Positions 1-64,000 of a DNA stretch of 64,000 nt are shown here, in pieces. Numbering within the stretch: position 1 is the first letter of the stretch; each line of letters starts with the position of its first letter. The DNA comes from Paragonimus westermani (taxonomy: Eukaryota; Platyhelminthes; Trematoda; Plagiorchiida; Troglotrematidae). The stretch covers positions 1 through 64,000 of the forward strand of contig QNGE01001676.1 of NCBI GenBank assembly GCA_008508345.1, in the 5' to 3' direction. Below the pieces are notes generated by a model. That model saw only the letters and a list, made by a program, of their open reading frames with translations, had not been told where the DNA came from and searched no databases. A program made the translations under genes and the position numbers.

Positions 1-165
1 GGTTGCCTCATGAATGGAATGGCTGGAGTTCAAATCCCGGCCCTGGCAAGTATATGCATTACTGACGAGCTTTAATGAGAGGGAACCTCGAGTCTAGTGC
101 TTCATTTCGAAAGAGGATGGTTGGAGAGTCTGTCTGCATGCGATGGCTGCGATCAAATATATATG
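1..165 (+). repeat. tRNA-derived SINE-like repeat, 5' end cut by window edge
   Basis: This stretch matches the fuller copy at 28911-29090 base for base over long runs, including the B-box-like AGTTCAAATCCCGG and the downstream CTCGAGTCTAGTGCTTC and TTTCGAAAGAGG blocks. The first base of the window corresponds to about 28934 of that copy, so the A-box half of the tRNA-like head lies outside the window. Two copies in one window show a dispersed family. It has no coding capacity. Confidence 0.7.
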
Positions 166-1539
166 GTGTGTAACGCGCAACCGAAACCAGCGAGCGCGCA
201 CGGATTGAATTTGAGTTGTGTAACGGAGTGTGCTACTGTGTTGTCAGTGCCGTTTTAACTTTCGTTTGTGTAAGTCGTGTGCGTGGCTTACTGGGCCTTC
301 GGCTCATGCTTGTTTGTTTTGTTCCTATTTTCAGGACTGTTGTTCGAACCCCTACTTCGGAAGAACGCTGTCCCCTGGTGCTTTCACGTTGCCCGAAGGT
401 TGGTCCGCGAAGTCACGGGCATTCAAAGTAGAGTCGGCTGGCCTGCATATTACAAGGTGGTAAATTTGAAACCAAACGGAATCCCCGACTACTCATGAGT
501 AATCATTCTAATTACCCGCGTGACAATTTGTTCTTTCGACGAGTGTTGATTTCAATATATTAATAAAAGTTGGTATCGTTTGCTTGTCGAAACGTGCTTT
601 CGCGCGCTGGCCTGTCAGCAGATCACGCTGCCAAACTTCTGTTTGAATGTATCTTGTTTTCACTTGCCTTTTATCGTTCTGCCACTACGTGATCACTTGA
701 ACTTGGTCGTGTTCACGTGCAACGTTGAGTTTTGCTGGCAACCTTTTTCAAGTTCGGTCTTTTTTGTTCTTAAGCACCTTATTTATAAGACTCGTCTTAG
801 ATAACTATTTCCGGGTCAAAATCGGTTGTTAAGGGGGCCCATTGTTTGACAGAGGCTTTCTGTATCACAGACGCGGTTATTTTAAACGTAGCCTGTCTAT
901 CGACGTTTCGAGTAGGCCGTATGTAATTCAAAAAATTGCTGGACATCCAAATCGGAATCCTTCGTGCTACCAACGCAACGAAGGCGGCACCGCTAGTCAC
1001 AAGTTATTCGACGGTGTCTGGCCTGTGACCGAGAGTGGAAGCAAGAACATAAGAATAATGGTAAGAGCTACTTGAATCGACAAACTTGTGCGGGAATTCA
1101 TTGTGCTTATCAACAATAGAAGTTGTTATGAGGTCGCATCAGCGTTCAAAATGGACGATGAGTTGAGACCAACCACCAAAAATGAGGCGCTTGAATTAGT
1201 CCCTTCTTCGGATAAGTAGGAAGCAAGGTTGCAACTACTTTAGCGCTTACTACCGCACCATTTCACATATGGTCCGTGTATTGACCTTTCCGAGTGTGAT
1301 ATGACGTTAGTGAATGCAAAGAAGTTTGGCTGATCTCTCCTCTGTGTAATTTTCAGCAGTGAGCATTTCTCGGCGGATCTGTGAGTCAAACGTTCGAGTG
1401 GGTGTGATCAAGGCAAACGATTCCCAGCAGTGCATATTGTTAATGATGAAACGGTATGATGAGTATGAAAATCCACCACCGAAAGAGGTGTGATTAACGG
1501 AGGGGGACGAATGGTAGCTCAAGGAATAACTGGACTCAC
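166..1539. other. No gene recognised
   Basis: Short open frames occur at 216-500 and 797-1075, but they overlap each other in several frames, resemble no family I know and lack convincing splice contexts. The part next to 1540 may be the 5' untranslated region of the LINE that follows. I see no RNA gene here. Confidence 0.5.
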
Positions 1540-2673
1540 ACTACTAAAGCATTCATCTTTTCAACAAGACTATCAAAAATATTCGATGATTCATCAGCTA
1601 ATAGTTTACCAGGTTATTTGAAAAAATTAGCGACAGATTTATTTGTCAAGGTTTCTAAGCTGGAAGCAAAGTTCGCCCAATTTAAGCCGGAAGCAGAGCT
1701 CGCCCAATTGAGGGCAAGCCATACAGCACTTGAATTCCTAAATGAGAATCTTGTCTCTTTATCTTACATTTTCAAAGTGCCCGAAAATCCCAAGATGGAT
1801 AACATTTGGAGCGCGAGGATGTTCATCAACACATTGGTAACAAAAATTACAAAACGGATGCGCTGCTCGAACAATGCCATTGTATTCAATGTGCCAGGCA
1901 ATCTGCACCTATAAAGCATTAAAAAGATACTCTCGAAGGTTACTAAAATAGACCCAACCTCATATACCTTCATCCGTCTTCGTAAGAATACACAAAAGTT
2001 CTGCTGTCCGCTATTATTTGAATTCCATAGCGAAGCTATTGCAAAACAGTTCGTACAGAGCCAAGATCTTATTAAGTCAAAAACCTTGCTTAAATTGTTG
2101 AAAATTATGGAGGACAGAGCGCCCCTCGAAAGTGAATGTCAAAAACTTACTGGGCAAGACCTCCGTTTCCGTCTCTAACCATGTGATCCACGACGCATCG
2201 AAATAGGGTACAACGATGTCAAAAGATGATAAACCGGTACCAAAGATGGCGCAGTTTTGCTTCGTTGCACCACGCCCGAATGCACCAGCGATTCTATCTA
2301 CAATACTAACGCCATCAAAGAAAACAAATTCGCTGACCTGATTGATCTAACAGTAGAACTTGACAGTCCCAACGGCGTGCCCAGCGTGCTGTCGGTCGAG
2401 GAATCAACTGGCAAAAGAGAGTACGCGAATGGCTGTCCTCATACAGAAATCAATGGAGCGTCTAGACCGCAACCTATCCGCGCGGGAACTGGCTCAAATA
2501 AGTCGGGACACGTGCAGTCAATTAATCCAAGACACATCGTTTTCTCAAATTCGAACCAATTCCGTAGGAAACCACAAACTGACCACCAATGGGTTGTCGT
2601 TATCGAGAACCCTCTCCAAAACACTACCCTACGTGTCGCCCGAGGTTTCCTCTCATGTATCATGAGAGCATAA
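1540..2673 (+). pseudogene. LINE ORF1 remnant (coiled-coil and RRM-like region)
   Basis: A single reading frame runs through this interval with only a few stops (near 1912, 2176 and 2239). The first part is rich in Lys, Glu, Ala and Leu, as expected of a short coiled coil (KVSKLEAKF, AELAQLRASH). The next part (AIVFNVPGNL, then TFIRLRKNTQKF and PLLFEFHSEA) has the look of the RRM-like nucleic-acid-binding domain of CR1-type ORF1 proteins. The last part (2257-2673) is polar and low in recognisable motifs. Known of the family: ORF1p binds the element RNA and acts as a chaperone. The assignment rests on position upstream of the EN-RT frame and on this layout. Confidence 0.6.
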
Positions 2674-3052
2674 ACAGACGAGAGAACGCAAACCCGTACC
2701 TGGTGAATAAAAAGACGCATCTCTCACCAACCCTTATTTCCGGGCCTCTGCACAGTAATAGCAGTCTCTCGTGTGACGCATCTATTCATGTATGGCTAAA
2801 CCGGAGCCCCTAAAATTGTTTACCCTATGTTCAACACCTTTATCAATAAGGATAGCCCCTACACTTCGAATGTTCACCTAACTGCAACCCGCGGTCTCTT
2901 CGTTGACAACGAGCAGGTGGGCATGACCAATTCACCTCAGCCTTACCCCTTTTAGCGGAGCACATACCTTTCAAACCTCCCCTACTAACTCCGTCCCCCA
3001 TTGTTCCACTACCAAACCATATCTTACTTGCACTTTTTCAACACCCCCTGTC

Positions 3053-6000
3053 TTGGGCTCAAACACATGTGACACCCAACCATTCTCTAATGAGCTCATT
3101 TTAAGAACATCAGACCAAGCAATGCCACCAGAGCCTTTGAATCACAAAGATATTTCTGTTTTAGGCATTTTTGAAGGTCTTAAAATGATGTGGAACAAGA
3201 AAGATGCACTAGGTTTTCTTCTTTCCACTGCACGTTTGCCACTTAATAAGATGCGTATCTTTAGATCCTTTGTCTACTTATATAATCCCCATATTATTCT
3301 AATCATTGAAGCTTGGTGCACCACTGAGACTACATATGCACAACTAAACGTTGTAGGTTGTCATGTTTCGCAGAAATCGTGGTGTAAGACTAGATGGAGG
3401 ATGTTCAATCTACCTAAGGGCGCAATATTCTGCAACCATACTCGATTAACCATGTCTTGGTATGATAGATGTCTCCTTGTGGCTGTTGTTGTCGACTGGA
3501 TCCTGTGAATTACTCTTAGGATGTGTCTACACACCACATAACGCCACTCAGGACGACATGACGAGCCTTATCAATGAATTGAACTATGTATCAACCTTAC
3601 CGTCACAGCACAAAATAATTGGCGGAGACTTCAACATGCTCAGTAGCTCCTGGATCTCTTTCACTGGCCTTGCAAATCAAGCTGAGTTTCTTGCGTGTGT
3701 CCAACTAAACAGATGGCGCCAGCATGTTTTAGCGCCTGCTAGAAAAGACCACACATTAGACCCCATCTTCACCACAGGCATCTCTTCTGCTGCTGTATCA
3801 GTCTTGGAACGATTTCCAGGAAGTGATCATAACATAGTCAACTTCATGTTCGACCTAAATGCTGTTAAAGAGTCGACCGTCATACACTATCGTCAAACTA
3901 AATTGGTCGACTGGAACGTGTTCACCACGCTGCTGAGATCTCTGGAACAGAACACATTTTTTCCTACCTCTGATCCTAGTATGCAACCGAGGCAATCAAT
4001 GAAAACCTCAGGTCTTGCATAAACATCTTAGACCCGCAAAGATCAAAGCACCGTAATGTAAACGGTGACGACATAATTCTCAATCCAAAGGAGCAAGGTG
4101 AGATCAAACGTCCTACATCATGGTACCGGAAAACACGCGACTTCTCTCTTATCATGCAAATGCATAAACTGTTCAATGCTATCGGATATAGGACCAAAAT
4201 GCCCCAGATGAGAGAAGAAAAACGTGCGCTTAACAGCACAGATAAGAGCTCGCAGTAAATGCAGTTGATGAGACGCAGAAATAATGAGAGAGACCCTGCC
4301 ATCTCAGTAGTGACACTACAGGACAAAACCACTGTAGGTGATCCCGCAACAATCTGTGAGGTCCTTAATTCGTATTTTGCTGCTCCCTTCAACAGTGAAG
4401 GACACATACTGCTCACACCTCCCGTAGGTACAAGTACGTTCGTAAGCCATAAACCTGTTGATGCAGGGCTCATACGTTCTCAGTTAGCTATTATCAAACT
4501 TTCTCACCTGCCTGGTCCTGATGGTATTCACCCCGTTGTTCTAAAATACGAAGGTGAGGACATCCCTCTACTTCTGCTTAATATTTATACAAATTCTCTG
4601 ACATCAGGTTCCCTCCCTCTTCAGTGGGAAAACTCTGTAATTAAGTCCCGCTAGAAAAGTGGCTCGCGACATGACGTCAACAATTATCGTCCCATTAACC
4701 ATACTTCAATTTGTTCCAGGGTGTTGGAAAGGATAAGAAAATGAAACATGGTCGAACTCCCGTTATCACAAAACCTCATAAACCACTCCCAGCATGGGTT
4801 TCTCAGCAAACATTCTTGCGTGACACGCCAGCTAGAATTTCTTAACCATGTGACAGAATCTGCTGACGCCGGTGGGACGATTATCATTGTACTGTTGGAC
4901 GTGGAGAAGGCCTTCAATCGTGTGCCTCATGAGCGTCTTCTGCCCAACATAGCATCCTTTGGTATATGTGATCCATTGCTTAGGTGGTTTTCCTCACACC
5001 TTACAGGCCGCACACAAAGTGGAAGTAGGAGACAACAGCTCAACTTCCAGGCCAGTCACTAGTGGGATGATACAAGGAAGAGTTCTGGGAACGTTACTCC
5101 TTCTCTCATATATAAAAACGATATTTGTCAAATTATCAAGCAGGGTAAACTATTCCTATTCGCTGATGGTGTCAAACTTGTTCGCAGCCTTCCTCCTGGC
5201 GATCTAAATTCATGTTTAGAAAATATACGGGAAGACTTCATGTTACTAGAGACTTGGTGTCAAACGTGGCTGATGAAATTTTCAGTCAACAAATCCACTA
5301 TCGTTGTGCATGGTTGTCACGTACCGGATGGTTTTATGAAGCTGGACGGTCACAGCATATCAATCGCCAACTCAGTACGTGACCTGAGTTTGCGCTACTC
5401 AAACTCATCCAACTTCGCGATGCATATAGCTTTTGTAGTCGCTGAAACCAGACGGACGATAGGTTACATTAAACACTAATTCTTCCTACCTGCTGCACGA
5501 CTACACCTTTATAAACTATGTGTACGACCTCAGTTTGAGTACTGCACGTTCATATATAGCCACCTGCGCAAGTCTGATGGGCTAACCCTGGAAAGCCTCC
5601 GATGTGCATTCACGAGAAGCTTATTGGGCTATTCATCTTCTCTGAGCTACAGAGAACGTTGCCAGACGCTTGCAATTGATTCTCTTTGGTTACGGCGACT
5701 CAAGCCTAACCTTGCACTCATGTATAATCTGGACCATAGCTCCAAATTCACCATCAGCTCTGCGACTCGCTTATAAAAACAGTCGAAGTATAATCTTAGA
5801 AACAAGGACTTCATCTTGGCAGCTCTTAAATCCCGGAAAATGCTGCGTTCAACTTTTATCCTAGTAAAATATTGCTACATTTGGAACAAACTCCCGTATG
5901 CCATTAGAGCCAGCAGGAATATACACCGATTCAAACGAAACTTGGAAATTTTCTTAACAATGACGAGCGTCGTGTCCATTTTCAAGCTCTACGTGCTGAG

Positions 6001-6118
6001 GACGTTATCTTTGAAAATGGACCTAATAACTTCTGACGAAAAACCCTCTGCAGTGCGTGATGTTACGTCAAACACCCCTCGAACCGATCAAAACTACCGA
6101 CTTCAGGATAGATCTTGA
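3053..6118 (+). pseudogene. LINE ORF2 remnant: EEP endonuclease plus reverse transcriptase
   Basis: The endonuclease is visible from about 3200 to 3860: NKMRIFRSF and IIEAW stand for the N-terminal block, IIGGDFN (about 3619-3639) for the catalytic DxN block and PGSDHNIV for the terminal SDH block. RT fingers follow with PGPDGIHP (about 4512), then QHGFLSKHSC (about 4790) and the motif A segment LLDVEKAFNRV (about 4892). Motif B (SGMIQGRVLG) is in another frame, and motif C returns to the earlier frame at 5159-5170 as FADG instead of FADD. At least two frameshifts and several stops separate the pieces. The second catalytic Asp of motif C is replaced by Gly, which would abolish polymerisation even if the frame were intact. 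Confidence 0.8.
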
Positions 6119-6419
6119 ACTTTTAAACCAGCCAGCGAACAGAAAATCATGTCTGTAGTCAACACATATAAGTATCAATATACATGCCTGTTGGTAACAA
6201 CCCAATCATCCTGGTATGCCATGATCCCACACTTAGTGATAGCTTGTGTGTCTGTTTTGTAAACCACCATGCGAAAGCTGAGCAAGCTAAAATTGTTTGG
6301 GAAAAAACTCAACCTGTTCCTTTCAGGGCTGCACAATAACCTTGAGTCGCAACTCTTCCTTGTTCTTGTCTGATAAACCACCAGACATCCTCTGGGTATT
6401 GCCAAACATTGTTCTCATT

Positions 6420-6840
6420 CTATATACCGGCCAAACAGAGATAATTGACATTCAAATCCGGCGGTAATCGTATACCAGGGAAAGCTGATAATTGATCTAT
6501 TCTCGTGTTATTTGGTAACAGCTGTTCGCTTGTGGTATTTATTTCATCAATCAGCACAACGCTATTAACGTCACATAGAGGGCTATACCAGAATATCACA
6601 TGTTCCATTGTTCGTCATAGCTCACATAGCCAGTTTTACGTTCTCCCGTTTGTCGTATGATTCCGCTCTCCATTCTCGGTTTCACTGATATATCCCGCGC
6701 AAGAAAACATCCCACTTCATCCGGACACTTAAAATTCCGCAGAGGCTGGACATATCGCGAGCTCCTCAAAATTAATTGGAATTTGAGCGAAGAATGACGT
6801 CCAGTCGAGAGGTTCATCCGTTTCCCGCGAAAGTACATGC
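6420..6840 (-). pseudogene. Retroelement pol fragment, possibly BEL/Pao RNase H region
   Basis: On the minus strand two overlapping frames (6596-6838, then 6420-6608) read through this interval. The second contains VIFWYSPLCDVNSVVL, then INTTSEQLLPNNTRIDQL, then PPDLNVNYLCLAGI. That order recalls the BEL/Pao RNase H end (an FW.DS-type start, an ANRI-type block, then DLNPADLCSRG). Related sequence recurs at 7780-8240 in the same orientation, so this is repetitive DNA. The family name is tentative: the match is by eye and many residues differ. Confidence 0.35.
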
Positions 6841-7779
6841 GTCCCTACCTCGCCTTCATCATGAGAAATTTTCTGTCCATTATCCCGGGACTTTCTACAT
6901 GGAACTATTATCAAATTCTTCGCCAATACATCCCCTCCATCCTCCAAGCGCCTCTTTTGCTGACACGACCTTGAGCATTAGAACAGTGATCACCTTGTGG
7001 AGTCCCAAGTGATGTAACAAATCAACCATTTTATCGAATTGTGCAGATCCAAAGTTTCAGAAGTATGTATCTCAAAGTTTTCCTCCTAAAGTTTAATTCT
7101 CCCCCATATAATACCATTTTTGTTTTTCTATACACATAGCTGACTCATTGTGCGATTTACAATTTGTACGTCGATCACGCTCTCCTGAGCGTGTTTTTCA
7201 CAAATGTGTCGAGACACACTATTATTATTATGTTTGTGGTCATGACAACTAGAATGGGTTAATCGGCCATCACCTCTACCTTGAGCTTGCTGGCAGGGCA
7301 TAATGGATCGAATTGTGTACATACGGTCAAATGACCAACGACAATGTGGAGTAATGATAAAAATGCGGGTAATGCCAAACGGGATGTTTTTGTGGCGAGT
7401 CCTGTCTTTCTCTCCCTTGTGTTTTCTGACCATTAAAACATCTATAGCTTTCCCAGTGACGAAAATTTGCTCAAGGCCGTTAACGGTGAGGATAATAGTT
7501 TGGCAGAGGCGCATTCCTGCTACTGTTCTCTTTTAAGCCGTGGTGTAACCACAGGGGAGTATTCTACAGTGAGGTCGGAAACACCTGGATTCGGGGAATT
7601 GAAAGCGGCGGAAACACCGACGCAGTAGACTGGGTAGCCTGGCTGCTGGCAGTCACTCGTCCTAAGTACTGTACTCTTATGGTTACTAGTAATAGCTCAA
7701 CACACGCAACGGTGACCGCAGATTCACCCGGCTCAAACCCAGAGCTGGTTTTCACGCAGCGAAACGACAGACCAATTGA
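6841..7779. other. No gene recognised between two repeat copies
   Basis: The longest frame here (7128-7514, minus, 128 codons) is basic and matches no family I recognise. It lies between two copies of a diverged repeat and may itself be repeat-derived. I see no splice-flanked exon. Confidence 0.4.
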
Positions 7780-8240
7780 TCCATCGAATCTGTAACTTCA
7801 TTCGTGTTAATCACACCGCGTTCGTTCTTGCAGCTTTGCAACCAAAACACTTCTATTCCGTTGATCGCCCACTTCAATGTATATGCCAGCCGTATAGAAC
7901 GAATGGATATCGAACTTCGGCACTGACCACATGCCAGGAAAAGGAGATAACCACTCTTCTTTGCGCTACATGATAACAACTGTTTCCTAGCGTTATATAT
8001 TTTTATCAATTAATACAAAGTATTCATTTCACATAAGTGTTTTACAAGTTCATATATATTCGATTTTTCGTCACAATCTACGTGATAGTTTTACATTCTC
8101 CCGCTTATCATGTAATTTTCCGTTTTACGTTTGAGTTCACAAATATATTCAACTTCAAAGAACATTTCACAACGTCCGCATAATCAAAATCTCGTATAGG
8201 CTAGACGAGTAGTGAAATTTGAGTTAGTTGGTCATTTTTG
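7780..8240 (-). repeat. Second, diverged copy of the 6.4-6.8 kb repeat
   Basis: The block starting AGTTTTACATTCTCCCGC (about 8088) aligns with AGTTTTACGTTCTCCCGT at about 6632, and the similarity continues for more than 100 bases to the shared tail AGGCTGGAC / AGGCTAGAC. The part at 7780-7920 also aligns loosely with 6480-6600. Identity is low, so both are old. Orientation is the same in both copies. The encoded minus-strand frame (7752-8009) keeps a counterpart of the other copy's MDQL/IDQL ending but no intact domain. Confidence 0.45.
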
Positions 8241-8684
8241 AGCAACTAATGAAGTAACTTCCAGATATATGTACAGTTTTTCAAAACAGTCTGTTTCCTT
8301 TCATCTCGACAGCACCTTATACAAAACCTTTTGATGCCATTCGTATGAAACAGCGGCGAAATATTTCTATATCAACTTTTGGGAGCATGAGGACACATAT
8401 TTCCAGCTTTTTCTTGAATGACGGAGCAGACTTCAATTTATAACGTTTAAATTGCTGCAAAGACGCATCTTTTTGATCAACTGTTGGGTAAAACGAATAT
8501 ATTTTTAGAAGCGTATGCGTAAAATTTTTGTGCAACCTGGAATTCTTCTTCGTACGTCTCTCCCGATAGTTTATTCACGTAAATGATGTATTATACCATC
8601 AATAATTACATGTACCGCCTTGCATTGTGTGCAAAGATCACGTCCACCTGGGTAAGCTCCTCACAGATGCGCTAAGAAGTACAC

Positions 8685-8723
<39 letters not shown>

Positions 8724-9000
8724 ACCTGCCGCAGCGTGAATAAAACTCCGGGTTACTCTAGTGATGTTACCGCTTCCTCTAACTGTCGAAGTTGCTTGTG
8801 TAAGGCTGCTCAGGTATGGGTACTTCGCCAGTAGTTGAACTCAAATCGGCAACACTCAGAAGCAAAACGTTAGTGTCACATTACCTGTCTTCAGTGCAAG
8901 GAAAATGGCATACAGTTCGGTCAAAATAACTGTGGTGAACTGAACCATCAGCCAAATGGACTAATAAACACACTGGAGCGCTGCTAATCTTCAGTACCAT
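8241..9000. other. No gene recognised; contains a trinucleotide microsatellite
   Basis: Apart from the ATT/TTA tract at 8685-8722 nothing is recognisable. The minus frame 8317-8535 is short and repeat-adjacent. Confidence 0.4.
8685..8722. repeat. (TAT)n microsatellite
   Basis: Twelve to thirteen uninterrupted TAT/ATT units are seen directly. Such tracts are length-polymorphic in most animals. Confidence 0.95.
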
Positions 9001-9795
9001 TCATTCAGCTGTTCGAACATCAGTGGTACAGAAGAAAATGACTTCAGCTGATTTTAAACTGGACAGTTTGGTTTTTAAAACATGTTTGTTCAGCCTTGCT
9101 AGACTTGCGTCATGGTAGTTAAGATGCATCCTTGCATTGCAGTGAAAAGTTATCGACACGTTCCTCAGGCGCATCAGCAGTGGCTGCATTGAAAATAGTT
9201 CTAGCACTTTCGATGTGCGTAGAAGTTTCTTGGTCGCTCCGTTGGATTGGTGATGTGTGGATGCAGTCAACAAATCCTGGAAACTTTTTCTAATCAGCGT
9301 CTCTTCTACGTTTTCCGCGTCAAAATAATTTCCGCTGTCGGCAACCAGTGCACAGAAAAGTACTTCATGACCAAAGGCCTCCTAAGATGCAGCAAATGTG
9401 AATTCGGATATCAACGAAGTCAAAATACACCACTGGCCAGCGCGAGTGAGAATCTTGCACAGATAAGGCAGATAGTTCCCCGGATATCGACGATAATGGT
9501 CCGCACATGGGCGCCACCAAACTTTACGTGATATCGGCCATGGGACCCAGCTGGATGAGTTAGTTTTACTTTCGTGCGTACAACCGACGTAATTACCTAC
9601 CATTCAAGCAACATCTGCATAAATCTCCACCAACCAACATGCGAACCACTTCACTTTTGCTATATCAGAGTGATTAGAGGGCAGGCCAGAACAAACTGCC
9701 TGGCGAATTGTGGGAGGAGCAGCATTCATACCGTTCAAACATGCAGCAACGTCCGGAGTACTTGAAGGAACTTCGTGACACACTTCAGGTCTCAA
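9001..9795 (-). pseudogene. Ty3/gypsy integrase remnant
   Basis: A single minus-strand frame runs from 9795 down to 9001 with two internal stops (near 9604 and 9379). In order it shows a degenerate HHCC zinc-finger tail (NHSDIAKVK ... MVGNYVGCTHES), a degenerate core start (around VWWRPCADHYRRYPGNY), the second-Asp block VADSGNYFDAENVEE (about 9290-9330) and the block HHQSNGATKKLLRTSK where functional integrases have HPQSNGAVER. A stretch resembling the RNT/YR..PH region follows. Motif order, spacing and frame make a gypsy-type integrase secure. Stops and lost residues show it is dead. Confidence 0.75.
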
Positions 9796-9958
9796 AATCT
9801 ACGTTTCGTGCCTGCATTTTGTTCCTCACGTGTGACAGACATGGCGCAATGAACATATTTTTCCGTTTCAAAAATCAGATTCACCAAACTGGCTGGTCAC
9901 CCTGGAACTGAAGGCTGATCAGGATGCTTGGTCCGAAAAGATTCATTGGACAATGAAA

Positions 9959-10201
9959 CTAAAGCTTCGATATCTTTCTGCGATTAGCACCTATAATAGA
10001 TAGACCAGAATTGACAAAAACCGAACATTTATATATGGCGGACCCTGTCACAATGATCGAATTTTTGCAGTTGCCAAGACTAGATATTACATGCCCTGTA
10101 ATACGTTCAAACAAAGTAATAGTGGACTTCAAGGACGATAGATGATTTTGCTCACTCAGTGCACTTAAGTAGAACGGGATCCTCAACACCACCGGTGTCA
10201 A
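9959..10201 (-). pseudogene. Ty3/gypsy aspartic protease C-terminal half
   Basis: The minus frame ends with ITGHVISSLGNCKNSIIV followed by GLSIIGANRRKISKL. This matches the second half of gypsy proteases, where a ...G..L...G.C...I block precedes a GPSIxGxNWLxKL-type flap/helix end. The catalytic DTGS half is not visible and may be lost upstream. Only about 160 bases separate it from the integrase remnant, far too little for RT and RNase H, so an internal deletion is likely. Confidence 0.5.
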
Positions 10202-11780
10202 TAATAATGGAACGTTTGGTACTACTGTTGACGATAAATAATTGTTACATGGAACGTAAAATATGTGGATTCAGAAAGATTTACAGTGAGTGCGATAAGA
10301 TGAAAGTCAGATGAGATAGTCTGCTCTCCTGAAGAAGTATGGACCAAACCCTTCGTCAAACTACGGAATGTGACCCATCTCCTAAAACCTAGAGCATTTG
10401 GTATTTCGGAAGAATCCTTTAAGTCGACAATGCTTTTTAAACACATGACGGTTATCTTGGTGCTCAACAGGGTTAACATTAAAGTGATGCGATTCAACTG
10501 ATTCATTTATTCAGTGAGTTACTATCCAAACTGTCGTTGTTGTTGGCGTGCCTGCTTCCCAACATATCGGCATTGAAAAACACCGTAGCTGCAACACCCC
10601 GAACTTGCTGACTGAGAACCCTAGTGAACTGGAATGTTATCCCATTATGTAATAATAACTTTCGCTTTATACAAGAGGTCTTGCTTCCTGTAATTACCAG
10701 AGCTCACCGCTGAATTTGTAAGCGGTCGCAAAAATTATATTCCGCAGCCTAGGATTGAGGAGGTGGTAGGAATATGCGAGCATCTTGGCTCTCCTTGCTC
10801 AAAGAGTTGAAGTTTGCCTTTGACGAAGCTTGTAGTGTCTGCAGATTATAATTATTGTTTGCAAGTCATTTTCATATACACTTGTAAATACCGTTTCGAC
10901 GACTCCGTCTGTATACTTATTTGAAAGCGTCACCACGTTTTTTGAATCAGGTTATCATCAAGAATAAATTTCAATTACCGCCAGCCGTCTCTGTCTTCTT
11001 CGTTTGCGTGGATGTTTGGGCCGGTAAATTAATCGCAAGGCGAAGCTTCTATTAGCTACATGTCTTTGTTGATCTAAGGGCACTGAACGTTCATCATCCC
11101 GCGTTATGTGTGGAATCATCTATCTATCGTCGTAGAAATCTAGCATCTAGCGTTGCCTTTTTCTCGAGGGATAACACATCCAATTCAACGGATTTGGCCT
11201 GTCAGCAAGTCATTCCATTCGTCTTTGCCACGTTTTCTTTTTACTTTTGAGTATACTTTTCGTACACACATTACCGTTACAGCTTCCTTTGGTCTTATCA
11301 TTTGATTAATCATTCCCCTATAGTCGACAGTTTGAACATGCTTTAGCAACGGATTTATCAAAGAAACGTGTGAAAGTGAACCACCAGACTCTGGGAACGC
11401 AGATTCTCCTCAAAACGCACAAATATAGTCCACTGCGGTTTTTTTCTTTTACAAGCTTTTTGCGCAATAAACCAAATTTCAAAGCATTCCAAGTAGTGTT
11501 CGACGCACCGTGAACATAAGTGAATGTTCAGCTAACCCAAACTACAGAAATTCTCACCAAGAAATTTGTTGACCGTAACGGCAAGTGAACCGGTTTGAAA
11601 TACATAATGATGATGGCAGTAACACAGCAAGTGAGCTGATGAAATTGTAGTGTGATGCTTGTCAAGCATAGCTTAATTGTAGACGGCATCATGGAAAGAA
11701 CATAGGGAGTAGTTACCAGTCGCAATCGCTACCGTATTACACTTACATACGGATAACAAAGTCGCAAAAAATTAAGTCAA
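10202..11780. other. No gene recognised
   Basis: The minus frame 10222-10506 may be further gypsy polyprotein remnant but shows no clear motif. The remainder is AT-rich non-coding DNA. Part of it (about 11205-11300) resembles 600-680 in word composition only. Confidence 0.4.
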
Positions 11781-11793
11781 CTAACAGGAAGGT
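11781..11793 (+). repeat. Left target-site duplication of the palindromic element
   Basis: CTAACAGGAAGGT occurs here and again at 12440-12452, immediately outside the inverted structure. A 13-base perfect direct repeat at both edges is what target-primed insertion of a single unit leaves. Confidence 0.7.
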
Positions 11794-11855
11794 ATTACTG
11801 ATAAGTAGTGTGGCAGATTTATTATTTTAGATGAGACCCAACTGTGAAAAGTCAG

Positions 11856-11935
11856 GGCTTCGACTGGATTCGAACCATCGACTGACACAGTATGCCTCAA
11901 CGCGGCAAGCGCTCTACCAGCTGAGCTACGAAGCC
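11856..11935 (-). other. tRNA-like sequence, left arm
   Basis: Read on the minus strand it begins GGCTTCG and ends CGAAGCC, a perfect 7-bp acceptor stem. The A box TAGCTCAGCTGG and B box GGTTCGAATCC are canonical, and a D stem GCTC/GAGC forms. The anticodon stem can form only partly (TGCC/GGCA around a 7-base loop with GTT in the anticodon place), U33 is replaced by C, and the variable region is about 12 nt. The T stem has a mismatch. I therefore read it as a pol III-type tRNA-derived module and not as a working tRNA gene. Confidence 0.7.
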
Positions 11936-12334
11936 ACACCAGGAGCTCGGAAATTTCACATTTGGACTCGGTTACCCACCCGTCCCACTGTCTCATATGG
12001 AATCCACCAAATGATTCAGGGGATCGACTGCTCCGGCAGGATTTCTCAAACAGTTCACGCTGGAATCCACCAACGCCACTGCTGAGCATAGAAATTGTAT
12101 TGCTAACAAGTAGTTCGGCAGATTTATGATTTTAGATGAGACCCAACTGTGAAATTCTACTTGTTAGCAATACAATTTCTATGCTCAGCAGTGGCGTTGG
12201 TGGATTCCAGCGTGAACTGTTCGAGAAATCCTGCCGGGGCAGTCGATCCCCTGAATCATTTGGTGGATTCCATATGAGACAGTGGGACTGGTGGGTAACA
12301 GAGTCCAACTGTGAAATTTCCGAGCTCTCGGTGT

Positions 12335-12414
12335 GGCTTCGTAGCTCAGCTGGTAGAGCGCTTGCCGCGTTGAGGCATACTGTGTCAGTCGATGGTTCGA
12401 ATCCAGTCGAAGCC
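12335..12414 (+). other. tRNA-like sequence, right arm
   Basis: This is the reverse complement of 11856-11935, with the same acceptor stem, A box and B box. It lies about 25 bases inside the right edge of the element, with transcription directed outwards. Confidence 0.7.
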
Positions 12415-12439
12415 CTGACTTTTCACAGTTGGGTCTCAT

Positions 12440-12452
12440 CTAACAGGAAGGT
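12440..12452 (+). repeat. Right target-site duplication of the palindromic element
   Basis: This is an exact copy of 11781-11793. Its first bases (CTAA) happen to pair with the inner left arm, so the precise right edge is uncertain by about 4 bases. Confidence 0.7.
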
Positions 12453-15400
12453 GTAAGTGGATTGCCCAGTTACCCGTATCGACAGGTAGGCGATCACTAT
12501 CGGGCTGATGCCCGTCAACACAAAAGCGGTTTTCTGGAGTACTCATGTGATATTCCGAATTATTTCCATAAGTTATTCAGTATTTCATTCAATGGTAGAA
12601 AAGGCGCATTTTTGAACCGCGTTAGTTGTTATCGTTTCCGGAGGCTGTCTGGGTTCATTTAGTCGAGGTATATAAGTGTAGTATGTTACGTGAGACGTAC
12701 AAGGTCATTCGTATTACCACGAAAATAAAGTACATTTGTGAGAAGAACATTAACACGATAACCCATTCACATTCATCATACTATGCGATGCGTTTCGTTT
12801 TATCATGATATGATTCAGTAATGTGATGATGTGACTTTTTGGATAATGATATTACAAAAGAAGACAGCAACCAAGATAGTAAGTTACGTATGGTCGTCCT
12901 GAACGATTCATGTCGTTCTCGATTGTACGCAGTGAACGCCCAACGACTCTGCTAGCACCAATTAGTGATTTATCTGAGGGGTGAATTAGGGAGGGGATTT
13001 GAAACAGAATACTTGGCGCAACCTTAACAAGTGTAACGGACTGAGAACTAGTTTGAATGTATAACGAAAACTTCCTGGAATTGCATTAAATGCAATTACT
13101 TTGTGTTAGTTACCTCATATAGTCTATAGGTACTGAATATGCTGGCTCACAAGCAAATATATTTATTCTCATGAACCAAAACATTGTTGGTCGAAAGAAT
13201 TCATCCCTAGACCTTTTCGAAACCAGCCCTAATCTACCCCTAAACTGAATTCCTAATTGGTGCTAGTAGGGGAACCCTGGGGTTTATGAATAAACCCCTG
13301 GCTATTAATGGATTCTATAATTAGAAATCGCACAGTTTAAGCCTACGCCTCGTAACTGGCGGAAAAATTTCGAACGTGTTTTAGTCTTCCTCAAAGCGTT
13401 CGGTTGCGAATCCCAAAAACACTCAGAAGGCAACTATATATATATATATATAGTCATCAGCTTATATATAAGCTCCTCGAGATATTTCCTGAAGGATCCT
13501 TCAATAACGCAAAGTGTGGTTACACCGGGTGCTTTCTCATTTGCTCGGGCGGCGTCAGTAAAAAAACAGCCAGTAAGTCCAGAAGAATATATTCTTGGAG
13601 TATATATTCATCGCCAAATTGAACAACTTATGTGCATTACGTGATACACACCTTGACTTATACGAGATGAAGTACTTATGAGAGCGTTTTATTCGACATA
13701 AACTTATGCATATGTTACCTAATACAAGTTGGGAAATCGATCGTGCTCCTGGACTACAGTCATAATAGTATGACCAACGTCGACACAACTCTGTGTCTGC
13801 GAAGTACAAAACATCACATTTGATCATTTCATATTTGATCTTCACTATACTCGCTGTTGAAACGCTCCCAACGGGTTAGGGCAATTCACTCAGTGACAGG
13901 CACTCAAAATTTTAGCCAGCGCTTATTCAAAAGATTGAGTTAACAGAAATTTTTACCGGGTTCCAATAATAGAATTGCTCAATAAAATTACACTGAACTT
14001 TAACTCCAGCGTGAATCAATCGGATATACAACTTATACAGCAAAGACGTTCAAACTGGGGTGACCAAACACGAACCCGCCAGTCAGCGGGAAACAGGTTC
14101 ATTAAAACAGTCGGGTGCAGACAAAGAAAAAAGACCGACCAACAATACCAAGAAGGAATCTGCAACAGATAGGCAGTAAGAGTTATAAAAGAAAAAAAGC
14201 AAACATTCCATGTGTAGTTGTGGTGCGAAATTCATCACTGTCGTTTACTGCACACAGCAGAGAAAAATGAAGGTGAATTTAGGAACGGCTTTCCAACAAC
14301 GAACCAAGCATAGCTCAACATATTCACTGCCCCGCATCACATCGAACAAAAACGACAAACGTACCAGCCGAACCTAAATAGATCCAAAACTCACCATCAT
14401 GTATATGAAAACCCCGCCTTTTTACCGATTTTGCCTCACGTGGTATGTATTCAGCAAATATACTGACAAGGGTACACATATAGTTATAGAGACTTCTGTG
14501 GTGTCAGTTATCGTCCCATAATATGTGAGGGCATTAAGATGCAGGTTGTGGATGACTCCACTTGTATATCTAGGTGCTCAGCATTTATCGCTCAAAATAT
14601 CTGCGTTGTTTTGCTTCTTCAATTTAGTCTATCCTGTTTTAATGGGCTGGTGGTACGCGCTCGGTTACTGTCCACCATTACTTGAGAACTTCATTCCTGA
14701 AAATCATTCGAACAGGTGTTGCGTCAAAAGAGTGTGGTGGGGTTTCAGAAAAAAACCATATTTCTAACAATGTTTGAAAATATAATAAACGGTTGACTCT
14801 AATCCGGTGTGGGATCAACGGCGGCAGCCAACAAGGTAAAAAAGAACCAAAAATGAGCCGGAGCTCACCAGGCGGCACACAAAGTGCGAGTCAAATACAA
14901 AAGACTCAGAAACTTTGATCACATTGAAAGTCATTTCAGAAAAGTGTACGTTGAAGATTCTTGAAGAAAAGAACAGCAGACAGGTAGTGCAAAGAAAGCA
15001 AGCATTTGCTGCGTGCAGTTATTTGCAAGACGAAAATAACTGACGCTGAGTTCTTATCGTAAATTCTACAACAAATATACACAGAAGTACGCGTATAGAA
15101 CAAATTGGCAAAAAACGTGTTTCCTTTCAAACCAAGAGTCTTGAATAGGTGCACATCAGCCGCAACAGTGCACTGTGAGTAATATAAAAACTTACATAAC
15201 TGCGAGTACTGTTAACTAAGTGTGTGCATGAGTTTAGATATCAAGCATTCCTTTAAGTACTTCATTGTACAAAATACTCAGTGAGGTAGCAACTTAATGT
15301 TAATATCCCAAAGTGGCAAATATGTCGGCTGAGTAAATGCATTAAAAGATCATTGAATTTCACTATGATGTAGGTGGGTTGAATCTAGACTATCTACCAT

Positions 15401-18400
15401 CGTCAACTATGTTTAATTGATTAGCTATATCAGTTCGTCATATGTGAGGCTGTTACTGATGTTGCTGTCTTTGGGTATTTCCGCTTGTCGCAGTTAGTAT
15501 CGCAACTTAAACAGAATAAAGTAGGATAGCTATAAGTCTTTGTTTTTGGAATAAACTACTAGAACCTATCAGATAGTTTAACTTGTTTATATTACACTCT
15601 GGATTCTGCTGCATGTTTATTTATACTGCAGTACTTTAACAGCGTAATGACTGTGAGTTGGTGCAGCGTCTTATAGTTATTATAATCATAGTCTGTGTTA
15701 TTACACTTGCTAGAAACCTTATGGGGTGCAAAAAGTGAGCCAGCAGTCTACTCTTAATCTTCATGAGCAGTGCGTACGCTCCCTGAACAAACATCTCAAA
15801 TTCCAACTGGAAACCACAATGAAAAGCATGATTTAATCGCTGACCATATTGACCAGTTAATTTCATACGTTTGTATGAGTTACCTGTTACAGTTTCATTA
15901 AACCCATTTTTAAGTCAAAACAAGGAGTCACGTAGGTGCCGCTACTCACCAAAACTACAGACAACATACTATTCACGCAAAATGTGGTGTTCACTGTGTT
16001 TCTGTTCATCGTAAGTCGATAATAAAACGTTATAATGATCTCACATTGATGTTACGGCGGAGTTGCTTCAATGAAATTGAAGCGGAAGTTACACACAATT
16101 AGATGAACACGGTTTCAGATCAAATAAAGATTTACCTGATCCTGACGTGATTTAAATGAGGACTCATGATCAATTGAACGAAGAAAAAATATAAGACATT
16201 AATTTCTAAGGAACACTGGACGAGATCACTTCTATCCAGTGTGAGTGGCGTGTCAGCAATGTAAATGTACACTTGCGGTAAGCACGAAGTATGTAGAATG
16301 AACCGACAGCGAGGGATATTGAATGCACAAAAAAGTATTAACGACAGCTTCAGAGTATCGAGCTCACGTGGGAAACTCTACACTACTTCCACAAGCTCTA
16401 TACTTTCATGTGAAACACCATTGTAAGTGGTCATGCACATGGTGGGTGGAATTCTTCCTTTATGTGTTCTGGTCGAGTCTTGCTAAACACAAACAAATAC
16501 CAACAAATGATCCATACCTTTCCCTTGCAAAGAGCTCAGAGAGGCCTTGGAAAATAAGGCAAGCTGGAAAACAGTAAGTGAAGATCAAGTCACTCCGTAA
16601 CTACCGGAAAAATGGTTGGTACACCGTGGCCAACAAAACGCCTATATGTAAGGAGAATCTTCAAACCCGCGCGGAGAACGCGTGTTATACAATAATCATT
16701 TTGAGTTTATTTTTCATTCACTGGTCACGGCATGTTCTCATGATAATAATAACCAAGATGTAGTATAACGGGCTGGGTGAACAGCTTGTATGGCGCAGCA
16801 GCCATGAGCCACCCTACAGATCGGCAGGTCATCCACAGCGGGACTAGCTTGTTGCTGATTCTGTGATATTGTGACATATAATCTCGAAGATTGCCAAAAA
16901 TAGTGGATTCAGATTTTACTTTCTGACTGACAACAAACGGCTTCATTCTTAATTGTAGATTTGTTGATGTTGCCAAAGTAGTTCAACCAGTAAACATTTT
17001 TTGAATTTTTACAGGTTTATTGGGGGGAAATAACTGCAAACCAAATCCAAAATTGATAAAGTTACTATGCTTTGTATAGTTTTAGATTTCCGCGATCAGT
17101 GGTGTCGTAAATCTATTTTCAAACACCAGTGGCAACACTTTAAGATATCCGGCGTGAGGCTGTGGTGTTACACACGTTGTTTTATAAGATATTTTATGGT
17201 GACCTTGCTAATTTAGACGAAACGGTAACGGAGCAGTGAAACACCACGACTAGATGATCGTTCAAGTCTGGTGGTTGTTGACAGATGAAAACTCACACGT
17301 TCGGTGGATTTCTGAATAGAATATTTAGTGTTGAGATTTTCTTCCAGGAACCTCGCTGGTTGTCTATAAAAATGGTCCGGTGGAGCTTGAACTGTCGGAT
17401 ATGGAAGATCACACAGCGCACACTGCCGCAGATGATTAGGGAAAGGAGTGGTATGCTTGACTATCCAAAAGTTAGGCGTCCTTTTAAGTCTGGTACAAAA
17501 CTGAACATCAGAGCACCAGGCGTTTCAGAGATAAAGCTTCTGTAGACAATAATCACCGACGGTAGTTCCCCAGGACTCAGTTTTGTGCACTACGCCACCG
17601 ATTTCATAGTGTCAAAATGAAAAATAAAGGCATCGATCATCGTCATAACAGACTTTTTCCGGACGTAAAACACACAATTACCTCTTCGAAGCTGAGGTGC
17701 CCCTAAGTAAATGGTCCGTTTGATACAGCTAACTGTCGTTCACTTCGCGTGTCTATCACGCCTTGAAGAGAACAAGAATTTTTGATCAAAATTCATCAGT
17801 TTAATTCAGTACTCTACTGGGTTTGTCACTGAAGCTATTATTTTGCTAGCTTCTACTTGCAAGAAGATGAAACGACAATTCCTGGTTCGCGACTCGTGAG
17901 CACAGGATTTACGAAGGTGATAGTGAATTTAGGAAGAGTGCACAGGAAACTGTGGAACCTGGGATTTTTCACCTGTCTCCTGTTGTAACCGTAGATGACT
18001 AAGTTCTTCGTTACCATCGAATGAATCAGTCGAAAGCAGTTTCTTGCGGTTGCTCAGCAGAGATCGTTTTAGCTAGAAAACAGCGTTTATTTTGGAGTCT
18101 CAGCGGTCTCTAATCGCGTGGAGTTGTGGGATGTGTATTCTTGGTGGTCTGAAACCCAAATCTACGTTAGGCCTGCCAATAAAATTGTTACTACTGTTCC
18201 TTGGGTAATCTTATAGCGTTTTCAACGTTATCTCACGGTTTTCTAACTGCAAACTTTTGAAGCACTGGAACAGAGTTGATCAGGGTTGCGCACAGACATT
18301 GCATTTCGCGGATCATTTCCACTTATTCCCAAATTGTCTAGTATTCTTACTCTTGTTCGGAATCGTTGCTTAGTTTATCTACAAAAAGTGACGCACTTTG

Positions 18401-19705
18401 CGATAACTCCTAAGATGATATAAGCGTCAAAAACATGTTTGGTTTGTGGACTACACAGGTTATCATTCACTTTTCTAATGCATTCTCCAGTTTTTGAATG
18501 AAAGTCCTCATTTTTCGATATTTTGTTCCTCCCACTACTCATTTTTGCTTTCTTCACGAATAAATTAAATCCGTCTTTAAATAGGTCATCTCAAATCAGC
18601 GTGCTGCACACCAGTTTTTTAACGTATCTTATTATACTCTCTGCGGTAAAATGTAGGATAGCTCGCTTACTAGAAATTTTACGAGGACAGGAATTTATTT
18701 GGGTACTGATTAGTTGTAGGTGCATTTTAAATTCACTCCCTTTCCTACGAATTTCTTACCGAGATATTCCTCATGTCGGACGGTCAGTTTTTTCTAGGTT
18801 ACTATGAGGGTCTATAAGAATCAGAGCAGAATGACTACCAGATAAAGGATTTGTTTATCAGAAACGATCCAACGGAATAAGCTGCTGTTATTTGGCGTGA
18901 ACATTTCTTTTATTAATAAGCCCACACTTTCTCAGTTGAATAGGTCTCTAGGTTAGGTAGTCATGACGTTTTTCTTTCTTGCAAGTTTATCATCTTTTTA
19001 TCGCCTTTTAAGCCACCGATAATCGTACCTTATCAGGTTTTTAAGACTGCTTTCAATAGAACATTGTAGTCAATGTGACATCGGACAGTGACTGAAACAA
19101 TCCATAAAACTTGGCCCATCAGCACTGCACCTATTCATTCACTGCTGGATTACAACAAAAAACGAGAGTTTCTGTTGAACGTGGAGTTAGCACCTATATA
19201 GACAGAGAGCACTTTCACCTTAGTTTAGATCAGGAGTGAGAGTGACTGTCAGTGACATCCACTATTTGTAGTTCCTAGCTGCGACAATCCTTATGCCACG
19301 GGGAATGAAGAGGATACCGTTTTCACAGTAAGTGTTAGACGTAGTTTACAGTGAAGAAGGTGCGATAGAAACGGATTTCGGTTAGTGTGTAACTCTCACA
19401 GACGTCTAAGTTTGCATCACAAACTTTTCTCAGATTCATAGCAGTAAGCACGATTGATTTGGACCACAAGGAAAAGACATCTGAAATATTTCGCAAGAGA
19501 AAATGAGCAACAAGTGAGCGGAAAGACTTGACATTCGCTGAATAACATTCGCTAGTTAAGAGTAGCAAAAAAAGTCATGGTCGAATAAAGAGAGTAGGAT
19601 ATTACATCCAAAATCAATACAGAAGAGTTCTTGAAAGCATCTAACGGTACACACAAGAGAGTGCCTTATGCCGGCTTCAAAAAAATTCAGAAAAGCACTG
19701 GCTAT
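12453..19705. other. Seven kilobases without a recognised gene
   Basis: Only short, overlapping frames occur and none shows a domain or a convincing acceptor-donor pair. A (TA)9 tract lies at 13435-13452. Short frames at 16323-16577, 17285-17545 and 18523-18807 were read and not recognised. The region may be intergenic or a long intron. Confidence 0.5.
13435..13452. repeat. (TA)9 microsatellite
   Basis: Nine uninterrupted TA units are seen directly. Confidence 0.9.
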
Positions 19706-19829
19706 TTGAATAATGCAGGCAGAATACTAACATCACATGCTCTCTGCCAGAGTACGATATGCTGCGTCTTCGCTGGTGTTTAGTGCAGCATACACATCAT
19801 ATGGAGCAAAACTTCAGGATTGACAAAGA
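19706..19829 (+). repeat. 124-bp direct repeat, copy 1
   Basis: It matches 20152-20275 at a constant offset of 446 bases with few substitutions. The two copies share the long run from ACATCACATGCTCTCTGCC through GGAGCAAAACTTCAGGA. The second copy lies inside the inverted duplication at 19908-20369, and this first copy does not. Confidence 0.85.
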
Positions 19830-19907
19830 GGAAGGCCACCCGAGGTGGTTGACACGTAGAGTATTACAACTTGCTCGAAACGTTGTGTTATTCCCAATCT
19901 GTATATC
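19829..19907 (+). repeat. Conserved repeat motif shared with 36840-36920
   Basis: GAAGGCCACCCGAGGTGG and the following TTACAACTTGCTC...ACGTTGT block align with the reverse complement of 36840-36920 (GAAGGCCACCAGAGGTGG, TTACAACTTACTCC...ACGTTGT). This is a conserved segment of a dispersed repeat family that I cannot name. Confidence 0.55.
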
Positions 19908-20369
19908 AAAGCTCGAGTTTTTTACGGAAATGGAAAATGCGGAAATGCAACCATCCGTTCTAAATAGCAGTGCGGAGCATGGAGTGCTAAAAGGGAAACG
20001 AGATGAGTTCAGTATTATAAGGTGCATGCGGATTGATGTCTTCCTGCTAATAGTGTTAAACGCCAGTATTTTGAACCATGTAAATCTTTGACGTAACTGG
20101 CTTCAGTAACCAAACCGGAAAATGACAGAAAGGGTCGCATACGGTGGGGAGTTGAATAATGCAGACAGAATATTAACATCACATGCTCTCTGCCAGAGTA
20201 CGATATGCTGCGTCTTCGCTGGTATTTAGTGCAGCATACACATCATATGGAGCAAAACTTCAGGAGTGACAAAGATGGAACCCTGTTTGGTTGTCGCCTT
20301 GTCAGTGTGAGTGATGAACCTAGTTTCTTCTGTGCGCACACAGTGAGGTGGCAGTATCAGATTGCATGT
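19908..20369 (+). repeat. 462-bp inverted duplication, left copy
   Basis: It is the reverse complement of 22908-23369. I compared several long stretches of the two copies and found no difference, and the lengths agree exactly. The frames over it (for example 20205-20402 here and 22866-23072 on the other strand) are mirror images and resemble no family, so I do not call them genes. Confidence 0.9.
20152..20275 (+). repeat. 124-bp direct repeat, copy 2
   Basis: This is the partner of 19706-19829 and lies inside the left inverted arm. Its reverse complement is therefore also present once within 22908-23369. Confidence 0.85.
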
Positions 20370-22907
20370 GGTTTTATGCATCGTAAAGTTCCTTTGTGCT
20401 GAGATGAAACCATAGTACGGTAAATGTTTGTTCCGGTAACGTCATGTTAAGCCACAAGGTGGAGTATTCAAATCGGTGATCTTAATTATATCTAGTCATC
20501 TGTTTACCGACTTGCTTGTTTTTTGCTTACCCATTTGTTTCACTCCGCTTCCAAGTTGACGCTGCTGATTCCTAGGTTGCAATTCAACAGACTTTCAAAC
20601 CTAAGCTGTTTTGTGAACTCCTTTGTGGTTTAGAGGATTATGTGCTTAAATGGTTTGCAACGATCGCCAACAAATATGCAGCAATGTGTACAGCGGCACC
20701 AGAAGTGTACTGTTATTCTTTTCTCTGCTGTTTGCAAATTTACACAGAAGCGGTTCTTTCACATGTCTGTGTCCACTGGTGAGTTAAAATTCAACTGTTC
20801 TCATTAAACTCGGGTGCAAGTTTTGGAGATTGTTCATGTACACCGAGGTTCCACAGTGTCGTACGTAGTACTGTAAGTTCTTGGTATCAAAACACGTTAT
20901 GCAATACACAGAAACACATATCATGGACATGCGGAAAAATTCTGACGATCAAAAACGAAACTACATCGCCTAACAGAACTTCACATATAACGAGTAAACT
21001 ATTGTTTGGCATACCATCACATAATGTAAATCAGTGAACAAACCCTGTTGTATTGGCTATGCACGGTGTGGTGAGTATAATTCGCCACATTTTTTGTTTT
21101 ATGAGGGACCAGATTGTGCCTTAAAACTCTTTGGGTTTATGTCTAGCTACAACCAGGGTAAGTATTGTAGAGTTGCCGGCACAGTTTAAAAAGTTTCACA
21201 ACCAGCTCCATGTAATTAGACCGACCCCACTGCCCAAGAAGCCCGGACTGAAAACAAACTACATACCACCGAGCATTAGTTCGGAATCAGTCCCTGTCAT
21301 TAAAGACCAGTTCAACCAAGGGCTGTCGTGGTATTTCCGAAGCTCGGGGCTGTCAACACGGTTCTACTTATTTTTACCATGAGAAAGATCCGCGGCAATT
21401 ATAAAGGACGGTCCAAACTGTTAGAATAAGCTCGGACCTTTGTGGCTGGTTGCAATTTGCGATGAGCAAGAAAACGAATAACTGAGTGGATCTGAATAGA
21501 GATTATGAGAGAGGGTAACTTCCTGGATGTTACAGCTTGTACTCGACGTCAAACCTCCCAGTGTAACCGGTTTTCAAAAGTACATAAACGTAGGATACTG
21601 ATGAGACGGTAGTAGATCACGTCTTATTCTTCACAATGAAAGCTGACGAAATAGTTAGCGAGCTTGTCAAAAAGTGTATGACATCTTATAACCAAGTACC
21701 GTTTGTAGGACAGTCTTAAGCCATCTTCTGCCCTAGAGAATCCTTCAGCGTCTACCAAGTGCATAGCTTCTTCGGAAATTAATTCGTTGTTCACATTTAT
21801 GCCGTTGTAACTTAATATCAACTTCTTGCTATTCTGCCCCGTTAGACCATGGTAAATCTAATAGTCCGAGAAAGCGAACTAAAGCGGTTACCAATGCTGT
21901 GAACGTTTAATTTAAGCTCCCATTGTTAAGACAAATCATACTGTCACCTTGACGATACCACTATGGTCAACCCAGTTGATCTTGCCCTTCTTGTGGATAA
22001 CCTTGAACTTCGAATTCTTGAAAAGACGGGCTGTTCTGCGCTGCAATGGAAATGTGGTAATATCAGTCTTTCAAGCCTGAATGAAGTATTCTAAGCAAAA
22101 ATATTACTAGTGCGAATGACCTAACTGTATCTCGACATAGGCTGCGTGGTAGTTTGTCAAAACTGATTGCCAACAGCCATTCGAGAAGACCCATGGGGTT
22201 AACAACATGGATGGTACTTTTTAAAGAGATAGTTGCCAAAAAAAATACGTGCGCCAGTCAACGATTGCGTTTTGACGACTTTGTTTCACGCGCATCCAAA
22301 AAAGGATTGGTGGGCACAATGATCAGTCGTACAAGACTGATACGCACCGTTACATCTTGGACAAGAAGATGGGTTAAATAGAACGCAGAGGTTTTGAACA
22401 TATGTATTCGAAGGTATTTGTAATAAGGTTAAACAAGAATAAGTTGCAAACCAATTTTAAACCTGCAATTCTTAAAAACTGGTTTTTCCAATACCACTTT
22501 AATGAAAACGTGTATCAGTTAGTTCAGAAACTCTAGTGGTGCGGTGTCGCCTGCACTTTTGTTGCTTCCATACCAACGATCGTGTATAGAAGAGCCGCAG
22601 TGTGCACGTATCTGATCAAGTAGTATACCTCAGTTCTTTGAATGGGATGTAATCTGTGAATAAGAATTAGAATATGGTGTACCTTTTGTTTGTGAAACTG
22701 AATATTAGCTTGGAGATGGGTTACGGAACGTTCATCAAGCGGATTGAACATGCTGGTACGCAAGTATTAAGTAGGCTGGATACAGACTTCTAGACTGGTG
22801 CTGACATCATCCTTCACACGGCCTTATTTAGTGAAGTAACATGTGGCTTGCTCTGACAAGCACTCTCACCGACCAAGAACTAGAAATTGATCAGGGTACG
22901 CAGAAGT
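20370..22907. other. DNA between the two 462-bp inverted copies
   Basis: This 2.5-kb interval has no recognised gene apart from a possible short minus-strand exon at 21936-22040. The frame 21131-21382 (+) spans a donor-like CCAGGGTAAGTATTG at about 21157 and contains a Pro/Lys-rich stretch. The frames 22154-22381 (+) and 21624-21821 (minus) look protein-like in composition but match nothing I know. Confidence 0.4.
21936..22040 (-). CDS. Possible terminal coding exon, unidentified
   Basis: On the minus strand an acceptor-like TTTCCATTGCAG is followed by 34 codons and TGA in one frame. The peptide is basic and regular in composition (RRTARLFKNSKF, KVIHKKGKINWVDHSG, ending KVTV), with codons that look selected and not random. 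I could not find a certain upstream exon. A donor-like CTGAG|GTATAC at about 22628 on the same strand would be in phase, but its exon is not convincing. It could be the 3' exon of a small conserved protein gene, a processed fragment or chance. Confidence 0.25.
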   Translation of the reverse strand, partial: RRTARLFKNSKFKVIHKKGKINWVDHSGIVKVTV

Positions 22908-23369
22908 ACATGCAATCTGATACTGCCACCTCACTGTGTGCGCACAGAAGAAACTAGGTTCATCACTCACACTGACAAGGCGACAACCAAACAGGGTTCC
23001 ATCTTTGTCACTCCTGAAGTTTTGCTCCATATGATGTGTATGCTGCACTAAATACCAGCGAAGACGCAGCATATCGTACTCTGGCAGAGAGCATGTGATG
23101 TTAATATTCTGTCTGCATTATTCAACTCCCCACCGTATGCGACCCTTTCTGTCATTTTCCGGTTTGGTTACTGAAGCCAGTTACGTCAAAGATTTACATG
23201 GTTCAAAATACTGGCGTTTAACACTATTAGCAGGAAGACATCAATCCGCATGCACCTTATAATACTGAACTCATCTCGTTTCCCTTTTAGCACTCCATGC
23301 TCCGCACTGCTATTTAGAACGGATGGTTGCATTTCCGCATTTTCCATTTCCGTAAAAAACTCGAGCTTT
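22908..23369 (-). repeat. 462-bp inverted duplication, right copy
   Basis: This is the reverse complement of 19908-20369. The outer junction on both sides falls at AAAGCTCGAG and the inner junction at GATTGCATGT. I see no target-site duplication at either edge. Confidence 0.9.
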
Positions 23370-24368
23370 CTCATGGTATGATTCTCATCAAGCTTTCATC
23401 TTCACAGTGGAAGGTTAATACATAGGATCTCCCTTTGGTAATTAGTTCTCCTTAGCTTCAAGAGAAGCTCTCAGAACATGCTATATATCTGTACTAAAGT
23501 GGATGAATTTTGTTGCGTGAAATACCTGGTCTCTGTGCAATTCTGGCAGTACGTTTTTAATAAGCTCGCCTGCATAAACACAAAAACATTAAAATCTGTC
23601 GGTGCTGTGGACTTCTCCTGCTGATACAGCGTTCGGTTATCTCTAGGATCATCCGTTGTACTCAGGGTTCTTGTATCTCAAGCCAGACAGTTATTTCATA
23701 GAACAATGCTCTCGAGGTATTAAACGGCCGTGATTAAAAACGTGAACCTCGACCTTGTCAATCATACTGGTTCCCAAGACTTAGGACAGCTGAAGTAAAA
23801 CAGATTGACACCTTACACCACTACTTACTCTTTGCAGTGGAGTCATTGAACCTGGACATGCTGACAATGGGTTGCACCTAGATTAAGTGTCCTTTAAAAT
23901 TGTAGGGTCTGTCACCAGGCCCCGCTGTTTCGTCTTTTTCCATCCTGTGCAGCAGATCAAACACCTCGTTTGATAAGTGTTCTTAACATTTTCAAGGGCA
24001 ATTGAGTTGCTTATGAAGGAAAATCGTAAATGACGGGATCCAATCGGCCATTTCCTGCTTTTGAGACGTATTACCGACCAAATCACAGGTGGAATTGCAG
24101 TTTATGTTGTGATGTGGTAGCTGAACTGAAAACATCCTTTCGAAATGTCTGGAAAGCTGAAGATATACCTCTCAGTTAGTGCGCATCAACAATCAGCTCC
24201 TTTATCCATTCGCAGTCCCGAAATCTTCGCTGCCACCACTGAAGTGCAGACCTTGTCTCCATTACCCCCAAGTCGTCCACTGGTTTTTTATTGCAGAGGT
24301 TCATCAAACCCGAAGAAAGACAGATACTTGAAGAGTAGAAAATATTTCGACCAACTTTTGAGTGTAAT
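23370..24368. other. No gene recognised upstream of a LINE remnant
   Basis: The segment from about 24145 is open on the plus strand and may be the fingers region of the RT fragment that follows, but no motif is clear. The rest shows nothing recognisable. Confidence 0.4.
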
Positions 24369-25133
24369 ATGCACATTTCTGCGCCCCAACGGGGCTTGGA
24401 ACACCGCCATTCCTATAGGTGGCCAATGATCACAGCCATTCAAATACTGACCGGTATTCTTGGATCCGGTTGCTCTTGTTGTCTCTTATCAGCTGTCTTC
24501 ACTGCGGAGGTGTTCCAGAGGTGCATGAATTTTTTGAACTCAGTACGCTGTCTCCGTTGATATGGCAATAGTTTCTGTCTGTACGTCTCACTCTTTCACA
24601 ATTTCAACGGTATTCACAAGGGGCGACTAATGTCATCCTTCGTGTTTAGCTTCGCTTCAAATAACACAATGGAAGGTATGCTTGTAGACATCAATGCCTT
24701 CGAGCTGGTGTTCCTTCCGGACGCTAGGCTAACAGACAGGAAGTTCACTGAAAACATTTAATTACCCGGCTTTCATGTCGGAAACATAAACACCATACTG
24801 AATAGAGTAAATTGGTTGGAGGGTCTTACGCCTTCAAAATACGATTTATTCCATTAAAGCCAGAGGAGTCTTATTCTCAACTTCCTTATTGCAGTCAGTC
24901 CGCTTGGTCAGATTCTAGCACTACCAGTGAAATCTCTGACAGAACACAAGCGTGCCTTGTTTAATCTGCCTCGTTTTTGCACCTCAAAGAGGTCAGGTTA
25001 TTTTTCGGCAAGGAGGTTGCCTCTGTTTTATCTACATCACTGTGTGATACAGAAAAGTGACCAATTCAAAACAAGCGCAGGCACGGATGCACATTATTTG
25101 GATATCGTTGGTCCCGCCAGTTACTTCACATAA
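24369..25133 (+). pseudogene. RTE-like LINE reverse transcriptase remnant
   Basis: Reading across frames on the plus strand, the order matches the RT core of a LINE family very common in trematodes: RGLEHRHSYRWP (about 24390) for the block before motif A; a degenerate AEVFQRCMNFL block; a degenerate motif B, GIHKGRLMSSFVFSF (about 24611); then FLPDARLTDRKFTENI (about 24713), which sits where active copies have LTDLEYADDI. The last has lost the catalytic YADD box. The frame 24927-25133 (RALFNLPRFCTS...) fits the region after the active site. Frameshifts and stops make it a dead copy. The C-terminal tail of a similar element is present at 58107-58855. Confidence 0.6.
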
Positions 25134-27952
25134 GATGGAGCAACGCAGCCGTTCGCATACTGGTATTTTCAATATCGTAATCAGCTTGTGACTTAATAAG
25201 AACGCGCATACTGCAATGAGTGGGTGGTGTGATTCAGATCTCGTCTGAGTGCTTGCCCACTCGGGCGTTATTGAACGATTCCATTTTCAACGGCTAGTTA
25301 AAACCGCGGGTTAATCCAACAACGACATGGTTAAAAATATGAAAGTCGTGGCTGTTCCGTTAGATGAAGTCGACAGGTGGAGTCTGTCTACATACGGACC
25401 CGGTGATCGGTTTGGAACAACTAGCTCCTTTTAACAGTCTTGAGAAAGTAATAAAGGCGTGTAGCTCTTGAACCTTATTCTGATCACAACTTCTTACATT
25501 TCGAACACCTAGGCGCGTGTAACTTAGTAATTAGGGAAACGCTAACTTAGCAGTAGACAGCTAATATTTTGTTACATAATTGTGTTCAGCATTACACAGA
25601 GAGGCTTCAACAATCGTTGACTACCCGGTTGGGTGCATACTTCACAAAAAGACTGTACAATCACTTAGTCACTCTGACTGTACTAGCTGCCTCAAAAACT
25701 GAAATTCATTCTCCTTTATCGTCAAGCACATACGCCAGACATGTAACATCGTGTATGTCACAAATATATTTATTATAATGTTGCGCATCACGGGCGAAAC
25801 TTCGTGCAATTTGCTGTGATTAAACCAGCCAAATATGTTAGTCACTCTTTTGTTGCTTAGAAGAGGTCACGTCGAAGCTACGGGGACCCTGATAACCCAA
25901 TAGGACGCGGTAGTGAAGAATTTGTGGCAACAACTCGGGTAAGATTAAATAGTTATCCTAAGTTTATCTGCCTTGTAAAGTTTCTTGCGCGGTGGTTACG
26001 CCATTATAGCAAGCCAGCAACTCCTCACTCAGCTCTAGATCATGATATAAGACAACTGGCTTGCAGGAAACTGACAAAAGAACTTGATGTGGTCAGTGGT
26101 GAGGTAACATTCGTAGGCCCTGCTTGCGTGTCGTACTGAAAGCATATTGACCAACTTGGCTTCTGATTGTAGGGGAAAACACCTATTCGATTTATGTAGA
26201 TTGACTGCTGCCATTTTTTTAAAAAGTGCCTCTGAAGTACGGGCAATCAATGCAGTGCGCCAGCTGACCGCAGATACTGCTTGGCACTCTCTTTAATCAG
26301 GGTGGCTGTTTTGCTTGTCAACACCCAACTGCTGATTAGTTTAAGAAGTATCAAAGTATGCCATCCATATACTTTTGTTGATGACATACTTGGCTTGAGA
26401 TGTTGCAACTAAAAATAATGTTGACTAAGTACCACTTCAAACTTTTCCCAAATTTTCCTCTGTGGTGCCGCCTTTGCATTACTGAAAATTCAAAACCCTG
26501 GGCCATTGTTGACTGCTATTTGGACTGTTCATTAGGTCTTTTTCTTTACTGCCTAGGTGAGAACATGACAGCGAAACCTCTAGATGAATGAAGTTGACTC
26601 ACAAATAACATGCATACTAGCTACAACTTTGACAGGTGGTATGGATATTTTCGATAACTAAACGTCGGCAGCCATTTTAAATTTAGTGTTTTACTGCATT
26701 CTTCATGTAGCAGACGATGGGTAGGTATGCAAAAGAACATTATGCGTGCAACACTGTGTCAATATATTGATGAAGCGAGTTCAAATAGTGGTCCCCCTTG
26801 AGTCAGAAGGCACAGATTACGGTGTGAATTCATTTCATACACACTCGTCAGTCGTGAACTAGTGGTTAGCATGTAGACAGAACAACGCAGTCATCGCTGT
26901 ATATAATTGGAAGAATAATGAGTGACAGTAAAAATTAAATTGTCAACAAGGAAATCCTAATAGCCATTCACTTTTTGCATGTGTGCTCACTTAAGAACTT
27001 TCCGGACGTCCTCATGCTTGTCACCCGTTCACAACTGGCAGGAGTGCATGAGATGAATTCATACAGCAATCTATGCTTTTTAATAACTCTACTCAAATAT
27101 GAAAGCTATTAGAAACCTATACCCAAATATCCTATAAAATTTGACAATTATATTCCATTCTAACTAAACGACGTTATCTGACTATTTTCAATTTTCTTTC
27201 ATACCTACATAATGCGGATTGATGTGAGGCAGCGTAGACTGGGTTCGAAAACACAAGTGGCTGTATGGGTTTTTGAGACACATTTTCAAATCCCACTTTG
27301 ACAACTGGCAGTTTTATATTGTATATGTGTATTTATTAATCATGAGCTGAGGCAGGCGGCAACCGAAAGATGCGGATTTCCGGATGCAGTGGGCTAACTG
27401 AAGACTACTGTCCAAGCTTAATATCTATGAAACGTAATACCTTCTTCTAACATTATGTACATCTGGAGCATAAATATGATTTTTTTAAATATCTCACCCT
27501 GATACGTCCGTATTGCCTCGGTAGTGTCTGGCAGCTAACATGGATATATTAGTCGTATTTTGGTTCACTCAGACCACATTTACGAATTGTGATAAGATAC
27601 CTCAAATTAAAGAACTTATCAGTAACAAGACTCTCGATACTTGTGACCACACTGTTCAGCCGAGATGAGTTAGCGAACAGGAGAAGCTGGTGAAACGCAG
27701 CGTAACCTGCATAGTTTACAATAAAAATCATGGAGCTTATGAAAGGCTTTCTGTGTGGCTCGAGAGAGACAGACCATATCGGATTACTTTGTGGTTAACG
27801 ACCATGTACGCATATCGACATAGGGGGGAAACAAAATATTTGTGAATTCAGCCCATTGTTCAAAAACCTGGGTTAAGAATATCATGAGCAGTGAGTTATT
27901 CCGGCACTAGAAGCTAACTTTATTCTTAAAATCGGCGTAGAGTTTTCGTTTA
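25134..27952. other. No gene recognised
   Basis: Only short frames occur (25569-25778, 25924-26139, 26400-26591), none with domains or paired splice sites. A B-box-like word near 26785 and an A-box-like AGTGGTTAGCA near 26860 are in the wrong order for a pol III gene and are probably chance or repeat debris. Confidence 0.45.
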
Positions 27953-28151
27953 ACAGCAACCAGATATACATCATATTTACTGAGATTTCGATAACCAGAT
28001 GCCTTAATTCAGAGACCAACTGACAATAGCTTGAATGCTATTTGTTTTGGGTCACTTCCACGTAATATGATGATCGTGTTCAAGAAAGAAACAGGATGAG
28101 TGTCTCTAAAGTGAACAAATGAGGGTCATTTCTCAAAATTATATCTATTTT
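27953..28151 (+). repeat. Diverged inverted repeat, left copy
   Basis: It aligns over about 200 bases with the reverse complement of 29566-29760, including the shared TTAATTCAGAGACCAACTGA, ACAGGATGAGTGTCTCTAAA and GAGGGTCATT words. By eye more than four fifths of positions agree. It is an old dispersed repeat present in both orientations, with no intact frame. Confidence 0.8.
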
Positions 28152-28910
28152 GGCATATGAAATTTGTGCTGAAGTTATCGTTATTCTCCAGAGATTTACA
28201 ACGAACAGATATTACACGGTGAAAGTACATTAGTATATAGAAAATGGTAACGATAATCACTGTGATCTTTGTGATGCTCTATATAATGCTCGGTATGTCC
28301 CTCCCTATATGCACTACATCCAGAGGGAAGTAGGTAGTTGCGTTATATTTTCTTCCATTAGTCTTGTATATAAGTTAGTATTTGCATTCAGTATTCTTGA
28401 TTACGCACCACAACTGTGAAAAGTTTGATGGCGATATGAAATATAGTGGACAGGCAGTGGGTTCAATGAGTACACGTTTTCCACTTGCTAACTAAGCTTC
28501 TTAAGGAGCAAGAATTCTACGGAAAACTTTAACGAAAACTTGTGCACTAAACCCCTAGTGCGCTCTCGCTATCCTACCAAAATTCTCCCTACCTACCTCA
28601 CATATCAATTTAGTGTGTCTATGTCTTCTAGATTAATTTTTGCTGAAAGATAAACCAGTGGAGTAAGCGCAGCGTAACAGACCATCGATTAAAATGTTCT
28701 CTCGCTTGATTGTGCTTGTATAGCTGACTTATTTTGTGTACGTTTTGCCGTCGTGATGAGGTGATCACTTGTAGATCAAATGCGGGTACACAAGAAGTTA
28801 GACTTGGTTGACGAGTCAAACAGAACATTGGCCTAGCAAACTTTCCGGATTTTTCAAGCCCCTTAAACAGACCAACAAGTTATTGATAATTCGGTCGTGC
28901 CTAATGTGAG

Positions 28911-29090
28911 GTCAATGGAGCAGTGGTTAACACGGTTGCCCCATGACTGGAATGGCCGGAGTTCAAATCCCGGCATTGGCAAGGATATGCACTACTGGTG
29001 AGCTCTAATGACAGCGAAACTCGAGTCTAGTGCTTCTTTTCGAAAGAGGCTGGCTGGAAAGTCTATCTGAATGCGAAGTCCGCGATCAAA
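28911..29090 (+). repeat. tRNA-derived SINE-like repeat, full copy
   Basis: The first 70 bases can pair GTCAATG with CATTGGC as an acceptor stem. They contain an A-box-like GAGCAGTGGTTAAC and a B-box-like GAGTTCAAATCCC in a T-arm. A tRNA-unrelated body follows and is shared with 1-165. AATGTGAG precedes the element (28903-28910) and a similar AATGTGAG follows its end (about 29089-29096), a possible short target-site duplication. Confidence 0.7.
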
Positions 29091-29565
29091 TGTGAGTGAT
29101 GATCGAATTGAAAACAAACGTTTTCAGTTGCAGCATCGCTGAGAACAGATAAAGTATTGATATGCCTAAACAAATTTACCTGTATTTCTGGTGGTTACAA
29201 CACACTGGTTACAGGTACAGAACTGCAAACCGCAAAACAATAACAAAAAGTGATGAAACTGTGAAATCAAGTTCGACTATTATCAAAGCAGCATCAACGT
29301 TGTAACTAGTTCCTGTTGTATGCATAAAGTGAAGTAGCGCTGTGTGACATGAATGACACTGGCATACCGCAGCAGACGTTTGTTATGAGTTGGGAACGTA
29401 ACAGCCAAAATGATTGTTGGGTCATGCACCTGTTGCGTCATTAGCTGACGATGTGTTACTCATGTTGTTGGCCCCTTCCGGATTTACTTTGTCAAGCTGT
29501 TTGTATAACCGTTTGGGGGTCTTTATTGTTAGGGATTTATTGACACACACTTTCTCTTCTGTAGT

Positions 29566-29760
29566 AGATATAATTTTGGGGGAATGACCCTCACTTGTTA
29601 ACTTTAGAGACACTCATCCTGTTTCTCTCTTGCACACGATCACCATATTACGTGAAAGTGGCCCAAAACAAATATCATTCAAGCTATTGTCAGTTGGTCT
29701 CTGAATTAAAGCATCTGATTTACGAAATTTCATCAGATTTGGTGTATATCTGGTTGTTAT
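29566..29760 (-). repeat. Diverged inverted repeat, right copy
   Basis: This is the reverse-orientation partner of 27953-28151. The adjoining minus frame 29422-29613 continues beyond the similarity and is not recognised. Confidence 0.8.
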
Positions 29761-32675
29761 CGGACTAATAAATTATGAAATTTCGCTGTTCACATTGGCT
29801 TGCTAATGACTCGTTCTGAAACATATCGGATGATTTTTAGTTCCCAATTTATTGTAACATGTTGACAATTGTGAATGAACCGTGGCGATGTTTGATAGAT
29901 ATTTTGTGACAAAGATAACGCTAGGCAATAGGTAAGTGTTTCAACTGCTTCAGAATGCACTTCGAATTCTCACAATGCTTGGTGTTCTATGAGGACAGCC
30001 TGCAGGAGTCATAGTTGAATGGCAGCCGTACAATTCTTATCACGGAAATCTTCCATTCGGGTCACCATGCGTTTGTGAAGTATATTGCTGAACTTAAACA
30101 GATGCTTGTAGTGACTGACTGTGTGAGGTATGTGGTCTTATTTATGCAATCTGGAATCCCTCACTCTAGGGTGGGTGGACTTTTTTCAACTCTTCATTGA
30201 GAGAGGACTATGTTTAGTCACACACATCTACTGGCACAACCGGTGGGATACGATGTTGTTAGTAATCGGAGATATGGACAAGCTTTTTAAGTGGGGCAAT
30301 TTGTGTTGTTTTGTGTACTTATAGGTTTAGATGATGTGACAGCGGAGGTCATAAGAGAACCGTGCTTCAGGTGATCTCCTACTGCTGTTCATAACACAGT
30401 TGTTTGTTAAAAAGTTGTACGCATCTTGACGTTAAATGTTTGAATCTGGACAGTGCCTTCTTGTTTTGAGTATTATTTCTCCTCTCACCCTTATCACTAC
30501 AATAAGACTATATTTTCTGATGGTTTCTTAACAATCAAACATGATAGTTAACCACTGTATTGTTATGTGGATTATTAAAGTGATGCGGGTGCAGATGAGA
30601 ATGGTGATTTGACTGTGCAATAAACACATTTATTGACCGGACTACAGACAAATTACTACAGATATTTTAAGCTTTTAACCACACGGATTATCGAGACATT
30701 GTATTTCGAATAGTTCAGGACTGCAACTTCCATGGAATCCTGAAAGCACTTCGAAAATTAGTTTTTTTGTATTGAGTCACTGACAACCGCACCGATTGTC
30801 CCAATAATAGGTGAGGAAAGGTAGGATGTGACTGCAATTATTTTTCACAATCGTGTACATCCGATTAGTCACTTGTTCGATGGTTCTGTGTGTTGTATTT
30901 AGTAGTGCCAAAAAGTCGAGTTTTTTTTCAGGGCCTGGCAACTAGCTTTCTCCCTCGTGAATCACTGGATATCACGCCCGACTGTTGAAGGACTCAACTT
31001 AGATGGAGATTGGTTTGGTGAACAGTACGCTTATATCTACACATAGCGACAGTCCTACAGGCTGATAGTCTTAATGACATAGATTCTGTGGTTCCAGGCG
31101 GTTTGGCTGGCGATTGCTTATCAGGTTTACGAATGTGAATGTTATATTTATGTGAGTGAGTTGAAAATAATTATCTCGGCGAGACCATGCAGTCCGCAGA
31201 ACGGTTGTGGTTAGGAAGTCGTTTTTTACTCACTCACAAATCTGTGGCTTGTTGGCTAGTAGCAAATGAACTCCTTGGCGTTGGTTGGCAATGTCTGCAC
31301 ACTGTTTGGTACATTGTTATTATTTCTTATCAGCATTTATCTCTGAAACAAGGGTTATTTTTTCACACGGCTGAGTGAAAGTTCACCTTCGATGTGTAAC
31401 ACAATTGTACTGATATAAGTTGGCCATCATTCACAACTGATCTCAGCTTTTGCATTCTCACACGCTGTTAAGTGAGATCCCCTTGATTTTTGGGATGATA
31501 AGAATTTGTCTATTTGAACTTACGTATTACCTTGTGCTGCATTGTCTCAACGTCCGATATATCGTACAACGAATGTTTATCAGACTGAAGTCATCTTCCA
31601 ACCAAATACTTAATATACTGCTTCTTCTAAAGATTCAGTTTAAATCGAGCCAGCCACAAGCGGTTTTTCGACATGACCTGATTAGCATCAGACCGTTTCA
31701 ACGAGTATGTAAGCACATGAAATAGAACCGAAAGTTTTTCGTGAAACTTTCGGTTTCAATTAACTGCACGACTTCCGTTCATGCACAGCGGGTTTTGCCA
31801 AGAATACTGGAATTTACATCGAAGCTATTTAGACACTTAGGTTATTTACGGAGCGTATTTTATTTCGTGCTGCTCATTTCAGGTGCATATGAAGTTTCTA
31901 AAGTGCGCTTCACATGACTGATAGAGCGCAACCATGTAGCTGAGTATAAATGGTCGGAGTTATAAATGAACCGAACTGTACGAAACAAATATTGACATTT
32001 CTTTTACTGTACCACATTAAATCAGTCGATTTATTTCATTAAACCGTGCTTTTTGAATTACTTGTATGGTTATGGTGAGTAATAAGAGGCTACAATACGG
32101 AAGAGTCCAAACTGGAAGACTTTTAGACAGAGAATTTTGCAATTTTGTGATATGTGCATTTCATTGAAACTACCCCGAAATGGAAATCCAAGTTATATAA
32201 TATTCTTGATCCATTTTATTGATTACTTATTAAAAAGTGACTAGTCTCACCGCTGATGATGAACATCAATGTTATAGTATTTGCTCAGAAATCGATGAGT
32301 GTTAGCATTGGCAAGCGTTAAGCTATTCATGACACTTGCGTTGAGTTATTTGCAGTTTAATCCAGCTGTTCTTTCAATGTCTTAATGCTTCGTGTTGATA
32401 ATACCTTGTCAGATAACTGATTTTAGTGCATCCGTGGTAATTTTCAGCCCGTTTGATTCTATGATATTGACGTGGACAGTAAATTTTGTCTTGCTTTCAC
32501 TCAGCATGTGCAAGTGGTCTGGCTTTTATGATACCAATCACATGTATATGAATTTTAATGCAATTAGCTGACTTCATGCTCCTCTGGATCCATTTGATAA
32601 AAAAGCGGAAAACCATAAGATAATTCTGATAAATAGTATGACGACGTTGATAAATTAGAGGATGCCCAATTTGCA
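29761..32675. other. No gene recognised
   Basis: AT-rich DNA with short frames only. It contains one perfect hairpin at 31726-31755. I see no paired splice sites around a recognisable exon. Confidence 0.45.
31726..31755. other. Perfect 12-bp hairpin
   Basis: AACCGAAAGTTT is followed after a 6-base loop by its exact reverse complement AAACTTTCGGTT. It is seen directly, with no T-run or context that assigns a role. Confidence 0.8.
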
Positions 32676-32990
32676 AAAGCCATAGATTTCGGTTAGATTC
32701 GAACCAGCGACGAAAACGACTTGTCAAACTCCAATGTTCAGCAGTTGCACTGGTATATTCCTTGGCGTGATGGCAAACTTCTGTTCTGTCAGTTAGTTTT
32801 CTAGACAGTTTGGTGGATTCCACAAGATATGACGGGCTGGTCGGAAAACTAGGTTCAAACGTAAAGTTTCTGAGTTTTCTGAGTGGCTTCGTAGCTCACT
32901 TAGCAGAGGACTCTGTATCCGAGTGTGCTGTCTTTGTGACTAATTCGAATCCAGCCGAATTTCGGATTTTTTGCAGTTGAGTTTCCTTTG
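32676..32990. mobile_element. Diverged second copy of the palindromic tRNA-like element
   Basis: At the left, GATTCGAACCAGCGACG (about 32695) is the inverted B-box end of the tRNA-like unit seen at 11875. Next comes TTCAGCAGT...ATTCCTTGGCGTGA, which aligns with the right-arm start at 12182. The TTTGGTGGATTCCA block (about 32808) and a plus-strand tRNA-like GGCTTCGTAGCTCAC ... AATTCGAATCCAGCCGAA (32885-32957) follow. Thus both inverted ends are present, the left arm being shortened to about 40 bases. Acceptor pairing has decayed. Confidence 0.65.
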
Positions 32991-33665
32991 AATATAATGA
33001 ATTCTTTAAACATATCGAAGAAAAATGTCAAGTTGTAATTATGAAAATAACCGAAGTAATAAATCATCTGATCAAAATTAATCAAAACGACAGTAGCTTT
33101 CACGTTAATGATAGCGGCTTTTAGATGCGTAAGTTCAGTTTTAACCTTGTAACAAGTAATGTTTCATTTCCGTTCGATAGATGCGAACCTTAACAATATG
33201 AATATTTGACGAGCCTCGGTTAATATTCCTAGTCTAAGGAAGACATTTTAGGCACCTAAGTTTCTTACTGTACATCTTAGAGATGTCAGCTACTCATGTG
33301 TTGAGCAATGGTCTTTTACACCTCTGGAAATTCTCTTCACTGAGAACGTGTGATCAAAAGACTGCGGCTTTTTCAGTTTTATTATCCTGACCATCACCTT
33401 CAACTTTTTCGTAACAAACGCAGTAGCATTTGGCACCGAAGTCTAACTCCCACACAATCATGCAATAAAAAATGCGACCTACTCTTAGATCAAAACACGG
33501 GATAAGAATTGGACTTGATTACCACTAGAGGCGTTGTGTCATGCCTTTCTCACCTAGCAAGTCAAAACCTGCAAAGCTACTTTTCGAGGGATATTCTCAG
33601 TCCAACTTGATTACCTACACCTACTTGCAGACAATCAGCTGTTTAAACCAGTGTTTGAAATAATG
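32991..33665. other. No gene recognised
   Basis: Nothing identifiable was seen on either strand. Confidence 0.4.
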
Positions 33666-33872
33666 TTATATTTCGCAAAGTCTTACAGATATGTCCAGAT
33701 GCGTAACAAGAGGAATAAATAGTTTCATCAATGAACAGACTGTAAGTTCACTGTCTCCCGAGCGTTTCTTTGACATCTTATTGTTGTCAGGCTTTTGTAT
33801 TCGGTCTAGGACAATGTTAAGGAACGTCAACTTATTCTCATGCCTTTCGGTGGCTACAGAGTGGGATATCAT
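33666..33872 (-). pseudogene. Possible reverse transcriptase fragment
   Basis: The minus frame contains ATERHENKLTFLNIVLDR, which resembles the xNxLxFLDxxxxR block that follows the active site in Penelope-like and some LINE reverse transcriptases. A KKRS / LFIPLVTHLDISVR stretch follows, where such RTs have YRK...(S)FVPLxxKRxLVR. The match is short and by eye. It could instead be part of an unknown gene. Confidence 0.25.
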
Positions 33873-35336
33873 GGTGAGGGCGGATTGTGGGTCACATTGC
33901 TTTCCAAGGGGGTGAAAAAGTTGTTGGAATGGATTCTAGCGGTTCCTCATTTATAGGCCGTTTATTCGAATTGACGCTTCACTCAAAACTTGTCGAGCTA
34001 TACTCGAAAGATGCGGTTTGTCATGTTGACATACTCCCCAGCGGTTATTCGTCTAGATGTTGATCAGTTTGCTTTGAGTATGGCTTTCTTTGACCTCTCC
34101 AGATAGATTAAATGTTTTGAAAATACTTTGCTTTTAAGTGATATGAGTCCACAATTTGACCCTTTCGTTCCGAGGTCGAAGAGACCGCGTAGTATATTTA
34201 TGTTCGTCCACTTAACATAATTATGGTTATCGGCTGTTACAATAGTACAAATTTCATGGGTTTTGTTTATTGTGCTCTTCATCTTGGAATAGGAGACGGT
34301 AAAACTGTACACACGGACCCTGCGATGTAACCTAGCCACGAAAGAAGATTCACCACGCCGCCGTCAATCAGTTGTGGTGTCAAACGATCAACTATAGCTA
34401 TTCATTTCACCAAAACCGCTTAGATTCAGACCACTCCGATTTTAGCACCGCCCTACTCTTCAACTATGTCTCGATATCCGTTTTTGAATACAGAACGATC
34501 AATTTGAGTTTGACACTAGAATTAATAAGCAACGTTTATCAAACGTCATTGTCAATCAAACTGTCCAGATCACTGGTGTGTAACCCAGCCGAGCAAATGT
34601 TGGAAGTCTCATTAACTAAGATAATCTGTTGCCGATTGGCTATTTTCAAAGAAGCATTGCTGATACAATAGAACTCAATTTTCATGAACCTGCAGAATGT
34701 GGGAAAACTTTGGCTGACCTCTCCTGACCTCGAGTACGCTAATGGCAGACGTGAGGTGAAACGTGCTGCTGTGACCTGTCTGCATGTGATCCGTGAAAAT
34801 CACTTGACCGAGCGAGTCAAAGAACTGACAGATTTTCATCGGGGGTTAGTCGAGTACACTTTTCGTTTAGTGATCGAGTTAGCAAAACTATAACTGAAAA
34901 GTGTCTAATGAACCTGCAGCTTTTAACAGCTAATTACCAAGTAAGCTAAGCAGAGTGAGGACCAAACTTTTGACCTGACCCATGTGATTCATTTATAATC
35001 CTTTGGGACAGTGTTTGATGATGCCATTCCTAACAGTCCCTCCGATATCTTTGTTATATACTTTTGAAAAGACTTATTTGTTCATATGCCACTTCGTGTA
35101 CAACTGTCAGCATCAACTGGTAAAAATGCCTATGAGCGAACTACTAATAGGTCTACTGCATCCTCCAAGTTATGCATACTGCTGTGACTATTAAGAAGGG
35201 GATTTTAGTTTTCAGTGCACAGAAGTGAAGTTGTGAAACTATACCTTCAAAAAAATCAATTTAATGCTTTTGATTACAATATTGATTTCGTGTTTGTTTT
35301 CCTATCAAGGCCAGCGTCTACCTCAGCTGTTAACTG
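33873..35336. other. No gene recognised; 5' flank of the DDHD gene
   Basis: The frames 34372-34671 and 34684-34893 (+) are the longest and show no domain. Because the lipase gene appears to start at 35337 or just upstream, its promoter and 5' UTR should lie here. I see no TATA box or CpG-rich stretch that identifies it. Confidence 0.4.
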
Positions 35337-35922
35337 ATGTCATCCTTTTTGTTGGATGAGCAAATCCCGGTGGAAGCTGTTCGCTGGTTTTATGGAAGAG
35401 GATCAGGACATTTGAACACATGGAAATCCTTCCGAGGTGCGGATACAATAAACATAGAGAATGCCTACCGACAGTACTTGAGGGCCACGCCGAATTCACA
35501 GCACACAAAGATAGTGGTCAGAAATGATTTATTTGAAGTTGATATTGAAAAGAGAATTTGTTCTCCAATTTTCTGGCCCGGACAAAGACGTTCGGCACAT
35601 GGTAAAAAGACGGACTGGTGTGACACTCCTGTGCAACGCGGAATCTGGTTTAACAAAATTAATTGGATACCCCTGGATTTCGAAATGGCGTTGATCATCG
35701 AGAACGAACACGTGACTAGCGTGATTCCAAAATACAAAAACAAGCCAGATGATAAGAATAGTAAGAAAAGTGAGATGAAACATTTTTCACAGCTCTATGA
35801 ATTAGCTTTGCACAAGTTTACCAACGGTTCCTACTCCGTTGCCTGGATGTCAAATGGAGATGTGTACCTGATTACTCGCTCAGCACAACCATTCGGTCAC
35901 CTGAAATTACGAGGTGATTTGA
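35337..35922 (+). CDS. DDHD phospholipase A1, first recognised exon (WWE-like region)
   Basis: The gene encodes a cytosolic PA-PLA1 family lipase (DDHD1/DDHD2 type), which deacylates phosphatidic acid and related phospholipids at membranes. This exon holds the N-terminal WWE-like region: VRWFYGRG...NTWKSFRG near the start, then RNDLFEVDIEKRICSPIFW, then RGIWFNKINWIPLD. These blocks occur in the same order in animal DDHD1. An in-frame TAA lies two codons before the ATG, so 35337 is the likely start, giving a shorter N-terminus than vertebrate DDHD1. An alternative is an acceptor at about 35357 (GGATGAG|CAAATC) with coding exons further upstream. The donor is A|GTAAGA, phase 1. Confidence 0.75.
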
Positions 35923-35975
35923 GTAAGACCTCTTCACACTTGTCTGTTTGAGCGTACATACACATTCTCTTTTAG

Positions 35976-36108
35976 GTAGCGTTCCCATCAATCGTGGATT
36001 CAATAGCTTAGCCGATCCGAATGACCGTAAGCCTGCAATCACCCAACTTTGCTTTGTCGTTCATGGAATAGGGCAGCAGCTGGCCAGCATACGCCACGAA
36101 TGCTCAAA
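35976..36108 (+). CDS. DDHD phospholipase A1, exon 2 (HGIGQ motif)
   Basis: The acceptor CATTCTCTTTTAG|GT joins in phase with the previous donor. The exon encodes the start of the lipase fold: QLCFVVHGIGQQ, where FVVHGIGQ is the hallmark first strand and oxyanion-loop motif of DDHD lipases, followed by LASIRHECS. It ends at a GTAATT donor in phase 2. The intron before it is only 53 bases, much shorter than the kilobase introns that follow. Confidence 0.85.
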
Positions 36109-36839
36109 GTAATTATTCATTGCTTGCAACCTTGTTTGTTTTGTGTTAAATGCTAACAACAAAGTCCAAGATTTCCTCAACATTAAGTGTAGAGGGCATC
36201 TGTTCAGGGCTAGTGTATACGGGCTCAAAGGTCAACAGTATGGCTGCCTAAATTGTAACTGACTAACTTAGGTCTAGCGAAAACATTAAATCAGTGTCAG
36301 TAAACAGCAGAAACCGAAACTAACTACACACCGCCGTAAGGAACACAAGTGTGAATGTTCATGTAAGGGTGAAACAAATGCTGACGACTTTCACTGTGGG
36401 TCACGTGCCTGGTTTTCAACTTGTGACAGTATCTCTGGCGAAATTAAATGACACACCTATTGTTCACCCACGTCATTGTAATACAAGCCGGATTGGTGTT
36501 AGTAGATTGGTTCCAGCTGTACCAAGCTAGTCCGTTGTACAACGTGCTCCGGCAAACCATCTTCCTGGTATTTATTCGGCAGAAGATTATACCAGTGGGT
36601 CCGTTTACTGATGCTAGCAACTACATTTGTTGATGAAGTCGACTCGCAAACACCTTTCCAATTATCAAAAACTGATGTTCACAACGAGCTTTTCATAAAA
36701 CATCTAAAAACTGGAAAGGCAGAAATTGTTTCGCTACACCCCGTAGCATTCTTGTGGGTAAAGAAGGTTTATAAAATATCCACACCAAATCTAGTACGAA
36801 TTAGGTCAAACAGTTCGGACGTCATGGTTAAAATGTTAT

Positions 36840-36930
36840 TGATGGACAGATTGATAATAACAACGTTAGGAGTAAGTTGTAAAACTCTGCGTTTCAGCCA
36901 CCTCTGGTGGCCTTCTTCAGGAGTGTTTCA
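36840..36930 (-). repeat. Dispersed repeat motif in intron 2
   Basis: Its reverse complement aligns with 19829-19907 (GAAGGCCACC.GAGGTGG and onward). It lies within the 2.6-kb intron between lipase exons 2 and 3, in antisense orientation. Confidence 0.55.
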
Positions 36931-38695
36931 CTCGAAATTTCGACCACTCGACTACCGCGTTGTATATCAATCGGATCGGTTTATTTACTGAACCATTATT
37001 CCCTTGAAGCAATTTTTAACAGGACGGTCAAATAAGCTAATGCGTGCAATCTTCGACAAAATGAATATCTGCATATTATCAAGTGCACATTGCAAAACAA
37101 CAGGTTCTGATGTGGATCGGAGGGATCAAAGGTGGAACAGAGGATACAGGAGGGGCATACAACTATGCCACTCGGCAACCAATCAGGGTTAATATTAACA
37201 TGGTAAAACCACACCAAAGGTTGAGGTCTTTTTAAGCTCACAAAGAAGACACCAAAGCCTGAGCCGAACTGCTCTTAGTAAAACCTAGTGACGGTAACCT
37301 ATCACTTTGGTAAACAACTGTACACGATTAGGTAGGACTCATCTGGTAATAGCCTTCCAGGAAGTAACACACAATCGCTAGTGTCGGTGGTTTTTATCGG
37401 TTACTGTATATACGTTTTCATGTTAACTTGCCCTCGGATGTGGTCGAAGATGCTGATTATTAGCTGCCACCTCCCAATATCAGTGTAGTTGACCTGACAA
37501 ATAAAGAAAAATCGGTCAGTAGAGTGAGGTCTAGCAAACCAAGGAAACGCATGGTTTAGTGCTTATGATGTGCACTGTCGATGTCGGCAGCAGTTCTCTT
37601 GGGTAGTAGAGCGGCTATCAGTCGTAGCTGTGATATCGAATTTACCTCGTCTGTCTGTGTACTGCAAGCGTAGAAAGTTCTTCAATTTTGGAACCGCAGT
37701 TACTACTTAATCAAAGATTTTCTTCACCAGAAGCCTGAGAGATTAATAATTGTAGGTATCTGTTGTTCTATGCAAATCCGATTACTTAATTGTATTTCAT
37801 TATGGATTGTGACTTGAGGCGCTACCCGGTCAATTACATTCACGTTAAAATCCAACCTGCCGCAGTAATGATCGTCAGCTATTGTGTGCTGTTGGATTAT
37901 CATGAACGGCTTGCAACCGACTCACTTTGTGTGTGGGCTCTGTTGATGGAGAGTTACTGACTGCTCCGCGTCCATGGGTGGCTCATTTTTGGTAAGCCAC
38001 CTGATACAATTCACTGATATCTGGTGCATTCATATTTGCAAGCCTACCCAATGGTCTTGTTTGTCAGTTTGGTTTACATGCGTTTTGCTGATTTGTATCC
38101 CCTTGGGGTGACATTATTACCAAGGTTTGATTTATAGGTTTTAATTAACCGCAAGTTGGTTCGAAAATATGTGTTAATACTAAGGTAGCACTACTTGCGA
38201 ACTTCGATTGCATCATTAACACACACCAGTGAACTGATGTCCTCAGACTAGCTCATTTACAAGATCTACTTAACAAGCCCTGGACCAGTTCTTTGCGTCA
38301 GATATAGATCAAACTTTAGCCAAGCAGATGCGTTTGAAGCCTGCCTACAAACTGTTATGGTAATCCACACTATAGTCATTCAGCAAGCCGATTGTACTTA
38401 TTCCCTAACGACTACCGCGCCGTTTCTTCGTAAGGACGGCGAACCTATTTTAAGGCTCACAAATATCTTCCTGTGTGGTTCTAGAAAGGTTCTGCCTCTT
38501 GTGAAAGCCTGTCTTGACTGAGTGTTCATTGCTGGAATTAATACCATACTGGCGAGGTTTCGTTGCCACAGTTGGCAGACAATCAAAATTCCAAAACTAC
38601 TCAAAATTTTTGTTTTTGTTTTGCGTTAACTTTGCCATGCCGTGTTCTCACATCCTCTTCAACCAAATTCCTTTTATGATTTCTGTGGAATGCAG

Positions 38696-39104
38696 ATTCA
38701 AAAAGACGTGTCGAAGGACGATACACAAACGATACCACAAGCTGGAAAAAGCTGGTCAGCGTTTGGAGTTCATCCCGGTCGACTGGCGTTCTGCGCTTAA
38801 TTTGAATTGCTCTACACTGGAAAATATCACAATTGGTCAAATGCGCCCTCTGCGAATGTATATAAACAACTGTTTTGTAGACGTGCTCTATTATACTAGT
38901 CCTGTCTACCGTGCGGAAATTATGAAAAGTTTGAGCTGGGAATTAACACGCTTGTTCAACATTTTTTTACGCAACAATCCACATTTCTTGCAAAAGGGTG
39001 GCCAAGTCTCCGTCCTGGCACACTCGCTAGGTAGTGTGATTATGCATGATATACTTCGTGGATCGGAAAACCCACACTCATTTGTTAGTCCGGAATTACT
39101 CGAG
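38696..39104 (+). CDS. DDHD phospholipase A1, exon 3 (lipase active-site serine)
   Basis: The acceptor TTCTGTGGAATGCAG|A completes the split Lys codon from exon 2. The exon reads RLEFIPVDWRSAL, MRPLRMYINNCFVDVLYYTSP, then QVSVLAHSLGSVIMHDIL. The last is the nucleophile elbow, with Ser at 39024-39026. The family consensus is (G/S)HSLGS, so Ala at the first position is a mild variant; human DDHD1 has Ser there. VEWRS and DxxYYTSP blocks are strongly conserved in DDHD1. The donor is GAG|GTATGT, phase 0. An ORF-like extension upstream to 38514 is intronic. Confidence 0.9.
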
Positions 39105-41967
39105 GTATGTCCTGAATAACCATATATTAATCTGATGTTAATACGTGAAATCGCAGTAACAAGTCACCATGGATGCTTTCCAATATTAACCTCCAATAAC
39201 TCCTGTACGACACGTGGCTTACAATCGAATGCCATCGCCAAACGGGAGAGATGGAAGTGACCATTGAAAATTGAAGTTTTCGGTTGTCTAGGAACGACTG
39301 TTTGCTTTGCCATTCCATTTGTATTCCAGAGATTTGTTTTCACCTCATTTTCCTTGAAATTTGTACATTGACACTAGCGGTCACCACGTTATAGATATAA
39401 ACTTGAAGTTACAAGGCAACGGTACTTATTCGGTTCTATCTTCACAGCCACTTTTGATCCACACATATTGTTCGTTGCCCACTCAAGAAGTTGAGTCAGC
39501 AGCATTGATGGGATTGTATATAATGAAGTGTAAGCCTGGTTTTTGTAAGGCTACGGCAACCCCCTCCAAAATGTTACCTTCAGCAACATCATTCTGCCTC
39601 GCTGAAGCATGATTGACAATTGTGATGGAAGCGTTACTTTTCAACCTTGAAACCTGGCAGCTCACGGTGGTGAAATAAGCTTTCTGCAGTCATTTTGTCA
39701 TCGGCGTCTTTGTTGAGTCGCATTCACTAGGCTTTATTGACGAGTGGGCACCACCGAAGTCAGAATGTGGACCATAAGTAGTTGAACTAATTCATCATGC
39801 CCAGATTAAGAGTGAATCGTAAACCATCTTGAATTTTCTGAACGTTTACCAACGTAGTTGCTAGACGAAAGGAACCAATTAGAGCTGGCTGAAGCTGCTC
39901 CCGTTGTTTACGTCCTGTGGTGCAGTCGCACTACGGCTATTGTAAGAGGGAATGTTTTCTTTATGATGACAGTATTGTTCGCAAGCTGAAAATGAACCCA
40001 ATTTTTTTATGCAGCACATATTGAGCGTAAGGCAGGCATTTACAACTCGAGACTTCTGATGAATTTACTGATAGATCTGAAAAAACAGACTACAGTCTAA
40101 ATAAATAGCACATAAATGTACACAACTGCAACCCATAACGAACACTGGACACATGAGTAGCGACTCAAATGAATTACCTCAATTGCAAGTGCTCCAAATT
40201 ATAATTGGATTCAAGGACTTATTCGCTCACAAGTCACCCGATCTTGGTTTGCTTTCTCCGGTTATTAAGGGAAGCTGGATTATCTAGTTTCTGGGGCTGT
40301 TACCAGCACTGTTTAATCCTTCCTCATCAACTGGCGGCTTACCAAAAATCTGGGAAAATTTCGCAGTCACGTCTACTTTCAAAGGTGGATATAAACCACG
40401 CACACCATCGATCAGTGACCTCCATAGTGTTGGGGAGTTTGGTGAATTTCTCTTTCCTGACCAAGGTAAAAAACGTTGAACGTACTGATGAAGAGTTCTT
40501 TAACTTTCGTAGTCAGGATTTCTGCGTTCCACATTTGCTGACTGTTGGCGGCATTTGAGTAAATGCGGTTGACGTAGGATTGACCGTTTGTGTGATTTGC
40601 CTGGACTTTTCAAATGCTTTTGGCAGAAATTATCAACTCATCCTGCCACGGAACCTTCGCAATTACAACCTGTAGGAGCACTTACTCAAGTAATTAGATG
40701 CCTGAATAATTGAAAGTAGACTCGGCTGCAAGATGTACGGATACTTATCAGGCTGTTTCCTGCCAACAGCAGCCTTTTAGACGAATCCACCGTGTATTTC
40801 CGTTGCTCATATTCTCTCTTCAGTGAGCTACCTATTTTCGTCAGATCTCAAAAATTTTGCAAGTTGTAATGTCCGGAATGTGGAAATCCTATAGAGCGAT
40901 CTGAACTGTCTAAAGTAGTGGTAAAGTTTAATGTCAATAGATGCGAAACCACGTATATTCGTCATCAAAACTTTGGCTTCTATTATGCTGATGACGTCAG
41001 ACAACTGGCAACAGCATGCGAACGAGACAGACGAACCGTAGTAACAGACACTGTAAGTCCAATGCTAAAATGGACCTGATGATATACACCATTCAGGGAG
41101 AATTTGTAAAACCTTCTATTTTGAAGTCTTTTGCACCATGTTCACCTTTACATTCCGCTCACACCCAAAAGTGAACCTACACTCCTGTCGTCATTAGCTT
41201 CAACAAAGTTGCCACTTATGAGAAGGGCTCAAAAACGAGTCACTTGAAAAGCGCATAAACGAAAACCTTTTTCCTTCAGGTAACAACCTTTGGACTTCTA
41301 CGAACAGAACTGCTTTAGTTGCTCGGTTTGTTGCAAAACGTACAGCAATGACGCCAGTAAGTTATCTGTTGCCTAGGGCACTCTTTTGTTGAATCCTTGG
41401 CGGACTGGCACGAAATAAGAGATGGAGCACGCATGTGCACCAATCTTCCGGCTACTGTAAGTTGGGCTCATAATCCGAGCTAGGGTCCCTTTGGCTCACA
41501 GTTAACGATTAAATATGTTAAACAACGATGAAGTCTGATCAAGATTGGTGGTTTGATTGTCTTCGTTTATTATCTAAGTTTTCTTTTTGATAAGAATAAT
41601 GAATGAGGCTTAACAGTGAAACAAACAACGCAGCTGCAACTCTTTGTGTAACATTTTGATATTTTTTAACCATTCGTTCTTCACCCAAACGTAAACTCCT
41701 TGATGTTTAATATCTCGTTCAGGTTAGGTTTTCAATTGCTGAAGTCCCATGACTTCTTTGCTTCTCAACTAAAGTACAATCCTTCTGTTTCCCACTGCAT
41801 GGTATGTGATTATTTGTATCGGCTCTTGATGTATGGTTGTAGATGAGTACAGATTTTTTTTAAAGCTAGACAGCTTAACGGAAACAGTATATCTTGCCGA
41901 AGTCCAGATGTAGATCTGACTATCAGTTATCAACTTTAGCACTAAAAAATTGTACTTTTTCTTATAG
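39105..41967 (+). other. Intron 3 of the DDHD gene, carrying a LINE remnant
   Basis: This is about 2.9 kb between in-phase splice sites. Apart from the LINE fragment at 40205-41110 no gene or RNA is recognised. Confidence 0.6.
40205..41110 (+). pseudogene. Non-LTR reverse transcriptase remnant in intron 3
   Basis: On the plus strand a motif A block, TVCVICLDFSNAFG (about 40585-40626), is followed about 360 bases later by an intact motif C, FYYADDVRQLATA (YADD at 40984-40995). The upstream frame 40205-40558 has HRSVTSIVLGSL, fitting the YRPVSLTS block of RT fingers. Frames shift and stop between them. The clade is uncertain (CR1/Jockey-like). The fragment lies in the sense orientation of the host gene. 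Confidence 0.6.
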
Positions 41968-42038
41968 GAAAATGATCCAGACTCTGTAATGTCTCCGACC
42001 ATGGAAATGGCACACAGAATCGAACAAACGCGCAACGA
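41968..42038 (+). CDS. DDHD phospholipase A1, exon 4
   Basis: A 71-base exon lies between a strong acceptor (TACTTTTTCTTATAG) and donor (GA|GTAAGT). It joins exon 3 in phase 0 and encodes ENDPDSVMSPTMEMAHRIEQ. It maps to the variable, helical linker between the lipase motif and the GSP block of DDHD1, where vertebrates also have charged helical sequence. There is no catalytic motif. Support is from splice signals and phase, not from conservation. Confidence 0.6.
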
Positions 42039-44482
42039 GTAAGTGTCATAGGCCTATGATGTCCGAACATCTTTTTTATGACACAAAAGCGATTCTACGC
42101 AGAGAAACTTCACCATCCAAGTACGCAGTTTGACTTATTTCCTTGGAACCGTCACATTCTTTCACCTGGCTTTTACAATTTTCTTAGTGTTACTTGCAAT
42201 GGAATATGGTGTAGTTAGCTTTGCATCCACACAAATGAGAACCAAGTGGAGAAAGATGGAAAAGTTCAATGCAATGCACGGTATCAAACCGAGAACCTTA
42301 GTGGTCTCTATTGCTTACGCACATTATCAAAGCGAATCCCATGAGTTCGTTGATTTAGAGTCCTTTTATTGAAGTTTGGTTATCTACCCAATGGACAGCT
42401 GGATCATATGACTGTTTGTTGATTCCGCCGGATAATTTTATCTCTTCTGGGTTTCTTTAAATAGAGTATGCCATATTTAAACAACACTGTAAACAGCTTA
42501 ATTAGTATGTCGCAACATTAGTGGAATAACGCTGTGTATTATTAGTCTTACATAACCTGCAGATATGAGTTTGACATTATGGATGATTTACTGTTAAACT
42601 TTACTAAGCTAAAACCCATTTGACGTATAGACACCCTTCCAGCCGACAAAGAAGATTGCTTTTTCACTATTCGACTAGCAGGAGTTCGAGGACTTTTTGC
42701 ATGGTTACGTTGTTGCGTTGATTCCACTCTACCTGAACCAACTGAAGTCGTTGCATGTAACGGTCCATGTCACAATCTCAGATCAACCCATCACTCTCTA
42801 GGCGAAGCCACCATTTTGTGTGTGAACACACGCATTTAATCGTTGTTCAGTGTGAACAAGTAACTTGAGATGAACCATTTCCATCCGGCACAATGATGTT
42901 TTAGCATTAATAGAAACCACTGTTTGTTGCTTGGTTGCAGTTTAACCATCACTTCCTTTTTTAAAATGTGATGTTATGCTAGAAGAACCTTATAAAAGAG
43001 AAATCGTGAATGTTAGCTGCGTAGGATTCATTGACGGAATAATCACAATTTCCGCTATTACCCCAATCCAGCAGCATTAAATTTTGTGAAAAAAATTTGA
43101 GGTTCTGTCGTTCTATGGCGAAAGTCAGTAAACCGGGTCAAGTTCGCTCTAGGTAGGATGTTAACCACACTTTTATAGAAACGTGGTAACGTGATCATCA
43201 TTGGTTTGGTTACTTGATTTAAAAGTATCGAACACATTAAGAATTCTGCCCTTTTTTTGTTCGCAATTCACCTTGTGTATAGTGGGCATAAGTTTTGACT
43301 GGCATTTGCGACAGATCATTAGTAGTTGCACAATTTTTGAGACTCCCACCATGAAACTATGCTGCGCTTTGCTCTGGACGTTCTCCCAAGCAATACACTT
43401 GCACTAATACAACCGAAATCCGCATGTTAACCCTACTCTATATCCCACTAATCCTCTTCATATAATAGCTGTGGACTTGACCAGAATGAAATCAGAGTCA
43501 AACCGTTTTCACAGAGTCACAAGAATAAATATAAGTAGGAAAAAGACCGGACGTGCAGGCTACAATTGCAATGCATGTGAGCGTGCCACTAGGGTTGGTG
43601 TTCATGAATTGCTATTTGAGTAGACATAAGGTTCCCAACAGGGTCGACAACAACCAGCGATTGTTGTTGAATTCACGTTACCCAAGAGGGTTGTGCAAAA
43701 CCGTTCACAATCATAAAGGTTTACGTCTACTGGTTGATATGAATAAACTCATTGGTCAAATCGTTTGGATGGTACGTCTGTGGTAATTTAGAACGAGTGA
43801 TTGTTGCTAGCATTGATTGCCTGCCCCAGCAGTCTATCGTGTTGGGCGCAGTGGATAAAACAGAACATTCGTCCGGCGACTTGCGGGTGGTGGCAGTGTT
43901 AGAATAGATAACGGCTTGCCTAAATTGCCATCTCAGTTACACACTGCACTTTAAGGACTACCCTTGTAGTATCTACTTGTGACACTGTTTACGAAACACA
44001 TGTAATAATATCCAACGTAAAATCACACAGATCATCAAAGGTTTTGTTCACATCCAGTTACCAAAAGGACGGTACTTATGAATTGGAAAATCGTCGGGTA
44101 AATACTTCGGCAAAGGAGATGGTGGCTTACAACACTAGTGCCATCATGAAGACAGAGGAGCATGTGTAACAGTAGTATGAGAGAGCCACATTTTCCGAGA
44201 CGGCAGGTGAGGGGTAGCAAGGATCACAACTTGACTACAGACACAACGGCGGACAGTCTGTTGTGGCCAACACAGTGGCAAAAACTGTAGGTGGGAGTTA
44301 CGTTGGTGATGGTTAGGTTGGGGAGGACAATGTTTTATCGCGTTGGCTCAGTACTGTATCTTGTCTTAATCAGTCAGACGGGTTAACATTGTCTTAGCTT
44401 ACACAACTTTTTAAAGACGTGTCTTCCGAACACGTCGAAATGTATGTTTTATCTCGTACTAAACGCGCTTCTCTTTTTGCAG

Positions 44483-44552
44483 CTTGCTAAATTTGGAATT
44501 ACAGTTCATGCGACAAATAAGTTCAGACTCTCAGTCTCCAAACCCGAACGGC
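44483..44552 (+). CDS. DDHD phospholipase A1, exon 5
   Basis: A 70-base exon with a near-ideal acceptor (CTTCTCTTTTTGCAG) and donor (GGC|GTAAGT). The first base completes the Asp codon from exon 4, and the exon reads LLNLELQFMRQISSDSQSP, ending in phase 0. Amphipathic helix followed by a Ser/Pro/Asn linker suits the same variable region. Confidence 0.6.
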
Positions 44553-45311
44553 GTAAGTGCTGCCTAACCCAACCAAGCCGTTGGCTGTCACTAACATTCT
44601 TGATTTGCCTTCCAGACTCGCTCTTACCAAAGTCTCGTGCTAATCCTGTATGTTATTATATAGTAGCAAACAGTTGGTCACTCCCCCGCTTGTTAAATGC
44701 GCTTAAAGCTATGGTGTTAACAGGTCCTCTTCCAGTCTGATCACTTAAATTTTTATATTGGAAAATTCCATTTTCATTACCAATAAAGTGTAGTGAGGGA
44801 ATGACAGTCTATGGTGGCAGTTACTACAATTTATTTCTTAGTGTTGACCTAGCAACAACTCATGCAATGGAGTAAAATGCAGCAACTTGTTTAATTCTAT
44901 TGATTACGCTGTCAACTCTTCATCCACTTTATCTATGGGTCTCTATTCTCGATCTCTTTCCATGAATATGCATACATATATATACATATATTGGACGTGT
45001 AATTTTCAGTCACCTAAATTAACTGTTGTCCGGCCGGTCTTAAGTTGCACTGTATACCTCCAGACAAAATTGCCAGCCAACCAGAAATCAAGTGAAGTTT
45101 TGGCTGAATAATCCATAACAAAATATTCAGTGTTGAAATAGTCTGGTAATAACGCCTGATGCTCTTTCACATAGCAGCTTACTTTCACTGTAATCTTAAG
45201 AGTGTATAATAAACAGATGGGTTGTCAACAAAAATTCATGCTAAATTACCACCAATGCTTTACTCACACGATCGTGATATGGCAAGTATTGTGCAATCTG
45301 ACTGTATACAG

Positions 45312-45406
45312 TGGTACTCAAGCCTCCGGTTCGCACGATTTAGAAACTAAGTCGACAGCTGGTTTGTCCGTGGAAATTCATGGATGGACAGGTGAAACCA
45401 AAGAAC
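45312..45406 (+). CDS. Candidate cassette exon of the DDHD gene
   Basis: CTGTATACAG|T and GAAC|GTAAGC bound a stretch that is open in one frame (GTQASGSHDLETKSTAGLSV, then EIHGWTGETKE). A second donor (ACAG|GTGAAA) lies at 45391. The open frame needs a phase 2 entry, while exon 5 ends in phase 0. Its phase 1 exit would fit an exon starting at 47982. It may therefore be used with an unseen mini-exon, in an alternative transcript, or not at all. Confidence 0.35.
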
Positions 45407-47992
45407 GTAAGCAACGAAATAGTGGTTAATTAGATGGTGATTAAGATAACCCCTACAAGTGAATACTTTTGTTCGTGGCGGTTTATTTTTGTACAGCTTA
45501 TGTCCTTAATTAACTGGCCGTTCGATGCCGCGGCCCTTCTGGCGCAAAAATGTTTGTTTCAGCTATAGGCGTGCGAAAGCTTTTTTGGAGTGCTGGAGAT
45601 TTCACAAGTAATGTACTGATCCGTTTTTATCTAAAGCTAACCCGATTTGATTGTGATTTTCTTGTTGTAATAACAAGCATGATGTATTTCGTGGTGTCAA
45701 CGTCGACTCAAGTCTGTTCATAACCGCCACGAAAACCTGGCGAACTGTCACAGTCAGGTGGACACACCTGGGCAAAAATTGTGCGCATGCATTATTATGC
45801 CTGGAATCACGCACCCAATAAGTGACTGCCAGCTCTAACAGTATTGTTTTTTCATTGCGCTCATTCACCTTTAGCAAATAACGGTGCCGAAAAGATTACT
45901 GAAGACACAGACGACTCGTATTCAACTTATCATAGTGAATAACTTTCGGTCAGTAAACTTGTCGGCGTGTTCAAACAGTCCAAATTAGGCTATATTTAGA
46001 AGCCATCGTAGTCATATATGAACCATTTTCTACAGGGTCAGTTTTGTCGATGGTGAAGCACACAAGTGTTTAGTGAAATGCTAGTCAAAAAGTCTTAATT
46101 TCAAAACGTGTTTTATCGCTCACCCACATGCTTATGGAAGCAAAGTTGATTTGTCTGGTTGCTGATTTTGATGCAACCATTTTTGACGATAAGAATGGCT
46201 GCTTTGCAAGCTGAAAGCTGTGGGTAACTTGCACACCGAAGTTGTTGCAAAGTGCATGGGGATTACGAGGGATTGCGCGTGCATTCGTTCGGCTTCACAT
46301 GTAGAACCCTGCTGTGTGATGTTAACATTGTAATAAAGAACTTTGTGGTCCTCAAGTAGTTTATGCAACCCGACAGAAGAGTGAAATATCACTCCTTAAT
46401 TTCACCGCGTCCTTTGATCGAAGCTTGTGTCTATCATTTTTTTGCAATGTTCACTCTTGTTTGTCTGTATGAATAACAGGAGAATTCAACAGGACACTGT
46501 ACACCGTTTATCCTGTCGGCGTATTTGTGACGGTCATGTTATTGGATTGAGTCCGTTGCTCTCAGCGGATGACGTTGCAAAGTAGTGTAATGGCGTAACA
46601 ATATACCGACTTCATGATCTGTAACACCGCACTGGCTGCGTGAGATGTGCCTGTTGTGTTGCATGTGTCCGAAAGACCTTTGATAAAGTAGCGTGTGTAC
46701 TGTAAAGAATAGACCGTTCAATTTTCGTATCACGAATGTGGAAGACACGTACAATCAATGCTGACTTACTATTGGCTTTGCTGAATAGTCTAATTACCGT
46801 GTGGTTATCCTAGTCATATATCGGTTTCCCAACTATTACTGAATTCCTCTGAGACTAACTCATTCAGTTGTTCGTACAGTCGTTTATATATACACAACTA
46901 GAACTCGTTGAACTCTAGACTCACTTTTTCACCCAGTAACGTGTTATTCCTCAAGCAATCTCTTACGAAATTCTTGGTATCGTGGTGCTTGTAGAAAAAC
47001 ATCTGAAGGCTGCTGATAAAGGTGTGCTAAATCATCATCAGGTTCTCTGTTCATTTGCATAAACAAGACGATAACTGAATCGGTAATCGATCGAGCGCTG
47101 CCACTAATAAACACCACCTAGCAAGAACTATCACTGTGTTCTAAAAGTGAAGTTATCACGTGGTTTGGAAATTAATGATCAATGAACACAAAAATGAGAC
47201 AAGCAATAAAGTTACGTTACGTTACGAAGATTGGTAAAGTAGGAAGACAGCAAACTGCATAGCGTATGAAAAAAAGTGTGTTGGGAAACACAGAGACTAG
47301 CAACACCGTGTTATGGCATTTGAAATCTTTTAGCCTTTACGCTTATTTAGACTGATACTCAGAAAAAACTCACTTTCACAATATACTGTAGGCAATTAGA
47401 GGCATTTACTATAACAGTGACTACCTACATAAGGAACAGAGAATTGGATATTGATGATGTTCTTTTATCACATATTTGTCAACCGTTGTTCTTTCGCTTT
47501 AACTACGAAACAGAATACCTCGTATTTGTCGAACTTTCGGAGACCCGATTCCTGGAAAGCCTTTCCTCAGGTGAGCTTTGGTTCATTCAGCGGATATGCT
47601 GTAAAACTTCCGAGTACACCTCCTACTTTGTTTTATTGAGCGTCAGTTAGTATTACTGTAGGCACTTTACTGGAGTCCTCGTCCAATCAATACACAGATT
47701 AGTATAGTATGCTGTGCAGAAGATTACTTGTTCCGGCTTTTGTCACAATTCAAGCAAAGTACTCTAAAATGTATGGTTTAGTTTTTGAAGTTGTTTATGT
47801 GATTACGCTGACTTTATTTCTTCTAGTTGGCTAAAGTCACTCCTTTTCTTTATTCTACCTGTCAAACGTTTTCAGGCTGACGAGTTAAAAACGAATTATG
47901 CTAAACTATAACCGTCAGCGGTGCGATCAGGGTTGAACGACGGATTTCCAGCGCGAGTTACAGTCAGTGCACTGACTGCAGATTTTCCCAAG

Positions 47993-48034
47993 CTACTGTT
48001 TACTCGTTTCGATCTTCAACCTTTCCTCGTTCGG
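47993..48034 (+). CDS. DDHD phospholipase A1, exon 6 (start uncertain)
   Basis: The frame FTRFDLQPFLVR ends at CGG|GTATTA in phase 0 and joins the next exon to give FLVRLSHLFLIGSPLGLF. Without gaps, this fits DDHD1, where a hydrophobic strand (LKFKVENFFCMGSPL) leads into the GSP motif. Two starts are possible: 47993 (CCCAAG|CTACTG), which keeps phase with exon 5, or 47982 (CTGCAG|ATTTTC), which has the better acceptor but phase 1. Confidence 0.5.
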
Positions 48035-50533
48035 GTATTAAGAAAAGTTGTATCAGTTATCTTCTTATGGCCGGCGAAAGCTTCCTCAATACAATTACTT
48101 CAGTCGCCTCTACAAAGCATATGTGTAGCTTGACGCGCCAGTCCACCATTCAACACGACGAGTAGGTGTCTTATTTCTGGTAAAACAACTCATTCATCTC
48201 CTTGAGTGTTCGACCTTCATGAATCATGACTGTCTCAAGCGGTGAATCAACCACACGCCGAACTTTTGTGCTAAAGCACCCAGTGACCTAACCGGACATT
48301 AAATGATTGGTGTCGAACAATTCCACACAACGGGAGCCAGAACACTGATTACACAGGCTAGTAACCGAGAAATGTGTGAACGAAATCAGTAACGAATACA
48401 TGTATTTTCACATGTGTGAGATATTTTTAGTGGGTAGTCTACGTGCACTACTGCTGGATAGTTAACACTGTCACAACTTGCCAGAACACCAGACCAACTC
48501 AGCCGAATGGTAAATCTTATTAAATGACTTAGCTGAAGCACTTTGTTTTAAGCATAGCGTTTTATAACAGTTTTTGGAACTACCCGGTTAGCTAAATTTT
48601 GTGTTATGTTGATAAACTTCGGATCAATTAGTTTATATCGACGTGTGTTAAGAGTATTCCGTCAAAGCTATACGGACCGATATTATCAAGATACAATTGT
48701 TATCTCAGTATAATTTTGTGAAGAATACATAATAACAAACCAGAGGTGAAAATCGGTGATGCGTATGCGTGACCTACAAATGAGGACGTCAGTGAGAAAC
48801 AGAAACAGATGATTCTCCGTTCGGTAATGCATCATGAGAACCGTACAGTCACATAAAAGGGCGATCGAGCCAAGTTAATATATCCGTTGGGTCAGTCACA
48901 AAGAATCTAGATTAATGTCTACTCGCATAGCTCCTTGTGTTGCATTCCATGGTTGGCTGAATCTTAACGGCCGATTTGAGGTTACAGCAGTTACAACGTC
49001 CGAACAGTGTATTAAGAGCGAAACAATGGTTAAACGAGACTTATTCAAGAGGACTAAGCAACGTGCCTCCATTTAGACGGTCTTCGGTACGATTTTAAGA
49101 GCACTGTGGACTTCTCAATAATCTTGTTTCATATTTACTGTCAGCCAAATGAGCAGAAGTGACAACGGTAGTTGCACGTATTTGACCGGAGTCTAACCAA
49201 CGTGGCTGGCGTTCACAAATTTGCAAAGAGATATGTCGTGTTGTTTGAACGGGGCACTTGAACCGCCACACAGAGACCTGTGAAGAAGTACATGTAAAAA
49301 AATGAGTGTTGCTTACAAGGGTAGTCCCCAAATCCAGTACTGCTGTGTCGCATTAAATATGCCCAATCGGTCAGCATGTGCCTTTCTCCGCGGCATGCTG
49401 GTTAACATGATTCACCGTTCATGGTACATCAGTGCGCCCACAACCTTGCGCTTGTTTACTGCTGATTGGATTGGGTCATGTGACCTTCCTGATTAGACAA
49501 ATGAGCTTTAATCTACATACACTGACGTGTTGACATTGTACAGCCTACCGTCTAACCTAACATTCATGCCTACTTGTTGCCTGTAGTTCGCACTGTACAT
49601 TTCTCCCCTTGCTACAGTACGAAAATGCTACTTGACCGTACGTGTCTTCCACATCCGCGATGTGGAAATCACCTAATTTACCCCTTGGGATACACGTGAT
49701 TCAATAATAACTGTTGTAGGAATTGTGGATACATCAAGGGCATTTTAGGTTCTTATTCACTGGATGAACAATTAAACGAGGTCAGCAGGGTGCAGTTAAT
49801 TCGCCATACCCAGGATCCCTAGACGTGGATGACGCTGAATACTTCAGGCAACAACACATGCTAAACGAAGAATTATTAGGCCATGGGTAGGACTCCATTT
49901 GTGCTCGACTGAAGATCATCGTAGACTTCTTAGTAACGCTGTGACTGTTAATGTGGATGATCCCTCTGTCACAAATCTTGTTTCCTTTCAAGTGACCTGT
50001 ATAAATAGCTACATGAAGTGACAATCTTAGTACCTCAATATTATGTTGATCCTATCTGTTTTTTTAAAGCAACTGGCAGTTTCATTGGCTATCCTGACGA
50101 GTAAATAGACTCCACTTCTGTCTCGCTGTTCAGGTGTCGCCAATCCGCTCCACTTCGCATTCCGAACCCTAACTAGGTACGCTTGCCACACGACCTGTCA
50201 TCTCCTGCTTCGTTTAATTGCTTACACCTAGCCTGCCTTGAATACTACCGAATTTGTAACTGGTTCATCTGGTCTGGAAAATCATCTGTACCAAGAGTAA
50301 TTATTTCTCAATGAACCGAATTATTAGTTGCTCACAGGTTTTCACAAAGTATCACTGCTTTGCGAAGATGTCGTCAATGTACAGGGACAGATGTGTTTTG
50401 TCGTCACTCAATTTGTCTATTCACGTATTAGTTCACAACTATCTCAGTTATGTTCCCTTTATCTAGTTTACTTGGCACTTATTTAGTTATTCTTAGTTTT
50501 TAATCCACTCTGTCTACCCCTTGCGAACGACAG

Positions 50534-50830
50534 CTGTCCCATCTTTTTTTGATTGGATCACCCTTGGGACTTTTCATCACATTGAACACGATTCCTTCCA
50601 CTTACGATCATCCGGGTGCCCAAAATACAAATACTACCAATACGACCACGGGTTCCCGAGTTAGTGGGCTCCGCAGGAGACGGCGAAACCGATCGGGACA
50701 CAGTTCATCGGAAGGGTCACCCAGCCGATCTTCCCCGGTGGTGGACTTGGGCCGATCAGAACCGGAGGCATTGATCCCCTACTTTGCTTGTCGCAGAGTT
50801 TACAATATATTCCATTCTTATGACCCAATC
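50534..50830 (+). CDS. DDHD phospholipase A1, exon 7 (GSPLGLF, DDHD domain start)
   Basis: The acceptor GAACGACAG|CTG opens a frame reading LSHLFLIGSPLGLFITLN, the conserved strand and GSPL motif. About 60 residues follow that are rich in Asn/Thr and then Arg/Ser (GLRRRRRNRSGHSSSEGS). After these come RRVYNIFHSYDPI, the start of the DDHD metal-binding-like domain with its first conserved Asp. The insert between GSPLGLF and the RVYNIFH block is longer and more basic than in vertebrate DDHD1. The donor is ATC|GTAAGT, phase 0. Confidence 0.9.
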
Positions 50831-52157
50831 GTAAGTAAGCCGTTTCAGTTGGGGTAGGGATTTTTTGAATGAGTTCGTAACCACTATTGACTTATCGTGA
50901 AAGGATGCAAATATCTACGGCACAAATTTGTGCCTATAAAAAGGCTTACTTTTATAGGATGAAATAGATGAAAATAACAATATACCAGTTTGCTTTGACA
51001 CAGTGAGCCGAGTCTCATCCATAATTGATGGGATTCTGAATCTTAAGTAGCGAAAGTAAACCTGAGAATAAACGGGTAACTTGATGAGGAAGTGACAATT
51101 CGTGACAGTGAGAAAACAACCATCACGAATACTTGTGTGTGAATTAACCACATTGTCCACAATCAGGAAAAACATGTAGCCAAGTCTGGTAAGCGCTCAA
51201 ACTACCTGCTGTTTAACTGAGAATACCATCATTAGAAAGAGAGAACAGAAAGGCATTTAAATATCCTTCGTCACTCTCCTACGTAACACTTAAATAATGA
51301 TCGTGTGATGGCGGTTTATTGAAGCACATTCGAATTGAAAGCTCGAGGATCAGAGTTAAATACGTAGATGGATTTATTTCCTCAGAGTTTCAGTTTTTAC
51401 TTGTTCTAGCTGTTGCACTGCGTTTCTTGAAGGCTGAGGTCGAACAGCCGTTTACGGCTAGTGCATGAATTGCCAACCATCTACCACAAACCCAGAAGAG
51501 ATTAAGTGGTCTTACAAACAACTGGTCTATTGGATAAGCGTCTGGACCATATTTATCAGTTCGCACACCAGTCTGACACCTATTCACTGGCTATGGCTGC
51601 GAGCCTGCTGAGTAGGTAATAATAATCAGACAACAAAGTCGGAACAGCTGTTCATCACTTCGCTGATGGTTACTAGGAACGACTGTTTTCACTAGTTGAA
51701 TGTTTGACCGTTCCGTTCATCACTGTGTCGTATGTATCCATCTTGTGGCTAGTTTTGTAAGATGTGTTTATACAAATTGTTATGGTCTGTGTACATAATT
51801 TACTGAATCAGCTGTATATCTGAGGACATATCTGATAATTACTACTCTTGTCTTTGTCACACCCTTTCTCTCCATAATACTTTCTTATCTTCGTAGCAAC
51901 CACTTAGCATATGCATCCTATATTATCTACGGTAACTATGTGTATTTTTAAAGCTGGGGCAGTCACATTATTTTTGAACCGTTGAAAATAATGAGACGAG
52001 ATTACTAGGTTCGATGTAGTGTGACGTAAGGATAACTCAAGAGAATATCCTGTTATATACTGTCAGTTAGGTCGCAGACTTTATTTCTCACTTAACCATG
52101 ATTTTTCATGATTTTGCGTGTTGATTATCATCTTGGACATTTGACTTGTCTCACCAG

Positions 52158-52460
52158 GCTTATCGTATTGAACCACTGCTGCTCAGTCATTACTCAAACA
52201 TTAGCCCCGTGGTGTTGCCAAACGCAGGATCTTTCCTGTCCAAGAACCGGAAAGAAGACGCCAAACAGTCCTTAGCCTCGGACACGGAACGATCGGAACC
52301 TCGTAGTCCTGAAAGTGATTCGGCAGGCACTGAAGGAGAAAGATCAGATGGCGAAAGAAATGAGGAGCAACACGATCACGGATTGATGAGTTTTGATTCT
52401 AACACCAACAGTTCGGAGGACGATAGCACCGCTTCAGAGTCGGGCACGTTCCCTCACAAA
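52158..52460 (+). CDS. DDHD phospholipase A1, exon 8 (AYRIEPL, acidic linker)
   Basis: The acceptor TTGTCTCACCAG|GCT continues the domain exactly (DPI then AYRIEPLLLSHYSNISPV), matching the family's DPVAYRxEPL block. The rest of the exon is an acidic, Ser-rich linker (ASDTERSEPRSPESDSAG, then SSEDDSTASES), likely disordered and a candidate for phosphorylation. Vertebrate DDHD1 also has a long low-complexity linker here. The donor is AAA|GTATGC, phase 0. Confidence 0.9.
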
Positions 52461-53423
52461 GTATGCCTCGTTAGACATTTGTACTCGCCTGTCACTTTCC
52501 TCGAAACGGATTGAATTTCTGTTTGTGATTTCCTGACACCCCTCTAACCTGAAAAGGCACCAGCGCCTCCGATTTCTAGTTCGCACAATATACGCAAATA
52601 AACGATCATAGGCTTGATCGGATGGTACTGTGGTACAAAAAGTCGGCCGCTATAACAATTACCTTTTTTTGCCACCATTTGGTCCGCCAGCTTGCGCCAA
52701 AGTGGAGCATCACGTGAACCGCATGACCATTTACCGGCGCTCGTGTCCATGACCTTCGGATAAGCAATCATCTGATCAACTAAAAATCCCACCGATGATG
52801 TTCCAGTTACCTGATTTTTTGTTTTCAAAAAACTGCCAGCTGGTCTAGCAACAACGTGTTCACGACATGTGAACAAAGTGACAGTTCGGTTGAGTAAAGT
52901 CGGGTGGTGCTACCCACCAGCTGAACTTCATGCGGGTGGTGACGGATTGGGCATAAAATTCAGCCTGTGTCGCGAACACACTGATTTGATACTAACGCAG
53001 ACTAATTTTTAAAAATCACAAGGACAAGAACAAAACAAGTTACAATAGAGTGTCGCTTTGTGACTGAGCATCGTGAAATATCGTAGTAAACCAATAGGAT
53101 TATTAAGGTGGTTCGACTAAATCAAATAAGCTACCACGGCTGACAAACATGGTCTTATCAATACTTGCGTTAGGCATGTCAGTTGATGCTACCGAATACA
53201 TCCAGATGTTCGCAATCTTGTGCGACTCCTGTAGGTTGTGCCATAGAAACAAACAAAACCATGAGCGTAATATGAGGTGGCATTATTGAATAATGTATCT
53301 TTCAGCTAGGAACGTAAGAATGATGTAAAAGTGAAGTGTGCATTTTGTTGAGCTGTGACGTAGGTGTCATATGCTACGTTAAACCACATGGTTATGTTCT
53401 CGGTGAACCTATCATCCCTGCAG

Positions 53424-53522
53424 GCAAACGAAGAAGGAGCAGACCTTCTTTCTCAATTTCCCTATTATGTGATGTTCATTGACATATCCCTATGTATAAA
53501 CAGCTCGCAAGGAAAATTTTTG
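53424..53522 (+). CDS. Candidate exon of the DDHD gene
   Basis: An acceptor CCTATCATCCCTGCAG is followed by an open phase-0 frame (ANEEGADLLSQFPYY, continuing to GKFL) with possible donors at TAT|GTGATG or TTG|GTCAGT. Phase agrees with exon 8, but the peptide has no clear counterpart in the family. Confidence 0.3.
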
Positions 53523-56500
53523 GTCAGTTTATTAAGTTGGAACTGTCCTTTTCTCTGGTGTCGTTCAAACACACTTTAACAGCCCTGACTATCAGACATC
53601 GGAATAGATACCTTTTGTTAATTATACAAAATGATTAAATTCAGTATAATGCCTTATCAACGTTACCTTAAAAAACATCCACCACTCTATAGTGCTATCG
53701 TCACAACGGGGCATGAACACGATATCCACCGGTGTTTCAGGTTCTAAAGCGAAATGGAGCTGAATTGCGGCAGTATTTCACCGAGACTCTTCGGCTCATC
53801 TGCCGAACTGATAATACCGTCTACATAACGTATAGGAAGAGTGTTCGGTAGTAGATGATGGGTCCCTAGGAATCGATGTGCCTACGGTTTTCATTCTTTC
53901 AAATGTAATGGCAACAGTCGGACTCTTTCTCTTGGTACATTTTTCACTTTTAGTCAGTGGTTTTTCATTACCTGCTGATTCACCCTTTTCGTTCTCGATG
54001 CTAATTACTTTGATTATATCTGCAAATAACACCAATTTTACTCACGTTGTCAACTTCATTCAAGTTAACGACTTCAGTATCCCACTCAGCTGTGGATATT
54101 AGTATATCCTCACTTGGCTACATATACCTAGGCGAAACTAATTGTCCGCTACCAGCCGTCAGCAACAAAAACAGCCACAAACCAGTGGTTGTTGCTGATG
54201 CTTAAATGTCACACAATCACAAAGAAACTGCAAGCCCTATCCAAGAAGAGGATGATTATTTTGACCATCTTATTATTAGGACTTAAAGATGGTTTTAGAG
54301 CTCCCAGTTGATCATGAAGTATTTCAGACTGGCTTCTTAAATCTGACTGTCTGAACCTATTCACAAAACGACGGCGTTTAGTTTGACAATAACGTTCCCA
54401 CAAAAACTTCATCCAAAGAAGTACGCACGTGTCATTCAATATTTTCCCGGAATTCAACCCCAGATCTAATCGGATTCTGTTGAGTTCGTAGTTTCGTCAC
54501 CTCCTTCTTATCATCCTTCGATCACGATCTGCTAAGCGTACTTCTGGAGCCTGCTTACTTTGTTAGGTTATAGATCTGTTAATGTCCTCTTGTCAATAAC
54601 CTGTTTGTGGTCCAAGTCACATGCTCTACCAATCCACGTGTGCTTGAATTTGGACGTCGTAATGAAGTACCAGAACCAGCGCGATTTTGTCTGAGGATTA
54701 CCAAGTACTGATTCTTTACGTCGATAGCAATTTTCTCATCAAACAAAACATCGCGAGAGATTCAGTATTTCCAATATCTGAGCTCAATTTCACACCTTCG
54801 CTGCGATGTAAATGTGACTCTCACCTCACTTTTTTGAAGTGAGGTTGTTTAGCTGTAACTGCACCAATCATCCAATAACAAACTCATTCGAACTCCCATC
54901 ACCACTTACAGCGATGAGCCGTGCTCGTGAGTACAGTGGCTCGGGCTGTCGTTGATCTACGAGGTTGCATAACAATAAACAAGCAAAATTTACAGCAGAG
55001 AGCTGGTTAAAATCTAATAAAAAAACGTATTTTACGAAAAAGAGTGAAGAAACTTGCAGACACTTGTTCGATAACGTCTGCGACACCTACATGGCAGCGT
55101 GTTTCCAACCAGCAGTGAGAAGTGTCTGTACTCCAGTGTCTGTTGCAAAGTGAAGTTATGATCGATACACCCACTCTCATACCGGAATCCTGAATGTGTT
55201 TTTCCTTCTCTTTCCCTATATTCCTGGCGCCGCCCAATTGTGATACTAGTATGCATCATATCAATTTCGGCAATAGTTCGTTTATGGTGTTCAGGTCACT
55301 CATGGTCAAATATCGCATGTCCCACCAAGGTTGATAGGGAACGTGAGCCGAACACTTTGAAGTCTTCGATCACGCTTTAAAAATAATGGTTTAAAATTAT
55401 CAGCCAGTGAATCGTAATCACAGTAAAAAGCCTTGTAGGTATCCATGTGGGATTTCACTTCAGGATGGATGTAGCATGACAGTTAGTCGACACTTTTGAT
55501 ATCGAGATAAACAACAAGCGAGTGGAATTCTCTTCTGAGGTTCATGAGTACATTAGCTCAATTGGTGTTTGTAGTTTGATTTTTGCTAATTCGTTCGACC
55601 TATTTACACTTTGTGGATCGAGCAAATGGATTTGAGGTACTTGCATCCATGATAAATTTCCGGAAGCTGGACAAAAGTTTCAAACTGTGGTTGGCCCATA
55701 TTGAATAGAAAATCTAAGAAATGTGTTTGTTTTTCAAAGAGACACCTCAGGAGAGTTGTTACTAATCCCTTTTTGTCTCCGACACATTCCATCTTTTAAC
55801 AAGGACACCCGTTTATTTTCGCAAGAGCAGTCATTCCGACTTAAGTCGACGTGCGGAGTTTATCAATGGCGCAAAGTACAATTAATGTGACAGGGTTCCG
55901 ATTTGTCAGTATTTTGCAGAGTAGATGGGAAACAACGCTTTGCGACCTTGCAACCTTCGTGCACCTGTCGAACTTGACAGTGGTTTTCAAACGACTCACC
56001 GGGTTGCACCCAAACTAGGTAAACTGCCTACACGAAAACGGCAGACGGCGTCGACTTCGAAAGTTGGAACAAGGCATCCAGCAAGGGGATTTATTTTACA
56101 TACATATTTTTGGCCCATTTTAATGATACTGCTAAGAAACATGAAATGCAAAAGCCGTTTATGTTTACACTAAATATATTCAAAAACTCAAGTTGAATCC
56201 ATATCTTTCAGTGATTCAAGTAGAAATTGTTGAACATCTTTACAACAATAGAAAACTTGACACTGCCGTATTTTGAGACACACGGATGTAAAGACAACAT
56301 GCTGGCCACAAAAACTGCTGGTGTGCTCTGATGTTTATCATAATCGTTGGTTTGTGAAGCTGTGGACAACATCTAGGCGAGATGCGAAACGTTTTACTTT
56401 CACACTGTGAACTTCCACAGTTTGGTTCATATTTGCTTGGATGTGACTGTAAAAATGATCGTTTATTTCTGATCACTACCACATAGACGAAAAGCATCTT

Positions 56501-58106
56501 GTACTCTGCTGCTCCCTACGGATTGAACTAATTCTCACCCGTTCACTTCTGTAAGTGTACATTACCTCAAATAAATATCATGAGAAGGCACAAATGTAAA
56601 CGGTATGCTTTAGTAATTATATTAACCGTAACTTATCGACCCTATCTAAAAATCTTTTTCCACCCAGTGCTGTATTTCTTGGATTTCGTTTAATACGTTT
56701 TTCGTCTTATGTTTGGTACGGTGGCGAACGTTGAGTTTGTTGAAGGTTGTTTGGAGAAATTCCCTCCTAAATTGGTCTTCATTTTGTCTTTTGCTGCTTG
56801 CGGTGAAGAATTATGGTGAATTTTGTGCTGTAACTGTAGGCAAAATATGTCCGCTTTTTTTAAACTATCAATGCGTACCTACTAAAAGTTCTTGCTTGGC
56901 ACACACATATGTACTTGAATGTTTTAATGAGCTCATTTCCCATTGACTAGTGGTCATTGACAAAGTCGTTTGAAGCCGCTCCATTTCAAATATCTATGAG
57001 TATCCAGTCGGCCCACAGTCAAAGCGTAAGAGCCATTCTATTTTTAATCTTCTCAATAATACTCTCTTAGCTCCAATAATTTAGCCCGCCTTTTCTATAG
57101 CTTCCTTGGACTTGGAATACGGTCCTATTAACCCGACTGTACGAATAAATGTTATTGGAAGGGTTAATTTTACATTACAGAGCGGTTTATCCCGAATCTA
57201 TAAAAACGATTCAACACCCAGCCCTAATTACGACAGCATGGGTTGACTTATATCATCTACTAACAATGTCCAATTCTCTCACCTGTCCCGCAGAAATAGG
57301 AGTAGAACCATGGTTTTTTCTGAGACCATTGGAATGATGTCTTGGTTATTTGACCATAGTGAAATGTAACTCTAAATTTGTTATGGTTGGATGACATCAC
57401 AAATGTGGACGAATGTCCAGATCAAAGTCGTTATCATACTCGAACTTGATCTCACGTATAAACTTTTTGTTGGTATATTACCCACCAGAAACGTTGACAT
57501 TCATTCAATCTTGTATCTATATCTATCTATTTTCCACCCTTACGGAATGGGTGCAACAATTTCGAGCTAATTTTACTAGTCAATCAGATCTACAAATTAG
57601 TGTAAATAATACCCACAAATAGCTAACCGTTAGCACTCAACAACATAAGGACGCAGACCAGTTACTGAGATAGTAGGTTGCGTAAATGTACTCTTCGGTG
57701 TGTAATAACAGCAAAGTGCTAGTTGGATCGTTTAAAAATGAAGGTGATAATCACTAAGTCATTCTCGCGGGCTAGTCCGGATTATGATTTGAACACCATC
57801 TACATTTGATCATAACTTCCTCATTCAGGTACACTTCTCTAAAAGTCCACCCTTAAACAAAGCACTACATTTGAGTTACTCCTTGTCATGATGTACTACG
57901 AAAGCATACTGTCGTTAAGCCCCTGAGCGTTCGAACCATTGTAATTAAGCGGTGAGTCATGTTCCTGTGCGAATATTGTTTAATCTATGCTGTTATTTAA
58001 AAAGGAGAAACATTCTGTTCAGGACGAGATCATACGTTATGTCTAAGGCCTGAAGAGTGAAACCGAAGGTGATTACTTCCTATCCAACTGGAGTAGACGG
58101 GGAATT

Positions 58107-58855
58107 TTGTCTTGGTGTGGAAACTGTAATCTACTGGATAGCGTTCAACTTGTGGCAGTTCAAAATTTCCGAACCATACCAACTATGGAAAGGGTGATAA
58201 TGCTTGTGTACGTTCTATTTTGCTGTAGTCCAGAAACGTGGTCTGACCGCGACGATGTCAACCGGTTTGGTGTGTTCGACCACCGATGTATTCGCCAATA
58301 AGCCCACATTAAGTGGACTAACCACGTGAACAGTACGACCGTTTGCCGGTGCGTATTCCGAAACGCTCATAATGCACGACCAACTGGTCGACTATTCACG
58401 TTGCACAGCCTCCGAAGGTTGGATCGAATACTTCGTATACCATCTCATCGTTTGCCTTACTGGGTACTATATACTGAGACCACCAACAGCTGGGTGATAC
58501 CGCGTGGTGGTTAGTCAAGAACGTAGCCACGTACTATTAGGACCCTGACTGCCACACTGAGTAATGTGGTAGGTGTTGCTTGCCTGGTTGGGACCCTGGT
58601 GATCAAATCGCTAGTCCGAAGCACTATCCGAGATGGCAGTGTACCGCAGTCGATGGCGCACTTACATTCATACTACTTCTGGTTCTTCTGCCTAGTCCTT
58701 TTTTATTAGTCTTCAATAATCCTAGTAACAGTATCCTACCGGATGTTCTACGTCACTTTCGAGGTCAGCAGCGGACTGAGCCACAGTACCTTCTGGTCAG
58801 GCTCATGGCTGTGGACGATATGACTAAAACGCCAGACAATGTTTACGCGTCTTGA
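58107..58855 (+). pseudogene. RTE-like LINE pol C-terminal remnant in an intron
   Basis: The plus-strand frames read LVYVLFCCSPETW, then FGVFDHRCIRQ, an H..W...VN region, and HSLRRLDRILRIPSHRLPYWVL followed by RGG. A shift to a second frame gives MPGWDPGDQ. This is the characteristic post-RT tail of the trematode RTE-type family (GCETW ... FDHRCLR ... LRWLGHVLRMPxHRLP ... RGG ... GWGPRD). It has in-frame stops and is dead. It lies in the intron before 59344, in sense orientation. Confidence 0.75.
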
Positions 58856-59343
58856 CCTCATCCGCTCCACGTTTGATGTCAACAGTTTCAAGAATAGCGA
58901 GTTTTCCGACGCTTCATTACGGGATACTCTTACTGACTGATTAATTACGGCCTTTTCTTGCCTTAGTAAGGAAGTTGTGTAAATATTCAGCTAGTATGAT
59001 ATGCATATAAATGTACGATAGGCCTCATACATTAATCTGAAGACCCGTTTCTATAATGTAACGCTATGACTTCTTCTCCCGCAATTGAACTCTGCATATT
59101 TTAAGTCAATCGATTTACTTGCTAGAGAATGTTTATACCATGAGTAAGCTTCACACGTGTAACCAAATTGCTTCCAAGCGGTTTTTAGCTTTCATGATTT
59201 AATCTACAGTGGCCTTGCGATGTATACTTAAGCAGCAGTAATATAAACCTTCAACTAGCTTATTCAACGTAAATAGAGATGGGTGAATTTCAATAGTTCC
59301 TCGCTGTGATACGAATGATTCTATATTTCCTTCCCCTACGCAG

Positions 59344-59407
59344 CTCTACAAACGGCTGAGCGTAACCAACGGCAATCAAGTTTACAAACAACACAAATCT
59401 CGCACAT
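59344..59407 (+). CDS. DDHD gene, probable small exon
   Basis: A 64-base exon is bounded by a strong acceptor (CCTTCCCCTACGCAG) and donor (ACAT|GTAAGT). Read in phase 0 it gives LYKRLSVTNGNQVYKQHKSR and leaves in phase 1, which fits the segment at 60411. A second frame (LQTAERNQRQSSLQTTQISH) is also open and would leave in phase 2, which fits the final exon at 61765 directly. The splice signals are good. The frame is undecided. Confidence 0.5.
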
Positions 59408-60410
59408 GTAAGTGTTGTCACGTGTCCGCGAATGAACGCTGTTTAATGTGCCAATTAGCATTCCACTCAGATTGATGCGTTTCAAAACTACCCATTAGCA
59501 TCTTCTTGGGAGTAAGCCCAACTGATTTACACCTTGACACGTTGACCTCTCATTCATAAACAGACAAGTGTACTTCAAGTCAATTACATAGGTGCGCCGA
59601 CCGGTACACCGCAAACCACCCACCCACTTGCTGATTGTGATTATGTATGCTGTGATGATGGTTCGGTTCAGTGTGGCTAATAAGCTAATGTTCACAAACC
59701 GCCGTTTTGATTTGCTTATTGTTTGCTTTTAGTTCATGTTAAACTTTACTGCATATCAAAGTGCAAGCGGGTTTATATAACTGGCTAGTTCAAAAGCACA
59801 TATTGGAATCTTCTTTCGGTTCATCGGTACCGCTCAAATTGTTCAATCCCAGATTTCATTACTGATGTTAATGAGCCCTTAAAACTCCGAAAGTGACGGA
59901 AATTCTGATGTACGATACGGTCGTTTCGCACATCTCTAGAAACAACTAGGCGGCAATTTTGAACGATGTCCACTGAACGCAAGACCGTACTGTACATTCG
60001 ATAAACCAATGTCCGCCAATGCTCAAAAACGAGAAGCCGCAAGCGGCGATCCAAACGATGTCTCACGGAAATGAGAATGTGAAAAAAAATCTTGATAGTC
60101 AAATATGAGTACAGCGTGAACGGCCAAGCACGGCAGTACTTGAACATGTAGGACTGCTATAAACACAAAATGCGAGTGCTCGAAGTAGTTGAACAAGTTA
60201 TTTGTCACCTAAATAAGGTAGCAGGAATGTCCGTCCAACCACCCACCTAACCGGCCTGAAGAGATTAAAGTCCATGCACCCCCTGTGAACACAAAAACAC
60301 TAACATATTGCCAAAAAAGTGGTTGCGGTATAAGTTTGTCGTGGAGTATATGAAGATTCACATATGTATGCAGCGATAAAATCTTCTAACCACACCCTGT
60401 TCATTATTAG

Positions 60411-60553
60411 GTCAACAGCGACTAGCTGACCAACCAACGGACCTTAGAGAAGACGGTCAGCTGAACTTTGAAAAAGAATTATACACAGAGACACGAAATA
60501 TTCGCGGCGAAATCACAAGATCACTCCAGGCAACTGCAGAACCTTCGGGTTAA
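60411..60553 (+). CDS. DDHD gene, candidate exon with in-frame stop
   Basis: The acceptor TTCATTATTAG|GT is open in only one frame, the one that follows 59344-59407 read in phase 0. It encodes a charged helical stretch (RLADQPTDLREDGQLNFEKE, then IRGEITRSLQ) and ends PSG-TAA at 60551. A weak donor (TCGG|GTTAAT) sits at the stop but is phase 1, and the final exon requires phase 2. It could be an alternative last exon giving a protein without the end of the DDHD domain, or a splice I have not resolved. Confidence 0.4.
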
Positions 60554-61764
60554 TGCGCCAGTGTGTCGTCAACTAGACACGTAGAGTCAAGTCAAATCAA
60601 ATCAATAACGCGTTTCATGAACTCCGAGAGGTGAATTTTCAGCTTTACACTTGAGGTGTCAGGTCTGCCAGTGGACCTGTTGACACGTGAACAATTCAGC
60701 TTGCACTTTTTTCGCATCATGGAGACGATTAACCTGTTTGGAGAAGGGCATAATTTCCTCCTGCCGATATATTCGGTTGAGCAAACAGGTGACTGCCAAA
60801 AAACCCAGATTTACAAAGGCGCTGTTGCGAGCTATTTGTGGACATCACAGGAGGTCGTGCAGATGAATACATCTTATTATCCCATAAAATAAGAAGGGTT
60901 CAAATCCGTGTCCAAATTCAACGTTCCATAAACATGTGCACCGGATTTTAAGCGGAGCTTCGTGTTTGGAACGAAACCGTTTCTCCAAATCGGCGATTGA
61001 CACAACAACGCATATTATGGGGTGAAAACCATTTTTGAACACATCAGTGGCATTCCGCTTGCCTCAACTGACGGAACAGTGTAATTTGCACAGGCTTGAT
61101 GCGTGGAAACACGATTAATACTGTCCTCGGAGGTTCGATTCAGTTGATTTGTCAACTGAATGTGTTCTGGGAAAGTTCATGACACAAAACATCTTGCCCT
61201 CAGACTAACACAATTTGTCCATTGTTTGGCAAAAAGATCGAACAAGATGGTGTTAGGGTGCCACAGCGGTTTCAATTAACAATTTTCAACACTCACACTC
61301 AAAGCATCGAACCTCAAATTGTTCGGCCGGTCGGACATCGTTGTGGATTCATCCATACGTGGTGTTAATTCAGATAGTTGAGGGGACAGGTGTTTTGGTT
61401 TATCGTACGATTATTAATTTGTCCATTAAAAATAAAAACAATGTGCATCTAACTGTGGCAAGCCTGAGGATTAGTGGAAGCCCAATTATCACAAATTTGG
61501 ACGTGAATTTGCACATTTGTATCATTCCTGAATACAAACAAACTATGTCACCTATGCAGAATTACACAGTGAATGAACGCTGAGAAATTTTTACACTGAA
61601 TCATTTTTGGTCACACCGAATATCTGCTGGTTAACTAGAGTTCACATTGCACCGATTTATTCATAAGTTGCACATTAAATGAATCCGACGGCATCAACAT
61701 GAACTATCCAAACAGGTAAACAATTCCGCTTTTGTCTTTTTAATAAAACAGTCAAGCTTTTCAG

Positions 61765-61999
61765 TCGGCTGGTCACCAGACGCTCGTCCCACGTGACTAG
61801 CTTGGGGCCACTGCGGCAACGACAGCGCGCGGAACCGCTTGCGACAGAACGACGTCTGCATTACCGAGTTGATTACGAATGGCAGAAGTCGTTTTCTCCG
61901 TTAGCTGTGCTTGGAGCTCATTACAGCTATTGGACAAGTGAAGAGCTGGCATTCTTCATACTATATCAAATGTTTGGTCATCCCGACAGTTTGATTTGA
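61765..61999 (+). CDS. DDHD phospholipase A1, last exon (end of DDHD domain)
   Basis: The acceptor CAAGCTTTTCAG|T enters in phase 2. After a basic stretch (LRQRQRAEPLATERRLH) the exon reads YRVDYEWQKSF, then LGAHYSYWTSEELAFFILYQM and TGA at 61997-61999. These are the family's RIDYxLQ (conserved Asp) and SHxxYWxSxD (conserved His) blocks that close the DDHD domain. I see no good AATAAA close downstream, so the 3' end is not placed. Confidence 0.9.
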
Positions 62000-63379
62000 G
62001 CCGGTCCAAAGGAGCTTTTGTTTGCTAATGTCCAACTTATCTGTGATATGCAGTGCCTCATTCACTCTTTCATATCTTTTCCTACAGTTTCAGAGAAGCC
62101 CTTCATCTCAATTTAGAGAGTCTATTCTTCGACGACTGGTTATCCAAAGCATACTCATTACACAAAAACTGGACAAAATTATACACTGGTTGTAGTGCTC
62201 GCTGTTGGGATTGGACGTAAGACGCCTAGTAATGCAAATCAGTAATAACAAGCATAATTGTTGAGAAAAATGGGCTGAGTCACGCTCAGTACACGGTAGC
62301 CCCAATCATAATTAACCCAACTGAAACGTACAGGCTAAAACGGTTAACAAACAAAACTACTCAGCTCAATTCGATTTAGGAAGCCCCCGCTGAACTTGAA
62401 AACACAGTCGAACATACTAAACCGTATGCGGAAAGTGACGGAAATAGTCTCGTTCGGAGCATTTGATAACCAGTCCCTGAAATTACCGGTAAACAACAGA
62501 CAATCCTCATGGGAACCGTCAATTGTAGTAATCAAATGAGATCTCCCTTTTTCGACATTTTCATTAGAGGTTCAGTGTTACAGGTGTTGCAAATGACTGA
62601 TGGACAGATAAATCTATGTCAAAATCCCCTTAAGAACCCGTCCGCAGATCACAATGTATAAAATACAAAAAACGCAGATTCGATTAAACAAACACGAAAC
62701 CATCCTTCCCTATTTGGAAAATATCTGTATAATAATACGCACGTGAGATAGCCACGGGAACAGCAGAAAATCAGATGTACGCGGTGGCGGATGATATCCA
62801 CCACGTGGTACGGTATTGTATCCACACCAGCTGACTCAGTCAGAAGCTTAATTCAAGGGCTGATCGAACGCCTTTTTAGGTTTCGGTTATGAGTCCCGTA
62901 CAACTTAACTGTCAAACACGGTCACAATGCTCTTACAAATCTAGTAAGTGATATAAGATACACATTGATGAAGATATCCTTAAAATAATAGACAGGCACA
63001 TCGCGTCCTGTAGTTCGAACACAAGACTTAGCGATCATTCATCACTGTATGTGAAAAGCTTATGCCTAGCAAGGTAACTCTTCAAGTCACACCATTCAAT
63101 CTCCGACATACAGTGTCGTCGAAACCATCTATGCCAATGTGGCGTGCCTGCACAATAACGACGACTGAAATCTGTCAGTTCAATTAGGTTCACGACCAAA
63201 TGGTTCGGATAAATTAGAAGAGATGATATCAACTAAAAATCGTTCTTGTTGAGAAACGGATTATCAGAAAACAGGATGGAAAAATTTGAATTTGCGACCA
63301 TAATTAAATGAAAATAATGCTGTGGCGTGATATCACACACAAAAGATCAGGTGATCAGTTAAGAGATTTAGTGTGCAGG
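62000..63379. other. Intergenic region between two convergent genes
   Basis: Nothing coding is recognised. It should contain the 3' UTRs of the lipase gene (+) and of the IQ-motif gene (minus), but no canonical polyadenylation signal stands out in either. Confidence 0.5.
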
Positions 63380-63804
63380 TCACAAAAGAGCATCGGCTAG
63401 ACTACCAGGCATAGAAAGCTCGTGTTGAATGGATGTCCTCCGCCAAACAAAAGGGATGAGACAGTGTAGTTTGTCAACCCTTTGGCGGTTCCACAGGTGT
63501 CTGTTACATTTTGAAGGTGCACCTATAGTGGGAACGCTGCGGCGGGAAATGAGATGCGGTTGCCACGTAGCAATCCCTGGGAATGAACTGATAGCAAGCT
63601 CCCCGCCTAGTTCCGAGGTCGAACCCTCAACACCTTGTGGACTGGGTATTTCGACTTTGTTAGGAATGAGACTGATGGAACGTGGGATCGGTGTGTCTTC
63701 TGGAAGGTGATGGAACTGGTGCGATTGACGGGCGGATAAACGGCAGCGCCACCACTGTTGAATGAGGTATACAGCACGACAACGCCTCCGATATTGACGA
63801 AAAG
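63380..63804 (-). CDS. Last exon of an IQ-motif protein gene
   Basis: On the minus strand the strong acceptor TCTTCCTGTTTCCTCAACAG ends at 63805. It is followed by a frame (phase 1 entry) of about 140 codons to TGA at 63380-63382. It starts FRQYRRRCRAVYLIQQWWRC and continues RLSARQ: an IQ-like calmodulin/EF-hand light-chain binding helix with the IQxWWRxR pattern. A Ser/Pro/Gly-rich tail without further domains follows. Upstream exons would lie beyond the right edge, so the family (myosin-like, ciliary or other IQ protein) cannot be named. An internal donor (CCACAAG|GTGTTG, about 63632) could shorten it. Confidence 0.55.
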
Positions 63805-64000
63805 CTGTTGAGGAAACAGGAAGACAGAGCATTACGTGAACGAGACATTGTGACTGTATATGCGTTATAGCAAAGTCCATCTTTCACCAAACGGGTGGCC
63901 TGACTGAGTTCAGCCTTAAAGCTGTTGGACTTCAGGTACCATAAACACCTGTGAACAGGCTGTAAATGGTTATTGGCAAGGAAATGCGCAAATGTGGAAT

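Follow-up and report, generated by a model that had tools for sequence, protein, structure and literature searches.

The structure at positions 11781-12452 of the window (the whole 64,000-nucleotide stretch of Paragonimus westermani DNA analysed here) is probably one insertion of a small, non-autonomous, tRNA-bearing tandem retroelement that was inserted by a Penelope-type enzyme. The case that this element works like the insertion of a Penelope-like element (PLE) is strong, and by analogy with PLEs the element is likely to be PLE-mobilised. Compared with ordinary SINEs, its Penelope-style ends together with a tRNA-like module form an unusual combination.

Self-comparison of the locus placed two inverted arms in opposite orientation at 11827-12113 (minus strand) and 12157-12443 (plus strand), each 287 nt long, with 7 mismatches between them and 43 nt separating them (12114-12156), which confirmed the lengths of the arms and centre given in the initial annotation. 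The whole structure is enclosed by a 13-nt direct repeat, CTAACAGGAAGGT, whose copies at 11781-11793 and 12440-12452 were taken as the left and right copies of a target-site duplication. This flanking repeat had also been reported before and is indeed present; the longest word shared among 2917 random 40-base window pairs, taken at the same spacing in the same sequence, was 9. Because CTAA in the right copy doubles as the element's own ...TCATCTAA, and is thus common to repeat and element, 9 to 13 of the 13 repeat bases are independent. For the window locus, a single insertion that produced one target duplication is supported.

The element is composed of a 305-nt unit (its positions are given with the prefix U), in which the tRNA-like module occupies U1-81, the tail region extends to U144 and the body covers U145-305. 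The left cDNA arm (11792-12154, minus strand) contains U87-144, U145-305 and U1-144 in the sense direction, with its body at 11936-12096 (minus strand); on the outside it stops at U144, the 'tail' site, and an optional 3' tail corresponding to U110-144 is found at this left outer end only (11792-11826, minus strand). The right cDNA arm (12157-12443, plus strand) contains U128-144, U145-305 and U1-109, with its body at 12174-12334 (plus strand), and its outer end is the 'no-tail' site. Within the centre, the left cDNA continues into the next unit up to U87, and two extra bases (TT) then precede the right arm. It had been noticed earlier that the left edge recurs at the centre; the recurrence is real, but its length is 58 nt (11792-11849 versus 12097-12154, 90% alike) and not 47, and it represents the next tandem unit, since the left arm is 1.19 tandem units long and a further unit begins there. 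ORFs of 116 aa and 106 aa run across the arms, and a homologue search with the 106-aa ORF, up to E 10, found none. Weak matches of the centre to a miRNA and to a Wolbachia sRNA lay below the gathering scores and were rejected, a hairpin being able to give such matches.

When the assembly that the window comes from (823 Mb, 9701 contigs) was searched, 5026 first-look candidates were obtained, of which 40 were scored and all 40 examined, namely the one in the window and 39 that were fetched. L039 and L040 have an identical left flank, and 39 distinct loci were therefore counted. At many of them units follow one another head to tail in partial or complete tandems, as in L018, where more than four units lie inside a 10-bp duplication, and the 5' ends lie at many places within the unit. 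Opposite-strand pieces are present in 19 of the 39 distinct loci (L027 having merely a 22-nt piece), a proportion that is no frequency because similarity to the 672-nt window dimer decided the ranking of the loci; the other 20 loci are single-orientation, with several tandem arrays among them. These loci support a mobile family of many copies, inverted (19/39) as well as non-inverted (20/39). Among the loci ranked in this way, many 5' ends and inner ends lie around U56-130, which may be due to the same selection. The description of the element as a SINE with a misplaced head is not supported, because the place of the head follows from the point chosen to divide the tandem into units; monomers that begin with a tRNA head, as in a SINE, were not found at these loci, the unit being tandem and the 5' ends scattered.

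Three copies came to light without selection by likeness to the dimer. A position-based sample of 20 stretches of 10 kb from long contigs (187,831 readable bases) holds two copies, L050 and L060, both inverted. A second and much older copy, ~63-68% alike, is located in the window itself at 32617-33002, and is also made of opposite-strand pieces: the minus-strand piece (32617-32711) covers U54-143 with its tail end outward, and the plus-strand piece (32716-33002) runs from U127 across a unit to ~U119. Three of these three copies are therefore inverted. Six Ts are present at 32967-32972 of the older copy. Relatives in contig collections gave 0 matches with four viral patterns and two genome patterns, and two further contig-collection matches have merely 13-19 nt words in common with the element.

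Target duplications of at least 8 nt were found at 13 of the 19 inverted loci and at 6 of 19 single-orientation loci, compared with 1.35% of 1406 mismatched left-right pairs, in a count that left out L039 and L040 (contig end; N). Their lengths vary from 8 to 13, and L045, one of the six single-orientation loci with a duplication, sits in an AT microsatellite. Long inverted arms together with a target duplication would suit a DNA transposon of the Foldback or MITE-like kind, bounded by long terminal inverted repeats, but this origin has next to no probability here: the arms do not form the termini, with the left end ~35 nt further out, the duplications (8-13) and the centres are variable, and single-orientation and tandem copies exist. 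An assembly artefact caused by a fold-back read can be practically discarded as well. Such artefacts occur in long reads, as described in the available part of PMC12870357, but 7 of the 287 arm positions are mismatched, the ends of the structure are asymmetric and 18 other loci carry opposite-strand pieces, which makes an artefact unlikely, and the structure is moreover flanked by a duplication.

Across the 39 loci (n=58 3' ends, taken from local alignments and accurate to a few bases), 20 ends lie at U105-120, 34 at U129-154 and none at U121-128; 54 of the 58 thus fall in two clusters ~35 nt apart, and four lie elsewhere. These two clusters point to two reverse transcription start sites ~35 nt apart. 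Of the 19 inverted loci, 15 combine one tail with one no-tail outer end, while L017, L027, L030 and L038 combine a tail end with a non-standard end, and no inverted locus (0/19) has two ends alike. Single-orientation loci comprise 15 with a tail and five without (n=20). If the two ends were independent, the chance of obtaining 15 discordant loci out of 15, with the four non-standard loci set aside, would be at most 3e-5. Among the three copies not chosen by dimer likeness, the older window copy and L060 are discordant (2/3), and L050 is undecided, since three aligners differ on whether its right end is at U113, U135 or U145. In L030 and L038, a 3' end lies at a third position, within the body near U288.

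This fixed pair of sites bears directly on whether the element could be an ordinary LINE-mobilised tRNA SINE that was inverted by L1-style twin priming, with the second target strand priming within the RNA wherever a microhomology happens to lie. Such an origin would account for the tRNA-derived module, the 8-13 bp duplications and the microhomology (CTAA) with which the window locus ends on the right, and inverted L1 copies likewise show microhomology, of 2-5 bp in ~70%, together with duplications of 10-20 bp (available parts of PMC2912911 and PMC4245944). However, the second priming site is one of the two fixed sites and shows no scatter, for which reason LINE twin priming was dropped, and tandem units would not be predicted. 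SINEs inverted by L1 are, furthermore, very rare, inverted human Alu copies amounting to 1/5554 and to 1/5936 (0.02%) in the portions of PMC2912911 and PMC12016303, respectively, that were available, versus 3/3 unselected copies inverted here. When the LINE in the window was compared with the tail, only chance-level matches were obtained within the window. Taken together, we consider a LINE-mobilised SINE unlikely.

The centre junctions indicate when the dimers were formed. Eight near-full dimers contain seven different centre junctions: extra bases, 2 to 17 in number, are present in five of them (the window locus, L012, L013, L016 and L017), and overlaps of 3-4 bases in the other three (L011, L014 and L015). 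Given this variety, most dimers seem to have been made at insertion from tandem units and, to judge by these eight, so was the window dimer. The initial annotation had proposed that the dimer was copied in as one piece, and this part of its reading stands for at least one pair: L012 and L013 (centres at 948 and 872, tails on opposite sides) have the identical, exact junction with different flanks and duplications, which means that a dimer has been copied at least once. Besides this pair, the inner end of one arm lies at U124-130 in six of the eight near-full dimers (including the window locus, at 12157), a regularity that agrees with a dimer copied as one piece and that our model does not explain. 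As the main replicating form of the family, the dimer is nevertheless very unlikely in view of the seven different junctions among eight dimers, the 20 of 39 loci that are non-inverted, several of them tandem arrays, and the tRNA promoters that face out of the dimer. The two arms of one locus were more alike than the best match from another locus in four of eight dimers by BLAST and in two of eight by MAFFT, a result under which both arms of a dimer may, but need not, derive from a single RNA.

Self-priming, in which the 3' end of the cDNA folds back and copies itself, has been proposed for rotifer Penelope elements from palindromes at inversion junctions (available part of PMC3846280). It could be reconciled with the 3-4 nt junction overlaps in L011, L014 and L015 and with a complementary 14-nt pair (93%) at 11952-11965 and 12143-12156 of the window. 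That pair, though, implies a different and shorter hairpin, the window junction has two extra bases and is without pairing able to prime, and extra junction bases also occur in L012, L013, L016 and L017. Self-priming would also give no reason for the second arm to finish at a different start site from the first, and it is therefore highly unlikely as the source of the inverted arms.

Insertion by a Penelope-type enzyme would proceed as follows. A tandem RNA would hold the 305-nt units, each with tRNA-like module, tail and body, and a GIY-YIG/RT protein would cut both target strands. One target 3' end would prime reverse transcription at ~U144, leaving the tail, and the other would prime at ~U110. 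Each cDNA would then extend toward the 5' end of the RNA, and the two cDNA ends would be joined, giving head-to-head arms with the 3' ends outward.

Several features of the family have a counterpart among PLEs. According to the available part of PMC11167929, PLEs form tandem copies and carry an inverted pLTR with an optional 30-40 bp tail, and the Anolis PLE in vitro cuts and extends both target strands, with reverse transcription starting at two adjacent internal RNA sites and the tail being the stretch between them. A rotifer PLE has a 31-bp tail on one of its inverted pLTRs and duplications of 8-10 bp (PMC3846280, same part as above). Like PAc of Anolis and the Pen families of Adineta vaga, as far as they are covered by those parts of PMC11167929 and PMC3846280, the element here has tandem or partial-tandem copies; it also resembles PLEs in its head-to-head inverted arms, its short target duplications, its two 3' start sites 30-40 nt apart and its optional tail on one inverted arm. 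Tandem copies, two start sites with a tail, and head-to-head arms, which are marks of PLE insertion, are observed. AT-rich target sites are a further trait of PLE insertion. The element differs from PLEs in its 305-nt unit, in having no PLE protein and no hammerhead found, and in its tRNA-like module, and it is by the insertion pattern that the two are likened. For the hammerhead, Rfam gave none at E up to 5 in 11601-12601, and the core motif is absent from the unit. PLEs generally carry a hammerhead, which belongs to PLE identity and not to the PLE insertion signature.

A candidate enzyme was looked for with a GIY-YIG search of the assembly, which gave one match at E <=0.001 (41.7 bits), presumably an SLX1-like exon. 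At E up to 10, at least 150 matches were obtained (281 candidates, 150 scored); the 149 scored matches other than the SLX1-like exon are weak (17.8-28.6 bits), and 18 of the 150 scored matches lie in frames of at least 600 aa. We infer that these matches may include PLE copies. Among the scored matches, six pairs lie less than 3 kb apart, all on opposite strands, and five of them are in minus-then-plus order, which is the head-to-head order of the dimers. The pairs (C8574, C2538, C2781, C1107, C21 and C4526) are perhaps inverted PLE copies.

A tRNA-like module near each outer end, as originally described, was recovered by both ARAGORN and Rfam (RF00005). The modules, at 11855-11935 (minus strand, left arm; Asn-gtt by ARAGORN) and 12335-12415 (plus strand, right arm), are 81 nt long and score 37.7 bits each, the gathering score of RF00005 being 29. 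From these two predictions, the element appears to have a tRNA-derived Pol III promoter. TTTT, a possible Pol III terminator, follows 4 nt past each module, at 11847-11850 (minus strand) and 12420-12423 (plus strand). Since the modules face outward and TTTT lies 4 nt past them, Pol III would be expected to terminate outside the arms. The long hairpin RNA that the initial annotation had suggested is, judged from the sequence, unlikely to come from the element's own promoters, as their transcript would not reach the tail and would not include the arms; read-through from an outside promoter could give such a hairpin.

Several known systems have part of this organization in common with the element. 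Metazoan non-LTR retrozymes are likewise non-autonomous tandem repeats of ~300 nt, and PLEs have been proposed as their mobilising partner, but a type I hammerhead is defining for them (available part of PMC7229834), whereas none was found in the unit here, which has a tRNA-like module instead. tRNA-derived SINEs, such as the Sm-alpha family of Schistosoma mansoni, resemble the element in their tRNA-derived promoter-box module, multicopy state and target duplications, as described in the available part of PMC2770079. Sm-alpha, however, carries a hammerhead, which was not found in the unit here, and the element is set apart from these SINEs by the tandem arrangement of its units, by a fixed pair of 3' ends and by the frequency of its head-to-head inversions. 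Helenus and Ajax, in the part of PMC10886601 available, offer a parallel in that a tRNA or 5S rRNA gene was captured by a non-SINE retroelement; they are, by contrast, LTR elements, and the termini of Helenus are set by LTRs and duplications of 4-6 bp. LTRs with 4-6 bp duplications, as in TRIMs and Helenus, were not seen here: duplications of at least 8 nt are present in 19 of 38 loci, and the ends are variable.

The tRNA-like module would replace the hammerhead in the position that it has in PLEs and animal retrozymes, and would act as a Pol III promoter or as an RNase P / Z processing site for the tandem RNA. We tentatively put forward, as a possibility somewhat short of even, that the family is a PLE-dependent counterpart of SINEs, in which a captured tRNA gene serving as promoter or RNase P/Z site replaced the hammerhead of a retrozyme-like Penelope parasite; we propose as part of this reading a one-site-per-strand rule, by which reverse transcription in each inverted insertion would start at the first site on one target strand and at the second site on the other. 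Both LINEs (through SINEs) and LTR elements (through Helenus, Ajax and Cassandra) have known parasites derived from small-RNA genes. If the proposal is true, Penelope elements would join these two as a third type of partner, and the family would comprise many short insertions from a poorly understood transposition pathway. The one-site-per-strand pattern, in turn, would be a concrete prediction on how the PLE enzyme handles the two target strands. In open-licence PMC, no title was found on a SINE that forms inverted dimers or on a tRNA element mobilised by PLEs, and such work may nonetheless be in print.

Other features of the window were also recorded. A broken LINE at 3450-5476 has an endonuclease domain (PF14529) and reverse transcriptase-like frames. 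The LINE endonuclease and a WWE-domain frame mark the window as eukaryotic. A perfect 462-bp inverted repeat at 19908-20369 and 22908-23369, ~2.5 kb apart, could represent either a young element with long TIRs or a further inverted retro-insertion, and a ~128 bp sub-repeat of it recurs directly at 19706-19833. Further downstream, the inverted repeat at 27957-28168 and 29544-29756 is ~212 nt long and 85% alike. Finally, an old inverted pair of 72 nt (~75% alike, with a loop of ~130 nt) was observed at 26807-26878 and 27008-27079, and it scores 34 compared with 23.3 for the best random pair, a dimer-hitting pair excepted.
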